A stretch of DNA of 64,000 nucleotides from positions 167,875 through 231,874 of the forward strand of contig NZ_SJPV01000011.1 in assembly GCF_007860135.1 (NCBI RefSeq), read 5' to 3'. Of this stretch, positions 1 through 64,000 are shown in pieces. The position numbers were made by a program, and so were the translations under genes. This stretch comes from Novipirellula artificiosorum (GTDB taxonomy: Bacteria > Planctomycetota > Planctomycetia > Pirellulales > Pirellulaceae). The notes beneath the pieces are model-generated. The model ran no database searches, had not been told where the DNA came from, and saw only the letters and a program-made list of their open reading frames with translations. The first letter of the stretch is position 1. The number at the start of each line of letters is the position of its first letter.

Positions 1-127
1 CGTAAATCATCCCGTCAACTCGGCGCCAAGTTGGCTCGATCGAGTCTCACCGCCCCCATCTCGACCAAAAGTGAACCGCTGGCCGTTGACGCTGCGCACA
101 GCCTCCACACCTTCCGCGAATGTTTAC

Positions 128-322
128 CCAACCACCCCTGCCCGCGCAGCGGGAGGGGTCGAGCGCAGCGAGGGGGAGGGCCGGTATAGAAACCGTGCTG
201 GAATTTCATGTTGTAATCGCAGCCCGTTATCCCTCTCCCTCGCTTAGGCTCGACCTCTCCCAGAGGGAGAGGTAAATCTTGTAAGTCTTTTTCAATCAAC
301 AACTTAAAACCTGCACGACCTC
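128..322 (+). repeat. 195-bp dispersed repeat, copy 1
   Basis: This 195-bp stretch recurs in the same orientation at 13764-13958 with about five mismatches and no indels that I can see. It carries an imperfect inverted repeat: the G-rich arm at about 151-180 pairs with the C-rich arm at about 231-262, so the transcript could fold into a long stem. It lies just beyond the stop codon of the DUF2752 gene. I see no coding capacity or transposase in it. It looks like a non-autonomous intergenic element. Confidence 0.85.
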
Positions 323-337
323 GTAGGGGGGAGGTCG

Positions 338-766
338 CTATCCTGGGAACAGTCGCACCGCCCAGTCGACGAGCGTTACCGCGGCGATGGCGATCGCGAT
401 CCATGCAGCCGTCTTTTGGTGAGCCAGCAGTGGTGTCTGCGGTTTGGCGACGCACACTCCGCAAACGGCAATTGTGCCCCAGGCGGCAAACGCCAACAAA
501 AAGCCGCCAAGATTGGTTGATGCACTTGCATACCACTGGCCGTGCATGAAATATGCCCAAGACGTGGTCATTCCGCACGAGGGGCAGCGCACGCCGAACA
601 GAACACGTGAGGTGCAAGGCGGAAAACCGAGCTGCTGGTGGGTGCCCAAGCCGTCGGGGTCAGGGTGTAATTGGCTGGCCGTGATCAACAGCGACAACGG
701 CATCGCTGCGACCAAAACAGCGAGGATACGGGTTTTGAGGGGATTGTGCCGCGTGGAATCATGCAT
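338..766 (-). CDS. DUF2752 family membrane protein
   Basis: The 142-residue protein has the DUF2752 signature, CPSCGMTTSW at residues 61-70, preceded by another Cys (C51). That motif defines this small family of predicted integral membrane proteins. Hydrophobic segments lie at about residues 12-30, 84-104 and 118-136. The function of the family is unknown; paired cysteines suggest metal binding or redox chemistry, but that is inference. The gene points away from rpsJ, so the 225 bp between 766 and 992 must hold two divergent promoters. Family assignment is good, role unknown. Confidence 0.8.
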   Translation of the reverse strand: MHDSTRHNPLKTRILAVLVAAMPLSLLITASQLHPDPDGLGTHQQLGFPPCTSRVLFGVRCPSCGMTTSWAYFMHGQWYASASTNLGGFLLAFAAWGTIAVCGVCVAKPQTPLLAHQKTAAWIAIAIAAVTLVDWAVRLFPG

Positions 767-991
767 TGATCAAAAATTACTCACGCAGAATTCAAAAAGT
801 TTTTCACGAATCGTTCAACAGCCGTTGACGCATCGACGGCGGCAACGTAAATTCTCCGCCTCTCACCTGGGCGATTCGTTCGCTCCGGGACAAGTGTGTT
901 CTAGCTTGCGACGCGTCCTCTATCAACGGGGAGTGTTTGTCTCGCTAGACTCAGTTCAATTCGCAACGTTATTTCGACGGATTAAGCCATC

Positions 992-1318
992 GTGTCAGCC
1001 GGTGCAAGTGAAGTTATTCGCATTCGTATGGAAGCATACGACCACTCTGTGCTTGATGTGAGTGCTCAGGAGATCGTCGACACAGTGAAGCGAACGCACA
1101 GTGAGGTTCATGGTCCGATTCCGTTGCCGACTCGGATCGAGCGGTACACGGTTTTGTCAGGGCCGTTTGTGAATAAAAAAGCTCGTCAGCAGTACGAGAT
1201 CCGGACGCATAAGCGTTTGATTGATATTGTCCAGGCGACCGCCAAGACGATTGAAGCATTGAATAAGTTAAGCCTTCCGGCCGGTGTTGATATCAAGATT
1301 AAGGCATCAGCGCGCTAA
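992..1318 (+). CDS. rpsJ: 30S ribosomal protein S10
   Basis: S10 is a 30S head protein that also acts in transcription antitermination as NusE. The 108-residue product matches S10 end to end: an [10 protein letters not shown] start to the fold, the [15 protein letters not shown] loop and the FEIRTHKR-like QYEIRTHKR segment. Translation starts at GTG, because no in-frame ATG precedes the conserved region closely. It is the first gene of the ribosomal cluster; rpsL, rpsG, fusA and tuf are not next to it. A 286-bp gap with no recognised gene separates it from rplC. Confidence 0.96.
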
Positions 1319-1604
1319 ACGGTCAACTGGTCAAGTTCCAAGACAATCTGCCTGCCCGATGTGGGTTTCTCGAGACTTCTCTTTGTCTCGTTGGTGGTTT
1401 TCTGGCTCAAATTGCACTCAGTCTAAGAAGCAAGCGGTTTCCGAATGAACGGAAGCCGAGGCGATAACCTGCAGGTCGTGTTCGCTTTACTGCCCGTGTT
1501 CGGTTAGTGAAGTGTTTCGGTCGGCTGTTGGTTCGTTTCGGCAAACTTGGGTTCCAACTCGAATGACGGACGTCCTGTGGAAGACATGGGGCGAAGTGAA
1601 AGAT

Positions 1605-2291
1605 ATGTCACCATCAATTCTCGGCCGCAAAGTCGGGATGACTCAGATTTACTTGGAAGACGGTACCTCCGTTCCTGTGACGGTGATCCAAGCGGGTCCG
1701 TGTCATGTGCTGCAGGTTCGCAGTCCAAGTCGTGACGGCTATCAGGCAGTTCAGTTGGGGTTCGAGGATAAGCCTCGTCGTTTGGCGAATCGCAGTGAGC
1801 GTGGTCATGTGGCGAAGTTAGAGAGTAAGCGTTCAAAGGATCGTGTTGCTGCCGGCGTTGAGTTGCTCCAGAAGGCTGATTGTGAGCCTCAGCGATTTAT
1901 CCGTGAATTCCGTGGCGGTGCCGAGGTTGAGGTGGGTTCCACGCTGACGGTCGAGCAGTTTTCGGAAGTCAGGAGGGTTGATGTCACCGGGACCAGTAAG
2001 GGTCGTGGTTTCTCGGGTGTCATGAAGCGGCACAATTTTTCTGGCCAACGTGCGACGCACGGTGTGAAGAAGTGTCACCGCTACGCTGGCGGTACCGGTT
2101 GCAGTGCGTCGCCGAGTCGCGTCTTTAAGGGCACTCGGATGCCAGGGCAGTACGGTAACACTCAGACAACCGTGCGTAATCTTGAAGTGGTTCGTGTGGA
2201 TGCCGAGAACAATCTGTTGCTCGTGCGTGGTGCGGTCCCAGGGCCAAACGGTGGGTTCGTTTCGGTTCAAGAAACAAATAAGGTTGGTTAG
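1605..2291 (+). CDS. rplC: 50S ribosomal protein L3
   Basis: L3 binds 23S rRNA near its 3' end and helps start 50S assembly. The frame is open from 1512, but the conserved N-terminus begins at the ATG chosen here (MSPSILGRKVGMTQIY), giving 228 residues, close to the family norm of about 210. The glycine-rich loop that reaches towards the peptidyl transferase centre is present (KRHNFSGQRATHG, then GCSASPSRVFKGTRMPGQYG). An extra 31 residues from a GTG at 1512 look unlike L3 and are probably leader. rplD follows after 6 nt. Confidence 0.95.
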   Translation: MSPSILGRKVGMTQIYLEDGTSVPVTVIQAGPCHVLQVRSPSRDGYQAVQLGFEDKPRRLANRSERGHVAKLESKRSKDRVAAGVELLQKADCEPQRFIREFRGGAEVEVGSTLTVEQFSEVRRVDVTGTSKGRGFSGVMKRHNFSGQRATHGVKKCHRYAGGTGCSASPSRVFKGTRMPGQYGNTQTTVRNLEVVRVDAENNLLLVRGAVPGPNGGFVSVQETNKVG

Positions 2292-2297
2292 ACGCAG

Positions 2298-2954
2298 ATG
2301 GCAACGCTAACAATTTACAATGAAACTGGCGGCGAAGTTGGCCAGTATGAAATCGATACCGAGCAGATCGCCAATCGTGTCAGCAAGCAGTTGATGCACG
2401 ATGTCGTGGTGATGTATCAGGCGAACAAGCGGCAGGGTTCGCACAACACGCGGACTCGCGGGCAGGTGTCGGGGACGACGAAGAAGATGTACCGCCAAAA
2501 GGGGACGGGGAATGCTCGTGCCGGCAGTAAGCGGACGAATATACGTCGCGGTGGTGGTGTCGCAAGGACGATCAAGCCGCGTGATTACAGCTATCGGTTG
2601 CCGAAGAAGGCGATTCGCTTGGCGACGCGGATGGCGATCCGTTCGAAAATCGATGACGGCCAGATGGTTGTGGTTGATTCGCTCGGTTTTGCTGAGCCAA
2701 AGACCAGCAAGATGGTCTCGGTCCTGAAGGCATTGGGGCTTGATGGCAAGACGACGCTCGTAGCGACAGCGGATCAGGACTTGATGGTTTACAAGAGCGG
2801 TCGGAATATCGACGGCGTCAGCGTCTGTCCGGTTCGCGAGTTGAACGCGCTTTCGGTTTTAGCTCCGAATCAAATGCTGGTGACGAAGGCTGCCCTTGAT
2901 AAGATCAAGGATGGCACCTTTGCTGGGCAGCAAGCGTCGGATGAGAGCGAATGA
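2298..2954 (+). CDS. rplD: 50S ribosomal protein L4
   Basis: L4 is an early 50S assembly protein whose long loop lines the exit tunnel. The 218-residue product has the conserved loop (RQGSHNTRTRGQVSGTTKK, MYRQKGTGNARAGSKR) at about residues 45-80 and the family's alpha/beta domain after it. The start follows the rplC stop by 6 nt, so the two are probably translationally coupled. In some bacteria L4 represses its own operon; no matching leader structure was identified here. Confidence 0.95.
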   Translation: MATLTIYNETGGEVGQYEIDTEQIANRVSKQLMHDVVVMYQANKRQGSHNTRTRGQVSGTTKKMYRQKGTGNARAGSKRTNIRRGGGVARTIKPRDYSYRLPKKAIRLATRMAIRSKIDDGQMVVVDSLGFAEPKTSKMVSVLKALGLDGKTTLVATADQDLMVYKSGRNIDGVSVCPVRELNALSVLAPNQMLVTKAALDKIKDGTFAGQQASDESE

Positions 2955-3014
2955 GGGTTTCTGTGGAAGCCGCATTACGAATTGCAGTAGATTCAAAATA
3001 ACAAGATACGACTC

Positions 3015-3338
3015 ATGACAAAAATCCAACCACCACCGCAGGCTGAAGGCGCGATTCAGCTTGAGTCGCACCAGATCCTTATGCGTCCGCTTGTGACGGA
3101 AAAGGGAGTGCATCGAGCCACGCGAAACAATCAGTACGCATTTCAGATTCATCGGGACGCGACAAAGTTTGATGTCAAACGCGCGGTCGAAGAATTGTTC
3201 CACGTCAAGGTGGAAAAGGTGCGTACGCAGACACGTAAAGGCAAGATTCGCCGTTATCGCTATCGCAGCGGGCGGACGAACGATTGGAAGAAGGCGATCG
3301 TTCAATTGGCTGAGGATGATCGAATCGACTTCTTTTAA
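3015..3338 (+). CDS. rplW: 50S ribosomal protein L23
   Basis: L23 sits at the tunnel exit and is the docking point for trigger factor and SRP. The 107-residue protein has the expected core (ILMRPLVTEKGVHRA near residue 20, then YAFQIHRDATKFDVKRAVEELF). It carries an extra 15-20 residue N-terminal stretch rich in Pro and Gln compared with the roughly 95-residue form. Spacing from rplD is 60 bp. Confidence 0.95.
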   Translation: MTKIQPPPQAEGAIQLESHQILMRPLVTEKGVHRATRNNQYAFQIHRDATKFDVKRAVEELFHVKVEKVRTQTRKGKIRRYRYRSGRTNDWKKAIVQLAEDDRIDFF

Positions 3339-3414
3339 CAGTCTTGACGCGGTTTTGGCCGCCTGACTGTTTAGCAAATGACAACTGTAAACTGTAACAC
3401 TGTGAACTGAAAAC

Positions 3415-4275
3415 ATGGGAATCCGAGTCTACAAGCCGACAAGTGCTGGGCGACGCAACGCGTCGGTCAGTGACTTTGCCGAACTGACTCCTGGTTATGT
3501 GCCGGAGAAGTCGCTGCTTCGTCCGAAGCAGAAGACCGGTGGGCGAAACAACCAGGGGAAGATCACGGCGCGTCACCGCGGTGGCGGTCACAAGCAGAAG
3601 TATCGTGTCGTCGATTTTCGTCGCGCCAAAGATGGTGTGGACGCAGTGGTCGATTCGGTGCAGTATGACCCGAACCGGTCGGCGCGAATCGCGTTGTTGA
3701 AGTACGCCGATGGCCAGAAGGTTTACGTTGTTGCTCCGTCGGGTTTGAAGGCGGGTGATACCGTTCAGAACGGACCGGATGCTGCTCCCACATTGGGCAA
3801 CTGCTTGCCGCTGAAAAACATTCCGCTGGGCACCAGTATCTGTTGCATTGAGTTGCGTGCGGGTCGTGGGGCGACACTTTGTCGTTCGGCGGGGACGCAA
3901 GCGACCTTGATGGCTCGTGAGGCAGATTGGGCACAGATTTCGCTGCCAAGCGGTGAGATTCGCCGTATCCCCAGTGTATGTCGGGCGACAATCGGCCAGG
4001 TTGGTAATAGTGATCACATGAAGGTTCGGCTAGGCAAGGCCGGTCGATCTCGTTGGCTCGGTCGTCGACCGCATGTCCGCGGGACCGCGATGAATCCCTG
4101 CGATCACCCGCACGGTGGTGGTGAAGGTCGAACCAAGGGTGGTCGTCACCCGGTCAGCCCTCAGGGCAAGAATGCCAAGGGTGGTGCAACTCGACAGAAG
4201 CGTAAGCCAAGTAACAGTGCAATCGTCCGCCGTCGCAAGAGTCGACGTTACGGCCAGTTGAAATTACACAAGTAA
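3415..4275 (+). CDS. rplB: 50S ribosomal protein L2
   Basis: L2 is a universally conserved 23S rRNA-binding protein needed for subunit joining and peptidyl transfer. The 286-residue length is typical. Landmarks are [19 protein letters not shown] near residue 45 and the C-terminal [18 protein letters not shown] segment containing the conserved histidine near the active centre. The start ATG lies 76 bp after rplW. A 270-codon frame on the opposite strand is a shadow. Confidence 0.97.
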
Positions 4276-4303
4276 GATACAAAACACGAAATTGATTTGA
4301 TTT

Positions 4304-4576
4304 ATGAGCCGCAGTAGCAAGAAAGGTCCGTTTGTCGACCCGAAGTTGTTCTTCAAGGTACAGAAGCAACTCGACGGCGCACGGAGCGAACCGATCAAGA
4401 CATGGGCACGTTCCTGCACGATCGTTCCGGAATTCGTGAACATTACGTTCATGGTTCATGATGGACGCAAGCATGTGAAAGTGTTGGTGTCCGAAGACAT
4501 GGTTGGTCACAAGCTTGGCGAGTTCGCACCGACCCGAACGTTTCGTGGTCACGGCGGCAAAGGCGGCAAGAAGTAG
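4304..4576 (+). CDS. rpsS: 30S ribosomal protein S19
   Basis: S19 forms part of the 30S head together with S13. The 90-residue sequence starts [16 protein letters not shown] and contains the [16 protein letters not shown] and [18 protein letters not shown] blocks typical of the family. The length is normal and the gene lies between rplB and rplV as in most bacteria. Confidence 0.96.
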
Positions 4577-4665
4577 TCGTCCTGCGGCATGGCTCGTAGG
4601 AAATCCTGATTCGCTAAATAAGACAACGCCCCGTGAACAGCGTCGCGGGACCACTGAGAAAAGAT

Positions 4666-5025
4666 ATGGCCAATTTCACAGCACATTATCGCAACGCACG
4701 CATCAGCGCTCAAAAAGTGCGTCTGCTCGCCAATTTGGTTCGTGGGATGTACGCCGACGAGGCACTGGATACGCTGAAGTTTCAGCCGCAGCGTGGAGCT
4801 CGGATGCTAGAGAAGGTGATCAAGAGTGCGGTGGGCAATGCTCAGGATCCGGACCAGAACGATGGTCGCAGTCATCGAATTGAGGAGTTGGTTTTGACCG
4901 ACGTCCGCATCGATGGTGGTCCGATGCTCAAGCGGATTCGTCCGCGTGCCCGTGGGACTGCGTTCATGATCAAGAAGCGAAGCAGCCACATCCACGTGGG
5001 ATTGACCCCGATCGACGAGATATAG
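4666..5025 (+). CDS. rplV: 50S ribosomal protein L22
   Basis: L22 reaches into the exit tunnel with a long beta-hairpin. I use the ATG at MANFTAHYRNARISAQKVR, which matches the family N-terminus and follows a purine-rich GAGAAAAG; a GTG 33 nt upstream would add 11 unconserved residues. The product is 119 residues. The C-terminal hairpin region is recognisable (MLKRIRPRARGTAF, then SSHIHVGL). Confidence 0.94.
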   Translation: MANFTAHYRNARISAQKVRLLANLVRGMYADEALDTLKFQPQRGARMLEKVIKSAVGNAQDPDQNDGRSHRIEELVLTDVRIDGGPMLKRIRPRARGTAFMIKKRSSHIHVGLTPIDEI

Positions 5026-5096
5026 TGGGAGCGCAGCCAGCAGGCTGTTTCCTGACCGAACATCACCTAAGAAAGAAAACAGACGAGTCCTAAATT

Positions 5097-6162
<1,066 letters not shown>

Positions 6163-6192
6163 TTGCCTCAATAGCTAATTCAAAGCATACCC

Positions 6193-6393
6193 ATGACAAA
6201 AATTAATGAACTTCGCGACATGAGCGATGAACAACTGCAGGCGACGATGAACGAAGCGGGTGAGACCCTGTTTCGACTTCGTTTTCAATCGCAGTCGGAA
6301 CGACTCAATACGCCCAGTGAAATTCGAAAGAACCGCCGCTTGATCGCTCGGATCAAGACGCTGCAAACAGAACGCGCTGCGGCGATTCAGTAA
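6193..6393 (+). CDS. rpmC: 50S ribosomal protein L29
   Basis: L29 lies next to L23 at the tunnel exit. The 66-residue all-helical product is of standard size, with the expected NELRDMSDEQLQATMNEA start and the RLNTPSEIRKNRRLIARIKT segment. It stands between rplP and rpsQ in the normal order. Confidence 0.93.
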   Translation: MTKINELRDMSDEQLQATMNEAGETLFRLRFQSQSERLNTPSEIRKNRRLIARIKTLQTERAAAIQ

Positions 6394-6437
6394 GTCATCC
6401 CCCTTTCCCCGTCAACCAAGCGGGATCAAGAAGAACT

Positions 6438-6773
6438 ATGCCAAAGCGTGTCGTATCCGGAGTCGTCACTAGTGACAAGATGAGCAAGACTCGTCGTGTT
6501 GAGATCAATCGTGTCGTCAAACATCCGAAGTATAAGAAGTATGTCCGCCGCCGTACGGTTTGCCACATGCACGACGAGAACAACGAGTCGGGCCAAGGCG
6601 ATCTTGTAGAGTTGATTGAATCCGAACCCCTGAGCAAGTTGAAGCGTTGGCGACTGGTTCGTGTGCTGCAAAAGAGCACCGAAGTGGACGTGGCAGCCCT
6701 GCGTGCTGCTCGCAAAAGCGCGGAAGCCGAAGCTTTGGAAGCGGCTCATGCGGGTGAGGGATCCGAAGGCTAG
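6438..6773 (+). CDS. rpsQ: 30S ribosomal protein S17, extended
   Basis: S17 is a primary 16S rRNA-binding protein with an OB fold. The first 80 residues match (GVVTSDKMSKTRRVEI, KKYVRRRTVCHMHDE, LSKLKRWRLVRVLQK). The protein runs to 111 residues because of an extra Ala/Glu-rich tail of about 25-30 residues, predicted helical, not found in the short forms of the family. The role of the tail is unknown. Confidence 0.94.
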   Translation: MPKRVVSGVVTSDKMSKTRRVEINRVVKHPKYKKYVRRRTVCHMHDENNESGQGDLVELIESEPLSKLKRWRLVRVLQKSTEVDVAALRAARKSAEAEALEAAHAGEGSEG

Positions 6774-6868
6774 ACAGAACGCGTGATGGGCGTCAGTGCC
6801 TGTCGACCCAAAGCAGTAACAACACAACCGATAGAAACACAAAGGGCCTGCAAGCGGCCACGTAAACC

Positions 6869-7237
6869 ATGATCCAACAAGAATCCCGACTCGAGGTTGC
6901 CGACAACACCGGTGCTCGAGAAGTCATGTGCATCAAAGTGCTTGGCGGCTCGCGTCGCCGATTCGCCAGCGTTGGTGACGTGATTGTGTGCAGCGTGAAA
7001 AGTGTGATTCCTGGCAGCGATGTCAAGAAGAAATCGATCGTTCGTGCGGTCATCGTTCGGACCAAGACTCCGACGCGACGGGCCGACGGCAGTTACATTC
7101 GGTTTGATTCCAACGCAGTGGTTTTGATCGACAAAGATCAAACGCCTCGAGGGACACGTATTTTCGGCGCTGTCGCTCGCGAACTTCGCGAACGCAACTT
7201 TATGAAGATTGTTTCGCTCGCCAATGAAGTGGTTTAG
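6869..7237 (+). CDS. rplN: 50S ribosomal protein L14
   Basis: L14 is at the subunit interface and contacts 16S rRNA. The 122-residue product is typical from [19 protein letters not shown] to the [17 protein letters not shown] end. It is preceded by a 95-bp gap after rpsQ in which I see no gene. Confidence 0.96.
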
Positions 7238-7308
7238 GTAAGGCTGGGCATTGCCGTTCGAGCCGAAATTCAAGTTAAATTAAATCAGAAAACAAGTACG
7301 AATCGACC

Positions 7309-7659
7309 ATGTATTTTCGCATTGATGACGAAGTTCAAGTGATCGCCGGGGCCGATCGAGGCCATCGCGGCAAGATCTTGAAGATCGACCGTAAGAAGAA
7401 CAAGCTAGTCGTCGAGGGTGCTGGTCGTGTGTGGAAGCACGTGCGAAAGAGCCAGAAGAACCCGCAAGGGGGGCGACTCAATAAAGAGATGCCTATCTCG
7501 GCGAGCAACGTCATGTTGGTCGATCCGACAACCGGAACACCCACCAAGGTGGGTGTTCGGTTCTTGGCAGATGGCAGCAAAGAGCGTTTTGCGAAGAAGA
7601 GCGGTGCGACGTTGGGCAAGATCGCCCCGGCTCGTGCTGCTCATGTGACGAAGAAGTAA
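7309..7659 (+). CDS. rplX: 50S ribosomal protein L24
   Basis: L24 is an assembly-initiating 23S rRNA-binding protein with a KOW motif, seen here at the N-terminus (DEVQVIAGADRGHRGKILKI, residues 7-26). The 116-residue length is within the normal range. The remainder (NKLVVEGAGRVWKHVRKSQKN, then MPISASNVMLVDP) also fits. The C-terminal 20 residues are basic and less conserved. Confidence 0.94.
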   Translation: MYFRIDDEVQVIAGADRGHRGKILKIDRKKNKLVVEGAGRVWKHVRKSQKNPQGGRLNKEMPISASNVMLVDPTTGTPTKVGVRFLADGSKERFAKKSGATLGKIAPARAAHVTKK

Positions 7660-7708
7660 GTAGTTCAGACTAACCACCGACCATCTATTAGACGCAGTAA
7701 GAGCCAAC

Positions 7709-8287
7709 ATGGCTGATACCAAAACACGAATGCAAGTCCGCTATGATGAGACCATACGCCAAGCGTTGGTCGAAAAGCATGGCTACAAGAATCCTCACCA
7801 GGTTCCGCGAGTCGAGAAGATCACGCTGAACATGGGCGTTGGCAGTGCGACGGGTGATAAGAAGATCCTGGATCTGGCCTACGACGCGATGACTCAGATT
7901 GCAGGTCAAAAGCCCGTGATCACCATCGCTCGAAAGTCGATCGCGGGTTTTCGCCTTCGCGAAGGGATGCCGATCGGTTGCATGGTGACCCTGCGACGAC
8001 AACGGATGTTCGAGTTTCTTGACCGCTTGGTTTCGATCGTTCTTCCGCGAGTGCGTGACTTTCGTGGGATCAATCGCAACGCGTTTGACGGAAATGGGAA
8101 TTACACACTCGGTTTGACTGAGCAGTTGGTGTTTCCTGAGTTGAACCCGGACAAGTTCACTCGCCCGCAAGGGATGAACATCACGATCGTCACGTCGGCG
8201 ACCAATAATGACGAAGCTCGTGACCTGTTGGCGCTGTTCGGTATGCCTTTTAAGGCCGCACCGACGAAGAAGACGGACGCAGCTTAG
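7709..8287 (+). CDS. rplE: 50S ribosomal protein L5
   Basis: L5 binds 5S rRNA in the central protuberance. The 192-residue product has the expected blocks: [33 protein letters not shown], and [19 protein letters not shown]. It ends with a short Lys/Ala-rich tail. Order and spacing in the spc segment are normal. Confidence 0.96.
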
Positions 8288-8361
8288 GTCAGGTGCAACC
8301 CTGGCGAATTGAATACAACAACCTTTAAAGACCCCTGAATTAACCAACGGAACGTTTCCTC

Positions 8362-8547
8362 GTGGCAAGTAAATCAAAAATCGCGAAGGCCGGTCGAAAA
8401 CCGAAGTTCAGCACGCGGCGGGAAAATCGCTGCAAGTTCTGCGGACGCCCGCGCTCGGTGTATCGAAAGTTTGGCTTGTGCAGAATCTGTTTTCGCGAGA
8501 ATGCGAACATTGGGTTGATTCCCGGCGTTCGTAAGGCAAGTTGGTAA
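8362..8547 (+). CDS. rpsN: 30S ribosomal protein S14, zinc type
   Basis: S14 is a 30S head protein. This is the short, 61-residue zinc-binding type (sometimes called type Z), with two CxxC knuckles at C24/C27 and C40/C43, instead of the about 100-residue zinc-free form. The start codon is GTG; no ATG is available at the right place. It is preceded by a 74-bp gap after rplE. Confidence 0.95.
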
Positions 8548-8575
8548 TTGAGCCTGTTAGGGGAGAATACAAATT

Positions 8576-8974
8576 ATGATGACTGACCCAATTGCCGACA
8601 TGCTGACTCGAATCCGTAACGCGGTTCGTGTGGAAAAACCCTTCGTGGATGTTCCCAGCAGTCGGGTGAAGCGTGGTGTTGCAGACGTACTGAAGCGAGA
8701 AGGTTTCATTTGGGACTGGAAGGAAGTTGACGAGGAGAACCCTTCGTCAACGCTTCGACTGGAACTGAAGTACGGACCGAACGGCGAACGTGTGATCCAA
8801 ACGATCAAGCGGATCAGCAAGCCGGGGCGTCGTTTGTACACACGCAGCAAAGAACTGCGTCCAGTGCTGGGGGGGCTAGGTATTAGCATCATCAGTTCAA
8901 GTAAGGGTGTGATCAGCGATCGCGAAGCCCGACGAGATAACGTCGGCGGCGAAGTGCTTTGCGAAGTTTCGTAA
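8576..8974 (+). CDS. rpsH: 30S ribosomal protein S8
   Basis: S8 binds helix 21 of 16S rRNA; in some bacteria it represses the spc operon. The 132-residue sequence starts MMTDPIADMLTRIRNA and ends with the family block SKGVISDREARRDNVGGEVLCEV. Two ATGs lie in tandem, so the product may start one residue later. A CGGGGAG-like purine stretch lies upstream. Confidence 0.95.
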   Translation: MMTDPIADMLTRIRNAVRVEKPFVDVPSSRVKRGVADVLKREGFIWDWKEVDEENPSSTLRLELKYGPNGERVIQTIKRISKPGRRLYTRSKELRPVLGGLGISIISSSKGVISDREARRDNVGGEVLCEVS

Positions 8975-9070
8975 GCCGTGACCCCACCCAAAAACGTAAA
9001 TATTTAAACAAGTCGTGTTAGACAAGTTGCAGGTCGAGAGATCTGTGGCGAACCAAAACGAAGTCAAACC

Positions 9071-9616
9071 ATGAGTCGTATCGGAAAGAAACCGGTCCCC
9101 GTTGTTGACGGCGCGAAAGTGTCGGTCAGTGGGCGTGTGATCGACGTCGAAGGCCCCAAAGGCAAGTTAAGCTTCGAGCATCGCCCGGAAATTACGGTAG
9201 CGGTCAGCGAAGACGGTAACGAAGTGGTGGTCACTCGCGGCGATGACGAACGTACTTCGCGAGCCTTCCACGGTTTGACCCGTGCGATCATCAACAACAT
9301 GGTCGAAGGGGTCACGAAGGGCTACGAGAAAAAGTTAGAGATCGTGGGCGTGGGTTATCTGGCTGCAATCAGTGGCGACACGTTGCAGTTACGGGTCGGC
9401 TATGCGAACGAGTTGCATCGAAAGATCCCAACGGGATTGACGGTGACCTGTCCGGACCAAACGCATGTGGTGATCCAAGGCTGCGATAAGCAAAGCGTTG
9501 GTCAATTTGCAGCGGAGATTCGAGCCCTGCGAAAACCGGAACCCTACAAGGGCAAGGGCGTTCGCTATCAAGGCGAACAGGTTAAGATCAAGGCTGGTAA
9601 GTCGGCAACCAAGTAA
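9071..9616 (+). CDS. rplF: 50S ribosomal protein L6
   Basis: L6 lies near the GTPase-associated centre. The 181-residue product begins MSRIGKKPVPV and contains the duplicated fold expected for L6, with GYEKKLEIVGVGYLAAISGD in the middle and the C-terminal block RKPEPYKGKGVRYQGE. All conserved glycines and lysines of that last block are present. Confidence 0.96.
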   Translation: MSRIGKKPVPVVDGAKVSVSGRVIDVEGPKGKLSFEHRPEITVAVSEDGNEVVVTRGDDERTSRAFHGLTRAIINNMVEGVTKGYEKKLEIVGVGYLAAISGDTLQLRVGYANELHRKIPTGLTVTCPDQTHVVIQGCDKQSVGQFAAEIRALRKPEPYKGKGVRYQGEQVKIKAGKSATK

Positions 9617-9630
9617 ACCTTTAAGCGGGT

Positions 9631-9707
9631 GGTCTGACCCGGTTGAATCGGTAATCGAAAACAGTATTTGCATTTGACAAGCGAGTGGTTCAGGAAAGGG
9701 TCAGACC
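9631..9707. repeat. Inverted repeat in the rplF-rplR gap
   Basis: A perfect 10-bp inverted repeat, GGTCTGACCC at 9631-9640 and GGGTCAGACC at 9698-9707, frames 57 bp in the 123-bp gap between rplF and rplR. The right half is itself close to palindromic (AAAGGGTCAGACCCCTTT). It may be a small repeat relic or an RNA hairpin within the operon. No function can be assigned. Confidence 0.5.
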
Positions 9708-9739
9708 CCTTTCGGAATCGAACTCAAGCGAATAAGACG

Positions 9740-10108
9740 ATGGATAAGAACAAGAAGCTTCTCAAGAAACGCATTCGACGGCGACAGCACGTTCGCAACA
9801 AGTTACGTGGCGACGCGGAACGACCGCGGCTTTGTGTGAGTCGGTCGTTGAAGCATTTCAGTTGCCAGCTTGTCGATGACGAAGCGGGCAAGACCTTGGT
9901 CAGCGCAAGCACCTTGGATCAATCCGTTCGCGGAGATGTCGGTTACGGCGGTAACAGTGAGGCGGCAGCCAAGATCGGTACGTTGATTGCCGAGAAAGCG
10001 ACGGCTGCGGGAATCACGAGTGTGCGATTGGATCGTGGACATAATCGGTACCACGGCCGAGTGAAAGCATTCGCCGACGCGGCACGCGAAGCTGGTTTGC
10101 AGTTTTAA
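9740..10108 (+). CDS. rplR: 50S ribosomal protein L18
   Basis: L18 binds 5S rRNA with L5. The frame is open from 9668, but the family N-terminus begins at MDKNKKLLKKRIRRRQHVR, so I start there, giving 122 residues, the normal length. Core motifs include RPRLCVSRSLKHFSCQLVDD and the C-terminal RGHNRYHGRVKAFADAAREAGL. The 24 codons upstream encode part of the intergenic repeat and are not conserved. Confidence 0.95.
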   Translation: MDKNKKLLKKRIRRRQHVRNKLRGDAERPRLCVSRSLKHFSCQLVDDEAGKTLVSASTLDQSVRGDVGYGGNSEAAAKIGTLIAEKATAAGITSVRLDRGHNRYHGRVKAFADAAREAGLQF

Positions 10109-10161
10109 TAGACGCACCTGCCGTTAGGGCGGGTGGATTCAGAAAAGACAAATCCTAATTC

Positions 10162-10166
10162 GAGGA
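10162..10166 (+). promoter_or_regulatory. Shine-Dalgarno site deciding the rpsE start
   Basis: GAGGA lies 7 nt before the ATT at 10174. It is the only good ribosome-binding sequence in the short open stretch before the S5 core. No comparable site precedes the TTG at 10231. This placement supports initiation at ATT. Confidence 0.6.
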
Positions 10167-10173
10167 CAGAACC

Positions 10174-10707
10174 ATTAGTAACGGACCACGAAACAAGCGG
10201 AACAAAGGCGAAGAAAATTCGCTCGGCGACTTGCTCGATCGCGTCGTCAAAATTAAACGTTGTGCGGCCGTGGTTAAAGGTGGTCGTCGGTTTAGTTTTG
10301 CTGCGATGGTGGTTGTCGGTGACGGCAACGGCAAAGTCGGCTGGGGCTATGGCAAAGCCAATGAGGTTCCACCGAGCGTCCAGAAAGCTCAAAAACAAGC
10401 CAGTCATAGCATGATCGACGTGCCCTTGGTCGAAGGCACGCTTCCGCACCAAGTGTGGGGGCGGTATGGAGCGGCCAAGGTGCTGTTGATTCCGGCAGGT
10501 GCGGGTACCGGTATCATTGCCGGACAAGCGGTTCGCGCCGTTTGCGAAGCCTGTGGCGTGCACGATATTTTGACCAAGTCGTACGGCACCAATAACCCGG
10601 TGACACTTGTCAAAGCAACCGTCGATGCATTGTCCAAGCTGAGGACACGCGAGCAAGTCGCGGCGCTTCGCGGACTCGAGGTCGAAGAGTTGACCGCTGC
10701 AAAGTAG
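10174..10707 (+). CDS. rpsE: 30S ribosomal protein S5, probable ATT start
   Basis: S5 takes part in decoding accuracy and 30S assembly. The core is unmistakable: [31 protein letters not shown] and [19 protein letters not shown]. The upstream in-frame stop is the TAA at 10156-10158, and between it and the S5 core there is no ATG or GTG. The only standard-type start is TTG at 10231, which would leave 158 residues and remove part of the conserved first helix. ATT at 10174, 7 nt after GAGGA, gives 177 residues and restores the expected length before VKGG. I therefore infer an AUU start; a sequencing error at this codon is the main alternative. Confidence 0.9.
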
Positions 10708-10773
10708 TTCAATTCGTACGATCCCAACCAAACATCACCATTCAATCTAAACGTATTTGATCCAGGTTTCGTT

Positions 10774-11283
10774 ATGAACCTTAACGACGTCCATCGCGGG
10801 ATAACCAAGCACCGCAAACGCAAACGCATCGGGCGTGGTCCCGGTAGCGGTACGGGTAAGACATCCGGCCGTGGTCACAAGGGGCACAAGAGCCGTAGTG
10901 GGTACAGTCGAAAACCCAACTTCCAAGGCGGTGCGATGCCGATGTTCCGGCGCGTTCCCAAGCGAGGCTTTAACAACAAATGGTCCGTCGACGTGTTCGC
11001 GGTCAACGTTGGCAAGTTGAACGAAGCATTCGATGACGGTGCCGAAGTGACCCTGCAAGAATTGGCGGCCAAGGACTTGGCAAAAGGTAGTTTTGATGAG
11101 GTGAAGATCCTCGGCGATGGCGAATTGACCAAGAAGCTGACCGTTTCGGCTCATCGATTCAGCAAGAGTGCCGAAGAGAAGATCACGGCTGCCGGAGGGA
11201 CGATCAATAAGTTGGCCCCAAAACGAGAGCCAGCCGAACGCGTTGCGGCGCTCAAGCAAGAACGCGAAGCTGCGAAAAAGTAG
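10774..11283 (+). CDS. rplO: 50S ribosomal protein L15
   Basis: L15 is a late 50S assembly protein. The 169-residue product has the usual Gly/Arg-rich N-terminal half ([19 protein letters not shown], then [12 protein letters not shown]) and the globular C-terminal domain, plus a Lys/Ala-rich tail. Only 66 bp separate it from rpsE, so rpmD (L30), which normally stands here, is absent. Confidence 0.95.
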
Positions 11284-11390
11284 CGTTTGCGTCGGACCAC
11301 CCGGTCCGATCGTTGACCGCCGCGGGTTGCGGCACCGCTCTTTTTCAATCGCGGTCTCCCCACAAGGAGCCGCACACGAGGCAACCGAGA

Positions 11391-11442
11391 GGGCCAACCG
11401 CCCGGCCGACTGCGAGTTGGCCGGGCGGTTGGCCCTTATTTA
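11391..11442 (+). terminator. Strong hairpin between rplO and secY
   Basis: A perfect 17-bp GC-rich stem (left arm 11391-11407, right arm 11419-11435) closes an 11-nt loop and is followed by TTATTTAT. This fits an intrinsic terminator or attenuator, although the T tract is imperfect. It would end or reduce transcription of the ribosomal operon before secY, which starts 190 bp later. Confidence 0.75.
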
Positions 11443-11631
11443 TGCCCCTGTCCCACTGGTGGCGCGGGTCGTTCAAATAAAATCATTTCCAGCCTTCGGA
11501 TTACCTACATTCCTATCGCCCAGAACCTGCACAAACGGTAAACTTCGCCTAGGAATCGGGTGTGTCGATCGACTCACCGGGTATCACATACCGGCATTTT
11601 ACGCCCTGCCAAACACGAGACAGTTTGACGT

Positions 11632-13032
11632 ATGTTTGAGAAACTACGAATCATTTTTTCGATTCCCGAACTTCGTAAGAAGGTACTTCTGACGATCGGC
11701 TTGTTGGCCGTTTATCGGATCGGTTTCCACATCCCGTTGCCGATGATCGCAACCAATATGGGCGATACGGTGGGCGGTGGAGCCGCCGACTTCTTTGAGA
11801 AGGTCAGCGTGTTTGCTGCCAGCGATCTACGGCAAGCGACCATTTTTGGTCTCGGCATCATGCCCTATATCTCGGCATCGATTATTTTCCAGCTTCTCGG
11901 CAGCGTCTACAAGCCGCTCGAGGAACTCAAGAAAGAAGGCGAAGCTGGACGCAAAAAACTCAACGAATACACCCGTTATTTGACCGTCTTCATTTGTGTG
12001 ATCCAGAGCTACATGTACTTGAAGTTCATGTTGATGGCGGGTGGCAGTACGGGCTACGGAAACATCAACCCCAACTTTTTGAATGCTGATGCAACCGGCT
12101 TGTTTTTCGGTTGGCAAATTGTCGCCGTCTTGGTGATGACCTGTGGTACGGTGTTCTTGATGTGGCTGGGTGAACAGATTGACGAATACGGGATCGGCAA
12201 TGGGATCAGCCTGCTGATCATGGCGGGGATCTTGGCTCGAATGCCTCAGGCGTTGTATGAGCTGATTCGAAACATGAAGACCGAGTTGACCGGGTTGAGC
12301 CGGGGGCAAGTCGGGATCGAAACCTTGATTCTGCTGGTCCTGCTTTTTGTAGGCGTCGTTTTTGGTGTCGTCTTCATTACGCTTGGTCAACGCAAGATAC
12401 CGACGCAATCGGCAAAGTTCACTCGAGGTCGCCGTGTCTATGGTGGGACTCGCCAACATTTGCCGCTTCGTATCAATCAAGCAGGGGTCATGCCGATCAT
12501 TTTCGCAAGTAGTTTGCTAATGATTCCCGGTGTGATGTTCGGTTTTCTGGCTGCTCGATTCGAAAGTGGAGGAACCCTGTTTAACTTCTTAAACCTATCC
12601 AGTTTGACGCTGAGCGATCAGTCCTCGTACATCTTTAACCTGCTGTACGTCGCCCTGATCTTCTTCTTCTGTTTCTTCTGGACAGCGATTACCTTCAACC
12701 CGAAGGAAATGTCAGACAACCTGCGAGATAGCGGAACGTTTATCCCTGGTTATCGGCCGGGCAAGCGAACGACGGACTACCTTGAAAAGGTGATGGTTCG
12801 AATCACCTATGTCGGAGCCGCGTTCTTGTCGATCGTCGCGATTGTTCCGACCATCGTTTACGGATCGCTTGGTGTCCCCTATTCGATCGCCGGTTTTTAC
12901 GGTGGGACAGGCTTGCTGATTGCCGTCAGCGTGGCCTTTGACCTCGTACAAAAGATCGACTCGCATCTCGTCATGCGAAACTATCGTGGCTTGCTCGAAG
13001 GTGCGGGTGGCGGAGTCACGCCGGTCGTATAG
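11632..13032 (+). CDS. secY: Preprotein translocase subunit SecY
   Basis: SecY is the channel of the Sec translocase in the inner membrane. The 466-residue protein starts MFEKLRIIFSIPELRKKVL and has about ten hydrophobic segments. Family blocks include GIMPYISASIIFQLL, the cytoplasmic loop GQRKIPTQSAKFTRGRRVYG, and the LRDSGTFIPGYRPGKRTTDY loop. It is separated from rplO by 348 bp that contain a terminator-like hairpin, so it may have its own promoter. No adk, map, infA or rpmJ follows it. Confidence 0.97.
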   Translation: MFEKLRIIFSIPELRKKVLLTIGLLAVYRIGFHIPLPMIATNMGDTVGGGAADFFEKVSVFAASDLRQATIFGLGIMPYISASIIFQLLGSVYKPLEELKKEGEAGRKKLNEYTRYLTVFICVIQSYMYLKFMLMAGGSTGYGNINPNFLNADATGLFFGWQIVAVLVMTCGTVFLMWLGEQIDEYGIGNGISLLIMAGILARMPQALYELIRNMKTELTGLSRGQVGIETLILLVLLFVGVVFGVVFITLGQRKIPTQSAKFTRGRRVYGGTRQHLPLRINQAGVMPIIFASSLLMIPGVMFGFLAARFESGGTLFNFLNLSSLTLSDQSSYIFNLLYVALIFFFCFFWTAITFNPKEMSDNLRDSGTFIPGYRPGKRTTDYLEKVMVRITYVGAAFLSIVAIVPTIVYGSLGVPYSIAGFYGGTGLLIAVSVAFDLVQKIDSHLVMRNYRGLLEGAGGGVTPVV

Positions 13033-14227
13033 CTCCCCATCGCTTGGCTGGCCTGATGAATCGATGTTAAGACGTATCGAAACGTTGGCCGCGCGTTCTG
13101 GGCCCTTCTCCTCGCTGCGCTCGACCCCTTCCGCTGCGCTGCTCGTTGTACCGCGCATCTCGGGTGGTGTCTAATACATGTGCGGGGTAGGTGACGAGAT
13201 TTCGCTCTGGACTTTCGACAAACCGCTGCGAATGATTGTTGCCTTGCGGTTCGCGCTGGTGCTGCGAACATGGGAAAGCCTGTTGCACGGAGGTGCGGTT
13301 CATGGGTGCGGTGGCTCTCGGACTCCTCGGTCAAAAAACCGGCTCATCCGACCGAAGCGCGCGGAACCCAGACTCAAGGTTTTTTGGAGGTATGGCTCCG
13401 GTGTCCAATGATCTCTTAGAAAAGAGTCCCCGACGGTCGGTCGTCCGCAGGGAACCGGTAGCACCCTTGGCGCACCGTCGACCGGGATATCCCTTGTCAA
13501 GTTGCAACTCTGCAGAGCTCGACTCCGTTTCTACCGGCAACTGCACGATAACAAGTGAAAATAGCTCCTGCCAGCAATGATGGGACACCGGAGAGATGCC
13601 TCGAAAACCTCCTGCGCACGCTTCCGCCGGATGAGCCAAAAAACCTAGGTGCGCAACAGCCTCAGCAAGCTTACACCTTCGCAAAAATCGGACAAGCGAC
13701 GCAGTCCCCCCATCTCCGAGGTCGTGCAGTTTTTAAGTTGTGACTGCTGAAGTGTTTAGGTATCCAACCACCCCTGCCCGCGCAGCGGGAGGGGTCGAGC
13801 GCAGCGAGGGGGAGGGCCGGTATAGAAACAGTGCTGGAATTTCATGTTGTCATCGCAGCCCGTTTTCCCTCTCCCTCGCTTAGGCTCGACCTCTCCCAGA
13901 GGGAGAGGTAAATCTTGTAAGTCTTATTCAATCAACAACTTAAAAACTGCACGACCTCCAAGCGGGAGGGGTGGTTTGCCTCGCCCTTTGGGAGAGGGTT
14001 TCTTGGGACCCAAAATGGGTTGCTCCCTACGACCCCTTTCGAATCGGTGATACTTCCCATCGGTCTCCAAACCCCCACCGATTCGTCAGGTCACCGCTTG
14101 GCCGTGAAGGTGAAGGGTCCTACGCCCTCTTGTTGACCTCCGAGTTCAGGATGAGGGCGTTTTTCGTTGCTGACACGTTTTTCGCAATTGCCTACGCTAT
14201 AGTGATCGAGGTAAGCTTTCGCGGAAG
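13033..14227. other. 1.2-kb intergenic region after secY
   Basis: I find no convincing gene in this stretch; the open frames lack conserved sequence and ribosome sites. It contains the second copy of the 195-bp repeat. A perfect 10-bp inverted repeat, CGAATCGGTG at 14040-14049 and CACCGATTCG at 14076-14085, lies in its last part. Its right end must hold the promoter of the cardiolipin synthase gene. Confidence 0.6.
13764..13958 (+). repeat. 195-bp dispersed repeat, copy 2
   Basis: Nearly identical to the copy at 128-322, in the same orientation, with about five substitutions. It includes the same pairing G-rich and C-rich arms. The two copies lie on either side of the ribosomal cluster, 13.6 kb apart, so homologous recombination between them could in principle delete or duplicate it. 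Confidence 0.85.
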
Positions 14228-15721
14228 GTGGCGAACGAGTTGATGGAAACCGTGCTTGATTTTTTCCGAAACTGGTCAACGCTCACGACGCTTTCGGTCG
14301 TTGTCTTGGCGATCCAGGTTTTGGCGATCTGGTCGGCTTTTCATGCTCTACGATACGTTCGTACCTCTCAAGCGGTCGTGGCCTGGGTGGTGGCCTTGAT
14401 CACCTTGCCGTTCTTGGCACTGCCACTCTACTGGGTTTTTGCGCGACATCGTTTTGAAGGGTATCGCGAAGCGATCCGCGACACCGGTGAGCGACATCTG
14501 ATGTCAGTGAAAGCCATCCGTCGCGAATTGCTAACGCCGACGGATACGCAGTCGACGAAGCTCGATTCGCCACTTGAGCATGTTGCGGATGTCTTGGACA
14601 CGCCGATATCGCACGGCAATCAGTTTCAATTGATCGTCAATGGCGATGCCTTTTTCGACGAGGTGGACTCGCAGATCCGCACTGCGCAGCGCTACATCTA
14701 TGCTGCTTTCTATATCATCCGCGATGATGAAGTGGGTAACCGTTTTGCGGACGCATTGATTGAGCGTGCCGAAGCGGGAGTGGCCGTGCGTTTGTTGTAC
14801 GACGAGGTTGGTTGTTTGCGGTTGTCAAAGCACTACCTTGCTCGGCTGAGCCGGGCGGGGGTCGATGTGCGAGCGTTCAACACGCGTCAAGGTTTCGTGA
14901 ACCGCTTTCAAATCAATTTTCGAAATCATCGAAAAATGTTGGTCATTGATGGTCTTCGGGCGATTGTCGGTGGTTTGAACGTTGGCAATGAGTATGTGGG
15001 GAAAGCCAGCTGGATTTCTGATTGGCGTGACACGGCGGTTCTGGTCCGAGGCAGAGTCGCTCGCAAGGTCCAAGCGGTCTTCGCCGGTGACTACTACTGG
15101 GCCGCTCGCTGTGATCTGCCAGAAGCCGATTGGAGTGAGGATCTGGATGCCGGCGATTCCGCGACCTGCTCAACTGGACTGGCAGCCGTTTGTGCAACGG
15201 GCCCGGCCGATTTGCGGCCGCGAGCGACGATGATGTTCTCCGCAGCGATCGGTGCGGCTCGTCAGCGTGTTTGGATCGCGACTCCGTACCTTGTGCCAGA
15301 TGATGCGTCGATGGTTGCACTTTCGATGGCAATCGCACGTGGTGTGGACGTCCGGATCCTGATCCCGTCGGTCGCGGATCAATGGCCGGTCTATCTGGCG
15401 GGGTTCTACTATGAGCGCGAACTGGCGGAAGTTGGCATTCCCGTTTATCGCTACAAAGAAGGGTTGATGCACCAGAAATGCATGCTCATCGACGACGCTT
15501 TGGTCTTGGTGGGCTCAACGAACTTGGATAACCGATCGTTGTACTTGAACTTTGAGCTAATGTTGGCGATTCAAGATCCAGAGTTCATTAATGAATTTCG
15601 AACCATGTTGGAAAACGACTTTGCGGAGTCGACCCATACCAACGGTTCGGGGAAACCACTGCGTCCTTGGCTCTCGCGGGTCGGCACCGCGATTGCCAGG
15701 TTGTTCAGCCCCGTACTCTAA
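14228..15721 (+). CDS. cls: Cardiolipin synthase, PLD family
   Basis: Predicted to join two phosphatidylglycerol molecules into cardiolipin at the inner membrane. The 497-residue protein has two N-terminal membrane segments (about 17-40 and 49-70) and two HxKxxxxD phospholipase D motifs: HRKMLVID near residue 234 and HQKCMLID near residue 416, each followed by the usual GG.N or GSTN.DNRS block. The start is GTG; ATG at 14243 is a plausible alternative five codons in. Monocistronic, convergent with serS, whose stop lies 8 bp away. Confidence 0.9.
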   Translation: MANELMETVLDFFRNWSTLTTLSVVVLAIQVLAIWSAFHALRYVRTSQAVVAWVVALITLPFLALPLYWVFARHRFEGYREAIRDTGERHLMSVKAIRRELLTPTDTQSTKLDSPLEHVADVLDTPISHGNQFQLIVNGDAFFDEVDSQIRTAQRYIYAAFYIIRDDEVGNRFADALIERAEAGVAVRLLYDEVGCLRLSKHYLARLSRAGVDVRAFNTRQGFVNRFQINFRNHRKMLVIDGLRAIVGGLNVGNEYVGKASWISDWRDTAVLVRGRVARKVQAVFAGDYYWAARCDLPEADWSEDLDAGDSATCSTGLAAVCATGPADLRPRATMMFSAAIGAARQRVWIATPYLVPDDASMVALSMAIARGVDVRILIPSVADQWPVYLAGFYYERELAEVGIPVYRYKEGLMHQKCMLIDDALVLVGSTNLDNRSLYLNFELMLAIQDPEFINEFRTMLENDFAESTHTNGSGKPLRPWLSRVGTAIARLFSPVL

Positions 15722-15728
15722 AGCCTGA

Positions 15729-17006
15729 TTATGCCTTGAGCGAATCGCATCCGACCCAGGGACGCAAGACGTTCGGGATATTGATCGAACCGTCGGCTTG
15801 TTGCTGGTTTTCTAGGATCGCGATCATGGCCCGACCGGTTGCGACCGCCGTTCCATTGAGCGTATGGACAAACTCTGTTCCTTTTTGTCCGGGGCGTTTA
15901 AATCGGACATTCAAGCGACGCGCTTGGTAATCGGTGCAATTGCTCGTGCTGGTGACTTCGCCCCACTCACCCCCCTCACCGCGGCCCGGCATCCATGCTT
16001 CCAGATCGTATTTGCGGTACGCTGGGCCACCGAGATCTCCGCTGGCCGTATCGATCACACGGTAGGGAACCTCCAGAGCATCGAAGAGCTCGCATTCCAG
16101 CTGTCGCATTTCTTCGTGAAGGCTGTCGCTTTGGTCGGGTGCAGCAAAGGCAAACATCTCGACCTTGGTGAATTGATGGACGCGATACAAGCCTTTTGAA
16201 GCCCGTCCGGCCGCCCCGGCCTCGGTGCGGAAACAATGACTTAGGCCACATAGCCGAAGTGGCAAGGTTTCGACATCGAGGGTCTGCCCGGACATCATCC
16301 CACCGAGTGGTATTTCGGCGGTTGCAACCAAGTTCAACTCGGTGTTCTCGATGCTGTAGATTTGAGTTTCCGGACCCCGAGGATTGAACCCGGTTCCCTG
16401 CAGCACGCTGGTCAGGGCCAAGTCAGGCGTCGTGACGGGCGTGAAGCCGCGGTCGGCGAGAAACTGGATCGCAAACTGCTGTAGCGCCAAATCGATTCGG
16501 ACTGCGGCGTTTCGCAAGAAATAGAAGCCGGCCCCGGCCACCCGAGCGCCCGATTCAAAATCGAACAAATCGTGCTTTTCACCGATTTTCAAGTGATCGA
16601 GAGGTTGGAAGTCAAAGCGAGGCTTCGGCGTTTTTCCGAGCGACAACTCGTTGGCGTCTTCCTCACCACCGGTTGGTGCGTCGGGATGCGTCAGGTTGGG
16701 GATCACGGTTTGAAGCTCGATCACTTGAGCCTCCAACTCGTCTTGCTCCCGCTGGGCTGCGTCCTTTTGATCACGCAGCTCTCGTCCTTTCTCGATCCAT
16801 TGCTGGCGTTCCGCAGCATCCTTGGCGGGGCCGATCTTCTTGCTGACCTCGTTGGCTTGGCGATTCAGATCTTGAGTGAGCTGCAGCTTCGCAAGCCGCT
16901 GTTCTTCGAGCGAGACGATTTTTTCGATGTCGCAATCGACACCTCGGCGACGGCAATTTTCGGCAACCGCTTCTGCGTTTTGAATAATGTATTTTCGGTC
17001 GAGCAT
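15729..17006 (-). CDS. serS: Seryl-tRNA synthetase
   Basis: Charges tRNA-Ser with serine (class II synthetase). The 425-residue length is normal. The N-terminal 110 residues form the tRNA-binding coiled coil (QEQRLAKLQLTQDLNRQANE region), and the catalytic domain shows motif 2 (FRTEAGAAGRASKGLYRVHQ) and motif 3 (NGTAVATGRAMIAILENQQ), with the EVTSTSNCTDYQARR block. It begins 2 nt after the stop of the upstream M20 peptidase gene, so the two are likely co-transcribed. Confidence 0.97.
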   Translation of the reverse strand: MLDRKYIIQNAEAVAENCRRRGVDCDIEKIVSLEEQRLAKLQLTQDLNRQANEVSKKIGPAKDAAERQQWIEKGRELRDQKDAAQREQDELEAQVIELQTVIPNLTHPDAPTGGEEDANELSLGKTPKPRFDFQPLDHLKIGEKHDLFDFESGARVAGAGFYFLRNAAVRIDLALQQFAIQFLADRGFTPVTTPDLALTSVLQGTGFNPRGPETQIYSIENTELNLVATAEIPLGGMMSGQTLDVETLPLRLCGLSHCFRTEAGAAGRASKGLYRVHQFTKVEMFAFAAPDQSDSLHEEMRQLECELFDALEVPYRVIDTASGDLGGPAYRKYDLEAWMPGRGEGGEWGEVTSTSNCTDYQARRLNVRFKRPGQKGTEFVHTLNGTAVATGRAMIAILENQQQADGSINIPNVLRPWVGCDSLKA

Positions 17007-17008
17007 GT

Positions 17009-18388
17009 TTACGCTTGGTTTAGCTTTCCTAGTTCAGCCCAAAGCATCGCGGACGCTTTGATGCCACGGTAGTAGTCTTGGACGCAAAATTTTTCATTCG
17101 GGCTGTGCGTGTTGTCGTCGGACAATCCCCAACCAAGGAGCAGGCAGTCGCACTGGAGGACGTCTTGAAAACGTATCACGATGGGGATCGAGCCACCTTC
17201 ACGAATCATGACGGGGGCCGTGCCGAAGGCAGACTCAATCGCACGAGCCGCCGCTTTGGCATATCGGCTTTCGGGGTCCGCTGCCATGCCGGGGGCACCG
17301 TGATCGGGTTTTAAGCTCGCACGCACTCCGACGGCAAGGTGCTTCTCGATGTGTCGCTCGAGCGACTCGGTGAGCTTTTTCGGATCTTGATGGGGGACCA
17401 ATCGGAAGCTGATCTTGGCCGAGGCGGTTGCGGGAATGATCGTTTTGACTCCCTCGCCTTGATGGCCTGAGGTGAGACCATTGATGTCGAAGGTCGGACG
17501 TCCCCACCGTCGTTCGTCGGTCGTGAACCCCGCTTCGCCAAACAACGCATCGACGCCGACTTCCTTGGCGAACTGCTTGTCGGATTGAGGTAACTTGGCC
17601 CAGGCCGCGCGTTCTGCATCGCTCAGTGGGGCAACGTCGTCATAGTAGCCATCGATTTGAATTCGCCCGCCGTCATCGACCATCGACGACAGCAAATGAC
17701 ACAGTGCGATGGCCGGGTTCATCACGGCACCCCCAAACGAACCACTGTGCAGGTCCTGAGTGGGGCCCTGGATTTTTAACTCGTAGGTTGCAATGCCTCG
17801 CAGCCCGTAAGTGATGGCTGGCTGGTTTTTGGCATACTGGCTGCTATCGCTGATCACGACGCAATCGCAGGCCAAACGCTCACGTAGGCTGGGCATCATC
17901 CGTTCCAAATTCCCGCTGCCGACCTCCTCTTCGCCTTCGATCAGAAATTTGATTTGTAGCGGCAGCGGTTGCCCGGTCGCCATCCAATCGCAGACACTTT
18001 GGATGTGTGTCAGAACTTGGCCCTTGTCGTCGGTCGCGCCACGGGCGTACAGATTCCCGTCACGAATCGTCGGTTCGAAGGCTCCTGAAACCCAGTCCTC
18101 CAACGGTTCGGCCGGCTGAACATCATAGTGTCCATAAACGAGCGCGATCGGAGCCCCAGAAATCGCGGGGGTTTCAGCAAGCACCAGAGGATGGCCATCA
18201 GTGCACATGGTTTCAGTAGCAAGGCCCGACGCTTGCAGCTTGTCGGCGACCCAGCGGGCGGCGGCGGCGGTCTCGGTTTTTCGCGTCGAATCGCTGCTAA
18301 CACTAGGGATTTTCAACCACTCAATCAACTCAGCCAGGTGACGATCTTGGGCCGAGTCTAAAGCGTCTAAGATGTTAGAAGATGTCAT
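17009..18388 (-). CDS. M20 family metallopeptidase (dipeptidase)
   Basis: A probable cytosolic zinc peptidase of the M20/M28 group, acting on dipeptides or related amides. The 459-residue protein has the metal and catalytic motifs: GHYDVQP (H87, D89), the ARGATDDKGQ segment with a metal-ligand Asp, and EGEEEVGSGN (catalytic and metal Glu at about 153-154). A dimerisation domain follows in the middle third (GPTQDLHSGSFGG). No signal peptide. It lies directly upstream of serS. Substrate cannot be set from sequence. Confidence 0.9.
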   Translation of the reverse strand: MTSSNILDALDSAQDRHLAELIEWLKIPSVSSDSTRKTETAAAARWVADKLQASGLATETMCTDGHPLVLAETPAISGAPIALVYGHYDVQPAEPLEDWVSGAFEPTIRDGNLYARGATDDKGQVLTHIQSVCDWMATGQPLPLQIKFLIEGEEEVGSGNLERMMPSLRERLACDCVVISDSSQYAKNQPAITYGLRGIATYELKIQGPTQDLHSGSFGGAVMNPAIALCHLLSSMVDDGGRIQIDGYYDDVAPLSDAERAAWAKLPQSDKQFAKEVGVDALFGEAGFTTDERRWGRPTFDINGLTSGHQGEGVKTIIPATASAKISFRLVPHQDPKKLTESLERHIEKHLAVGVRASLKPDHGAPGMAADPESRYAKAAARAIESAFGTAPVMIREGGSIPIVIRFQDVLQCDCLLLGWGLSDDNTHSPNEKFCVQDYYRGIKASAMLWAELGKLNQA

Positions 18389-18514
18389 TCGTCCGGATTG
18401 GGTTGATTTGGAAGGCGTCGGATGCCGGTAAAGGTTACCATAGAAGGGCCGATTCTGGCGGTATCAGGGTTAAAAACCTGATATTCAGCCCTGCCGATCG
18501 GAACCCGCGTGCGC

Positions 18515-18520
18515 TACAAT
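18515..18520 (+). promoter_or_regulatory. Possible -10 box of clpS
   Basis: TACAAT at 18515-18520 resembles a sigma-70 -10 element and lies about 125 bp before the clpS start. I see no good -35 match at 16-18 bp. The 258-bp gap upstream of clpS, divergent from the M20 peptidase gene, contains no gene. Confidence 0.3.
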
Positions 18521-18646
18521 ATAGGCTGAGTCGTTAAAGACGAAAACGTCCTTCCCTCTTATCCAAAGGTTGCCGCCGTTTCTGCCCAATTGGAATCGGT
18601 CCCAACCAAGACAATTCTATTTAGTTTTCAAGGAGTATGGTCAGCA

Positions 18647-19015
18647 ATGGCAGATCATCAAGCAGCAGTCGCTGAGCCGGAAATTACCGAACCCCAAGTG
18701 GCTCGTCCGAAGTACGCGAGTGAACAAAAGCAGGAAACCAAGAAGCAGCCTCGTTACAGCGTGCTTCTGTGGGACGACGCCGACCACAGCTACGATTATG
18801 TGGTGCTGATGATGAAGAGTCTGTTCCGCCATCCCATCGAGACCGGTTTCCAAATCGCCAAGGAAGTGGATGCCTCGGGTAAGGCGGTTTGTTTGACGAC
18901 GACGTTGGAGCACGCGGAACTTAAGAGAGACCAAATTCACGCTTTTGGAAAAGACGAATTGATCGCGCGTTGCAAGGGCAGCATGTCGGCGACGATCGAA
19001 CCCGTCAACGAGTAG
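18647..19015 (+). CDS. clpS: ClpS-like protease adaptor, divergent
   Basis: ClpS delivers N-degron substrates to ClpA/ClpC. I start at MADHQAAV, 11 nt after AAGGAG, giving 122 residues; a frame open from 18590 has no ribosome site. The ClpS fold is recognisable in residues 40-122 (YSVLLWDDADHSYDYVV, GKAVCLTTTLEHAELKRDQI). The canonical LxNDD at the start of the pocket is LLWDD here, and the VHxxGKA histidine is replaced (VDASGKA). These positions contact the alpha-amino group of the degron in E. coli ClpS, so specificity may differ. The acidic N-terminal 40 residues are an extension. No Clp ATPase gene is nearby. Confidence 0.85.
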   Translation: MADHQAAVAEPEITEPQVARPKYASEQKQETKKQPRYSVLLWDDADHSYDYVVLMMKSLFRHPIETGFQIAKEVDASGKAVCLTTTLEHAELKRDQIHAFGKDELIARCKGSMSATIEPVNE

Positions 19016-19127
19016 TCTTTTTTCCTCGCGGCAGGTCCGACGTCTGCTGACCGCCGTGCCCAACGTGCCCGCGTTTCTTCCCAGCCCTGTGCGGTTTTTG
19101 TCACAGGGCGACCCAAATGATTGTTGA

Positions 19128-20450
19128 ATGAGCGCAAAGCTTCGAGTTGCAACGCTGGGGTGCAAAGTCAACCAGTACGAAACGGAATTGGTTCGTCAGG
19201 GACTCCAGCGGATCGGGTTTACCGATTGCAGCGACTCCGAGCGGGCAGATGTCTGCGTCGTCAACACCTGCACCGTCACCGCCGAAGGGGATTCAAAGAG
19301 CCGTCAGATTGTCCGACGGTTGGCCCGGCAAAATCCGCAAGCGAAAATCGTGGTGATGGGGTGCTACGCGACGCGTGCTCCCGAGGAGGTCGGCGCCTTG
19401 CCAGGAGTGACCGAGGTGGTCACCGACAAGCGAGAGATTCCCGATTTGCTGAGTCGATTTGGCGTGGTCGACGTCCCAACGGGATTAGATGGTTTTTCCG
19501 GTCGACATCGGGCTTATGTCAAAGTTCAAGACGGGTGCCTGCTGCGATGCAGTTACTGCATCATCCCCTACGTGCGACCGAAGTTGGAGAGTCGTCCACT
19601 GGAACACATTGTTGAGGAAGTGCGACGGTTGGTGGATGCGGGGCACCGCGAAGTGGTTCTTACGGGCATCCATCTCGGACATTACGGTGTCGATTGGAAT
19701 CGCAACAAGCCCAAGCCGCAGTGGATTCGCTTGACCCATTTGTTACGCCGACTTTGTCAGCTTTCGGGGGATTTTCGGATTCGATTGAGTAGCATTGAGG
19801 CGACGGAAGTGACCCGTGAATTGATTGCGGTGATGAAGGATCATGGCGATCGCATCGTTCCTCATTTGCATCTTTGTCTGCAAAGTGGCAGCGATTCGGT
19901 GCTGCGCCGGATGCGGCGGCGTTGGGGAACGAGGATGTTTCTTGATCGCTGTCGGTTGTTTCGTGAAGCAATCGATCGTCCTGCTATTTCGACCGATGTG
20001 ATTGTCGGTTTTCCTGGCGAAACGGAGGCTGAATTTGAGCAGACGCTCGAAACATGCCGCCATGCTGGATTTTCAAAGATCCACGTGTTCCCCTACAGCC
20101 AACGTCGTGGAACGCCAGCCGCGGAGATGCAGGACCAGGTTCCCAAGTCGCTGCGCAGCGAGCGCGTCGCAAGCTTGGGAGAGGTCGAACGGCAACTTCG
20201 AGCAAACTACTTTAAGAGCTTGGTTGGTTCGGAGGTGGAACTGTTGACCGAGTCGCAAAAGCCGATCGTACGAATCGGTAACTCGATCGAGCGGGAGCAA
20301 CTACTGCGAGGAACGACGTGTCGTTATGCCGCTGCGGAGTTGGTCGAAAGGGCTGGGCATGATTGCCACAGCGAAACGGGACGATTGGTGAAGGTTCAGG
20401 TCACCGATTCCGATAGCGATCGATTGATCGTCACCCGGACCCCGGGCTAG
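19128..20450 (+). CDS. mtaB: tRNA t6A37 methylthiotransferase MtaB
   Basis: A radical SAM enzyme that adds a methylthio group to t6A37 of tRNAs reading ANN codons. The 440-residue protein has the N-terminal UPF0004 domain with three cluster cysteines (C12, C48, C79), the radical SAM motif CLLRCSYC (C137, C141, C144) and a C-terminal TRAM-like part. The second-half signature LQSGSDSVLRRMRRR is conserved. It is closer to MtaB than to MiaB or RimO by overall length and the NTCTVT block. An 8-bp perfect hairpin (19084-19091 with 19102-19109) lies just upstream. Confidence 0.92.
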   Translation: MSAKLRVATLGCKVNQYETELVRQGLQRIGFTDCSDSERADVCVVNTCTVTAEGDSKSRQIVRRLARQNPQAKIVVMGCYATRAPEEVGALPGVTEVVTDKREIPDLLSRFGVVDVPTGLDGFSGRHRAYVKVQDGCLLRCSYCIIPYVRPKLESRPLEHIVEEVRRLVDAGHREVVLTGIHLGHYGVDWNRNKPKPQWIRLTHLLRRLCQLSGDFRIRLSSIEATEVTRELIAVMKDHGDRIVPHLHLCLQSGSDSVLRRMRRRWGTRMFLDRCRLFREAIDRPAISTDVIVGFPGETEAEFEQTLETCRHAGFSKIHVFPYSQRRGTPAAEMQDQVPKSLRSERVASLGEVERQLRANYFKSLVGSEVELLTESQKPIVRIGNSIEREQLLRGTTCRYAAAELVERAGHDCHSETGRLVKVQVTDSDSDRLIVTRTPG

Positions 20451-21031
20451 GACTGGTTTTCGCTGGCGCCACGCATCTTCGCCCTGGCTCGGCTTAAAAC
20501 GGGGCCGATGCTGTTTTCCGCCATGCCAACCACTTGGCTGATCTCTTGGTACGTTTTGCCTTCTAAATGGTACATTCGCACCACGTTGGCTTCTTGCGGA
20601 TCAAGACGAAGCATCAGTTGCTGGACTTGCTCGCGGTCCTCCATTCTGGCCTGGGCTTCGACTCGCCCATGGTGACCATTTCCTCCGGAAGCGACCGAGT
20701 CCAAATGACTCGCCGGCAGCGGAGTTCTCTGCGAAGCGGCCAGTCGCCGAGCGATGACGCGTCGCGAAATGACGGTCAGGTAGGTCGCCAAAGAACAGTT
20801 GCGACGGAAACGTCGGAGCACTCCAAAGTCATTGGCAATGATTTGCAGGAAGACTTCGGAGACCAAATCATCGCGGGTCGATGCATCGAGTGAAACGCCT
20901 CGTGATGCCGCAGTGTGGTTTGCAACGTGAACGACAAGCCCAAGAAATCGATCAGCAAAGTTTTGCCACGCGCGCGGAGCGCGATCCAAGCACCTCTGAA
21001 GAAGCTGACGGTCAACCTCGGAAAGACTCAC
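20447..21031 (-). CDS. ECF-type RNA polymerase sigma factor
   Basis: Predicted alternative sigma factor. The product has region 2 (RDDLVSEVFLQIIANDF, then LATYLTVISRRVIARRL) and region 4 with a helix-turn-helix (LDPQEANVVRMYHLEGKTYQEI, then AENSIGPVLSRARAKMR). I start at a GTG giving VSLSEVDRQLLQRC, 194 residues; upstream TTG codons would add 15 residues. Its stop overlaps the 3' end of mtaB by 4 nt, convergently. No anti-sigma gene is adjacent, so its control is unknown. It is transcribed away from the HD-GGDEF gene. Confidence 0.85.
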   Translation of the reverse strand: MSLSEVDRQLLQRCLDRAPRAWQNFADRFLGLVVHVANHTAASRGVSLDASTRDDLVSEVFLQIIANDFGVLRRFRRNCSLATYLTVISRRVIARRLAASQRTPLPASHLDSVASGGNGHHGRVEAQARMEDREQVQQLMLRLDPQEANVVRMYHLEGKTYQEISQVVGMAENSIGPVLSRARAKMRGASENQS

Positions 21032-21573
21032 AAGTACGGCACCTGAGCGAAACAATGAAATAGAACACCAACTCAATCAATAGTAGGTGCGGGAGGCCCG
21101 AATCGCAAGCATTATCCGTAGAGTCCTCAAGACTCTTCCGAACGGACTCCGGTATTTTTGTCGCAAATCACCCAGAATGCGTGTTTCGAGTCGAGATTCG
21201 ATCGGGACGCCGGCAGAGGGCGATTGAGATTGCGGTGATCTCGGAAATGCAATCGTCTGGCGGAAGCGAGGAGTCCCTTCTTAGCTGTCCCCTCTGTGGG
21301 GTGGAGTGATGTGTTTCCTAGTGGACCGTCAAGGTTAAGACTGCGAGTTGGGACGTAGTGGACTTCGCCAGAAGTCCCGAAGAACATTTGAGTTACGGAT
21401 TTCTGGCGCAATCCACGATCCTAAAATTGAATGCTGACGGTCCACTCGTGTGGTGGCACGAGTGTTTCGTGAAAAAAACCTGGGGTTTTGCGGTAGCGGT
21501 TCCAACGAGGCACCTTTTCCCAACCTAAGTTTTTCTAACAGCACTTCATCGCACGCGTCCCCATGAAGCTCGA
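21032..21573. other. 542-bp divergent intergenic region
   Basis: The region separates the ECF sigma gene from the HD-PAS-GGDEF gene and must hold both promoters. It contains MITE-like repeat copy A and, next to it, an 8-bp stem with a 6-nt loop (CACTCGTG 21443-21450, CACGAGTG 21457-21464). I see no gene in it. Confidence 0.6.
21320..21446 (+). repeat. MITE-like 127-bp repeat, copy A
   Basis: The ends form a 12-bp perfect terminal inverted repeat, AGTGGACCGTCA at 21320-21331 and TGACGGTCCACT at 21435-21446. Inside, TAGTGGACTTCGCCAGAAGT at about 21356-21375 pairs with a related block at about 21097-21118 plus 300 (21397-21418), forming a second nested stem. Related copies lie at 26212-26330 and, inverted, at 33699-33825. 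No open frame of note. This architecture fits a miniature inverted-repeat element. Confidence 0.8.
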
Positions 21574-23811
21574 ATGACCGAAATCCTTGCTCCCACCGTC
21601 GCATTCGCTCCCACCGCTGTCGTTGGCCCGTCCGCCTCGTCGCTTGAGGACTCGCAAGGGAACGAAAACCAGATCAGCAGATTGCTGGAGGGTTTGCGGG
21701 AAGCTGCGCCCGCAGCCGAAGAGAATCCCAATGCCAAATCGGTGGACTTGAAGTTCGAAAACCGGTTGGCGATGGTCCGGCTTGGGATTGCGACCTCGCT
21801 ATTTTATTCTTTGCGAGCCAAACACGTCGCTACTGCGGCCCATAGTTTACGCGTTGCGCTGTCTTGCTCGACATGGGCCCATCGTCTCGGACTGCAAGAG
21901 TCTCAACGGGACCGAATTGAGGTGGCGGCATTATTGCATGACTTGGGGAAAATTGGGATTCCCGATCGAATCCTTCGCAAGCCCGGCAAGTTGACGGTTG
22001 AAGAGCAATTGACGATGGATTGTTGTTCACGCCTCGGCTGCGAGATCCTTCGCGGTTGCACCGATGATGCGGAATTGTTGGATATCGTCCTTCACGCCAA
22101 TACGTGGTTCGATAGTCGGCGATACGAAGACGGGCCACGTCACGACGCTTTACCGCTTGGGTCACGAATGCTGGCGATCGCCGACGCATTCGATGCGATG
22201 ACGACCGATCATGTTTATCGAAGTGCGATGAGCCGGGAACGCGCGGTGCAGGAATTGTCCCAGTCCAGCGGCACTCAGTTTGACCCCGAGCTCGTGATCG
22301 ATTTCAGTCGCATGCTCGAAGACCGTCCTGAGATGCTGCATGGAATCGTTGCCGATCGATGGCTGAAGCAGCTTCAAGGGGATCCGAACACCTCGTTGTG
22401 GACGTCGACGACGAACGATTTCAACGAGGCGATCAATCCGAACGCCAAAAGTGAGTCCTACTTCCTCAATCATCTCACCGGAAAGCTCCGAGACGGTGTC
22501 GCGTTTACCGACAACGAAGGAACGATCACTCGCTGGAACGATGCGATGCGACGGGTGACTTCGATTGCGGCCGATGCGATGCTGGGCAAGTCATGGTGTG
22601 ATGAGAGCATCCGGCTCCGTGAGCGAGATGCATCGCGGCAAGAAAACGCTTGCGTCGTCTTCGAATGTCTCCGCACAGGAGCATCCGTTTGCCGAGGAAT
22701 GTTGCTCGAAAAACCAGGGTCGTCCCCGGTTCCCGTTCATGTTCAAGTCTCGCCGGTTATTAGCGACTCGGGAACCTCGTTTGGTTCGGTGATTGTCATT
22801 CGCGATCTCAGTGACCAAGCATCCCTTGAAGAAAAGGTTGAATCGCTACACCATCAAACAACTCGGGATTCTTTGACCGGAATCTACAATCGCTCGTACT
22901 TTGACGATCAGCTTGCCGCATCGACGAAAAGAACCGCAGAGGGTGGAGAAACCTTCAGTCTGATCATTTGCGACATCGATCACTTCAAACGTGTCAACGA
23001 CGTACACGGGCATCCGGCTGGGGACGAGGCGCTGATTCGTTTTGCTTCGATCTTGGAAAGCCACAGTCGTGAAGCCGACGTCGTGGCCCGCTACGGCGGC
23101 GAAGAGTTCCTTTTGATTGCCGCGAACTGTGACAATGCAACCGCGACCAAACGCGCCGAAGTGATTCGAGCGGCTCTCGAGCAGACGCCATTGCCAAGCC
23201 TTGGTGGCGAGCCGGTGACCGCCAGTTTTGGCGTGACGGAATTCCAAGCGGGCGACTCCCCCGAGACCATTCTGGCCCGAGCCGACCGCGCGCTGTTGAA
23301 GGCAAAGGACAACGGGCGAAATCGCGTCATTCAGCTCGGAGCTGGCAACTGCCCGTCACTGAGAGCGGAAACGCCGAAGCGTGGTTGGTTTGGATTTTTT
23401 GACCATGGGGTAAGTCGCCAAAATAGCGAAGTCGATATCTTGACGCCGGTACCGGTTGATTTGGCGATCGAAAAATTACGAGGCTTCATTGCCGATCATG
23501 ATGCCGAGATCATCCGCGTCACCGAAAACCAGGTGTCACTCAAGGTGAATGCCGTCTGCACCACCAGCGGACGTCGCCGCATCGACCACTACATCACGCT
23601 CGACGCCCAATTGACCCTCAGCGAACAGCAACGCAATGATCGTTCGGGCATGCCCAGTCGGAAATGGCATGGAACCAAGGTGCATGTGGTCGTTCGGCCG
23701 ATTCGAAACCGGGACCGTCGCAGCCGAGCACTTCATCCCTGCATCGCCCAATTGATCGCGAGTCTAAAGAGCTATTTGATGGGCGAAGTGATCAAGGACG
23801 TTGCGCCGTAA
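21574..23811 (+). CDS. HD-PAS-GGDEF signalling protein
   Basis: A 745-residue cytosolic protein that combines an HD phosphohydrolase-type domain (about residues 85-250), a PAS-like sensor (about 298-415) and a GGDEF diguanylate cyclase (about 428-595). The HD core is intact (ALLHDLGKIGIP, H122-D123), but the HD-GYP signature is degenerate: HANTWFDSRRY replaces the usual HHExxDGxGYP. The cyclase has RYGGEEF (508-512) and an RxxD inhibitory site (499-502), so it is probably active and product-inhibited. About 150 C-terminal residues match nothing I recognise. It is likely to make, rather than break, cyclic di-GMP. Confidence 0.88.
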   Translation: MTEILAPTVAFAPTAVVGPSASSLEDSQGNENQISRLLEGLREAAPAAEENPNAKSVDLKFENRLAMVRLGIATSLFYSLRAKHVATAAHSLRVALSCSTWAHRLGLQESQRDRIEVAALLHDLGKIGIPDRILRKPGKLTVEEQLTMDCCSRLGCEILRGCTDDAELLDIVLHANTWFDSRRYEDGPRHDALPLGSRMLAIADAFDAMTTDHVYRSAMSRERAVQELSQSSGTQFDPELVIDFSRMLEDRPEMLHGIVADRWLKQLQGDPNTSLWTSTTNDFNEAINPNAKSESYFLNHLTGKLRDGVAFTDNEGTITRWNDAMRRVTSIAADAMLGKSWCDESIRLRERDASRQENACVVFECLRTGASVCRGMLLEKPGSSPVPVHVQVSPVISDSGTSFGSVIVIRDLSDQASLEEKVESLHHQTTRDSLTGIYNRSYFDDQLAASTKRTAEGGETFSLIICDIDHFKRVNDVHGHPAGDEALIRFASILESHSREADVVARYGGEEFLLIAANCDNATATKRAEVIRAALEQTPLPSLGGEPVTASFGVTEFQAGDSPETILARADRALLKAKDNGRNRVIQLGAGNCPSLRAETPKRGWFGFFDHGVSRQNSEVDILTPVPVDLAIEKLRGFIADHDAEIIRVTENQVSLKVNAVCTTSGRRRIDHYITLDAQLTLSEQQRNDRSGMPSRKWHGTKVHVVVRPIRNRDRRSRALHPCIAQLIASLKSYLMGEVIKDVAP

Positions 23812-23837
23812 ATCGCCTTCGCCGTGGCGTTTTACCG

Positions 23838-25268
23838 TTAGACCGATGCCGCTGTCCGGAGCAGTTGCTGGTCGACTTCGTTACTGACAATCACTCCATA
23901 GTTGATGGCACCTAACCATCCGCTCATGATGATGCCGACGCTGCCAGCGTGGTACATCCCGCCAACTTGTTGCGGCAGCTCGCGGCTGATGCCGAGTCCT
24001 TCGAATTTGGTCCCAAAACTTGCGCCTTGCTCGTGCAGCGTGTAGTGGTTGAACGTTCGTGGCGTCGCAGCTTCCACCCACTCGATTTTCGAGCGAATGC
24101 CTGGTAGGTACTTCTCCAGGGCATCGAGGGTCGTTTCGATCAGGTCCTGTTTGCTTGCGTCGTAATCCGTCTCGTTCAGATCAGCCCAATCCGACCAATT
24201 CGCATTCGTGCTGCTGACAATCGCAAAACGTTCCTTTTTCTCAGGTCGCGTCCGTGGGTAATAGAAACTGAAGGTGCGGCTGGTGATGTCGCGGCTGAGC
24301 AGCAAGTCCGTTCGAAACTCCTTCGCCGTGCTCGTGAAAAACAAATCGCCACTCGATTCCTCGATTTGCTCACCTGCTTTGAGTGCCATGTAGACTTGCG
24401 TGCTGCTGTTGTTGAGCCGTACGTCTTCGGTGCGATCGACAAAGTCCCGGTCGAGCAGGTTTGGGTCCAGCATCTTCAAGACCGTTGTTTTCAAGTTCGC
24501 ATTGCTGACCACGGCTCGGCAACGAATGGTTCGGCCATGGGTCTCAACCGATTCGACTTGGCCACCACGAACGTTGATGCGGTCCACGCCACAACGAATG
24601 CGAACGTCGACGTTGTTGGCTTGCAACTCCTTCTTCATCCGAGCAACCAAATCCTCGGTGCCGCCTTCGTAAATGAAGACACCTTTGCTCATGAAATTGC
24701 TGAAGACGATGCCATACGTGATCGCAGGGTCTTCCAAGGTCGAGCCATTGGCATAGGTGATGGGTTCCATCAACAACCGAACCACGTCGTCTCGGCCAGG
24801 GAAGAACCGATCGAATAGTTGTTTCGTGGTCAGTTGTTGGTCATCATAGAAATTCATGCCTCGAGCGGTATCAAAAAAGTCGGAAACGGTTTGCTGTTGG
24901 AGCCCAAATTTTGTCGTCAACAAACGAGTGAAGTCTTCGCGATTGAAGGTCGTCGTCAGCGAGAATTGCGGGTTGTCGAAGCGAATGTTCTTCAGCTGGA
25001 CAATGCGGTCAGCGATATCGCGGTTCCAGTAACGGCGACACGATTTGATCATCCCGTGGGGAAAGCCGTGCAAGGAAACATCGAAAATGTGCCCGCCGGG
25101 CCGCAGGAACCAAGTCGCCAAGCCACCCAGTTTGTAGTGCTGTTCAAGTAACAGCACGCGATGGCCGGCGCGGCCAAGGATATTTGCGGAGGTCATCCCG
25201 GCAAGTCCGCTGCCGATCACCACGACATCGTATTGGTCCGCGGCACCTTTCAGGAAATCACGTGGCAT
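23838..25268 (-). CDS. FAD-dependent phytoene desaturase-like oxidoreductase
   Basis: The 476-residue protein opens with an FAD dinucleotide-binding motif ([20 protein letters not shown], residues 15-34) followed by the acidic end of strand 2 ([11 protein letters not shown]). The C-terminus has the second flavin block ([20 protein letters not shown]). This fits the CrtI/CrtISO amine oxidase-like family that desaturates or isomerises carotenoids. Other carotenoid genes are not in the window, so the substrate is unknown; retinol saturase-like activity is another possibility. No signal peptide. It may be co-transcribed with the upstream small membrane-protein gene 61 bp away. Confidence 0.82.
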
Positions 25269-25328
25269 GGGAAAAGGAGCATCAAGGGTGAAAGGAAAGA
25301 GGGAATGGGGGGCTTGCTGAAACTTTCA

Positions 25329-26021
25329 TCAAATCGGTCCCTGATCGACTTGCAACTCAGCAAAGACGCCGACTTGGTCCGCTTCGGGGGGCCTATCACC
25401 GTACAAAAAAACGCCTCCCTCGCCGACCAGCCAACGTTCATCCAAGAGCCGAATTGTCTGATTTTTTTCCGCCAGCACGGTTTCGAACCCAATCCCCGCT
25501 CGAATCACGTCTTTGGACGAACGCAAAATCGAGACTTGTTCGCTCGGTAGTGTCGTGGCGATTCGTTTGGTCCCCAACGGGCTCCGCGCGATCGCCGAGA
25601 TCTTCCATTTCGAATCGCGTTGATCGGGCTCGATGGTGAAGGTCAGAACCGACTCACCGGGCGGCAAATCGAGTGCCGCGAACCATTTGGGGTGTGCAGC
25701 GTTTTGTGGCCACAGGGTGCTGTAGCAGACGCGGTAGCGAGGTTTTTTCGGAACCCGCACCCTGGCTCGGTACGTGAGCGGCTGGTCCGACGGTGCGCGT
25801 GACGCTGCGACTTGACCCTCGTCGCTAGGAGCCAGGTACCCGTGTTCGGCTCGAAGCTGTGACAACTCGGACTCGCTCGCCCTCAAACGGGCAATGGTGA
25901 TGGCGAATCCGACAACCAGCATCAAGATCGTGACCAGCCCAATAAACTCGCGTAGACTCAGCCGCCGTGACGGCCGAGGCACCGAGAGGGAATTTGCGTC
26001 CTGATTGCGTTTGTTGGGCAT
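25329..26021 (-). CDS. Hypothetical single-span membrane protein
   Basis: The 230-residue product has one membrane segment at about residues 23-43 (FIGLVTILMLVVGFAITIA), a short helix after it, and a long extracytoplasmic domain of about 180 residues. The start I use, MPNKRNQDANSL, is an ATG; a GTG 48 nt upstream would add 16 residues. The family is not recognised. It precedes the desaturase-like gene on the same strand. Confidence 0.7.
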   Translation of the reverse strand: MPNKRNQDANSLSVPRPSRRLSLREFIGLVTILMLVVGFAITIARLRASESELSQLRAEHGYLAPSDEGQVAASRAPSDQPLTYRARVRVPKKPRYRVCYSTLWPQNAAHPKWFAALDLPPGESVLTFTIEPDQRDSKWKISAIARSPLGTKRIATTLPSEQVSILRSSKDVIRAGIGFETVLAEKNQTIRLLDERWLVGEGGVFLYGDRPPEADQVGVFAELQVDQGPI

Positions 26022-26211
26022 ACCAGGATTGTAGGCACAAGGCCAACGGTCAGGGAGCCCGTTTTTCACGCCACGCCGCTCAGAGTGTAACGCTGTCTAT
26101 TTTTTCCAGCAGACGGTATGTCGTCAGGTCACCATGGCGAGGGCTCCCCCCGCACGCCCCAAAGCATACGGGAACCATCGGTGCGTTGCGGCACGAGTCG
26201 CGTGAGCCCCC

Positions 26212-26330
26212 AGTGGACCGTCAAGTATAAACAGCGAGTTGGGACGTAGTGGACTTCGCCAGAAGTCCCTAAGAATATTTGAGTTACGGATTTCTGGCGA
26301 AATCCACTACCCTAAAATAGAGTGCTGACA
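26212..26330 (+). repeat. MITE-like repeat, copy B
   Basis: Same orientation as copy A, with AGTGGACCGTCA intact at 26212-26223 and the internal arms conserved, but the right end has decayed after TGCTGACA. It sits in the 314-bp gap between the hypothetical protein start and the stop codon of the 66-residue membrane protein at 26336, and may overlap its 3' untranslated region. Confidence 0.75.
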
Positions 26331-26335
26331 GACTT

Positions 26336-26536
26336 CTAGATCTCAACTTCTTTCGCATCGACTCGCACTTCACGCCCCATCCACCACGGGGTCGAAGCAA
26401 ACCAGATGATCGTGCCGACGAGCGCCATCAGCGTCACGGCGCTGTGGCCGATGACACCGGTGAAATACAGCAGGCAGGGGAGGATGGTTGCACACAACGC
26501 AACAACCGATAGTACCTTGAGATAGGATGACTTCAT
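26336..26536 (-). CDS. Small two-span membrane protein
   Basis: A 66-residue product with two hydrophobic segments (about 7-27 and 32-50) and a basic/acidic tail. It starts 12 bp after the permease gene stops, on the same strand, so it is probably translated from the same mRNA and may be an accessory subunit of the transporter. I recognise no family. A short N-terminal SSYLK stretch and the closeness to the permease are the main reasons for calling it. Confidence 0.7.
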   Translation of the reverse strand: MKSSYLKVLSVVALCATILPCLLYFTGVIGHSAVTLMALVGTIIWFASTPWWMGREVRVDAKEVEI

Positions 26537-26548
26537 GGAGATACCCGC

Positions 26549-27952
26549 CTATTCAGTAATTGGAGATTGAACGGTTTTGCTCAGTGCGAGATAAATCGCC
26601 CCGCACGCAACCCAGCACGGAATCACAGCGTACGCCGCGAACAGGTCTTGCCAAAAAATCAAGTAAAGCCCAACCGTGACGGGCAAAACCCAAGCGATCA
26701 GCACGGCGACATTGACTTTCTTGCCTCGATGCATCGCATATTCGTCTTGTAACCCAAAGTGCTTGAGCAAGTAATAGTCGACGAAAACCACGGCCCCCAT
26801 CGGTCCCAGTACCGTCCCGTAGGTTCCAACAAAGTCGAGCAGTTGCTCCGATAGCTTTGGAAACGCGCCTGCCGTGGTGGCGACCGCTCCGGCCACCAGC
26901 GTCATCGCGATACGGGAACTCTTTGGCGATACCCCTTGGAATGCCAATCCGGCTCGGTAAATCGTCGGATTTGCGGTGGTCCAACCTGCGATCACCACAC
27001 AGATGATCCCTGTCCAACCGAGTGCCCCCCAAGCCAAGGCTCCTGGGTTTGGAGTGGCATCTTGTGATAGTTTGATCTGTGCCGCCATCAGTAACGCTGC
27101 CGAAATCCAGGCCATGTAGTGTCCCAAAAACATTCCGATCGCGGGTGCCCAGCCCGATGACGGACTGCGGGCGAAGCGGAAAATCGAGAGGTCGGCCATT
27201 CCGAAGTGCATCGCTCCGTTGCACAACCAAGCGAACACCACAATCTGCCAAAAACTGAATTCCTGAACCCCTTTTTCTTCCTGCACAAACGCAATCGCGT
27301 CGCTCCAGAATTTGCCTTCGGATAGAGCGGAAAAGCTGTTTGCATCCATCTGGACAAGCGACACGATGCCACAAGCCGCAAAGATCGAAATCATCCAGGG
27401 CGCTGCGATATTCGCAACGCGCGCGACCATCTGGTAGCCTGCTGCAGCGATCACCGCCATCACAACGCCAACGAGAATGACCAACGCCGTAAACGAGGGT
27501 GCACCCAAGGCGAAGGTCGATTCGGGGACCTCGTAGAAGATCCCAAACGGAACGCCCACCGCGCTGGCCGACACCGTCACCATCGCTCCGGCAAGGAAAC
27601 AAAACAGCACACCGTTGACGACGTTGTAGAGCTTCACCAGCGAACCGCCGGCGATCCGTTCCAGTTGGTAGTAAAGCGTCATTCGTTTGCCGATGGCAAT
27701 GGGCGTCACGAGGAAACGCCACGTCAAGACGGCAAGCACGTTGCCCAGCAGCAACCCAAAGATCAAATCTTGCAAGCTCGCACCTGCCGCCAAGAACAGC
27801 GGTCCGATCATGAATTCGGTGCCCGCGGCGTGTTCGCCCGCGTACATGCCCCAGAATTTGCCTGCGCCGAGCAAGGCTCGGTCGGGAACCCGCTCGCGTT
27901 CAAATTCGCCGCCGGCGTCGTTTCCGTTTTCGGTATGCTCTTCACTCATCAA
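26549..27952 (-). CDS. NCS1-type permease, probable sugar-linked transporter
   Basis: A 467-residue inner-membrane protein with about 12 hydrophobic segments, related to the cytosine/purine/allantoin permease (NCS1) family. Typical points are the N-terminal GKFWGMYAGEHAAGTEFMIG stretch, conserved TANPTIYRAGLAFQG and VDYYLL near the C-terminus. NCS1 proteins take up nucleobases with H+ or Na+. It is placed downstream of rhamnose isomerase with a 131-bp gap and followed by a 66-residue membrane protein, which suggests sugar uptake instead; that is inference from context only. Confidence 0.85.
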   Translation of the reverse strand: MMSEEHTENGNDAGGEFERERVPDRALLGAGKFWGMYAGEHAAGTEFMIGPLFLAAGASLQDLIFGLLLGNVLAVLTWRFLVTPIAIGKRMTLYYQLERIAGGSLVKLYNVVNGVLFCFLAGAMVTVSASAVGVPFGIFYEVPESTFALGAPSFTALVILVGVVMAVIAAAGYQMVARVANIAAPWMISIFAACGIVSLVQMDANSFSALSEGKFWSDAIAFVQEEKGVQEFSFWQIVVFAWLCNGAMHFGMADLSIFRFARSPSSGWAPAIGMFLGHYMAWISAALLMAAQIKLSQDATPNPGALAWGALGWTGIICVVIAGWTTANPTIYRAGLAFQGVSPKSSRIAMTLVAGAVATTAGAFPKLSEQLLDFVGTYGTVLGPMGAVVFVDYYLLKHFGLQDEYAMHRGKKVNVAVLIAWVLPVTVGLYLIFWQDLFAAYAVIPCWVACGAIYLALSKTVQSPITE

Positions 27953-28083
27953 ACATTCTCACCGTTAAACCTAACTAAGCGTTAAACCAAGTCATCGCTA
28001 AATCCACGTTTCGTGAAACCGATCCTCGCGAACCAAACGGCTCGCTAAGCATCGAGCGAAAGACGAACAAAAGCCGCGTGATG

Positions 28084-29361
28084 CTAAACCGGTTCTGACT
28101 CACGGACGGATTGCACCGCCGTTTCGTAGGCTTTAACTTTTTCGAGCCACTCGATACCAACGGGGACCCCCATGCTCTCGCAGTATTGATCCCAAACCGC
28201 CGCGAACGGCATCGATTTCAATTCTTCCATTAATGCCAAACGCGACGTGAAGTCCCCTTCGCACTCAAACTTTTGCAACCTTTCGGTCGGTTCCAACAAG
28301 GCAACCAGCATGGCTTTGACCGCGTTTCGCGTCCCGATGGCCCAGGCAGCCACTCGATTGATGCTGGCGTCAAAGAAATCCAGACCGATATGAACCCGAT
28401 CGATGAAATCACCTCGAACAATCTCCTGCATGATCGCCTGCAACTCGTCGGTAAACGTGACCACGTGATCGCTGTCCCAACGAACGCCGCGGCTGACGTG
28501 CAGCAGCAATTCAGGTACATACATCAGTACGGACGAGATCTTATCCGAAATCACTTCGGTCGGGTGGAAGTGGCCAGCGTCTAAACAGAGCAGTTTTTGC
28601 CGAGAAATCGCATAACCGAGATAAAACTCGTGAGATCCGACCACATAGCTTTCCGAACCGATCCCGAATAGTTTGCATTCGACGGCGTCGAGCACGCAGG
28701 CAGGGTCCAAGGTTTCCGCAAAGATCGCATCGAGCGACTCGGCCAATCGGGCCCGCGGCAGCTTGCGACTCGCCGGCATATCTTTGTAGCCATCCGGAAC
28801 CCAGATGTTGTTGACGCAGGGAGATTGTTGAGCTTTTCCCATTTCCGCCGCGATGTTTCGGCACGCGATCCCATGATCGATCCAAAATTGACGGATGCCA
28901 GGGTCGCCGTGGGACAACGTAAAACCGTCGTCCGCTTTGGGATGGGAGAAGTAAGTGGGATTAAAGTCCAACTTCACGCCTTGTTGCTTTCCCCAATCGA
29001 TCCATCCGCGGAAGTGCTCGGGGCTGACCTGGTCACGGTCGACGGCCCCAGAGAATTCGCCGTACGAGGCATGCAAATTCAAACGATGTGTTCCGGGGAT
29101 CAGCGAGTAGGCCATTTCCAAGTCACGACGGAGCTCGTCCGGGGTTCGAGCTCGTCCGGGATAGTTGCCCGTGACTGCCAAGCCGCTGCCCAGTTCCGCG
29201 CCGGTTCCCTCGAATCCAGAGACATCGTCGCCCTGCCAACAATGCAACGAGATGGGGATTGTCTTGAGTCGATCAAGCGCAGCGTCGACGTCGACGCCGA
29301 GTGATTCGTATCGTTCGCGGGCAAGTTGGTAAGCGTGATCAAGGTTGGCGGTGCGCGTCAT
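28084..29361 (-). CDS. rhaA: L-rhamnose isomerase
   Basis: Converts L-rhamnose to L-rhamnulose, the first step of rhamnose breakdown. The ATG chosen gives [20 protein letters not shown], 425 residues, equal to the E. coli enzyme within a few residues; upstream codons in the same frame are not conserved. Conserved segments include [15 protein letters not shown] near the N-terminus, NLHASYGEF, and [13 protein letters not shown] with metal-site residues. rhaB and rhaD are not in the window. A permease gene follows. Confidence 0.95.
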
Positions 29362-29545
29362 GTCCTGAAACCTTTTCCGTGGGCTGCTCGAATGATTTGT
29401 CCCCCAACAAAGTAGGGGGCCAATGACAACAATTGACCAAGATACCCTCCAGGGATGGGTGATAACCTTGACGATCGTGCCGTGAACTAGCACAATCGTG
29501 CCAATTGCGGGGCTTTCTTGGATCGCGGAATGGGCCACGTCCTGC

Positions 29546-30976
29546 CTATTCCACCTGGCGTAGCTGCAAGGAGTCGACGATCGAATCGTCGGACAATGCG
29601 TTGGTGATCACGACCAACCACGTTCCTTCGGCGACCCACTTCTTGACTTTGAGGATTTCCAGCGAGTTGGCGATCGTTTCGGAAGGATCGTCAGAAAACT
29701 TCATCAGAAAAGGTTCAACGCCCCAGGGCAACAACAGTTGGCGAAACAGCGTCTCATCGTCCGTGAAGGCGTAGATCGGAATGCCTCGAGCGCGGAGGGC
29801 ACCAAGCACATAGGCCAAGAATCCGCTGCGAGTAAAAACGACGATGCCGGATTGGCCCAAGTCTTGCGCCAAGACGGCCGCAGCGCGAAGCATCTTTGCC
29901 TTGGGCGTTCGAAGTGCGATCGTGTCGTTCAATTCACATCGAAGCGTTGGTTCGGTGCTTCGAATGATTGACTTCAGCACTCCGACGGATTCGAGCGGGT
30001 AGGAACCGACCGTTGTTTCGCCTGACAACATGACCGCGTCGGCTTGTTCGCGCACCGCATTGCAGACGTCCGAAATCTCGGCTCGCGTTGGCATCGGCGA
30101 TTGGATCATGGATTCGAGCAGGTGGGTCGCGATGATCACCGGTTTTCCCTCGGCCTGACACACATCCACCAATTGCGTTTGCACCAAAGGCAATTTGTGG
30201 AAATCGATTTCGATTCCCAGGTCGCCGCGCGCGACCATGATCGCATCCGCCTCACGAACGATTTCGACCATGTTCCGAACACCCGCAGAATCTTCGATTT
30301 TCGCAACAATACGGGCTCGCGATCCCAGTTCCTGCAAAAAGGTCTTTAGCACGCGCACGTCAGCGGCTTCGCGCACAAAGGACAAGGCGACGAAATCGAT
30401 TCCAGCTTCGATCCCTGCACGCAAATCGGCTCGATCCTTATCCGTCAAGGACGGCAAGCCAACGTTCACCCCTGGCAGATTGATGTGTCTGCGCGAATGC
30501 AAAACGCCCGGCGTCAAAGCCTCGCACAAAACCGTATGTTGATCTTTCTCAAGGACTCGGAATCGAAGTAGCCCGCTGTCCACCAGCATCACGGTGCCGA
30601 CCTCGACATCGTTGGGAAGATCCGCATAGTTCACCGTCACGGAAGTGATGCCTGCGGGGCTGGGCAACTCATCGCGTGTTCGTAGGTGAAGCCGCGATCC
30701 GACCACCAATTCGACCGCGGGGTCGACAAGCCCGGTTCGAATCTCGGGGCCTTTGACATCCATCATCACGGCGACCTGACGCCCGACGTTCGTCGAGACT
30801 TCGCGAATGCGCCGGACCGTATCGGTGACCCATTGCTCGGTGCCATGAGCCATGTTCAACCGTACGACATCGACGCCGTCTGAAATCAGTTGAGAGAGCT
30901 TTTCCTTCGATTCGGTCGCTGGCCCCACCGTGGCGATAATCTTGGTGTGGCGAAACGTATAGGGAGTCGAATGCAT
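29546..30976 (-). CDS. pyk: Pyruvate kinase
   Basis: Transfers phosphate from phosphoenolpyruvate to ADP in glycolysis. The chosen ATG gives [20 protein letters not shown] and 476 residues, the usual length for the bacterial type; a GTG or TTG further up would add 24 unrelated residues. Motifs include VRLNMAHG, the active-site [11 protein letters not shown] and the [13 protein letters not shown] region. The C-terminal allosteric domain follows. Together with rhaA it marks a sugar-metabolism stretch, though the 184-bp gap makes one transcript uncertain. Confidence 0.96.
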
Positions 30977-31320
30977 CAGCGTGGTTCCGCAAAAGAAGAA
31001 AAGTAGATCCAATCGAATTTCGACCGTGCGTGTCCGCCAACAAAGCAACGATGAAAAGACATTGCCAAATTAGAAGGAATGGGCGGAGCGATGAGGAGGG
31101 GGAACAGCGGTGAAATGGGGAGAAGCTCAGTGTTCCGATCGCCTGGAATCGCTTCGGTTTTGCAAACCCGCCTCAGGTCGATGTAACGGAGCAAATGACG
31201 CTCTAGCGATTCGCTGCGAAACGTTCCGACACGCTCCCGGGCAATCCAGAGTCCTCCACCACCTGCCACGGAACATCCCGTCGCGTTCGAGCCGGATCGC
31301 GAAGCCATTCCCGATTACCG
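30977..31320. other. 344-bp intergenic region
   Basis: Lies between the start of pyk and the stop of the octaheme cytochrome gene. I see no gene, repeat or clear hairpin. It presumably holds the pyk promoter. Confidence 0.5.
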
Positions 31321-33612
31321 TTATTGCTTCTGAAGTGCGTCCTTCTGCAATTTATCCATCAGCAGTTCGTAGGCCGTTTGGAATACTTCGGTGCTGGGTT
31401 CGAGCTCGCTGGCAGTTTTGAGTCTTTCGAGTGCCGCGTCGAACTCGCCGCTTAAGTAAAGGGCCAAACCGTAGCGATACTGGACGAACGCATTTTCGGG
31501 GGCCAATTTGGCATCGCGAGCCAGAAGCGGCAACTCTTGCTTTCGCAGTTGTTCGGCTCGCAACATCATTTCCATCGCCTGTTGGCCTTGGGTTTGAGCC
31601 GCCATGCCCTCCAACAACGCCGCCAGGTTGGTTCGGGGGCCGGTACTTTTGGGTTCCACTCGAATGGCGGTTTCGTAGGCCTCGATGGCTTCGCGGTAGC
31701 GGCCTTGCTGTTCGAGCAAAATCGCCCAGCCCATGTGGGCACCGCCACGATCCGCTGCAACCATCAACGTATCGTGGACTTCTTGGGTCGCCATTTCAAT
31801 CTGAGTTCGTTTCGAACCTGCCAATTGCTGATACGCCCCGGACGAGACCAGCACGCGGACCGCTTCGGTGCGAAGCAGTCGGTTGGGATGTTCTGCAAAA
31901 GGCACCAAATCGGCAATGGCTTGTTTCGGCGTGGCATTCATGTAGACACCGATGGCGGCAGCCCGAACCAGCGGATGCTCCGATTCGTTCTCCAAGAGCT
32001 CTTTCGCCTTGGGCAAGGCTTCGCGGATCCCCGCTTGGCCGAGTTCCGCGAGCGCCGTTGCACGGGCAATCTCCGGCGCGTTTTCGTTCGGCTGAGTGAC
32101 CAAACGCAACATCTTGCTGACCCCCTTCGCATCCCCACTGCGAAAGGCTGCCAAGGTTTCTGCAAAGTGTGGAGGTGTCAAACGTTCCTCGCCGTACCAT
32201 TCTTCGCAGGCCTCGTCGCACCACCGGTCGGTTTCGGCAATCACATCCGCAACCGGTTGATTGCCCTGCTCGGCCATCAACAGCCAATTTGCATATTCGT
32301 GCAACTGGTCCTGAGTTTCTTGCGGGAGTTTTTCCTTGCGGTCTTCCACATGACAACCGCTGCACGAATTGGGGGTCCCAGTTTTTACGGACAAATCAGG
32401 CCGCGGTACCCGCATGCTGTGGTCACGCCGTGGATCGATCGCCATGTAGGATGTTTCCGGCATATGACAATCGACACACATGGCACCCGGCGTACCGGGA
32501 TCGTGATGATGATGCGATGGGACGTCATACTTGCCTGCGGCATGTTGATGACACGAGGTGCAGGTTTCGTTATCAGGATGCTTCAGCTTGAGCGAGTGCG
32601 GGTCGTGACAATCGGTGCAGCGAACCCCTTGGTGAAACATCTTGCTTTGGATGAACGATCCATACACATAGACCTCATCTTTGATTTGGCCGTCGTCGTA
32701 ATAGGTTGACGGTTGCAGTAGTTCCAAGTTGTAGAAGTCGTGGTACTTGTCGCCTGGTCGAAAGCTTTCGTTGAGTACACCGCGACGGCTGTGGCATGGC
32801 GCACAGGTTTCGATTTGTGGATGGCTGTCTTCGCCCTTCAACGTTGCGAGTCCGTAGCCATAGTTTCGGTCCCAAAAGATCGACTTGTTGTTGGCTAATT
32901 CAACATGCAAACTGCCAGGACCATGGCAGGCTTCACAACTGACGTCAATTTCAGAATAGGTCGTGTGGTAGCGAGCGGTTTTGGGGTCAAACTTTTCTTG
33001 CAGGTTGGTGGAGTGGCATTCCGCGCACATGGTTTGCCAGCGTTGGGCGACACCGGTCCAATGCAGCGGATCATCCGGTTCCAACTTCTCAGGGACGTCT
33101 GGCGGACGGAGGTAAAACCATTCTTTTTTGACGGTATCCCAGGTGATTCGTAGTACCTGAACTCGAGCGACTTCATCCGCAGGCTGGTCTTCGGCCCGAT
33201 CAAATTCAACCATGTAGTTTTGCAGTGGCCGAATGCCGAACACATACTTGACTTCAAAGTCCTGCATTTGCCCGTCCTCGCCTTCGGTATGAACCATGAA
33301 CCGCTCGCCATCCCGATATAGCCGATTCACCAGTCCGTCGTGTTCAAAGGTCGCATCGTTGAAATCGCCCAAGACCGTTTCTTCGGTCGCAAGGTCCATC
33401 GCCATGTCATGGTCCGAGCCGATAAAAAGCTCGGATTCTTGCTGGTGACAATCGATACAGGCGGCGCGACCGACGAACGTGGGGTCGATTCCGAGTGGTT
33501 TTGCTGACCAGTAGTCCGCGAAAACCGCTCCGCCAACAAGCAGAACAAGAACGCTAAGGATCAGCCGAACGACAGGCCGTTTTTTTGCAGCAGTGGGGGT
33601 GGATTTGGACAA
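31321..33612 (-). CDS. Octaheme cytochrome c with TPR domain
   Basis: A 763-residue exported protein. After a basic start and a membrane helix (about residues 14-33) there are eight CxxCH heme sites, with first cysteines at 52, 196, 226, 270, 332, 351, 379 and 417. HxxH-rich stretches nearby can supply distal ligands. Residues about 500-590 read as HEAT-like repeats and 600-760 as tetratricopeptide repeats (for example AILLEQQGRYREAIEAYETA). Such cytochrome-TPR fusions are common in planctomycetes and their partners are mostly unknown. It may carry electrons outside the inner membrane and bind another protein by its repeats. Confidence 0.9.
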   Translation of the reverse strand: MSKSTPTAAKKRPVVRLILSVLVLLVGGAVFADYWSAKPLGIDPTFVGRAACIDCHQQESELFIGSDHDMAMDLATEETVLGDFNDATFEHDGLVNRLYRDGERFMVHTEGEDGQMQDFEVKYVFGIRPLQNYMVEFDRAEDQPADEVARVQVLRITWDTVKKEWFYLRPPDVPEKLEPDDPLHWTGVAQRWQTMCAECHSTNLQEKFDPKTARYHTTYSEIDVSCEACHGPGSLHVELANNKSIFWDRNYGYGLATLKGEDSHPQIETCAPCHSRRGVLNESFRPGDKYHDFYNLELLQPSTYYDDGQIKDEVYVYGSFIQSKMFHQGVRCTDCHDPHSLKLKHPDNETCTSCHQHAAGKYDVPSHHHHDPGTPGAMCVDCHMPETSYMAIDPRRDHSMRVPRPDLSVKTGTPNSCSGCHVEDRKEKLPQETQDQLHEYANWLLMAEQGNQPVADVIAETDRWCDEACEEWYGEERLTPPHFAETLAAFRSGDAKGVSKMLRLVTQPNENAPEIARATALAELGQAGIREALPKAKELLENESEHPLVRAAAIGVYMNATPKQAIADLVPFAEHPNRLLRTEAVRVLVSSGAYQQLAGSKRTQIEMATQEVHDTLMVAADRGGAHMGWAILLEQQGRYREAIEAYETAIRVEPKSTGPRTNLAALLEGMAAQTQGQQAMEMMLRAEQLRKQELPLLARDAKLAPENAFVQYRYGLALYLSGEFDAALERLKTASELEPSTEVFQTAYELLMDKLQKDALQKQ

Positions 33613-33698
33613 CAGAAGAAGCGGTAGAAAACCGTTTTAGGAGGGGGGACAAAAAGAAACAGCAATTGGGCAAGGGCAGCCTGATGACTGTCTTGGCA

Positions 33699-33825
33699 AG
33701 TGGACCTTCAGCATTGAATTTTAGGGTAGTGGATTTCGCCAGAAATCCGTAACTCAAATGTTCTTAGGGGCTTCTGGCGAAGTCCACTACGTCCCAACTC
33801 GCAGTTTTAACCTTGACGGTCCACT
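33699..33825 (-). repeat. MITE-like repeat, copy C (inverted)
   Basis: Same 127-bp length as copy A but in the opposite orientation, with AGTGGACC at the left edge and TGACGGTCCACT at 33814-33825. The left terminal repeat has a one-base change. It occupies most of the 329-bp gap between the cytochrome gene and the downstream repeat-protein gene, in which no gene was seen. Confidence 0.8.
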
Positions 33826-33941
33826 CGTGCGACAAACAATCTCTCAGGACGCATCTACCCCGCGTCGGACGACCCAGGGTTTTGTGCAGTTCTGACGATT
33901 ATACATCGCCAGTCGAAAAAGGGCGAAGCCTGTTTGAGGGC

Positions 33942-34484
33942 CTATTCCAAAATCCTGACCGCTTCTTGCCTCATTTCCTTAACCAGCCCGACCGTTGATT
34001 CGTTGTCCGAGTCCAATTTTTCGAGCAAGCGTGCAGCCTTCAGCAAGCATTCGGCCGCTCGCGCGCGTCGCGTGACCGATTCCTGAGAGCCTTGTTTGAC
34101 AACGGGATTGCCATAAATATCCAGATTCGGATCCAATGACGATCCGTCCAAAACGCTGTCCTGAGCGACGAAGGCTTCAGCAAAACTCTTGGCGATCGGG
34201 TCTTCCGTTTTGTCTGCGGCTCCGTGTAACTCTGGCATCACGGGCAAATCTGGCATCACGGGCAAATCTGGCATCACAGGCTCAAGAGGTCCCGGAATGG
34301 TGGCTGCTGCGGGTGCCGGATTCATGGTGGGTGCCGGATTCATGGTGGGTGCCGGATTCATGGTGGGTGCCGGATTCATGGTGGGTGCCGGATTCATGGT
34401 GGGTGGTTGTGCGACCACGATCGAAATGGCGGTGACCAAGCCGAGTGTGACCCCAAACGGGAAGAATCGTTTCGAAGCAATCAT
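33942..34484 (-). CDS. Secreted hexapeptide-repeat protein
   Basis: A 180-residue product with a signal-peptide-like start (MIASKRFFPFGVTLGLVTAI) followed by five copies of the hexapeptide PTMNPA and three of MPDLPV-type repeats. The last 100 residues are predicted helical and contain a likely coiled coil (AAECLLKAARLLEKLDSDN). No known family. It is the last gene in line behind the GTPase/ExbB-like genes, 119 bp downstream on the same strand, so it may or may not be part of that operon. Confidence 0.75.
   Translation of the reverse strand: MIASKRFFPFGVTLGLVTAISIVVAQPPTMNPAPTMNPAPTMNPAPTMNPAPTMNPAPAAATIPGPLEPVMPDLPVMPDLPVMPELHGAADKTEDPIAKSFAEAFVAQDSVLDGSSLDPNLDIYGNPVVKQGSQESVTRRARAAECLLKAARLLEKLDSDNESTVGLVKEMRQEAVRILE
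34231..34284 (+). repeat. 18-bp tandem repeat, three units
   Basis: Three units of TCTGGCATCACGGGCAAA (third unit diverged) lie in frame within the secreted repeat-protein gene and encode six-residue repeats. A variable number of units between strains would be expected. Confidence 0.85.
34312..34401 (+). repeat. 18-bp tandem repeat, five units
   Basis: Five identical units of GGTGCCGGATTCATGGTG, in frame with the secreted repeat-protein gene, encode PTMNPA hexapeptides on the minus strand. Units begin at 34312, 34330, 34348, 34366 and 34384. The identity of the units shows recent expansion or active homogenisation. Confidence 0.9.
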
Positions 34485-34603
34485 GACGGTAAAGGATGGT
34501 TTAAAGTGGTGATTCCGGGGACGGCCTAAAATTTTGGCGAGTTCCGCTACCCCAAAAGCAAGACGGGATGATGCACTAGGGCTTCGACGTCAATATGGAT
34601 GGG

Positions 34604-35407
34604 TTAGCGTCCCGTCTCAGGAGGGGCGGGGGGTTTGCCGCCTGGTGGCCTGGGCCCAGGCTTCGGCGCCGGTTGCCTCGTTCGTGCCGTGGGGCGTCGC
34701 TTAATGGGGGCCAATGCATGTTGTGCCTGATAGGCGACCTGGGCGATCAGCGAATCGACGCGATTTCGACAAATCGCATAGGCAGCGAGCGCTGGAATGG
34801 CAACGACCAAACCACCAACGGTGGTGACGAGTGCTTGATAAATTCCCTCGGCCAGATCTCCTGCTCCGGCGGCGCCGCGAGTGGTTGCGACTTGCTGGAA
34901 GGCAAAGATCATCCCTGTGACGGTGCCAAGCAACCCCACCATTGGGGCGATATTGCCGATCACCGACAAGTATTCGATTCGCCGCATCAAACGCGCGGCT
35001 TGTTCGGCGAGCGAATCCTCGACCGCCTTTTCAACTTCGCGCCATCCAAACTCCAGTTCGGTCAGCCCCGACAAGAGTACCACGCTCAATACACTCGGCT
35101 GACGCCGACACGCAGCATCGGCCTCGGCAGGTCGGCCGTTGAGCAACGATTGCCGAACGGCGTCACTGACCCCTTCGGGAAGAATTTCCGTTCGACGAAG
35201 CGTCATCAGTTGATCAAACACCAAGTAGGCCGCTGCGACGCTGAGTGCAACGAGGACAAGCAGGATCATCAACCCCACGACACCACCGCTAAAAACAATC
35301 TCGAACAGCCCGGCTTGCTCGGGTGGCGACGGTTGTGATTCGTTGGGGTTTGTTTGGGCCAGCACTGCGACCATGCGGATCGAGTGAAGCGTGACATCCA
35401 TGTTCAT
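34604..35407 (-). CDS. MotA/TolQ/ExbB-type channel protein
   Basis: The 267-residue protein has an N-terminal membrane segment (about 38-64), a cytoplasmic stretch, and the MotA/TolQ/ExbB domain at about 140-215 with two further helices (LSVIGNIAPMVGLLGTVTGM and ALVTTVGGLVVAIPALAAYA). The TVT and TTVGG threonines that line the ion path in this family are present. A Pro-rich basic tail ends the protein. Such channels normally work with an ExbD/TolR/MotB partner, but no such gene is here. Its start codon overlaps the stop of the preceding GTPase gene (ATGA), suggesting translational coupling. Confidence 0.88.
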   Translation of the reverse strand: MNMDVTLHSIRMVAVLAQTNPNESQPSPPEQAGLFEIVFSGGVVGLMILLVLVALSVAAAYLVFDQLMTLRRTEILPEGVSDAVRQSLLNGRPAEADAACRRQPSVLSVVLLSGLTELEFGWREVEKAVEDSLAEQAARLMRRIEYLSVIGNIAPMVGLLGTVTGMIFAFQQVATTRGAAGAGDLAEGIYQALVTTVGGLVVAIPALAAYAICRNRVDSLIAQVAYQAQHALAPIKRRPTARTRQPAPKPGPRPPGGKPPAPPETGR

Positions 35408-37290
35408 TCCTTCTCCGATTTTTCGGCGGCGCCGACCGACAGCAAAAATTCGGCATCGGCCAAGAGGGGATCCTCCCAGCGTAAACGCAACACCCCCTGT
35501 TTTTGAAGATGGCTAATGGCGAAATCGTGTTTTCCGCGAATTCCTTCCTCTGCCCTTTGAACTCGCCGGCGGCCTTGAGAGTAGGACAGGACCAGCATCG
35601 AGAAAATTGCGGTGGGAAGCAAGGACAAGAGCAGACTGGTCAACATCATCGCCAAGTCAGGGCGTGGGAAGCTCTCGAGATCCCCCTGCAAATTCCGCAG
35701 CGTCATGAAGCTGGCGTCGAAGTAGCCTCGGTAAAGCGCGACCACGGGGCCTGCCATCAACCCCCAGAACACCATGGTACCGATCAAGGCGAACAGGAAA
35801 GCGGTGAACCGCGAAATCGACACGCGTTCGACCTCCTCGTCAAAAATCCGCTGCGACATCTCCTGCAGCGAATCGATCCCGCCTAAGTAGGCGACCTGAG
35901 TCCGCGAATCGTCGTCGAGCGTGGGTGTCGCGGACGCCGAAGGGGAGCCCTGTTTGCGTAAATCTGCCAACTCGCTACGAAAACGTGAAGCGAGCGGGCC
36001 GAGTCGATCCGAAACGGCTGCGGCGCTGCGTTGACGAAGGCCCTCGCGAATATCTTGTTCGGCACCTTGTTGAGCGGTCAAATTCTTGGTGCTGGTCCAG
36101 ACCGCGCCGATCAATGACGGCAGGGAACCCGACAGTGAGATCATCACTCGGTCCCATGCTCCATGAGTCAGATTCAATAACCCCAACTGGGATCGATAGG
36201 GAAACCAAATGGCGGACGTTTCCGCCAGCAGTGCAAGCCGCAGCCTCGCTCGTACCGCCGCGCGCAACGGGCCACCACCGCCGACGAGTGTCTCGGCGAC
36301 CTGCGTCGGGATTTCCCTCGCTTCACGGTTAATCCGTCGTACCGCCGAGGTTAACCCAGGCAACTGGTCACTCATCACGCCATGGAGTGCGTTTCGGAAG
36401 CGAGCGTCGAGTGCTGACAAACGAGCGCTGCGGCGCCGGTCGCCTTCCCATAATTGACCGAGTTCCGTTTCCAATCGTGATCCGATCTCTTCCGCAGCCG
36501 CGGCTGCAACCTTGGATTCGCTGCGCCCTTCGATTTCAAAGTCTTCGATCACGATCGGTCGGGCGATCATGCTGGTGGGCGCCAATTCTCGCATCCGTCG
36601 CGAAAAAGCTTCCATGTCGGCGTCAAGCAAATCGTCGTGGTCTCGAACGGCGTTGACGAGCGGGATGACCACGCTGCCCTCACTTGCTTCGGCCAACATG
36701 CCAACCGATTGGCTGCGAAGTTGATCACGGCGCACGACCAGCAGGATGGCGGACGCGAGCGATATCGCTCGAGCCGCAACGGCCGCGATCTTTTGACGAT
36801 CGTCGGTCGCTCCCGGCGCATCGACCATCATGTAGGGCATCCCGATCGGTTGCATGTGCTTCGCGTCGCAATGCAAGTACAGTTCGAATCGCGAATCCAA
36901 ATCGGCGGGTGGACTCGGGCCGATCCAGACCAATTTCTCGGTGGCTTCGTCCACGTTGTTACCGCTGCGAATCGATGCTGCGACAGGCGATTGGCGTACC
37001 ATTTGACGCACCAACCACGACTTGCCTTGTCCGGTCGCACCGACAATCGCCACCACGGTTGCACCCCGGTTGCGATCCTCCAAGATCATGCGTCTCGCTT
37101 CGGCGTGTTCATCGCAAAGCTCGAGTACCTCACGCCCCGCCGGGCTGTCGGCCAGCACATGGCTTGCACTCTGTCGAACGCGGCGCAGGAAATGATCCCC
37201 CGGTTGATGGGTCCATCGGTCTTCTCCGGTTGAGTCGATGGAATCCAGAGGGACATGATTGGATTTAGGTTGCACGAGCAGAACCTTCAC
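35404..37290 (-). CDS. Membrane-anchored P-loop GTPase-like protein B
   Basis: A 628-residue protein with a Walker A motif GATGQGKS (84-91) and a DAPG motif at 157-160, which is the G3 form of dynamin-like and TrmE-Era GTPases. I find no clear NKxD; LVNAVRDHDD at about 212-221 may stand in for it. The middle part is long and helical. Two membrane helices lie near the C-terminus (about 497-520 and 548-571). The start is a GTG overlapping the previous gene by 26 nt; a GTG five codons later, 8 nt after GAAGG, is equally good. It is paired with GTPase A and coupled to the ExbB-like gene. Resemblance to bacterial dynamin-like proteins is inference. Confidence 0.82.
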   Translation of the reverse strand: MKVLLVQPKSNHVPLDSIDSTGEDRWTHQPGDHFLRRVRQSASHVLADSPAGREVLELCDEHAEARRMILEDRNRGATVVAIVGATGQGKSWLVRQMVRQSPVAASIRSGNNVDEATEKLVWIGPSPPADLDSRFELYLHCDAKHMQPIGMPYMMVDAPGATDDRQKIAAVAARAISLASAILLVVRRDQLRSQSVGMLAEASEGSVVIPLVNAVRDHDDLLDADMEAFSRRMRELAPTSMIARPIVIEDFEIEGRSESKVAAAAAEEIGSRLETELGQLWEGDRRRSARLSALDARFRNALHGVMSDQLPGLTSAVRRINREAREIPTQVAETLVGGGGPLRAAVRARLRLALLAETSAIWFPYRSQLGLLNLTHGAWDRVMISLSGSLPSLIGAVWTSTKNLTAQQGAEQDIREGLRQRSAAAVSDRLGPLASRFRSELADLRKQGSPSASATPTLDDDSRTQVAYLGGIDSLQEMSQRIFDEEVERVSISRFTAFLFALIGTMVFWGLMAGPVVALYRGYFDASFMTLRNLQGDLESFPRPDLAMMLTSLLLSLLPTAIFSMLVLSYSQGRRRVQRAEEGIRGKHDFAISHLQKQGVLRLRWEDPLLADAEFLLSVGAAEKSEKE

Positions 37291-39385
37291 TACGAGGCAG
37301 ACGCTGCTTCAATTCTTCTCGAAACTCGTCTCGTATACGATACACTGCCAAGGTTGGCCCGACCGCCTCTCGACGAACAATCTGAGAAAGCGGCAGGGTC
37401 ACGTTCGACTGGCTGACTTTGATGGTGACGGGTTCTTCCAGTCGGTTGACACCCAGCGAATCACTCAGTGCTGCATGAAAGTCGGCCAATTGTTGCTTGG
37501 CCGCTTGTTGGCCCACGTTTCGGGTGTTCGCACCACCGGCCCAGAGTGCGGATAACGTGGTCAAGCCGAGGGCGGCAAACAGTTCGGGAATCGATGCGGA
37601 TGCAAGCACCATGGTTCCACCAAAGTCGATCGGTATCATCAACACACCGCCAAATGCTGCCAACATGGCCGCCAGCGGCGTCAATCCCGCAGCCAATTTC
37701 TTGTGCATGGGAACCTCGGCCCACATCTGGCGAACGGCTTCATCGAGCCTTCGTGGGTCGAGGCTGGTGAAGTCGTCTCGTCCAAACCGCGAGATCGCTG
37801 CTTCGGATGCTTCCGTCAACCGTTTGATATCCGGATCGACTTCGTCGCCAAACCAATGGGGTAACGAACTGGTGCCACCGAACCGATCGATCGCGACGTT
37901 CAAACGTTCCGGTGTCATCAATCCACCGTACTCGCCACGACGGAATTTATCCTTGATCTCCGTTGCCGTTCGTTGTGCGAGCGCCGACGGAGTCAGTTGG
38001 CGAATGAAATCTCCTGCACCGCCAAGTATCCGCCGCATCCTCGCATTCATCCGTACTCCCCAACGAGCGTACCAGGGCGCCGTGATTGCAAACGACTCGG
38101 AAAGCTGGCGGACGATGCGTTCGGATTGGTGCAATCTTAACTCGATCACTTCGCCACCGACCTGGCGATGCGCAAAGAATTCGAGCGCTGCCTGCATCAA
38201 GCAATGTTGAGCCTTCGTCGTCGCCGCGATCGACTTGTCCGCATCTTGATCGATCAGGGTCAGCCCACGGTTCCAAATCACCGCGCGCAGACTCGATTGC
38301 AAGGCAATTCGGAATTTCTCAAACAGTTGTGCTCGATCTAGCCGACTCGGTAGCGCTTGTAGCAAGCGTTCCTTGGGAATGGCCGCTGGCGGATTGTTGT
38401 CGGGATTCGATGTCACGGAAAAGAACACCGGTAACAGTTCCGCATCTGGGTCGATTGCGACTGATGGGGTGGATTCATCGACGGTCGGAATAAACGGACG
38501 GCTTGCGGGGACGTCAAAGTCGTAGGCTGCATAGATCGTTTCAATGCCGTACGTTTTGCTTAGCGACGAGAACGTTTCGTACACTTGATCCGGTGTTTGC
38601 CGAGGGCGAACCTTGTTGACCGCTAACATCCTCGGGACTCCCGGCATCAGATCCGATGCAATTCGCAGTAAATCACCAAGGGTTGCATCGCGAGACGATT
38701 CAGCGGATGTGACGATCAAAAAAGCGGAACAGAGCGCCGCGGCTCGTCCCAACAACTCACGTCGGATCTCAGGGGATCCCAGACCGAACGCTTCGTCCGA
38801 AACGATGTCAGGGCAATCCAACAACCCAACTCCCGCTTCGTCCAAACCCGAATCGGTAGCGATCAGAGGGACGCCGAGTGAATCCGCATTGCCACCTTGA
38901 TTGTTGTATTGGCGATGAGCGTCACGCGGGTCCTCCGCCAACATCTCGGGGGGATTGCCGATAGCGTCGCCAATGCGGCTGAGCAGCAGTCCCCAAAGCT
39001 CGGCGTCCTGTTGCCATTGTTTGGGGAGCCATAACACGAAGCGATGTGTGCCTTGATCATTACTAGGCCCGCGAAGTGTTCGCGTTCGTCCGGCTTCGCT
39101 CAGGTAGGTCGCCACCAAGCTCGTTTTGCCACTATTGAGCATTCCTGCAACCGCGACGACAGGCCAATTGACCAATTGTGATGCGGAATGCACTTGTCGG
39201 CCGCAGGCAAGGATGTCGTGGACCACCGAGGCGTCGACCCGCCGAACCGATGCCAAGTAGCTCTCGCGCGACTCGGCGGGGAAGCTGCACTGTGCCGCGG
39301 CCCGTCGGTCGTCGTCTTCAAGTAACGACAGCAAGCCCGGCCAGTCGATCGGCTGTTCTTCGATTTTGCGTCGTTTACCAAACAT
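37265..39385 (-). CDS. Membrane-anchored P-loop GTPase-like protein A
   Basis: A 706-residue protein. The G1 loop is GMLNSGKTS at 81-89, G3 is DCPDI at 190-194 and a G4-like NKVR occurs at 257-260, where the usual Asp is Arg. These fit a dynamin-like or septin-type GTPase, but the nucleotide pocket seems modified. A long helical middle part follows, then a hydrophobic pair of segments (about 567-618) and a C-terminal extension of about 90 residues. It lies 42 bp behind the Ser/Thr kinase and ends inside the start of GTPase B. The family is not one I can name. Confidence 0.82.
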   Translation of the reverse strand: MFGKRRKIEEQPIDWPGLLSLLEDDDRRAAAQCSFPAESRESYLASVRRVDASVVHDILACGRQVHSASQLVNWPVVAVAGMLNSGKTSLVATYLSEAGRTRTLRGPSNDQGTHRFVLWLPKQWQQDAELWGLLLSRIGDAIGNPPEMLAEDPRDAHRQYNNQGGNADSLGVPLIATDSGLDEAGVGLLDCPDIVSDEAFGLGSPEIRRELLGRAAALCSAFLIVTSAESSRDATLGDLLRIASDLMPGVPRMLAVNKVRPRQTPDQVYETFSSLSKTYGIETIYAAYDFDVPASRPFIPTVDESTPSVAIDPDAELLPVFFSVTSNPDNNPPAAIPKERLLQALPSRLDRAQLFEKFRIALQSSLRAVIWNRGLTLIDQDADKSIAATTKAQHCLMQAALEFFAHRQVGGEVIELRLHQSERIVRQLSESFAITAPWYARWGVRMNARMRRILGGAGDFIRQLTPSALAQRTATEIKDKFRRGEYGGLMTPERLNVAIDRFGGTSSLPHWFGDEVDPDIKRLTEASEAAISRFGRDDFTSLDPRRLDEAVRQMWAEVPMHKKLAAGLTPLAAMLAAFGGVLMIPIDFGGTMVLASASIPELFAALGLTTLSALWAGGANTRNVGQQAAKQQLADFHAALSDSLGVNRLEEPVTIKVSQSNVTLPLSQIVRREAVGPTLAVYRIRDEFREELKQRLPRSEGSARAT

Positions 39386-39427
39386 GAAAAGTACTAAGAA
39401 CGTGTCTTGAAAAGCGGCACGACCTCC

Positions 39428-41545
39428 CTACGAAGGGAGAACCGGTTCGATAGGCTTGGTGAGGGTCGGTCCGTCAAAAACATTTTGCCACCAACGCATC
39501 GCGTCCGCATTGGACCAATGGTCGTGGTCTCGACAATGTCGAAGTGTATCAGCGAGGTCGGCCATCGACATAGGGCGCTCCGCCGCATCTTTTCGCAAGC
39601 AGCTCATCAGCACGTTCTGTAGATCCTCTGGCAAGTCCGCTCCTGTTCGCTCGGACGGCCGCAGGGGGGCCTCGTTGAGCTGTTTCAGACAAATGTCGAC
39701 CGACGGTCCGCTGTCGTACATGGGGAGCCCCGTCAGTAGTGCGTAGCCAACCGCGCCGACCGAATACAGATCACTGCGTGCATCGGCCGAGGATGCATCG
39801 CGAACCGACTCGGGCGACATGTACATCGGCGTGCCGGTGATTGAATCCGTTTGCGTCAATTCCGTCGTTTCACGTGAGATCTCTTTAACCAGTCCAAAAT
39901 CGAGTACCTTCACCATGTCGTAGATCCCCGCCTGGGCCGTCAGGAAGACATTCGATGGTTTGATATCGCGATGGACGATCCCGTGATGATGGGCCTCGGA
40001 CAACGAGCCGCAAATCTGCAACAGGATTGCAATCACCCGATCTGCCGGTTGCCGACCATAATCATCGATCAGTTCTTGCAGCGTGATGCCGTGCAAAAAC
40101 TCCATCACATAGTAAAACGTTCCTTCATCGCTGCGGCCGTAGTCGTAGATCGCGATCGTGTTGGGATGTCGCAATTGGGCGGTTAATTGGACTTCGCGGG
40201 CGAACCGCGATGCGGTGGTCGATGTCCATTTGTCCCCTTCGAGTACTTTGATCGCGACCTGGCGACGAAGCAATTCATGCGAGCCTGAATAAACGGTTCC
40301 CATCGCTCCATGACCAATCCGTTGATTCAGTTGGTACCTGCCGAGTTGGCGGCTTTCAAGCTTTGGTCCCAACCGCTTTGTCAACCAGGGAGTCAGCATC
40401 ACCGAGCCGATCAGCCCGGCGGTGGTCGCAACCCACAACCCGATGGCCACCCATAGGGTCCAACGCAACCAACGCAGCGGCGCATAGACGTCGGCAACCT
40501 CCATTTCCGTTGCCACACCGAGTGCTTGCTCGGGTAACCATCGCCAAGCGCCGATCACTTGGATGCCGCGAAAGTCACGGTATCCCGACACATTTTCGCC
40601 CGTTGCCCCCCGTGTCGCTTGGTCCGCCATCTCGGTCAGAGGCCAATCGGAAACCTTGTCCGTGATTCGCCCACCGCGTGTCAAATCCGCACCGGGGTCT
40701 CGTAGTTGAACACTCAGAATGCTGGTCGACGACGGTTCCTCGCCAATCAGTCCGATGCGTCGGAGCTCTGGTTGGTGTCGAGAGGGGCTAAGCATCACAG
40801 CTTGCCGGTCAAATGCATAAGTGGAGCAAGCCGTGTCCTCATTCACCGTAGGCATGACTTGGCGGAACTCGTCGTGAGGGTCTACCAGCCATGCTAAACT
40901 GCCCAGGACCCGAGCTTCCTCGGTGATCGGAACCAGAACCGCGATCACGGGAGCCTTTGCTTGAGAGAGCCGACCCGAACGCGTTAAGGCGACGGGGCAA
41001 CGAAATGGCCGCGTTACAGAGGGCTTTCGCTGTATGATCTTCTCAAATGCATCGGTTGGCAACGGAAGATTGACGGAATCGAGTGAACCAAGATCACTGT
41101 GGAGCACGCGTCCATCGATATTGAGCAGCGCCCAGCAGACGCATTGATCGTCGATCGGGTGCATCGCCATCGATGCCACCAGGGACTCCACGTCCGTCGC
41201 TTCCTCCTCAGCGACCGGTGATGACACTTGCGGCTGCTGACGATTGAGAATCGCAACCGCTGTCCGTTGAACGTCCGGTTGCGTTGCAACGGCCAACGCC
41301 TCGACCAGGCGTTGATTTTGCCAATGTTGCATCGAATCAATACTCGACTGCAATCGGACGCGAAGCGATCGGCGTGTCATTTGTTGCATCGAGTGGCGAA
41401 CAGCGACATCGAGACAGCCAAGCAAGAGGGTCGCAATTCCAGAGAGCAGGATAAGAGAGATCAGCACGGACTGCCAAGAGCGACCGAACGCCCCATGAAT
41501 AGCAGTGCGGAATTGGGACAACGGGCGGTGGGACAAGGGAAGCAT
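39428..41545 (-). CDS. Membrane Ser/Thr protein kinase with sensor domain
   Basis: A 705-residue transmembrane kinase. It has a membrane helix near the N-terminus, an extracytoplasmic region of about 320 residues that looks like a dCACHE sensor, a second helix, and a C-terminal Hanks-type kinase domain. Catalytic motifs are GHGAMGTVYSG, VAIKVL, HRDIKPSN, DFGLVKE and GTPMYMSPE, so it should be active. I start at MLPLSHRPLSQF; an upstream ATG would add 22 residues. It leads a gene set that continues with two GTPases and an ExbB-like channel, which may be its targets. Confidence 0.9.
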   Translation of the reverse strand: MLPLSHRPLSQFRTAIHGAFGRSWQSVLISLILLSGIATLLLGCLDVAVRHSMQQMTRRSLRVRLQSSIDSMQHWQNQRLVEALAVATQPDVQRTAVAILNRQQPQVSSPVAEEEATDVESLVASMAMHPIDDQCVCWALLNIDGRVLHSDLGSLDSVNLPLPTDAFEKIIQRKPSVTRPFRCPVALTRSGRLSQAKAPVIAVLVPITEEARVLGSLAWLVDPHDEFRQVMPTVNEDTACSTYAFDRQAVMLSPSRHQPELRRIGLIGEEPSSTSILSVQLRDPGADLTRGGRITDKVSDWPLTEMADQATRGATGENVSGYRDFRGIQVIGAWRWLPEQALGVATEMEVADVYAPLRWLRWTLWVAIGLWVATTAGLIGSVMLTPWLTKRLGPKLESRQLGRYQLNQRIGHGAMGTVYSGSHELLRRQVAIKVLEGDKWTSTTASRFAREVQLTAQLRHPNTIAIYDYGRSDEGTFYYVMEFLHGITLQELIDDYGRQPADRVIAILLQICGSLSEAHHHGIVHRDIKPSNVFLTAQAGIYDMVKVLDFGLVKEISRETTELTQTDSITGTPMYMSPESVRDASSADARSDLYSVGAVGYALLTGLPMYDSGPSVDICLKQLNEAPLRPSERTGADLPEDLQNVLMSCLRKDAAERPMSMADLADTLRHCRDHDHWSNADAMRWWQNVFDGPTLTKPIEPVLPS

Positions 41546-41724
41546 TGTGAAATGGAGTGGTGAAGGAAGAACGACTACCTGAATTCTAGCATTTCGCAGT
41601 GGGGATCGCATCGCGGCTAAGTCACGGCCTCTGGGTAGGTGAGGTCAAGGCGAATTGGCGCAGAGACGTGGGATCGGTTACGCTTTTTTGAGCTGACCCG
41701 ATCGCAATACCGGAGAACCTCACT

Positions 41725-42495
41725 TTGAAACTGCCCGAACCGCTCGACCTGATCGCAGTCGGAGCTCACCCTGACGATGTCGAAATCGCCTGTGGCGGAA
41801 CCCTCGCGAAGCTATCGAGGAAAGGATATCGCGTTGGCATCATCGATCTGACCGATGGGGAACCGACCCCCAATTCCCCGGGGCCGGACGTTCGGCTGCG
41901 GGAGGCGGAAGCGGCAGCTCGGGTCTTGGGGGTTCAAAAACGAATCCAGCTTGATCTGCCCAACCGGCGACTGTTTGATTCGTTTGAAACTCGCGTCGCT
42001 TTAGCCAAAGAGTTTCGTCGGTACCGTCCGAAGTTGGTGATTGGTTTTGGAGAGAAGACTCCGATGGCGTCCCCTGACCATTGGCAGGCGATGCAAATCA
42101 CCGACGCAGCCGTGTTTTACAGCCGATTGACCAAATGGGATGAGTACTTTCCCGGATTGCCCGTGCATCCGATTCGGAGGCAGCTGTATTACCGATTGGC
42201 GGTCGATCCGGACACGATTGATGGCAACCCTTACCACCAAATCGTTGACATCAGCGATACCCTTGAGGCGAAAATCGAATCCATCTGCTGCTACAAGACG
42301 CAGTTCGAGCACAAACCGAATCTTGTCACTCGCGTGCGAGCCGCAGCAACCGTGACGGGAGCCGCGGCGGGCGTTGTTGCTGGCGAATCGTTTGCGGCTG
42401 CCAAACCTTTTGCCGTCGATGACCTGATGATCACCCTTGCGATCGGTCATGAGGGAGTCAATCAGGGCGTTGCCGAGGTCGGACCGGCCCGGTGA
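41725..42495 (+). CDS. PIG-L family deacetylase
   Basis: Predicted zinc-dependent N-acetylglucosaminyl deacetylase-type enzyme. The 256-residue protein has the metal motif AHPDDVE at residues 14-20 and the GExxP-like [10 protein letters not shown] and H-P-D-H segments typical of the fold. Members of this group include BshB1 of bacillithiol synthesis; this is the closest in layout, but identity as BshB1 is not proven because BshA and BshC are not visible. The start is TTG, 9 nt after CGGAG. It is transcribed away from the kinase gene. Confidence 0.85.
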
Positions 42496-42510
42496 GTCGA
42501 CGCGTGACGA

Positions 42511-43893
42511 CTATCCCGCTTGTCGTTTGTCTTCGGCGGAATTCAATTTGTTGTAGAGTGTCTTCAAACTGACGCCGAGTTCCTCCGCTGCGGCGGGTTT
42601 GTTGCCATCGTGACGGGCGAGGGCTCGTTCAATGGCCAGCATTTCGAGATCGCGCAGTGGCATCGGCTCGGATTCACGTAGCTCTTTGCGAAGTTGGCGC
42701 TTGCCGAAATGCCGAGGCAGGTTCTCGGTGCCGATCGGAAAGGAATCGCAGAGAATGGCAGCGTGTTCGATCACGTTGGCTAACTCGCGAACGTTTCCAG
42801 GCCAGAGGTGCGATTTCAGTTCTGCGATTGCCTCGGCAGTAAACAGCTGATCGTCGCAGCCGTCGGTGCGGTGCCGACGGAGCAGGTGCATGGCCAAAGG
42901 AATGATGTCGTCGATTCGCTCGCGTAACGGGGGGACGTCGATTTCGAAGGCGTTGATTCGGAACATCAAATCTTCGCGGAAGGTCCCTTCTTCGACCATC
43001 CTTTCGAGGTCACGGTGAGTTGCACAAATGACACGAACGTTGACATGGACGGTTTGATTGTCACCGAGTCGTCGGATATCTCCGGTTTCGAGAACACGCA
43101 GCAGTTTCGCCTGCATCGCTAACGGCAACTCGCCGATTTCATCTAAGAAGATCGTCCCCCCATCTGCGACTTCGAACAGTCCGACTCGTGCCGCATCGGC
43201 TCCTGTGAACGCCCCTTTGCAATGTCCGAACAGCTCGCTCTCGATCAGATTTTCGGGCAGGGCGCCACAATTGATGGCGACGAGTGGCTCGTCAGCTCGG
43301 AGGCTCGAATCGTGAACGGCTCGAGCGACCAGTTCCTTGCCGCATCCGGTTTCACCACGAATCAACACGGTGCTTTCGGTTGGCGCCACTTTGGCAATCA
43401 GCACACGAACGGACTGCATCGCCGCGGCCTTACCGACCATCTTGTTGTCACCTTCGGCCCGGGCGAGTCGATGCTGTAACGCCGCAAGTTGACGTTTGGT
43501 TTGGCGGCGTTCGGCCACTCGGCCAAGCAGTCCCGCGATGTCGGCCAAACGGCACGGTTTCGTCAAGTATTCGAAGGCTTGATAGTGGACCGCAGCGATC
43601 GCCGTTTCGGTTGTTGGTTTGCCCGTCATGATCACGACCTCGATCTCAGGCCGCAGTTCGCGTGCCTTGGCGATCACTTCAATGCCGTTAAGTCCCGGCA
43701 TATTCAGATCGACTAGTAAACAATCGAACGGATCTTTTTCGAGAGCCGCAACGGCGGTCAAGCCGTCGGGGCAAACCGTAACCTCGTACCCCATTCGAGG
43801 CAACTCGGATCGCATTAGCTCTTGCAGGTTCTTTTCATCGTCTGCAAACAGGATACGCATCTTTTGGCGTTTAGGCTGCTTTGATTGACTCAT
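42511..43893 (-). CDS. NtrC-type sigma-54 response regulator
   Basis: A 460-residue activator of sigma-54 promoters. The receiver domain (about 12-130) has the phosphoacceptor D62 (LLVDLNMPG) and conserved Lys in YLTKPC. The AAA+ domain carries Walker A GETGCGKE (180-187), the GAFTGA loop (227-232) and the [11 protein letters not shown] Walker B. A Fis-type helix-turn-helix ends the protein. The start I use, [20 protein letters not shown], overlaps the histidine kinase stop by 23 nt; upstream codons in frame belong to the kinase region. Confidence 0.93.
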
Positions 43894-45544
43894 GGTTCCA
43901 TCCCATTGAATGACGATTGCTCGTCGATTGATCTTCGTTTTCTGAAACCGCCGGCAGCAACAGCTGCATCCGCGATCCACATCCTTCGCCATCACTCTGT
44001 GGAATCAAGGATCCACCGTGCTGCGAAACAATACGGTAGGTAATGCTGAGTCCCAATCCCGTTCCGGTGCCATCGCGACGCCGGGTAAAGAAGGGTTCAA
44101 AGAGGTGCTTCAGAACGTCGGCCGACATGCCGCATCCGTTGTCCATCACGGTTACCTTGGCGCCGTCGTTGTCACCGTCGACATGAACGTCTACGGCGCC
44201 ATCGGTCGAGACGCTCTCGAGCGCGTTGGTGATAAGATTCAAAATAACTTGGCGGATTTCTTGAGGGTTCACGTGCGCGAAGACCGGACCGGAGGCATGA
44301 GTTCGCAAGGACTTGCAGCGGAATTTTCCCACCTTGCTGACCATCGATACGATTTCTTCGACCAACTCGGTCAAATTGGTGGAAGAACGTCTCACTTCAC
44401 CGAGTCGGCTGAAGTCGAGCAATCGTTCCGTGATCCCCTTGCAGCGGAAGGCCTCTTCTTGGATGCGTCTCAAATTACTTCGTGTCGTGGTCAGCAATTC
44501 GTCATCGAGTGCGATCGATTCGCCACCAAAGCAAACCGCTTCTTCGATACGCGATTCAAGCGACTCGGCGCTCCAGGCAATGGTTGCCAAGGGGTTGTTG
44601 ATTTCATGGGCAACGCCAGCGGCCAAAAATCCAACGCTGGCGAGTTGTTCGTTTTGAATGACTTCTCGCGTGCGTTGTTGCACCTGGCGATCCAAATCGG
44701 AACAAACCGCATTGAGCTTGGCGTAGGTGTTTTGAAACCGCTTGGTCATCCCGTTCATCGCAACCGCCAATTCACTCAGTTCGTCGTCGGTGCCTAAGTC
44801 AATGATGTGATTCGTTTGCCCTTTGGCGACCAAACGCGATCCATCGAGCAGGGTTTGAAAAGGTTTGACCACCAAGGAATGAAACGACCAGACCAGCAAG
44901 GCAACCATGATGAGCGAGACGATCGCGCTGAACCAGGCAATCCCGATCCATGCTCGGTACTGGCCGCCGACGTTGCGACTAAAATCGGTCATTCTGCCTT
45001 CGATGAGTTGCAAATGAGCCTGGGTCAATCGGTGGATCAAGCTCAATCGTTCGAGCATTTCTTCGCTGCGGGAGTAATCGAATGCATCAGGGTTGCGTCG
45101 AAACGAATCGAGGTCATTGACAGCTGTTTCGATCGCGGCGAGGCTGCGGCGATGATCGCTCGAGCCGATCAGCGGGTCTGAATGCGTTTCGATTTCCGAA
45201 ACCGCATGTTGGTACATCTGAAGATGCCTCTTCAGGGTATCGAGAGTCTCGTTGTATTGAGCTTGTTCATGTTCGATGAACCGGTTCGTAAGCAGCCCCG
45301 AGTCGATCATTCCGCCATGGTTGCGATATTGGGTGATCCGTGCGTTGCTCTCCTTGAGCGCATTGGCCAACCAATTCAATTCATTGGCATTTTTGATCTC
45401 GTAGGCAGCCTGGTTGACGGATTTCGCGAGCCGTTTGTACCGATAGAGCCCCCAAAAGCCGCTGAACGCTAGCAAAAGGACAATCGAGGTCAAAAGTCCT
45501 AGGGAGAGGAAAAGTTTGGTACGAATCTTTCGTCGACGCAGCAT
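43871..45544 (-). CDS. Membrane histidine kinase, NtrB-like
   Basis: A 557-residue sensor kinase. A membrane helix (about 10-33) and a periplasmic helical domain of about 165 residues (four-helix-bundle type) are followed by a second helix (about 205-222), a HAMP domain (about 222-275), a HisKA dimerisation region with the phosphorylated H313 (VAHEINNPLA), and an ATPase domain (NLITNALES, DNGCGMS, GTGLGLSI). It overlaps the response regulator gene and works with it. The chosen ATG lies 8 nt after GGAGG. Confidence 0.92.
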   Translation of the reverse strand: MLRRRKIRTKLFLSLGLLTSIVLLLAFSGFWGLYRYKRLAKSVNQAAYEIKNANELNWLANALKESNARITQYRNHGGMIDSGLLTNRFIEHEQAQYNETLDTLKRHLQMYQHAVSEIETHSDPLIGSSDHRRSLAAIETAVNDLDSFRRNPDAFDYSRSEEMLERLSLIHRLTQAHLQLIEGRMTDFSRNVGGQYRAWIGIAWFSAIVSLIMVALLVWSFHSLVVKPFQTLLDGSRLVAKGQTNHIIDLGTDDELSELAVAMNGMTKRFQNTYAKLNAVCSDLDRQVQQRTREVIQNEQLASVGFLAAGVAHEINNPLATIAWSAESLESRIEEAVCFGGESIALDDELLTTTRSNLRRIQEEAFRCKGITERLLDFSRLGEVRRSSTNLTELVEEIVSMVSKVGKFRCKSLRTHASGPVFAHVNPQEIRQVILNLITNALESVSTDGAVDVHVDGDNDGAKVTVMDNGCGMSADVLKHLFEPFFTRRRDGTGTGLGLSITYRIVSQHGGSLIPQSDGEGCGSRMQLLLPAVSENEDQSTSNRHSMGWNHESIKAA

Positions 45545-45655
45545 TGAAGCACCCTCCATGGCCTTGGTTGCGTGAAACATCCCGCTTAACGCATTTCCAA
45601 GCCTATCGAGAACGGAGCGAGGCGGCAAGACGAACCGCGGAGAATGTCAACGCGT

Positions 45656-45958
45656 TCAAAAATGCTCGGTGACCGGTAACACCAAGATTTTGCCGTCACC
45701 GATGCGTCCAGTGCGTGTGACGGAGACAATTTTTTCAAGGATTTCTTCGCAGCGGGAATCGTCCACCCACATCGTGATTTCCACTTTCGGAACAAAAGCT
45801 TGCGAATACTCGGTCTCTTGGTACTCGTCCAAGTAGCTCTTTTGGCGGCCGTAGCCTTTGACTTCCATGACGCTGAGGGCTTCCAGCGGCGCGCGGCGAA
45901 GGCTTGAGAGCACCTGCTCTGCTAAATGGGGGCGTACGGTCGTAATGATCTGTTTCAC
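45656..45958 (-). CDS. PII-family nitrogen regulator, truncated C-terminus
   Basis: A 100-residue PII protein, starting at GTG (MKQIITTVRPHLAEQV), against about 112 residues in E. coli GlnB. The T-loop is present with Tyr51 (KGYGRQKSYLDEYQETEYSQ) and so is the B-loop TRTGRIGDGK. The sequence stops after VLPVTEHF and so lacks the RIRTGE C-loop that binds ATP phosphates in GlnB. It may bind nucleotides weakly or have another ligand. It stands 111 bp ahead of the NtrB/NtrC-like pair, which fits nitrogen control, but the link is inferred from position. Confidence 0.88.
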   Translation of the reverse strand: MKQIITTVRPHLAEQVLSSLRRAPLEALSVMEVKGYGRQKSYLDEYQETEYSQAFVPKVEITMWVDDSRCEEILEKIVSVTRTGRIGDGKILVLPVTEHF

Positions 45959-46129
45959 ACCTGTTTCCCGATAATCCCATCGTCTTGGCCCACTCGATGG
46001 TCTCAGCCTACACCGCATCAACGGGTGCCATCAATCACGTCCCCCCTCTCTGGCACCCGGAATACCAGAAAATCAATCCCCGCGGGAGCGAAGAACCATG
46101 AATACTTCTTCTCTGCAGCAAATTGATTC

Positions 46130-46135
46130 TATAAT
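46130..46135 (+). promoter_or_regulatory. Probable -10 box of the NfeD-FloA operon
   Basis: TATAAT, a perfect sigma-70 -10 element, is 44-50 bp ahead of the first NfeD start. The 17-18 bp upstream holds TTCTTC-type sequence instead of a clear TTGACA, so the -35 is weak. The 220-bp gap is divergent with the PII gene. Confidence 0.45.
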
Positions 46136-46184
46136 GAAGCGGCAGGACAATCACTTGATCTAGGCTTTCCAACAGGAGATGCGT

Positions 46185-48440
46185 GTGGAGAACACGACGA
46201 GATATCGGTGCGCATTTCCGCGGTGTCGTTCCACGGCATTGCCCGCAAACGCGAACGGATGGGCGCCGCTGGTCGGGGTGGCGTTTTGCATCACCGCGTT
46301 CTCGGTTTGCTGCTCGAGCGCTTCGGCTCAGCAAGCGACGGAATCGGCCGATTCGCAAGCGAACAGGGTCAAAGTGGGCTACATGGTTGAAGTCCCAGAT
46401 CCATTGTCGGCGGATGGCGTTTCCAATATTTTGGCGCAATTGAATCGGTTGGCGCAATCGGCAGACGATGGTTCTCGAGTCACGGTGGTTCTTCGTTACG
46501 ACAACGCGAATGAATCGGGCGGCGGCACGACCTTTGAAGACGCATTGCGGTTGGCGCGGGCGATGACTCAGCCCGAACTGCGCCGCGTTCGTGTGGTGTC
46601 ATGGGTACGTACTGAGGTGTCGGGGCACCGAGTGTTGCCGATATTGGCGTCCGATTTGTTGATCGTTTCGCCTGCGGCCGTGATCGCGGACGCGACGAAA
46701 GACGAGACGGCCGCGGATGAGACGATTCGGGTCAGCTACCAATCCATTGCCGCCCGACGCGGGTTGTTTCCTGCGGAGGTGGTCACGGCTTTGGTGGATC
46801 CAGCGGTGGAGTTGGCGAAAGTCACCCAAGGCGATGGCAGTGAAGTGTTTGCCTCTGGCCAAGAACTTGCCAGACTTCGTGCCGCGGGCCAGGTCGCTGG
46901 TGAGTCGATTCTTGCTGCGGAGAATGCTCCGTTGCGCATGAATGCATCGCAGCTGCGCTCATCCCGCATTGCTGCGGGGATGGTTGCCTCTGACGAAGCG
47001 GCATCCGAATTATTGGACTTGGCAGCGATCAACCCGGTTGACAACAAAGTACTCGTCGGCGAACCAGTGGGGGTGGTTCTTGAGCTGGTCGGTTCGATTA
47101 CGGACAGCCGCTCACGCCGCTGGCAAAGTAACTTGGCGGCAACGCTCGAATCAAACGAGGTCAACACATGGGTGATCGCCATCGATTCGCCTGGTGGTAA
47201 TTTGAATCAAAGCGCAACGTTGGCCGGTTGGTTCGCCCAGCCAGACCCTCCGTTGCACACGGTGGCTGGGTTTGTTCAAGGTGAAGCACGAGGGGATGCG
47301 TCGTTGGTGGCCTTGGCGTGTCGGCCGCTGATGATGGGTCCAAACGCTCGCTTGGGAGGGCCGGGTGCGGAATCGATTACATCCGAGGACGTCATGCGTA
47401 ACGATGAATTGATTGAACAAGTCGCACGATCCACCAAACGACCAGCCGCTTTAATTCGTGGGTTGCTTGATCCCGGTCTCCAAGTGTATCGCTACACCAA
47501 CCGAAAAACGGGACGGGTTCGCTATGCGACCGAAGAAGATTTGAATTCCGACCCGCTGCTCGACGCGGAGTTTGCGGACGCCGATCGTGACCGTTGGGAA
47601 CGAGGTGACCGGGTTGAATTGGCGGAGGGTTTAACTGCTGCCGAAGCGATTGCGTTGGGGCTGGCGGACGGTCAGGCGGCTTCGGTCGATGATGCCTCAC
47701 GCAGAATCGGGTTGAGCGGCACGCCGCCACCGGTGACGGATCGCAGCGTGGTCCGTTGGGTGGAGCGATTGGGGCGGAGTCATGGGTTGGCCTTCCTGTT
47801 GCTGTTCATTGGATTTGCGGCATTGTCGACGGAAGCCAATGCGCCCGGGTTGGGGGTTCCCGGGTTCGTGGCGGTGGTTTGTTTTGCCCTCTATTTTTGG
47901 ATTAAGTTCTTGGCCGGCACGGCGGAGTGGCTTGAATTGTTGGCCTTCGCGTTGGGGTTGATTTGCATCGCGATCGAGGTGTTTGTGATTCCTGGGTTCG
48001 GTATTTTTGGTGTCGGTGGCCTTGCGTTGACCGTCTTAGGGATTGTCTTGATGAGTCAGACGTTTGTGATCCCACGCAACGTCTACCAGGTGGAGGTGTT
48101 GACGCACAGTTTGTGGGCGGCATTGGGTGGGGTGATTGGCTTGATCGCCGGCTTCATTGTCATTCGTACGCTGATGCCACACATCCCCTTGCTGAGTGGT
48201 TTGGCGATGGAGCCAGCGGATCTCGTTGCGGTCAACGAGGCGGAGAAATTGGCGGACTTTACCCACCTGCTCGGCCAAACGGGAAGCACCACGACGCCGC
48301 TACGCCCCTCTGGGAAAGCGAGGTTCGGCGATTCGATTGTGCAGGTCATCAGTGATGGGACGTCGATTGCTTCGGGGGAAGCGGTCCGCGTGAGTGAGGT
48401 CCATGGAACGCGCGTCATCGTTGAGGCAATCGAAGGCTAA
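46185..48440 (+). CDS. NfeD-like membrane protein with ClpP-like domain
   Basis: A roughly 750-residue NfeD1b-type protein. AGGAG at 46174-46178 lies 6 nt before a GTG at 46185, so I prefer that to the ATG at 46179. After a signal-like helix (about 27-50) comes a ClpP-class domain in two halves, then five to six C-terminal membrane helices and an OB-fold NfeD tail. The SDH-protease motif contains AIDSPGGNLNQS, but the catalytic Ser block reads GEARGDASLV where the family has SAGAY, so the protease may be inactive or altered. It overlaps the next gene by one base (TAATG). Confidence 0.85.
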   Translation: MENTTRYRCAFPRCRSTALPANANGWAPLVGVAFCITAFSVCCSSASAQQATESADSQANRVKVGYMVEVPDPLSADGVSNILAQLNRLAQSADDGSRVTVVLRYDNANESGGGTTFEDALRLARAMTQPELRRVRVVSWVRTEVSGHRVLPILASDLLIVSPAAVIADATKDETAADETIRVSYQSIAARRGLFPAEVVTALVDPAVELAKVTQGDGSEVFASGQELARLRAAGQVAGESILAAENAPLRMNASQLRSSRIAAGMVASDEAASELLDLAAINPVDNKVLVGEPVGVVLELVGSITDSRSRRWQSNLAATLESNEVNTWVIAIDSPGGNLNQSATLAGWFAQPDPPLHTVAGFVQGEARGDASLVALACRPLMMGPNARLGGPGAESITSEDVMRNDELIEQVARSTKRPAALIRGLLDPGLQVYRYTNRKTGRVRYATEEDLNSDPLLDAEFADADRDRWERGDRVELAEGLTAAEAIALGLADGQAASVDDASRRIGLSGTPPPVTDRSVVRWVERLGRSHGLAFLLLFIGFAALSTEANAPGLGVPGFVAVVCFALYFWIKFLAGTAEWLELLAFALGLICIAIEVFVIPGFGIFGVGGLALTVLGIVLMSQTFVIPRNVYQVEVLTHSLWAALGGVIGLIAGFIVIRTLMPHIPLLSGLAMEPADLVAVNEAEKLADFTHLLGQTGSTTTPLRPSGKARFGDSIVQVISDGTSIASGEAVRVSEVHGTRVIVEAIEG

Positions 48441-49030
48441 TGCCGCTTTACTATGCTTACGGATTGTTGTGCCTCTTCTATTTCCTGCTGGTTCTCGAGT
48501 TCTTTGTCCCCAGCGGCGGGTTGGTGGGCGTTGCCGCCGTCGTCTCGGTGGTCGCTGCGATCGCGGTTGCGTTTGCTCATAGTGCTTCGGCAGGATTAAC
48601 GTTGTTGCTGATTGTTGCCGCCACCACTCCGATGGTGTTTATCGGCGTCATACGCGTTTGGCCGCACACGCCGATTGGTCGCCGTATTTTGAATCGTCGG
48701 CCGGGTCAAGTCTCTGCTACGGGGACCCAGCGCCGCCTGCCTGACGGAACTCCCCTGGATCAGTTGGTTGGCCGCATCGGTGTGGCGAAAACCGATTTAT
48801 TACCGAGTGGGTTGGTCTGTCTCGGGTCGCAGCGTCTTGATGCGGTCAGCATGGGGATGCCGATTGATGCGGGATCTCGCGTCAGGGTGACGAAGATCGA
48901 GGCTGGCAAGATTCATGTCCGTCCGGTCAGCGACGAAGAGGAAAGGGACGGTTCCGGAGTTGTGCCTCAGTCACCCCCGTCGCTCGAAAACCCACCAGAA
49001 TCGTTTGATTTTGACTCGCTGACGCCCTGA
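48440..49030 (+). CDS. Short NfeD-family membrane protein
   Basis: A 196-residue NfeD relative with two N-terminal membrane segments (about 4-22 and 27-70) and a C-terminal OB-fold domain (LVGRIGVAKTDLLPSGLVCL onward) that binds no known ligand. NfeD proteins generally work with flotillin-like partners at membrane microdomains. The start overlaps the previous stop (TAATG), so co-translation is likely. An acidic, Pro/Ser-rich tail ends the protein. Confidence 0.85.
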   Translation: MPLYYAYGLLCLFYFLLVLEFFVPSGGLVGVAAVVSVVAAIAVAFAHSASAGLTLLLIVAATTPMVFIGVIRVWPHTPIGRRILNRRPGQVSATGTQRRLPDGTPLDQLVGRIGVAKTDLLPSGLVCLGSQRLDAVSMGMPIDAGSRVRVTKIEAGKIHVRPVSDEEERDGSGVVPQSPPSLENPPESFDFDSLTP

Positions 49031-49273
49031 CCCTCTGGGTGAGTGTCGCTAAACAGTACGACCTCTCAGGAATAGGGGTAGACGGTTGTTTTGGAAGGAG
49101 GCCATGACTTTTCCTGGCAATCGGTCGGTCGCCAGCCCCCGTCCTGGCCCAAGCCGAAAAGGGAACCTGGATGACGCACGAGGTTGACATGCGCTTCGTG
49201 GATCGGGACATTAGAGGTGCCGGCGATCAAAAATGCTTCGCCACTGTTCGTCTCCTTGATGGAACCGCATCCG

Positions 49274-50341
49274 ATGTTACACCTCGCTTTGATGGCTCAG
49301 CAGATACCGAAATCAGCGATGCCGCTTTTGATTGGCGCCTTGGTCGTCTTTGGATTCTTGTTGGTGTTGCTGTTCGTCTTCGCGAACTACTTTGGTTTGT
49401 GGATTCAATCGCAATTGACGGGTTCGAACGTTTCGATCTTCAACCTGCTCGGCATGACGTTCCGAAAAGTGAATGCGCGCACGATTGTGCGAAGCAAGAT
49501 CATGGCAACGCAAGCGGGATTGGACGATCCGGAGATCAGCAGTGAGGCTTTGGAGGCTCACTATTTGGCCGGCGGCAATGTGCAGCAAGTCATTCGGGCC
49601 TTGGTTGCCGCTAAGAAAGCGAAGACGATTTCGTTGACGTTCCGTGAAGCAACGGCGATCGATCTTGCAGGTCGTGACGTGTTGGAGTCGGTGCAAACCA
49701 GTGTCTATCCCAAGGTGATCGATTGTCCCCCGCGAGGTTCGGTCAAACCATCGCTCGACGCCGTTGCAAAGGATGGGATTCAATTGAAGGTCAAGGCACG
49801 CGTGACGGTGCGAGCCAACTTGCAGCAGTTGATCGGTGGAGCGACCGAAGAAACGATTATTGCTCGCGTCGGTGAAGGGATCGTCAGTGCCATTGGTAGC
49901 GCGGCGGATCACAAGGCGGTCTTGGAGAACCCTGATGTCATCAGCAAGGCGGTTTTGGCGAAGCGGCTTGATTCGCAAACCGCTTTCGAAATCGTCTCGA
50001 TTGATATTGCCGACATTGATGTCGGAGCGAACATTGGTGCTCGTTTGCAAGCAGATCAAGCGGAAGCAGACACGCAGGTCGCCCGCGCTCGTGCCGAAGG
50101 AAAGCGTGCCTCGGCCGTCGCGGAAGAACAAGAAATGCAAGCAAAGATTGAAGAAAGCCGAGCTTCCTTGGTGTTGGCCCAAGCCTCGGTCCCCGAGGCA
50201 ATGGCGGAAGCGTTCCGCAGTGGCAATTTGCATATTCTTGACTACTACAAGTTGCAAAATGTGAGTGCGGATACGGAGATGCGGAAATCGATTGCTGGGA
50301 ACAGCCGCGGTACCGTTGAAACAAACTACGACAAAACTTAG
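49274..50341 (+). CDS. floA: Flotillin-like protein FloA
   Basis: A membrane scaffolding protein of the UPF0365/FloA family that organises lipid microdomains. It has an N-terminal membrane hairpin ([20 protein letters not shown]), an SPFH-type domain, and an Ala/Glu-rich flotillin coiled coil in the last third ([20 protein letters not shown]). Four candidate starts (49184, 49259, 49274, 49292) exist; 49274, with GGA 13 nt upstream, fits best, giving 355 residues. The partner NfeD genes are directly upstream, as expected. Confidence 0.93.
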
Positions 50342-50359
50342 TCCAAAAGGGGGGCCGCC

Positions 50360-50818
50360 ATGTCAGGCGACCTTGAAGATTTCCTGCGACGTGCGGCTCA
50401 GCGGCGGCAAAACAAGGCGGCGCAGCAGCCCCCAGAGGGCGCGGCTCAGCGGTCTGCGGCCCGACCCAAGCCCCAGTACAGCGATAGCCGAACCGAACGA
50501 CGCCCGCGTCCACCGCTTGATGAAGACGTCGTGGTTGCCGAGGTGGTCGAGGATGTCGATGCTCAGTGGAGAGGTCGGGCTCAAAAGGTGGAACAGGCAA
50601 AGCGAGCGGCGAAACTCGCCCAAGCCGAGGCAGCGAAGGAGTTGTCGAAGCTGAAAAAGAAAAAATCGACGTCGCGGATTCCTCCGCTGGAACCGCTTGC
50701 CCCGGTTGGAACGGGACACGCGATTGAGGACCTGTTGAACATGTTGCATCGCCCCGGGGGGATCCAGCAGGCGGTGCTGTTACGCGAGATCCTCGAACGC
50801 CCCGAACACCGCTGGTAG
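50360..50818 (+). CDS. Hypothetical Lys/Ala-rich protein after floA
   Basis: A 152-residue product beginning MSGDLEDFLRRAAQRR, 18 bp after floA on the same strand. The first 100 residues are low in hydrophobics, with a predicted coiled coil (KVEQAKRAAKLAQAEAAKEL). The C-terminal 35 residues are more conserved-looking (AIEDLLNMLHRPGGIQQAVLL). No known family. It is probably an accessory of the NfeD-FloA operon. Its start is supported by a good purine-rich AAAAGGGGGGCC stretch. Confidence 0.72.
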   Translation: MSGDLEDFLRRAAQRRQNKAAQQPPEGAAQRSAARPKPQYSDSRTERRPRPPLDEDVVVAEVVEDVDAQWRGRAQKVEQAKRAAKLAQAEAAKELSKLKKKKSTSRIPPLEPLAPVGTGHAIEDLLNMLHRPGGIQQAVLLREILERPEHRW

Positions 50819-50866
50819 GAGTGCGATCGGGGGATGGCCGTGGTGGTGGCCTGACGTCTCGGTGTT

Positions 50867-50970
50867 TAGAGCATTTCCATAAAACACGTAGGTCCGGTTC
50901 CCACCGGACTGCCTCGATTCGGCCGGTAGGAACCGGCCCTACATCCCATGTCAAATTTTGAAATGCTCTA
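50867..50970. repeat. 104-bp palindromic repeat element
   Basis: An 11-bp perfect terminal inverted repeat, TAGAGCATTTC at 50867-50877 and GAAATGCTCTA at 50960-50970, encloses a second stem: GTAGGTCCGGTTCCCACCGG pairs with the CCGGTAGGAACCGGCCCTAC block ending near 50942 (18 of 20). It lies between convergent genes and may serve as a bidirectional terminator. Confidence 0.8.
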
Positions 50971-51044
50971 GACGGATCGAAAAGTGGGCCGCGCGTTCTG
51001 ACCCCTGCTTCCTCCTCCGTCTACCCCGCTGCTTACTCGCAGGA

Positions 51045-51869
51045 TTAGGGCGAGTTCAGACGTTTCCGATAGGCAACCTCGAGCTTGTCTAAGAAGTCGA
51101 CCACTTTTTCATGCACTTCCTCCATCGCGCTGACGACCAAGACGTTGTCGATTGATTCGGCCGAGCACGATCCACCGAGCGTGTCCCACGTATCGGGCGT
51201 GACCGTCTTTTTCAGGACGTCAACGACCTTGTCACCTTTGTCGGCTAGCCCAGCGGGAAAGACATACGTTCGGAGAATAAGATTGTTCTCGGCGGCCTCT
51301 TGGGTCGTGATCATAAGCACTTCGTTTTTAACCACGTAGGTCAGGTCCAATTCGCGCAAGGCAAGCTTTAAAAGGCTGCGCAGCGAAACGTTTCGAAGCG
51401 ACAGGTTCACGGGGACGTCGGGCGTCAGTCCGATCTCCTCGAGCGCGCGGCGATCCAAGACGATCGGAACGTTGTGTTCGCGTGAGAGCCAAGCAGCCAT
51501 TTCTTCCAACGGCATTTCAACCGCTACCAAGGACGCATTTGCAGCCAACGTTTGTCGGATCTGATTCTCCAAGTCCGTAGAGGGATGCTGGTTCGGTGGT
51601 GCGGGGCGATCCGGTGCCGCGAAAGGATCCGCAGGATGAGCGTTTGGTTGAGCAAACGGGTCGCTGCTCCTATTGCCCGGATGCGGAGTCGTCCCCGCGC
51701 CAAATGGATCGTCCGCCATATCCGGCGGGGCGGCACCAAACGGATCTTGTTGGGGAGCGGAGCCGAATGGATCCGAGGATTGAGCAAACGGGTCTGATTG
51801 TTGAGCGACGGCAAAGACAGCCAACCATGAAGCAATACCGACAAAATGAGCAAAACGTAAGATAGACAT
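51045..51869 (-). CDS. Secreted protein with DPF repeats and STN-like domain
   Basis: A 274-residue product with a signal peptide (MSILRFAHFVGIASWLAVFA), then about 80 residues of DPFG/DPFA repeats, then a region resembling the secretin/TonB short N-terminal (STN) domain: FEITPDVPVNLSLRNVSLRS-type and LLKLALRELDLTYVVKNEVL. The rest recalls GspD/PilQ N-domains. It lacks a secretin C-terminus, so it cannot form a channel alone. It is convergent with the hypothetical gene after floA. Function unknown. Confidence 0.75.
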   Translation of the reverse strand: MSILRFAHFVGIASWLAVFAVAQQSDPFAQSSDPFGSAPQQDPFGAAPPDMADDPFGAGTTPHPGNRSSDPFAQPNAHPADPFAAPDRPAPPNQHPSTDLENQIRQTLAANASLVAVEMPLEEMAAWLSREHNVPIVLDRRALEEIGLTPDVPVNLSLRNVSLRSLLKLALRELDLTYVVKNEVLMITTQEAAENNLILRTYVFPAGLADKGDKVVDVLKKTVTPDTWDTLGGSCSAESIDNVLVVSAMEEVHEKVVDFLDKLEVAYRKRLNSP

Positions 51870-52090
51870 CGATTAATCCTTACCTAGAAGAGAAGAGCAG
51901 ACCGGAAAGCTATCAGTAACCACTGCTCCCAAGGTCCCATACGGACGGGGCGAAAGCAAGCGAATCGCCCCCTGCGTTTAAGTGATCCTTAGTGGATTGG
52001 GCTGGCCGCAGCTGCTATTCTATGGTGAGCTGAGCCTCAACCGGTGGATCTCCGTCGGTTCCTTCCCTCCTACCCCACTCGCTTTCCGCT

Positions 52091-53407
52091 ATGCCACGAA
52101 AACAAAAAAAACTGTTGAACAACGTTAATCGTCGCAGCTTTATCAAGACCACAACGGCCCTGTCGGTCGCAGCAGGCGTATGGAGTGAGTTACCGGCTGC
52201 GGAATCGGACTCAGCGAACGAAAAGTTGAAGGTGCTTTGTGTGGGGACGGCCAATCGTGCGGCAGAAGACGTGCGTGGTGTCCAGGGAGAAGAAATCATC
52301 GGCATCTGTGACGTCGATTCGAATTACCTCGATCGTGCAGCAAAGACATTTCCTGATGCGAACAAATACGCAGACTATCGCGAGATGATCTCGCAAGAAG
52401 CCGACAAAGCTGACGCGATCGTGATTGCGACGGCCGATCATAATCACGCACCTGCGGCGATTCGAGCGATCCACGCGGGTCTGCATTGCTACTGTGAAAA
52501 ACCGTTGACCCACACGGTTCAAGAAGCTCGGATCCTCACCGAGGCGGCTCGGGCAAGAGGTCTTGCAACGCAATTGGGAACGCAGATTCATGCCCAACCG
52601 AATTACCGCCGCGTCGTCGAGATGATTCAGGCCGGTACGATTGGCGATGTGAACGAGGTTCATGTTTGGGTGGGCAAAGGATGGGGCGGTGGCGACCGCC
52701 CAGCGGTGGGTCAGGAACCGCCAGCGAATTTGAATTGGGATTTATGGTTAGGCCCCGCGCCGGAACGTCCTTATGCGGCCGGTCGCTATCATCCGGCGCA
52801 GTGGCGACGATGGTGGGATTTTGGGCAAGGAACGCTCGGCGACATGGCATGTCATTACATGGATCTTCCCTTCTGGGCGCTCGACTTGAAGTACCCAATC
52901 GCGTGTGAGGCCGAGGGTCCTGAAGTTCATCCGGAAACGTGTCCGATGGGATTGACGGTCCGCTACAAGTTCCCAGCCCGTGGTTCCAAACCAGCCGTCG
53001 ACTTGACTTGGTATGACGGCGACCGCACTCCTCGTGAAGTGGCCGGTGAGCGCGTTCCCGGCAGCGGCGTCATGTTCATCGGTTCGGAAGGCAATCTGTA
53101 TGCGGATTACTCGAACTACAAACTGTTTCCAATCGATAAGTTCGTCGGTTTTGTCCCTCCCGAAAAAACGATCCCCGATTCGATCGGCCACCATGCCGAG
53201 TGGATCAAAGCGTGCAAGGATGGATCGCCGACGACTTGCAACTTTGACTATTCTGGGCCGTTGACCGAAGCGGTCTTGTTGGGGAATGTCGCCTATCGAA
53301 CGGGCAAGTCGTTGGATTGGGATGCGACCCAGCTTAAAGCGACCAATTGTCCCGAAGCGGACATGTATTTAGCGAAAGAATACCGGCCTGGCTGGGAAGT
53401 GGCTTAG
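52091..53407 (+). CDS. Gfo/Idh/MocA oxidoreductase, Tat-exported
   Basis: A 438-residue dehydrogenase-like protein. The N-terminus carries a twin-arginine motif (NRRSFIKTTTALSVAAGVW), so it is probably exported folded. The Rossmann motif is VLCVGTANRA, and EKPLTHTVQEARIL plus the dimerisation domain follow. Members act on sugars or related compounds with NAD(P). Planctomycetes have many exported forms, generally of unknown substrate. Not in an obvious operon; the next gene starts about 80 bp later. Confidence 0.9.
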   Translation: MPRKQKKLLNNVNRRSFIKTTTALSVAAGVWSELPAAESDSANEKLKVLCVGTANRAAEDVRGVQGEEIIGICDVDSNYLDRAAKTFPDANKYADYREMISQEADKADAIVIATADHNHAPAAIRAIHAGLHCYCEKPLTHTVQEARILTEAARARGLATQLGTQIHAQPNYRRVVEMIQAGTIGDVNEVHVWVGKGWGGGDRPAVGQEPPANLNWDLWLGPAPERPYAAGRYHPAQWRRWWDFGQGTLGDMACHYMDLPFWALDLKYPIACEAEGPEVHPETCPMGLTVRYKFPARGSKPAVDLTWYDGDRTPREVAGERVPGSGVMFIGSEGNLYADYSNYKLFPIDKFVGFVPPEKTIPDSIGHHAEWIKACKDGSPTTCNFDYSGPLTEAVLLGNVAYRTGKSLDWDATQLKATNCPEADMYLAKEYRPGWEVA

Positions 53408-53484
53408 GGGCAGCGTCCGTGGCAGCGAAGTCGGTTCGGCTTCGAGTTTTGGCAGTGGGTCGCTTTTTCGACTGTTTTGCTACA

Positions 53485-54732
53485 ATGGCCTCGGTCTCTC
53501 CTTTCGTTCCGCCGCTTCTAAAGAAACGCATGTTGCTCTGTTCGCTGCTTGTTCGACGCTTGCTCACTCTGCTTGCCGTGCTTGGCATTGGCCTTGCATG
53601 CGATTCACTCGTTTCGGAGGGGATGGCCGCCGACGAAAGGGTGCCTGCTGCGCAGGTGTCCGGCATCAGTCAGAAACAGCTCGGACAAGTGCGCCAATGG
53701 ATTGAGCAACTTGGCGCCGATGAATTTGCGGTTCGTGAACGTGCGGCGTCCCAATTGGTCGAAGTGGGATTGCCCGTCTTGCCTTTGCTTCGTGAAGCGT
53801 TTGCGGAGACCCGAGACCCAGAAAAACGTCTCCGTGCTGAACAATTGATGCGTCAGTTGAAAGCGGGCGACTTGCAGATCAAGATCGACCGGTTCTTGGC
53901 AGGAAACGAGGTGTCGTTTCAAGGCTGGGAACAAACGCAAGGGGTGATGGGCGATTCGCTCGGTGTCCGTCAGCTGTTTGTGGAGCTGATGGTCGCACAT
54001 CCCGAGGTTGCCATGTCGTTGGCAGGGACACCACGCGACCAGTATGTCGCGATGGAGGTGGCCGTGGGGCGAGTTGAAACGCGAATGCACGAACAATTGA
54101 AAGCTCCGACTCGGGCGGATGCAATCGCTTTGCTGTTGCCTGCGAGGGATCCCAAGGTGCCGGTTAGCGAAGCCGTGGAAGGCTTGATGTTGACGGTGCT
54201 GAATCAGGCCGCTGCAAACATGCTGCATAAGGATGTTCAAGTGGGTGGCCCGTTTGATGAGGTGGTGGCAGATTGGATCAATCGCAGCAGTGTCAACAAT
54301 CGAGCGGAAGTGCTCTTTTTTGCTCAAGAATGGCGTTTGGCACGGGTGCTTCCCCTTGCGCGTCAGACCTTGTCGGAAGCCTCGGCAGTTCAATCCCTGG
54401 GGATCGCAATGCAGTACATTGCTGTCTTCGGCAGTCCCCAGGATGGCGAGCTTGTGGCGCCCTTCTTGGAAGATTCCCGGGTGCTCAGCGAGCAGGGCGG
54501 GTATGGAGTCGATCCGGTCGAAACCCATTTACAAGACGTGGCAATGGCAACGATTGCGATGCTCAACAAAGTTAAGCTCGATGCGATTGGATTCGAAGGT
54601 GCCACTCCACATCCGCTGCGAGGTTTTGTCTTTGAAGAAATCGGCTTTGCTGCCTCCAAATCGCTGAAACGAAACGAGATCCGCCAACGCGTCAAGAAAC
54701 GACTCGAAGGTGATTTGCCCTCCGAGCAGTAG
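53485..54732 (+). CDS. Exported helical-repeat protein
   Basis: A protein of about 415 residues with an N-terminal hydrophobic segment that may be a signal peptide (RRLLTLLAVLGIGLACDSLV). I use ATG at 53485; 53530 is another ATG in frame, giving MLLCSLLVRRL. The mature part is Leu/Ala-rich, predicted all-helical, and includes HEAT-like stretches such as FAVRERAASQLVEVGLPVLP. Planctomycetes have many such exported HEAT proteins. Function unknown. Confidence 0.72.
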   Translation: MASVSPFVPPLLKKRMLLCSLLVRRLLTLLAVLGIGLACDSLVSEGMAADERVPAAQVSGISQKQLGQVRQWIEQLGADEFAVRERAASQLVEVGLPVLPLLREAFAETRDPEKRLRAEQLMRQLKAGDLQIKIDRFLAGNEVSFQGWEQTQGVMGDSLGVRQLFVELMVAHPEVAMSLAGTPRDQYVAMEVAVGRVETRMHEQLKAPTRADAIALLLPARDPKVPVSEAVEGLMLTVLNQAAANMLHKDVQVGGPFDEVVADWINRSSVNNRAEVLFFAQEWRLARVLPLARQTLSEASAVQSLGIAMQYIAVFGSPQDGELVAPFLEDSRVLSEQGGYGVDPVETHLQDVAMATIAMLNKVKLDAIGFEGATPHPLRGFVFEEIGFAASKSLKRNEIRQRVKKRLEGDLPSEQ

Positions 54733-54780
54733 CTCGCAAATCGCAGCTTCGCCGCACGGCGGCCATGTCTCTGCCAAACA

Positions 54781-57240
54781 CTACGGTGTTTGCCATTGAA
54801 TATCACCCTTGCGTTGACGCGCTTCCCATTTCTTGATCGCTTGCGCTCGCCGCAGCGAACTATCTTGTTCTGGGCGATAGCCCAAGGTGGCCCCGTCAGT
54901 GATGCGACGCAGGTTTTCGAGTGCCAGAGCGCGAACCGCCATCGAGGGAGAATCCAAGCTCGCGACCAGTTCGGCATCTCCTCCTTCACTCAGCTGCTTC
55001 GGTGAATAGCCCACTAACAACTGATACAGTGCCCTTGCATTTGCCGAATCCATTCGACTCATCGAATCGCGAACCCTTTCGGCCGACTCGGGGTCATGAT
55101 CAATGACCTTGGTGAGCGCTTGATAGTGGTCGATCCAATACAATCGCTGCTCTGGGTTATTCAACATTCCGTCACCCCCGAAAAACACATCTGCTCGGCC
55201 TAAGGACAAGAGTGTCCGTGCTGCCAAGGCACCGACTTCCGCACGGCGAAACATGGTCGCTTCCAAGAGTGAAAGCTCAGCGGGTTGACCCTCAACCATC
55301 AAGCTGAGCAAAGCGTCTCGCGCCGATGATTCCAAGCTTCGGTCGTTTGGATCGGGAGTGAGAATCCAATCGGGCATCGTTTCCGCCGTCGAGGTGACAG
55401 CGGGTTCGATCCCTCGTTTGATCCATCGCTGTCCGGTGGTTAACGACGTCGACTCTGCAGCCAACTGAATCTCGGCTTCTCCTTGCGGCACGAGCACCCC
55501 GATGGTAGTCAGATGGTTCTCAGGAACACTCGGGTCGAATCCCGGAGCACGAAATACGGCGACGGACAAGGCAACGAGTGTTTCGATACTGGGGAAAGTG
55601 ATTGACATTTGCGATTCATCGACAACGATCTCTGCCGTGGATCCCGCCTTGGTGGCTTCTAAGAGGACGCGGCCTTGCAGCAGGTGCAAAACCGTCTGTT
55701 CCTCACCACCGCCGGTCCATTTCACCCGCGCCGGACCGATCATCGTCACCGCGACATCGGCTGTCGAATCAATCCGGCACCGATACGTTGGTGAACAAAC
55801 CACGTTCTGGCCTGGTCCCACCACGTCACTGCGATTTAGCGGGGTCGGTGTCTCCGCCTCGTCGAGGACAAAGACAAGTCCCGAGTCACTATTGACAACC
55901 GCGATGCCCAGCTTTTCCTCGGCGGGAGGCTCCGCTGGTACCGTATCGGTTGCGGTTTCAGGCTGCTCCTCCGCGCTGTTGTCTAACACGATTTCTTCGG
56001 ATGCGGGTTTTTCCATCTCGACGGTTGGCGGAATGGGCGGCGCGTTGGCATCACTCGAATCGGTCTGCTCTGAAACGCTCGAATCAGCCACTGCCGATGG
56101 TGATGTCTTTGCCTGGTCGACGTCTTCCATCACCACCGCGGATTCTTGATCTGGCCCAGCTGATGCATCAAGATCCGCTTGAGGTGTTGGCATCGGTAAT
56201 TCCTCCGCATCCGGCAGTGCCGCCACGTCGGATGGATCCGATGGGGTTTCAGGCTTGATTTCTTTCGCCGGTTGCCCCACGGGAACCATCGGCGGAGAGT
56301 CTTTGGCGCTGACTTCGATTTCAGCCGTCGTTGAGCTGCTGGCGGAATCGGTCTTGCTCGGTTGGACGCCTGAGGCACCATCGTCGGTCGAGGGGGAATC
56401 AACCGTGTCGTTGTTCTGCGCTAGTTTTCCACGGTCAAGCAAGGGCTCAAAGATCTGCACCAGAGCAAATAGCAGCAGCCCAGCGAGGGCCAGCGACACC
56501 AGCCATGGTGCGATACGGCTCGTGCGGATGGACCCGCCGTAAAGTTGAGCCGCCTCGAGTGCCGAACGGGGGCGGCTTCCGGCTAAGCTTCCCGCCCGCA
56601 CGGCATCAGACGCAGCCGCTTCATCGGATTGGCGGATTCGGGTCGGAGCATCTGCCACTCCGGAGTCGCCTGGGCCAACCGGTTGAACCGCATCGGGACG
56701 TTGCCCGGCGTCAAGCGTTTCCGACGAATCGGCACCTGCCGCGCCCGGTTGGAGGGAAGCGTCTAATCCCGCCAAGTCATGCACCGCACCGTCGGGATCG
56801 ACACTGGGTAGCGTCACCGACGAAAAACTTCCTGCCGCGGCGATGTCCGCGATTTCGCGATCGGGCAGCGTGTAAATCCGCTTCCGCAACTCGGGGCTGA
56901 CCTCCGCTGTTTTCCCCAAAACCATCGTCAAAATTTGGTGGCAGGCCGCAGCTTCTGCTAGCTGGGTGTCGGATTCCAGGCAAGCCCGCTCGATCTCGGC
57001 CACCTGTTCGGCCGGCAAGGTGCTGTCTAAGAACTCACTGATCGCGTTCGCTTCTTCAACCGGTCCTGCTGCATCGGGGGCCGGTGCTCCGAGATCGCCG
57101 CGGGATACCGAGGTTCGAATTCGCTGAACCAATTGCCCGGCGAAACCACTTTCGGCCACCTTGGTCCGCAGGGTCTCGGCATCAGCAGGATCAAGGGTAT
57201 TGTCAAGATAGGCCAGCAGCGTACGGAGTGTCAGTCGCAT
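54781..57240 (-). CDS. FecR-like membrane protein
   Basis: An 819-residue protein. The cytoplasmic N-terminus (MRLTLRTLLAYLDNTLDPAD) resembles anti-sigma proteins. One membrane helix lies at about 244-266; a 170-residue acidic Pro/Ser/Thr-rich linker follows (about 275-445). The FecR-like domain comes next (about 445-640), then a helical C-terminal domain. This layout suggests a sensor that controls an ECF sigma factor, possibly the one at the window's right edge. It lies downstream of the pilin genes on the same strand with a 167-bp gap, so it may have its own promoter. Family name given by resemblance only. Confidence 0.78.
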   Translation of the reverse strand: MRLTLRTLLAYLDNTLDPADAETLRTKVAESGFAGQLVQRIRTSVSRGDLGAPAPDAAGPVEEANAISEFLDSTLPAEQVAEIERACLESDTQLAEAAACHQILTMVLGKTAEVSPELRKRIYTLPDREIADIAAAGSFSSVTLPSVDPDGAVHDLAGLDASLQPGAAGADSSETLDAGQRPDAVQPVGPGDSGVADAPTRIRQSDEAAASDAVRAGSLAGSRPRSALEAAQLYGGSIRTSRIAPWLVSLALAGLLLFALVQIFEPLLDRGKLAQNNDTVDSPSTDDGASGVQPSKTDSASSSTTAEIEVSAKDSPPMVPVGQPAKEIKPETPSDPSDVAALPDAEELPMPTPQADLDASAGPDQESAVVMEDVDQAKTSPSAVADSSVSEQTDSSDANAPPIPPTVEMEKPASEEIVLDNSAEEQPETATDTVPAEPPAEEKLGIAVVNSDSGLVFVLDEAETPTPLNRSDVVGPGQNVVCSPTYRCRIDSTADVAVTMIGPARVKWTGGGEEQTVLHLLQGRVLLEATKAGSTAEIVVDESQMSITFPSIETLVALSVAVFRAPGFDPSVPENHLTTIGVLVPQGEAEIQLAAESTSLTTGQRWIKRGIEPAVTSTAETMPDWILTPDPNDRSLESSARDALLSLMVEGQPAELSLLEATMFRRAEVGALAARTLLSLGRADVFFGGDGMLNNPEQRLYWIDHYQALTKVIDHDPESAERVRDSMSRMDSANARALYQLLVGYSPKQLSEGGDAELVASLDSPSMAVRALALENLRRITDGATLGYRPEQDSSLRRAQAIKKWEARQRKGDIQWQTP

Positions 57241-57407
57241 TGTGGATGTCTAAAAACAGGAACAGGGAGGTATTTAGGAGTCGTTCACTGCTTTAATTGT
57301 GGCGCGACAGGGTACTGTCCGTTCAGAAAAACCGGAAAATTTACCGAGCCGCATTCGATGCGTGCCCACCGGTCTCTCCGCGTGGGGCTGGTGGGTGTCA
57401 TGCACTG

Positions 57408-58286
57408 CTACCAAAACCCGCGTTTCAACAGCTCTCCGTCGGCTCGGTTCCCCAATTGCCGAAACAACTCGGTATCAATCGTTTGGGTCAGAAAACGGAC
57501 GGAACCATCGGCGAAGGCAAAATTGCCACCGCCGATGTGACAGCTTGCAAACCCGCCGACTTTTAACGATCCCGTTTCAAAGCCTTTGACGACACCGGCT
57601 TCCACTTGGTCGCTGCCACCGATGGGGGAGCCGGTATTGCGAAGTGACGCTCGCGTGCCTGAGGCCCATCCAAGCGACTCATACGCGGGGAGCATTTCAC
57701 CGACCAAAATGGTCTGCGAACTGCCATCCAAAATATCCGAATAGCGAATCCGGCTGTTCAGAAATAAGAGTCCGTTGTTATCCTCGTCGATCGGGGTTTC
57801 GGTGGAATGATGGCAACCGGCGTAGTCACTCAGCCCGACATGTGCCATTCCTTCACCCGGTTCTGCCGCCACCTTGACTCCGATATCCACCCACGGGCTC
57901 GATGGACACCGATACGTTGGTATCTGCAACGCTCGAACCGGGGCATTGACCGAAGCATAAACCCCCGCCTTTTGATCAAACCGTTTGTAGGCGGCTGTTT
58001 GTTCAAGGAAAGGCAAGATTTGAAGGGTCCAACTGACGTGCGTCCCGATCGGTTCGTTACGGATCGGTCCCGTATCATTGGTGACTCCCGACGGCAAGCG
58101 TTCATGGCTAAATTCATGATTGTGCATGGCCAATCCAATCTGAACGCTGTTGTTCAGACAGCTCGAGCGGCGAGCTGCTTCGCGAGCCGCTTGGACGGCT
58201 GGTAACAGCAACCCAACCAATACGCCAATGATCGCGATCACGACTAACAACTCGACCAAAGTAAATGCCAAAGGGGCACGTCTCAT
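57408..58286 (-). CDS. DUF1559 pilin-like protein
   Basis: A 292-residue protein of the large planctomycete DUF1559 family. The type IV pilin-like N-terminus is AFTLVELLVVIAIIGVLVGL with the processing site before F and Glu5 present, followed by the family's LLPAVQAAREAARR. The C-terminal part has the H-X9-DG pattern (CHIGGGNFAFADGSVRF). I prefer the ATG at 58286 (MRRAPLAFTL) to that at 58310, which overlaps the upstream gene; both are plausible. Its place at the end of a pseudopilin operon is unusual for these often solitary genes. Confidence 0.88.
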   Translation of the reverse strand: MRRAPLAFTLVELLVVIAIIGVLVGLLLPAVQAAREAARRSSCLNNSVQIGLAMHNHEFSHERLPSGVTNDTGPIRNEPIGTHVSWTLQILPFLEQTAAYKRFDQKAGVYASVNAPVRALQIPTYRCPSSPWVDIGVKVAAEPGEGMAHVGLSDYAGCHHSTETPIDEDNNGLLFLNSRIRYSDILDGSSQTILVGEMLPAYESLGWASGTRASLRNTGSPIGGSDQVEAGVVKGFETGSLKVGGFASCHIGGGNFAFADGSVRFLTQTIDTELFRQLGNRADGELLKRGFW

Positions 58287-58293
58287 TCTTTCT

Positions 58294-58737
58294 CTATTCG
58301 GACTTTGCATCTTTGGATGACTCCAGTTTTGGGGATGCGGACAAGGTAAAGGTGTGACTTCGCTGAGTTCGGCTGGCTTGTGGCGTAAAACGATCGTCCG
58401 ATGCGGCGGACAACCTGGCCGTGACGTGAACCCGGTAATCCTCGGACGTTTCCGTAGGGTCGACGACGATTTCCGCTTCAGCGATGGGCCATCGTTCGGT
58501 GAGCTCTGTGGCAATCCAAGTTTCGCCTCGGTACTCGGGTGATTGTTCCATCCGGCGAACCGCTCGGTGGACAGCTGCATCGAGCAGCCATTCCGTTTGC
58601 AACATCTGCTTGCGCATTTGCAACTCTCGTTGTGCCACTCTCGCAGAGCGAACCGCTGCCACCGCCAAACTGGTGGAAACAAGCAAGCAAACCATCGCAG
58701 CGATCAGGAAAGAGCCCTTGGGGGAAGACGATCTCAT
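58294..58737 (-). CDS. GspK-like minor pseudopilin
   Basis: A 147-residue product with a hydrophobic N-terminus after a short basic leader (SFLIAAMVCLLVSTSLAV). The position-5 Glu of normal pilins is absent, as in GspK tip pseudopilins. The start overlaps the previous gene's stop (ATGA). The remainder is predicted beta-rich and shows no strong family match. Name by gene order and N-terminus only. Confidence 0.72.
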   Translation of the reverse strand: MRSSSPKGSFLIAAMVCLLVSTSLAVAAVRSARVAQRELQMRKQMLQTEWLLDAAVHRAVRRMEQSPEYRGETWIATELTERWPIAEAEIVVDPTETSEDYRVHVTARLSAASDDRFTPQASRTQRSHTFTLSASPKLESSKDAKSE

Positions 58738-59237
58738 CGGGGCTTCTCCGCTGGTGTCATACGATCGGCCAATCGCCCCACGTTAGCGATTCCACGTCGA
58801 TCGATTCTCGGCTTCTCGTTTTCGAAAACACATTGAATGACCACTTCCGCTTGCTGCTGGTCCGACGTCACGGCAAATGCTGCCGCAAAGGACTTGGCCA
58901 GCAGGTAGGATTCACGCCGGACTCGGCCATCAGGTCGAGTTTCCATGCGGTCGACCTGCTCGGTTTCCACCAAGTAAGTGATTTGCTGTTCGTCGGGCGT
59001 AATGATCTTCATCCCGTTGGCAACCGTTTCGATCGATCGGGCATGATGGACGTCGTCGCGGAAATGCTGGATCAATCGCTGTGTGGTCCGGTTTTGATCC
59101 GATCGTTCGTCCGAGATCGACTTGATCCTCATCGATTGATGGACCAAACCGACGGCCAAAACCATCAAGGAAGTGCCAACGGACATCGATACGACCATCT
59201 CAATCAACGTATGACCGAGGCAAGCTTTGGTGGTCAC
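58734..59237 (-). CDS. GspJ/PilW-like pseudopilin
   Basis: A 167-residue prepilin-like protein. The leader ends at G before HTLIEMVVSMSVGTSLMVL, with Glu5 present. The mature part is typical of the J/W group: a long helix then a beta domain (MKIITPDEQQITYLVE). It overlaps both neighbours by 4 nt (ATGA), indicating one translationally coupled mRNA. Confidence 0.78.
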   Translation of the reverse strand: MTTKACLGHTLIEMVVSMSVGTSLMVLAVGLVHQSMRIKSISDERSDQNRTTQRLIQHFRDDVHHARSIETVANGMKIITPDEQQITYLVETEQVDRMETRPDGRVRRESYLLAKSFAAAFAVTSDQQQAEVVIQCVFENEKPRIDRRGIANVGRLADRMTPAEKPR

Positions 59238-59644
59238 TGGGGCGTCTCCATGGTTGGAGTCGATTCGTCAAGGGTCTCGACCCATCCGGTCAGTCGAATC
59301 GGCTCGGGGTCGCCCATGCGATGCCAATCGATGGAAACCTGGATGCAGCAGGGTTGACGAGATTCGCCCAAAACTTCAGCTTGGACGATCACTTCCGGTA
59401 ATCGGCCAAGGACCAAGTCGGATGCCGTCACCTTGCTGACTTCGGTCACCAACTCGTCGACGGGTAGGCGGACGAGGTGTTCAAGATGGTTGGATAGTTC
59501 GTCGAGAGCGAGTTGATGCTCTCGAGTCTGCATCCACGTTTGGCCACTGCGCACTGCCAACGGCGCGGCGACCGCCATCCCTGTGACCACGAGTGTCGCG
59601 GCAACAAGCAACTCGGTAAGGGTAGAACCTGATCGACACTTCAT
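59234..59644 (-). CDS. GspI/PilV-like pseudopilin
   Basis: A 136-residue product with the prepilin site G before STLTELLVAATLVVTGMAVA and Glu5 present. The short C-terminal domain fits minor pseudopilins of the I/V group. It overlaps the upstream GspF-like gene by 4 nt. Together with the next two genes it makes an I-J-K-like set. Confidence 0.78.
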   Translation of the reverse strand: MKCRSGSTLTELLVAATLVVTGMAVAAPLAVRSGQTWMQTREHQLALDELSNHLEHLVRLPVDELVTEVSKVTASDLVLGRLPEVIVQAEVLGESRQPCCIQVSIDWHRMGDPEPIRLTGWVETLDESTPTMETPQ

Positions 59645-60771
59645 GGTTTGGCCAAGCTTTCAATCAAGTGGGTTAGAAACTGGAAATAGGAAAATCCGAT
59701 CCAAAGGACGATGGCTGCCAATAGCAGCACGACCGCAGGTTGTACAAGTTGGGACCGTTTCTCGCGCGATCGGCCCACTTGTTCGCTTTTCCACGCCGCC
59801 AAATGGCGAAGGGTCCAAACGCGGTCGGGTTGAGTGTTCATTTTTTCGATCGCAATCGATTCGGCATCTGTAATCAGGTTTGCATCCGCCAAACTTGCCC
59901 AGGGCGGCGTTCCCTGTTCGACTTCGTTGCGAGCAAGTAGCAACTTTTGTCGGACACTCGAATCAAAGTGATAGCGGCCAAGGGTCGAAAGAGATCCGGC
60001 GATGGGGCGACCGGCTTCAAGGCTGTCGGCTAACAAACTCATCAGTCTCGCGGAACGCACTCTGGCGATGGAACCGACCCATCGTGAAGCAACGACGCGG
60101 CGTAGGTAGCGGCGAATCGGCCCCGCAAACAAAAGGATGCCCAATGCCACTGCGACGACGACGACGACATGAGCGTAGTTGACAAGGTACTCGCACGTCG
60201 CGACGAGCGATCGAAACGCCCACGGAAGTCGGGGATCTGGACTTTCATCGAGAATTTCGGAATTCAATTCTTCCATGACCGGTGTGATAAATGTCATCAA
60301 GAACACCAGAATCAATGCAGCGATCGCCGTGATCGCTGCCCCATAGATCATCGATTGACGAAGTCCAAGTTGTAGGCGGTTCTCCGTATCGTCGCGTTGA
60401 TCGACCAAACGCTCGAGGGTTGGTTCGATCGTGCCGCATTGAGTGGCAAAGCGGATCGCTAAGACCGTGTCGTCATCGAGCACGTCGGGAGTCTGCTCCA
60501 GTGCATCGATCAGTGACATTCCTTCACCGAGTCGATTGGCAAGCCGTTTGAGTTGACGGCGGTAACCCCCTCGATGTTCCTCAGCCAAATTGCCAACCAA
60601 TACCGCCGTGTCCAGTCGCTGCTTCCACGCGACGAAAAGGACTCGTAGCAGGGCTCGATGCTGTGCCACGCGAGTGTCGCCAGAGAACCGTGTCGAGATC
60701 CTCCAGCGGGGACAGAGTCGATGTTGCAATTCTGTGATGCTGGGAAAGTAATGGGTGAAGATGTCGGACAT
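59641..60771 (-). CDS. GspF-like inner-membrane platform protein 1
   Basis: A 376-residue protein with two GspF/PilC-type halves, each a helical bundle followed by membrane helices (for example YGAAITAIAALILVFLMTFI near 165-185 and the last segment VVLLLAAIVLWIGFSYF). GspF forms the platform for pseudopilus assembly in type II secretion and type IV pili. The start (MSDIFTHYF) shares one base with the stop of the upstream gene (TAATG). It is the longest of three such genes in a row. Confidence 0.82.
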   Translation of the reverse strand: MSDIFTHYFPSITELQHRLCPRWRISTRFSGDTRVAQHRALLRVLFVAWKQRLDTAVLVGNLAEEHRGGYRRQLKRLANRLGEGMSLIDALEQTPDVLDDDTVLAIRFATQCGTIEPTLERLVDQRDDTENRLQLGLRQSMIYGAAITAIAALILVFLMTFITPVMEELNSEILDESPDPRLPWAFRSLVATCEYLVNYAHVVVVVAVALGILLFAGPIRRYLRRVVASRWVGSIARVRSARLMSLLADSLEAGRPIAGSLSTLGRYHFDSSVRQKLLLARNEVEQGTPPWASLADANLITDAESIAIEKMNTQPDRVWTLRHLAAWKSEQVGRSREKRSQLVQPAVVLLLAAIVLWIGFSYFQFLTHLIESLAKP

Positions 60772-61778
60772 TAGCTCAACCCCGAAACGAGACTGACGAG
60801 CGGCGCAAACAGCGAGATGATGACAAAGAAGACGACCAAACCGACCACAAGGGTTGCAAGGTGAGAAGCAAATCCTCCCGTCCAGGCTGCTCGATAGGCG
60901 AGTCGCTCGCGATACATCGCGGATAGCTCTCTCAATAGCGGCACGCTGGGTTCGCCGCAGGGTCCCGCGTTGATGGCATGAATCACGTTCGCGGGCAACT
61001 GTTTGGCCCAAGTCGCATCCGAGATGGGGTCATGGGTGGTTTGGCAATGGTTTGCGAGTCGATAGGAAAGAGTGCGGTAGTAACGGTGCCCACACTGATC
61101 GCCAGCAAACCGAAACGCCTCGTCGGTTGACGCTCCGAGGTCGAACATGTCAGCCAACATTGCCGTCATGCTGGCCATCGCTCGGACACTCGAGGAGTTC
61201 CCAACGAAGAAAAAGCCCAGCAAACCACTCGACAATGCGTAGTGGTTCCACACTCGCACCGCGAAATAGGTGATCGCGGATGCCGCGGCCATTCCCACCA
61301 GGGTGACAAGCGGGGCGTCACTCAATTGACTTGATATCCACAGCAACAACTGTGTCGACGCTGGCAAACGAATGCCAAACTCTTCAAACATGGAACGAAA
61401 ACTGGGTACGATCATCACACTGATGGCGGTCAGGACCAAGAAGGCCAAGACGATCACGGTGATCGGATAGACCCAAACACGTTGACGTTGAGTGCGAAGC
61501 TGTGTTTCCTCGGCCGCATGACGAATCGCATCGCTAAGCGTTGCGGAAACCTTCTCGCCGCTTGCGACACTTGCCAAATGGGGAAGCCACGCCAGCGTCG
61601 ACGGGTCTTGTACGAGCTCCGCTACGGTCGTGCCACCTTCCAGCCGTTTGGCGAGTGCTTGCAGTTCGCGACGACTACTGCCGCTTGGGACTTCATCTGC
61701 CAGGGCGAGCAACGCAGGCACAAGTGATTGACGGTGGGTCAACACTCGTGAGGCATGGGCTTCAATGGCAGAGGACAT
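60771..61778 (-). CDS. GspF-like inner-membrane platform protein 2
   Basis: A 335-residue GspF relative with the same halves, shorter in the first: helical bundle (residues 15-100), membrane helix pair (about 105-125, 155-175), second bundle with GASTDEAFRFAG, and a final helix (VVGLVVFFVIISLFAPLV). It overlaps protein 1 by one base. The 61-bp gap upstream separates it from protein 3. Lower similarity to GspF than to its two neighbours cannot be judged by eye. Confidence 0.78.
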   Translation of the reverse strand: MSSAIEAHASRVLTHRQSLVPALLALADEVPSGSSRRELQALAKRLEGGTTVAELVQDPSTLAWLPHLASVASGEKVSATLSDAIRHAAEETQLRTQRQRVWVYPITVIVLAFLVLTAISVMIVPSFRSMFEEFGIRLPASTQLLLWISSQLSDAPLVTLVGMAAASAITYFAVRVWNHYALSSGLLGFFFVGNSSSVRAMASMTAMLADMFDLGASTDEAFRFAGDQCGHRYYRTLSYRLANHCQTTHDPISDATWAKQLPANVIHAINAGPCGEPSVPLLRELSAMYRERLAYRAAWTGGFASHLATLVVGLVVFFVIISLFAPLVSLVSGLS

Positions 61779-61839
61779 GGGATGGGACCTAAGCGGGACG
61801 GCAAGTGGTGGTGTAAGAAAAGCTTCGAGAGTTCAAGAC

Positions 61840-62769
61840 TCACGTCAATGCTTCGAGGAAGTGCAGCCAAGGCAGAAACAACGCTAACGCATAGGCGAGG
61901 ACGATAGCGCCACCAACAACGGAAGCAGCCACCGCGGGGACGACAAACCGCCAGAGCGTGGCAATGTATGCCGCTTTTTGCTGATAGGTTTTCGCAACAA
62001 ACTGCAGGGCTCGGTCACGAGGTTCGCCTTCAAGATCACCTTGTACCGCCCATCGCAGCAGTGGAGGCATCGAGTCGGTGGTACGACCTGACATCAGCAA
62101 TGCGTCATCAAGTGAAATCTCTCGTTGCATGAGATTTGCAAGGTGACTCGCCGTGTCCGCGTTGTCGCAGGCGTCTTGGTACCGTTTTCCACCCGGAAAG
62201 ACACTCCAGACGATCTGGTTTGCGTGCTTTCGCCAAAGCCAAACTGCAGCAGCAAATCCTGCTATCAGCAGCAAGAGCCAGCCCCAAAACGTTTCCCGTG
62301 CGAAGGTCAAAAAGGCTAACGGTCCATCGCTCAGACCCAACGACCCAAAGTACGCTCGTATTCGTGGTGCGGCGGCAAAAATCAAGTAGATGAAACCAAG
62401 CAGCGCAAGTGCAAAAACTAAGCCTACCTGGAAGAACCATCGCGATAGATTCATCGTCAGTTCGCGTTGTGTTCGAGCGGGTGTGGTCAGCATGTCGAGG
62501 GGCACCGTCGCATCCGCCGTGCGCAGCAGGGTCAACGCAGCTTGTCGATAACGGTCTGGGATCAGGGCTTCATGTTCGATAGCGTGTGCGACCGTTTGCC
62601 CCCGAGCGACCGCGAGCGTCAAGGCTGCATTGATCTTCTCGACAGAACTCGTGACCGATTCTGATGCCGAAGCGCCGCCAAAATCAATCGGGATCCCCGC
62701 AGCGGACAATCCGAGAAGTTGGTCGTTCCATGTCAGAATGCGATCGAGGGGTTTCGAGGTGGTCTGCAT
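61840..62769 (-). CDS. GspF-like inner-membrane platform protein 3
   Basis: A 309-residue protein with the features of a shortened GspF: a helical region (GIPIDFGGASASESVTSS, then VARGQTVAHAIEHE), a membrane helix (FFQVGLVFALALLGFIYLIF), a second pair, and a final helix. It precedes the other two on the same strand. Three such genes side by side without a GspE ATPase in view is unusual. Identification is moderate, because these proteins are divergent. Confidence 0.72.
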   Translation of the reverse strand: MQTTSKPLDRILTWNDQLLGLSAAGIPIDFGGASASESVTSSVEKINAALTLAVARGQTVAHAIEHEALIPDRYRQAALTLLRTADATVPLDMLTTPARTQRELTMNLSRWFFQVGLVFALALLGFIYLIFAAAPRIRAYFGSLGLSDGPLAFLTFARETFWGWLLLLIAGFAAAVWLWRKHANQIVWSVFPGGKRYQDACDNADTASHLANLMQREISLDDALLMSGRTTDSMPPLLRWAVQGDLEGEPRDRALQFVAKTYQQKAAYIATLWRFVVPAVAASVVGGAIVLAYALALFLPWLHFLEALT

Positions 62770-63140
62770 TGTGTTGCGAAGTTGGGGAGGCCGGTTTGGC
62801 GATCAACGCCAGGATCAAACACTCGGTTTGGCTACTCACCCGAACAATGCTTCGGCGGCAAGGATTTGTCTAACAAAACGAAAAAGAAAAGCAACCAATC
62901 ACGCTGACTAACTGGACAGCGCGCGTTTTGTGAGCGGCAAGGCGCTAGCCGCCGGTTATGCCCACGAAATACCGGCGGCTATCGCCTTGCCGCTCAGTCC
63001 GAGATTGATTCGTAAGATTACGGAAAATCGCCACACTAAGTGGCGCTGGTCAATTAAGCCTTGAGCGGTGACAAGAAAACCAATAGCACACATCAAAGCC
63101 ACCGCATCCAAGGGATGTGGCACAAGCCAAGACATCCGAG
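62770..63140. other. 371-bp intergenic region with strong hairpin
   Basis: No gene seen. The region contains the 25-bp-stem hairpin and must hold the start signals for the GspF-like cluster. The hairpin lies behind the stop of the small membrane protein gene and may end its transcript. Confidence 0.6.
62932..62995. repeat. Palindromic hairpin repeat, 25-bp stem
   Basis: The left arm at 62932-62956 (GAGCGGCAAGGCG and CTAGCCGCCGGT) pairs with the right arm at 62971-62995 with one mismatch in 25, around a 14-nt loop. This type of GC-rich element recurs many times in planctomycete genomes as far as I recall, but that is memory, not a search. Confidence 0.8.
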
Positions 63141-63539
63141 TTAGGGAGCGGTTCCAAATTGCTCGGCCTGGTCCCTGCGCCATTGGCTAAATGCTTCGTA
63201 CATGCCCCATTGCGGCCCCACATTCGCTTGCAGGGAAAACGCGGATGCTTTTTGTTGCAATTCCGATGAGGTCGGTCCCTGGAATCGCGGCCGGTAGGTG
63301 TCAAGAAACCCCAACACGGGAACGCTGACCAAAAACAGCAGCATGGCGCAAGCAAAGAACCTTCCCAGCGTTTCTTGAGCCTTCAGGTTCTCGCATTGTT
63401 GCTGGGCAGCCTCGAGCGTGCGCGGGCGATGGTCTTCACTCGGGTGAACGTACCGACCCGCCGATTGGATTAACCGTTCCAACTCGGTCGGTGCCTCGTG
63501 GTGATGGCTGAACCGCTCGGGTCGATGAGAATCACTCAT
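63141..63539 (-). CDS. Small single-span membrane protein
   Basis: A 132-residue protein with one membrane helix (ACAMLLFLVSVPVLGFL, about 63-79), a hydrophilic N-terminal part and a C-terminal extracytoplasmic part. The start overlaps the sigma factor stop by 8 nt, so it is translated with it, as anti-sigma factors often are; no zinc-finger HxxxCxxC motif is visible. It could be an anti-sigma factor of another type or a simple partner. Confidence 0.72.
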   Translation of the reverse strand: MSDSHRPERFSHHHEAPTELERLIQSAGRYVHPSEDHRPRTLEAAQQQCENLKAQETLGRFFACAMLLFLVSVPVLGFLDTYRPRFQGPTSSELQQKASAFSLQANVGPQWGMYEAFSQWRRDQAEQFGTAP

Positions 63540-64000
63540 GGATCACCTCCGCGTCCGAAGAACGCAGTTTGCCCGAGAGTTTCTCGATCGCGTAGCGGTA
63601 GCGACTTGCGGCGGTTGAGGGGCTCACTTCCAGCACTTCCGAAATCTGAGCAAACGTCATGTCTTCCCAGATTTTCAGTACCACCACTTCGCTTTGCTCG
63701 GTCGGCAGCGATCGCAGTGCGGACCAGACGGCTCGTTGCTGGTCTTCGATTTCGATCGGGTCGCTTGAACGCCGAGTCAATAAGTCTGAAAGGTCACCCA
63801 GCAACGACCATCGTTTCTTTTTCCGCAGAATCAAGAGCGACTCATTTCGGACCATTCGCAGCAGGTAGGCCCACGGACGTTCCGCTCGGCACAACAATCG
63901 CGGCTCTCGGGCCACCCGTACCAAGGCCGCCGAGACAGCGTCTTCGGCATCGTGCTGGTTTGCGGTGATCGTCGTCGCGTAGCGCACTAACCGCTGGGCG
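63532..64000 (-). CDS. ECF-type sigma factor, partial at the window edge
   Basis: The reading frame continues off the right end of the window, so the N-terminus is missing. The visible part has region 2 (VRYATTITANQHDAEDAVSA) and region 4 (SEVVVLKIWEDMTFAQISEV, then SRYRYAIEKL). A GTG at 63987 is not the true start, because upstream residues ...AQRL continue the sigma domain. It overlaps the following membrane-protein gene. It may drive the pseudopilin locus downstream, which is inference. Confidence 0.85.
   Translation of the reverse strand, partial: AQRLVRYATTITANQHDAEDAVSAALVRVAREPRLLCRAERPWAYLLRMVRNESLLILRKKKRWSLLGDLSDLLTRRSSDPIEIEDQQRAVWSALRSLPTEQSEVVVLKIWEDMTFAQISEVLEVSPSTAASRYRYAIEKLSGKLRSSDAEVIHE

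Follow-up and report, generated by a model that had tools for sequence, protein, structure and literature searches.

A putative bacterial dynamin-like protein pair encoded next to an ExbB/TolQ stator gene

The analysed stretch of 64 kb (hereafter the window) encodes two proteins, A and B, that are best read from their structure models as a heterotypic pair of bacterial dynamin-like proteins (DLPs), a reading under which two protein families without annotation become a pair predicted to remodel membranes. Their genes are followed by that of an ExbB/TolQ-type stator subunit, and we propose, at what we judge to be even chances for the mechanism as a whole, that the pair is expressed together with a proton-driven envelope motor of the vWA type, from which this ExbB was captured, and is plausibly coupled to it. 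The dynamin-like fold, the co-occurrence of A and B, the split motor and the stable linkage of B and ExbB are supported by computation, the fold and the motor parts through models and profiles. Separately, both bacterial dynamins and ExbB/TolQ motors are known; among open-licence papers none was found that treats the two as one system, in keeping with the original prediction, which had described the system as not known from the literature. The linkage suggests that, in bacteria without FtsZ, membrane remodelling may be tied to an energy-driven motor, which can be tested, and provides concrete genes for deletion and tagging in cultured species, e.g., Rhodopirellula baltica. FtsZ plays no part in planctomycete division, and in Pirellulales genes for peptidoglycan synthesis have been lost as well (PMC12283558).

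Composition of the cassette

Four closely packed genes, all on the minus strand, occupy positions 34604-41611 of the window (ORF coordinates; Table 1). The spacing given in the original prediction was re-measured at the same values, viz., a gap of 42 nt between the kinase and A, an overlap of 26 nt between A and B and a 4-nt ATGA overlap between B and ExbB. The cassette end proposed there (41545) is an internal ATG, at residue 23 of the kinase frame, but the frame itself extends to 41611. The four-gene cassette is also present in the genome of R. baltica BR-MGV (L092). A scan of promoters and terminators returned a chance-level result.

Table 1. Coordinates of the cassette genes and of two neighbouring genes in the window
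Feature	Position	Strand	Remark
Membrane Ser/Thr kinase	39428-41611	minus	start possibly 41545
Predicted dynamin-like protein A (GTPase A), 706 aa	37265-39385	minus	
Predicted dynamin-like protein B (GTPase B), 628 aa	35404-37290	minus	GTG start
ExbB/TolQ-type stator subunit, 267 aa	34604-35407	minus	
Small secreted-type protein with 18-bp tandem repeat (PTMNPA)	33942-34484	minus	loosely associated neighbour
Multihaem cytochrome c with TPR repeats	31321-33612	minus	loosely associated neighbour

The stator subunit matches the Pfam family MotA_ExbB (PF01618; E 7.9e-28) and has three hydrophobic segments, near residues 46-64, 147-174 and 186-212, followed by a Pro-rich C-terminal tail. It is an orthologue of the ExbB of the family's widespread vWA-TPR-ExbB-ExbD-ExbD-TPR motor operon, and matches to it of at least 303 bits occur in 57/60 family genomes. 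The kinase matches Pfam Pkinase (E 1.3e-47) and carries a C-terminal kinase domain (residues 426-682) with HRD and DFG motifs in its sequence; hydropathy places TM segments near 49-67 and near 388-406, and the region between them is probably periplasmic. We considered and rejected the kinase as a fixed part of the cassette: it lies directly upstream of A in 12/46 testable loci, relatives of its sensor region are found in 28/60 family genomes, more than have the dynamins, and in the congeneric genome G037 the best sensor-region match is about 70 kb from the dynamins. The same observations leave the earlier idea of a kinase-regulated system weak.

Linkage to ExbB and the split motor

Of the 60 family genomes sampled, the 17 that carry A are also the 17 that carry B; in four of these the two genes are not adjacent. 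The adjacent pair and the conserved gene order, for which the original prediction had called for a check, are both borne out, in that A lies at most 300 nt upstream of B in 56/69 testable loci (with spacing taken from the first possible start codon, so that overlaps are possibly overstated) and ExbB directly follows B in 30/33 testable closer loci (at least 48% identity), though the sets of loci overlap and include close relatives, so that these counts are not independent. ExbB is next to B in 0/32 testable distant loci; thus, linkage to ExbB is dispensable for the dynamin pair. B and ExbB overlap or lie within 10 nt of each other in 21 of 29 measured loci; locus L105, with an open frame starting far upstream, is included in the 30 linked loci and absent from the 29 measured ones and from the tree. 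Beyond the family, A adjoins B in 5/5 strong carriers (E limit 1e-3), and the side-by-side pair is found across the class, with 4 or 3 candidates scored per genome in the phylum and class searches, so that absences there are weak. Five A matches are marginal, with E between 1e-4 and 1e-3 (G380, G578, G388, G425 and the second match of G023). B-like matches in G019 (E 8e-5 over 165 residues) and G225 (E 2.7e-5, adjoining a 634-aa gene without a profile match) were not counted as B.

The original prediction held that the channel has no ExbD partner here. This is true of the window, in which no ExbD was found, and the linked loci also gave no ExbD profile match (E limit 1e-6); however, the search for a separate ExbD revealed candidates elsewhere in the window's genome. 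Contig C22 carries ExbD1-ExbD2-TPR and contig C1 carries vWA-TPR, with no ExbB in either region, and the idea of a solitary channel was dropped after these genes were found. Going by gene positions, the motor operon in this genome is split over three loci (C22, C1 and the ExbB behind the dynamins), which between them hold the vWA, TPR, TolQ/ExbB and two TolR/ExbD genes that stand together in relatives. ExbD1 and ExbD2 of C22 are thus located as candidate partners of the cassette's ExbB. The two persist as a pair in 7/9 linked genomes; in G037 they stand apart, and in G038 the search gave ExbD1 only. Within one set of loci the motor profiles matched only in L090 (a weak vWA, 61 bits) and in L122 and L116 (TPR c2). 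An ExbB-like match on contig C16 without an ExbD neighbour was judged by eye to be a flagellar-type MotA, as a MotB-like gene follows it. Another ExbB-like match, of 528 aa, lies on C1 (805592).

The force-transducing vWA motors of the TolQR type in PVC bacteria, as described in PMC12204202, have the same parts (TPR, TolQ-like and two different TolR-like genes) and likewise a TM-tethered vWA with a SxxxH motif; unlike in those motors, the TolQ/ExbB gene here stands outside the motor operon, behind the dynamin pair.

We hypothesize that in the Rhodopirellula-Stieleria-Rubripirellula lineage a dynamin operon took in the stator gene (ExbB/TolQ) of a motor driven by the proton-motive force. The rest of the motor (two ExbDs, two TPR proteins and a TonB-like vWA force transducer) is still encoded at two other loci of the genome. 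On the inner membrane, with TM hairpins as anchors, A and B would assemble via G domains and stalks, and this assembly may bend, tether or repair the membrane. ExbB translated from the same message would assemble as pentamers together with the ExbD pair encoded elsewhere and drive the vWA transducer acting on the outer envelope, and its production together with the dynamins would match motor units to, or localise them at, sites of remodelling. The kinase, where linked, may tune the dynamins or the motor to a periplasmic signal. In this scheme we infer the hetero-oligomerisation, the nucleotide use, the functional or physical coupling and the cellular process, be it envelope constriction, the bud neck or membrane repair. 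An ExbB/TolQ-type motor works with a GTPase in the Agl-MglA gliding motor of Myxococcus, though MglA is a small Ras-like GTPase and not a dynamin-like membrane protein.

The dynamins and ExbB may instead be merely co-transcribed, with ExbB serving the distant ExbD pair and vWA alone and its position being a single ancestral rearrangement that became frozen; we regard this as a serious possibility, if a less probable one. It would account for the absence of linkage in the distant loci and for the tree (52 rows, midpoint root, no outgroup), in which the directly B-linked ExbBs form one clade; the ExbB of L122, 2.8 kb from B and labelled as near B in the tree, falls in the other clade. It also agrees with the ExbB of G028, which lies within the linked clade and yet stands beside ExbD1, away from the dynamins of that genome, and with G006, where dynamins are present and ExbB is unlinked and again beside ExbD1. 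Moreover, among 20 ExbB regions drawn from the 51 sampled genomes whose ExbB is not behind B, an ExbD is found in 16, TPR c2 in 17 and vWA in 10, and as the ExbD neighbour is missing in four (G019, G010, G059 and G012, of which G010 and G059 carry dynamins elsewhere), the motor operon fragments without ExbB moving to the dynamins. Against a bare co-transcription, the B-ExbB unit has stayed through many turnovers of its outer flanks, which vary among several unrelated sets, and persists at loci in which A does not adjoin B (L079, L080, L104, G013 and G038/L105).

A stronger form of the capture hypothesis, in which the dynamins are physically coupled to the stator, is rather unlikely: they would recruit or shape motor units at an inner-membrane constriction where the vWA arm pulls the outer envelope, and dynamins and motor would together contribute to a machine by which Pirellulaceae constrict or bud independently of FtsZ.

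Fold and sequence features of A and B

The AlphaFold models of A and B have a pLDDT of about 84 and give matches to BDLP, the Campylobacter DLP pair, IniA and mitofusins, consistent with the original prediction of two GTPases with dynamin-like traits, for which a check by AlphaFold was proposed. With Foldseek, B has 54 matches at E<=0.001, of which the best 50 are dynamin-superfamily, mitofusin, OPA1/Mgm1, IniA or EHD proteins (top match BDLP, PDB identifier 2j69, E 3.7e-8), and all 10 matches of A at this threshold are IniA, EHD, the Campylobacter DLP pair or Fzo1. A dynamin G domain with a long helical stalk is seen in both models, more strongly in A than in B, and the hydrophobic segments of both fall in C-terminal helices, as a predicted membrane-binding tip. 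Residues 8-701 of A superimpose on mitofusin-1 with a Z of 17.0 and an rmsd of 6.3 over 302 residues. Sequence profiles are less informative: A has no Pfam match, B reaches 21.5 bits against MMR_HSR1, just under the cut-off of 21.9 bits, and an hhalign comparison of A with B gives a probability of 35% over the G domains only. Against the PDB, the profile of B found no dynamin and the best dynamin match of A has an E of 0.071. The PDB and Pfam profile searches are too weak to decide on the fold, and its assignment rests on the structure models.

That A and B are other TRAFAC GTPases of an Era/EngA-like kind with added TM segments is, in our judgement, improbable. For the G domain of B alone, mitofusin, EF-Tu and Era tie at a Z of 16.6-16.9, with EngA scoring equally, and the whole-model TM-scores of B are low (0.16-0.32); Pfam Dynamin_N is weakly matched (6/51 A and 15/61 B members at E<=0.1), and in one clade the pair follows L27-Obg-CoaX, among Obg and MnmE-like genes. 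However, A scores mitofusins (Z about 15-17 over about 300 residues, including the helices) above Era (13.1), the Foldseek results for both proteins are topped by the dynamin superfamily, and bacterial DLP genes typically lie side by side, most of them being paired in operons, a pairing that seems fundamental (PMC6104087).

The dynamin-like reading places A and B beside Cj-DLP1/Cj-DLP2 of Campylobacter jejuni, BDLP of Nostoc and IniA, with which they share large size, predicted fold and side-by-side pairing; LeoA/B/C we take to be comparable bacterial DLPs as well. They differ from these in their predicted integral TM hairpins, in the altered nucleotide motifs described below, in being co-operonic with an ExbB stator gene and in their low sequence similarity to solved DLPs, for which the match of A given above is the best. 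Mitofusin/Fzo1 provides the best structural alignments of A and, as in A, has its membrane region in the C-terminal half, whereas A and B are bacterial, about 10-14% identical to it, two different subunits and altered in their nucleotide motifs.

A consists of a G domain (about 72-350), a helical stalk, a TM hairpin (about 568-611) and a C-terminal helix; B has predicted TM helices near 495-513 and 550-568 from hydropathy, which also flagged A 210-228 and B 168-186, both inside the modelled G domains. The P-loop of A (GMLNSGKTS) is kept in 50/51 rows of an alignment of full-length homologues (the window and 50 of 56 loci with A), the remaining row having a gap, and its G3 motif is DCPD, with Gly replaced by Asp, in 51/51. 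In B, the P-loop (GATGQGKSW; GxxGQGK) and DxPG are kept in 61/61 rows (the window and 60 of 74 loci) and a conserved stalk motif reads FPYR..GAWDR; fragments, broken copies and near-duplicates were omitted from both alignments. A divergent B in G021, outside this alignment, is without the P-loop. With G1-G4 positions assigned by us, the G4 Asp is present in 4/61 rows of B and 0/51 of A, and GTP specificity is therefore doubtful for both families.

Remaining proposals and neighbouring genes

It has also been considered that ExbB works without ExbD, the TM segments of the dynamins replacing the transpore helix of ExbD/TolR and driving or gating the channel. This would fit the lack of ExbD profile matches in the linked loci, the invariance of D587, G589 and E601 in the TM hairpin of A (51/51 rows) and the motors lacking ExbD genes that are proposed for TPH-vWA pairs (PMC12204202); it is made very improbable by the persistence of the same motor's ExbD1-ExbD2 pair in most linked genomes and by D587 and E601 being just as invariant where A has no ExbB neighbour. 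A Zorya- or dynamin-type anti-phage defence module, suggested by ZorA being a MotA/ExbB/TolQ-type protein (PADLOC description), by the Bacillus dynamin DynA limiting phage lysis (PMC8844932) and by PADLOC PD-T4-6 kinase models matching our kinase (E 4.1e-80), is the least probable reading and was set aside, as PADLOC gave nothing specific (no match for A, none better than E 0.038 for ExbB and B with the best ZorA model at E 0.039 for ExbB, and a kinase match over the kinase domain only), and the class-wide pair, its place after L27-Obg-CoaX in one clade and the widespread ExbB orthologue are unlike a mobile island.

Downstream of ExbB, the small PTMNPA-repeat protein adjoins ExbB in some relatives (cluster c14, after ExbB in 6/30 loci), and the multihaem cytochrome c (cluster c15) is the next gene in several relatives, with a homologue in L061 and L066.

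Cassette layout and predicted fold of A and B

Gene calls on the window (C11:167875-231874 of this 9.2 Mb genome) recovered the four packed genes where the original prediction had placed them. Going from the kinase to ExbB, the first two genes are 42 nt apart, the next two overlap by 26 nt and the last two by 4 nt (ATGA), again as predicted.

Genes of the cassette, its downstream neighbours and the remaining motor operon pieces of the same genome
Feature	Location	Strand	Remarks
Membrane Ser/Thr kinase	39428-41611	minus	Pfam match
P-loop protein A	37265-39385	minus	no Pfam match
P-loop protein B	35404-37290	minus	just under one Pfam GTPase cut-off
ExbB-type channel	34604-35407	minus	Pfam match
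Small secreted-type protein	33942-34484		18-bp tandem repeat (PTMNPA); another short repeat (VMPDLP)
Large multihaem cytochrome c	31321-33612		HEAT/TPR repeats
vWA-TPR	contig C1 (L189:6095-8235)
ExbD1-ExbD2-TPR	contig C22 (L176:7017-10557)

A and B had been described as two GTPases with dynamin-like traits, a description with which their AlphaFold models agree. Built from alignments of 61 (B) and 51 (A) sequences taken from the window and the named genomes, the models are fairly confident (mean pLDDT 84.5 for B and 84.3 for A; pTM 0.70 and 0.75, respectively). Foldseek searches against the PDB matched the B model, at low TM-scores over the whole model, foremost to BDLP, the Campylobacter pair of bacterial dynamin-like proteins (DLPs), SynDLP, OPA1 and MxA, with mitofusins, dynamins, EHD and IniA next, and matched the A model to IniA, EHD proteins, the Campylobacter DLP pair and Fzo1. 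In VIA-align, mitofusins rank first for A (Z 17.0 and RMSD 6.3 with 302 aligned residues over residues 8-701), ahead of Era (Z 13.1); the G domain of B alone is not discriminating, with mitofusin, EF-Tu and Era all scoring Z 16.6-16.9. A hydropathy scan finds hydrophobic C-terminal helices in both proteins. On these models, A and B look like a dynamin-like pair. In the 51-row alignment of A, residues D587, G589 and E601 within the membrane hairpin are invariant and DCPD replaces the usual DxxG in every row, while the G4 Asp is found in none of the A rows and in only 4 of the 61 B rows; the nucleotide used by A and B is not certain because of the DCPD and this near-loss.

Conservation of the A-B pair

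Across 60 sampled Pirellulaceae genomes, A and B were found in an identical set of 17, a count that leaves out a weak match to B in G019, and they are non-adjacent in four of these (on separate contigs in G013, G038 and G059, and ~13 kb apart in G006). A pattern scan of 84,980 species, with one genome per species, gave 74 B-carrying loci, in which A lies directly upstream of B in 56 of the 69 testable cases. A class-wide search found strong A outside the family in five genomes of four families (G413, G355, G353, G385 and G564), each with B directly after it; G413 probably corresponds to one of the 74 loci (L141), and its contig may be misbinned. In one clade the pair follows L27, Obg and CoaX and precedes an MnmE-like gene, the genes being named in L145 (1514-10248); Pirellula-like genomes have the pair in this setting, ahead of a divergent MnmE/TrmE-like GTPase. 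The A-B pair is thus real and old.

Divergent forms were also observed. G021 carries two equally scoring copies of a divergent pair ~6.9 kb apart (L074:4306-15008), and both of its B proteins keep the FPYR..GAWDR stalk motif and lack the P-loop, which suggests an active/inactive pair. In G225, from a different family within the order, a very divergent B-like protein of 689 aa adjoins a 634-aa gene with a 14-nt overlap (L205:7728-11688) and may represent a remote version of the pair. B reads as two or three pieces in the metagenome-assembled genomes of L106:4145-5989 and L109:313-2218, through assembly error or decay.

ExbB, its motor operon and the linkage to B

ExbB is far commoner than the dynamins, with a profile match of at least 303 bits in 57 of the 60 family genomes. 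In 20 regions of genomes whose ExbB lies elsewhere than behind B, it is followed by ExbD genes of one type (16/20) and another TPR gene (11/20), and preceded by the TPR gene c2 (17/20) and a vWA gene (10/20); the TM segment of the vWA protein contains an SxxxH that is invariant in 9/9 rows. In the window's own genome this motor operon is in three pieces, two on other contigs and ExbB in the window. The predicted lack of an ExbD/TolR partner stands for the window; candidate partners, ExbD1-ExbD2, lie on C22. Nine sampled genomes have ExbB behind B (the window's own, G037, G055, G011, G046, G036, G013, G045 and G038); no ExbD profile match was found in their linked loci, and ExbD1-ExbD2 are paired elsewhere in seven, apart in G037 and represented only by ExbD1 in G038. 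G028 and G006 have dynamins with no B-ExbB neighbourhood, and there ExbB adjoins ExbD1.

Among loci whose B is 48% or more identical to the window's B, 30 of the 33 that could be tested have ExbB immediately behind it (exceptions L102, L107 and L140); at 39% or less, none of 32 testable loci does. Loci of different counts overlap and include close relatives, so that these are not independent events. The two genes overlap or lie at most 10 nt apart in 21 of 29 measured cases. Beyond ExbB, and likewise before A, the next gene belongs to several unrelated families or to the other strand; these outer neighbours vary while B-ExbB stays, so the flanks are less steady than the core. The kinase gene is found next to A in 12 of the 46 loci that could be tested, and its sensor region has relatives in 28 of 60 genomes, which makes it an optional partner; of the predicted four-gene order, A-B and, in close loci, B-ExbB are conserved in relatives, and the kinase is only loosely linked. 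Counting that of the window, 31 ExbBs are directly linked, and in a tree without outgroup they form one clade with the unlinked ExbB of G028, a topology that fits either a single capture and a later loss or two captures. Against a coupling of the dynamins with ExbB, co-transcription alone would explain the observed arrangement, a less likely but substantial rival: distant dynamin pairs exist without an ExbB link, and the motor operon is also fragmented in 4 of the 20 regions where ExbB lacks a dynamin neighbour; in two of the four (G010 and G059) dynamins are encoded elsewhere in the genome.

In a distant relative, c2 and ExbB lie ~2.8 kb upstream of B, with CNNM and 3-keto-disaccharide hydrolase genes between ExbB and B (L122:5201-11794), possibly a second, independent approach of motor genes to B.

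Putative mechanism, role and wider neighbourhood

Starting from the computationally supported fold, pairing, split motor and stable linkage, we infer an A-B assembly, nucleotide use, any ExbB contact and a cellular role. A and B would assemble on the inner membrane via their stalks and TM hairpins; the ExbB stator would come from the same operon, so that motor units arise together with, and may be brought to, the places where membrane is remodelled, and the ExbD pair and vWA arm would complete the motor. Membrane tethering or cutting in vitro has been described for known bacterial DLPs (PMC6104087, PMC6715688). As FtsZ is missing from Pirellulales, which have also lost genes for peptidoglycan (PMC12283558), constriction or budding is an attractive putative role; repair of membranes during envelope stress is another candidate. 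In R. baltica, exbB RB12053 and exbD RB12055 are reported to be salt-induced; RB12053 is not necessarily the cassette's ExbB. In the open-licence literature, we found no paper joining a dynamin-like protein with ExbB; by title, dynamin with TolQ gave only vesicle papers, and planctomycete with dynamin gave none on such a system among the matches listed. Pirellulaceae with dynamin-like gave only a bloom metagenome study.

Homologues of the small secreted-type gene come after ExbB in some relatives. In several relatives (L061), cytochrome c homologues (cluster c15) come after both of these genes, hinting at a longer conserved neighbourhood.
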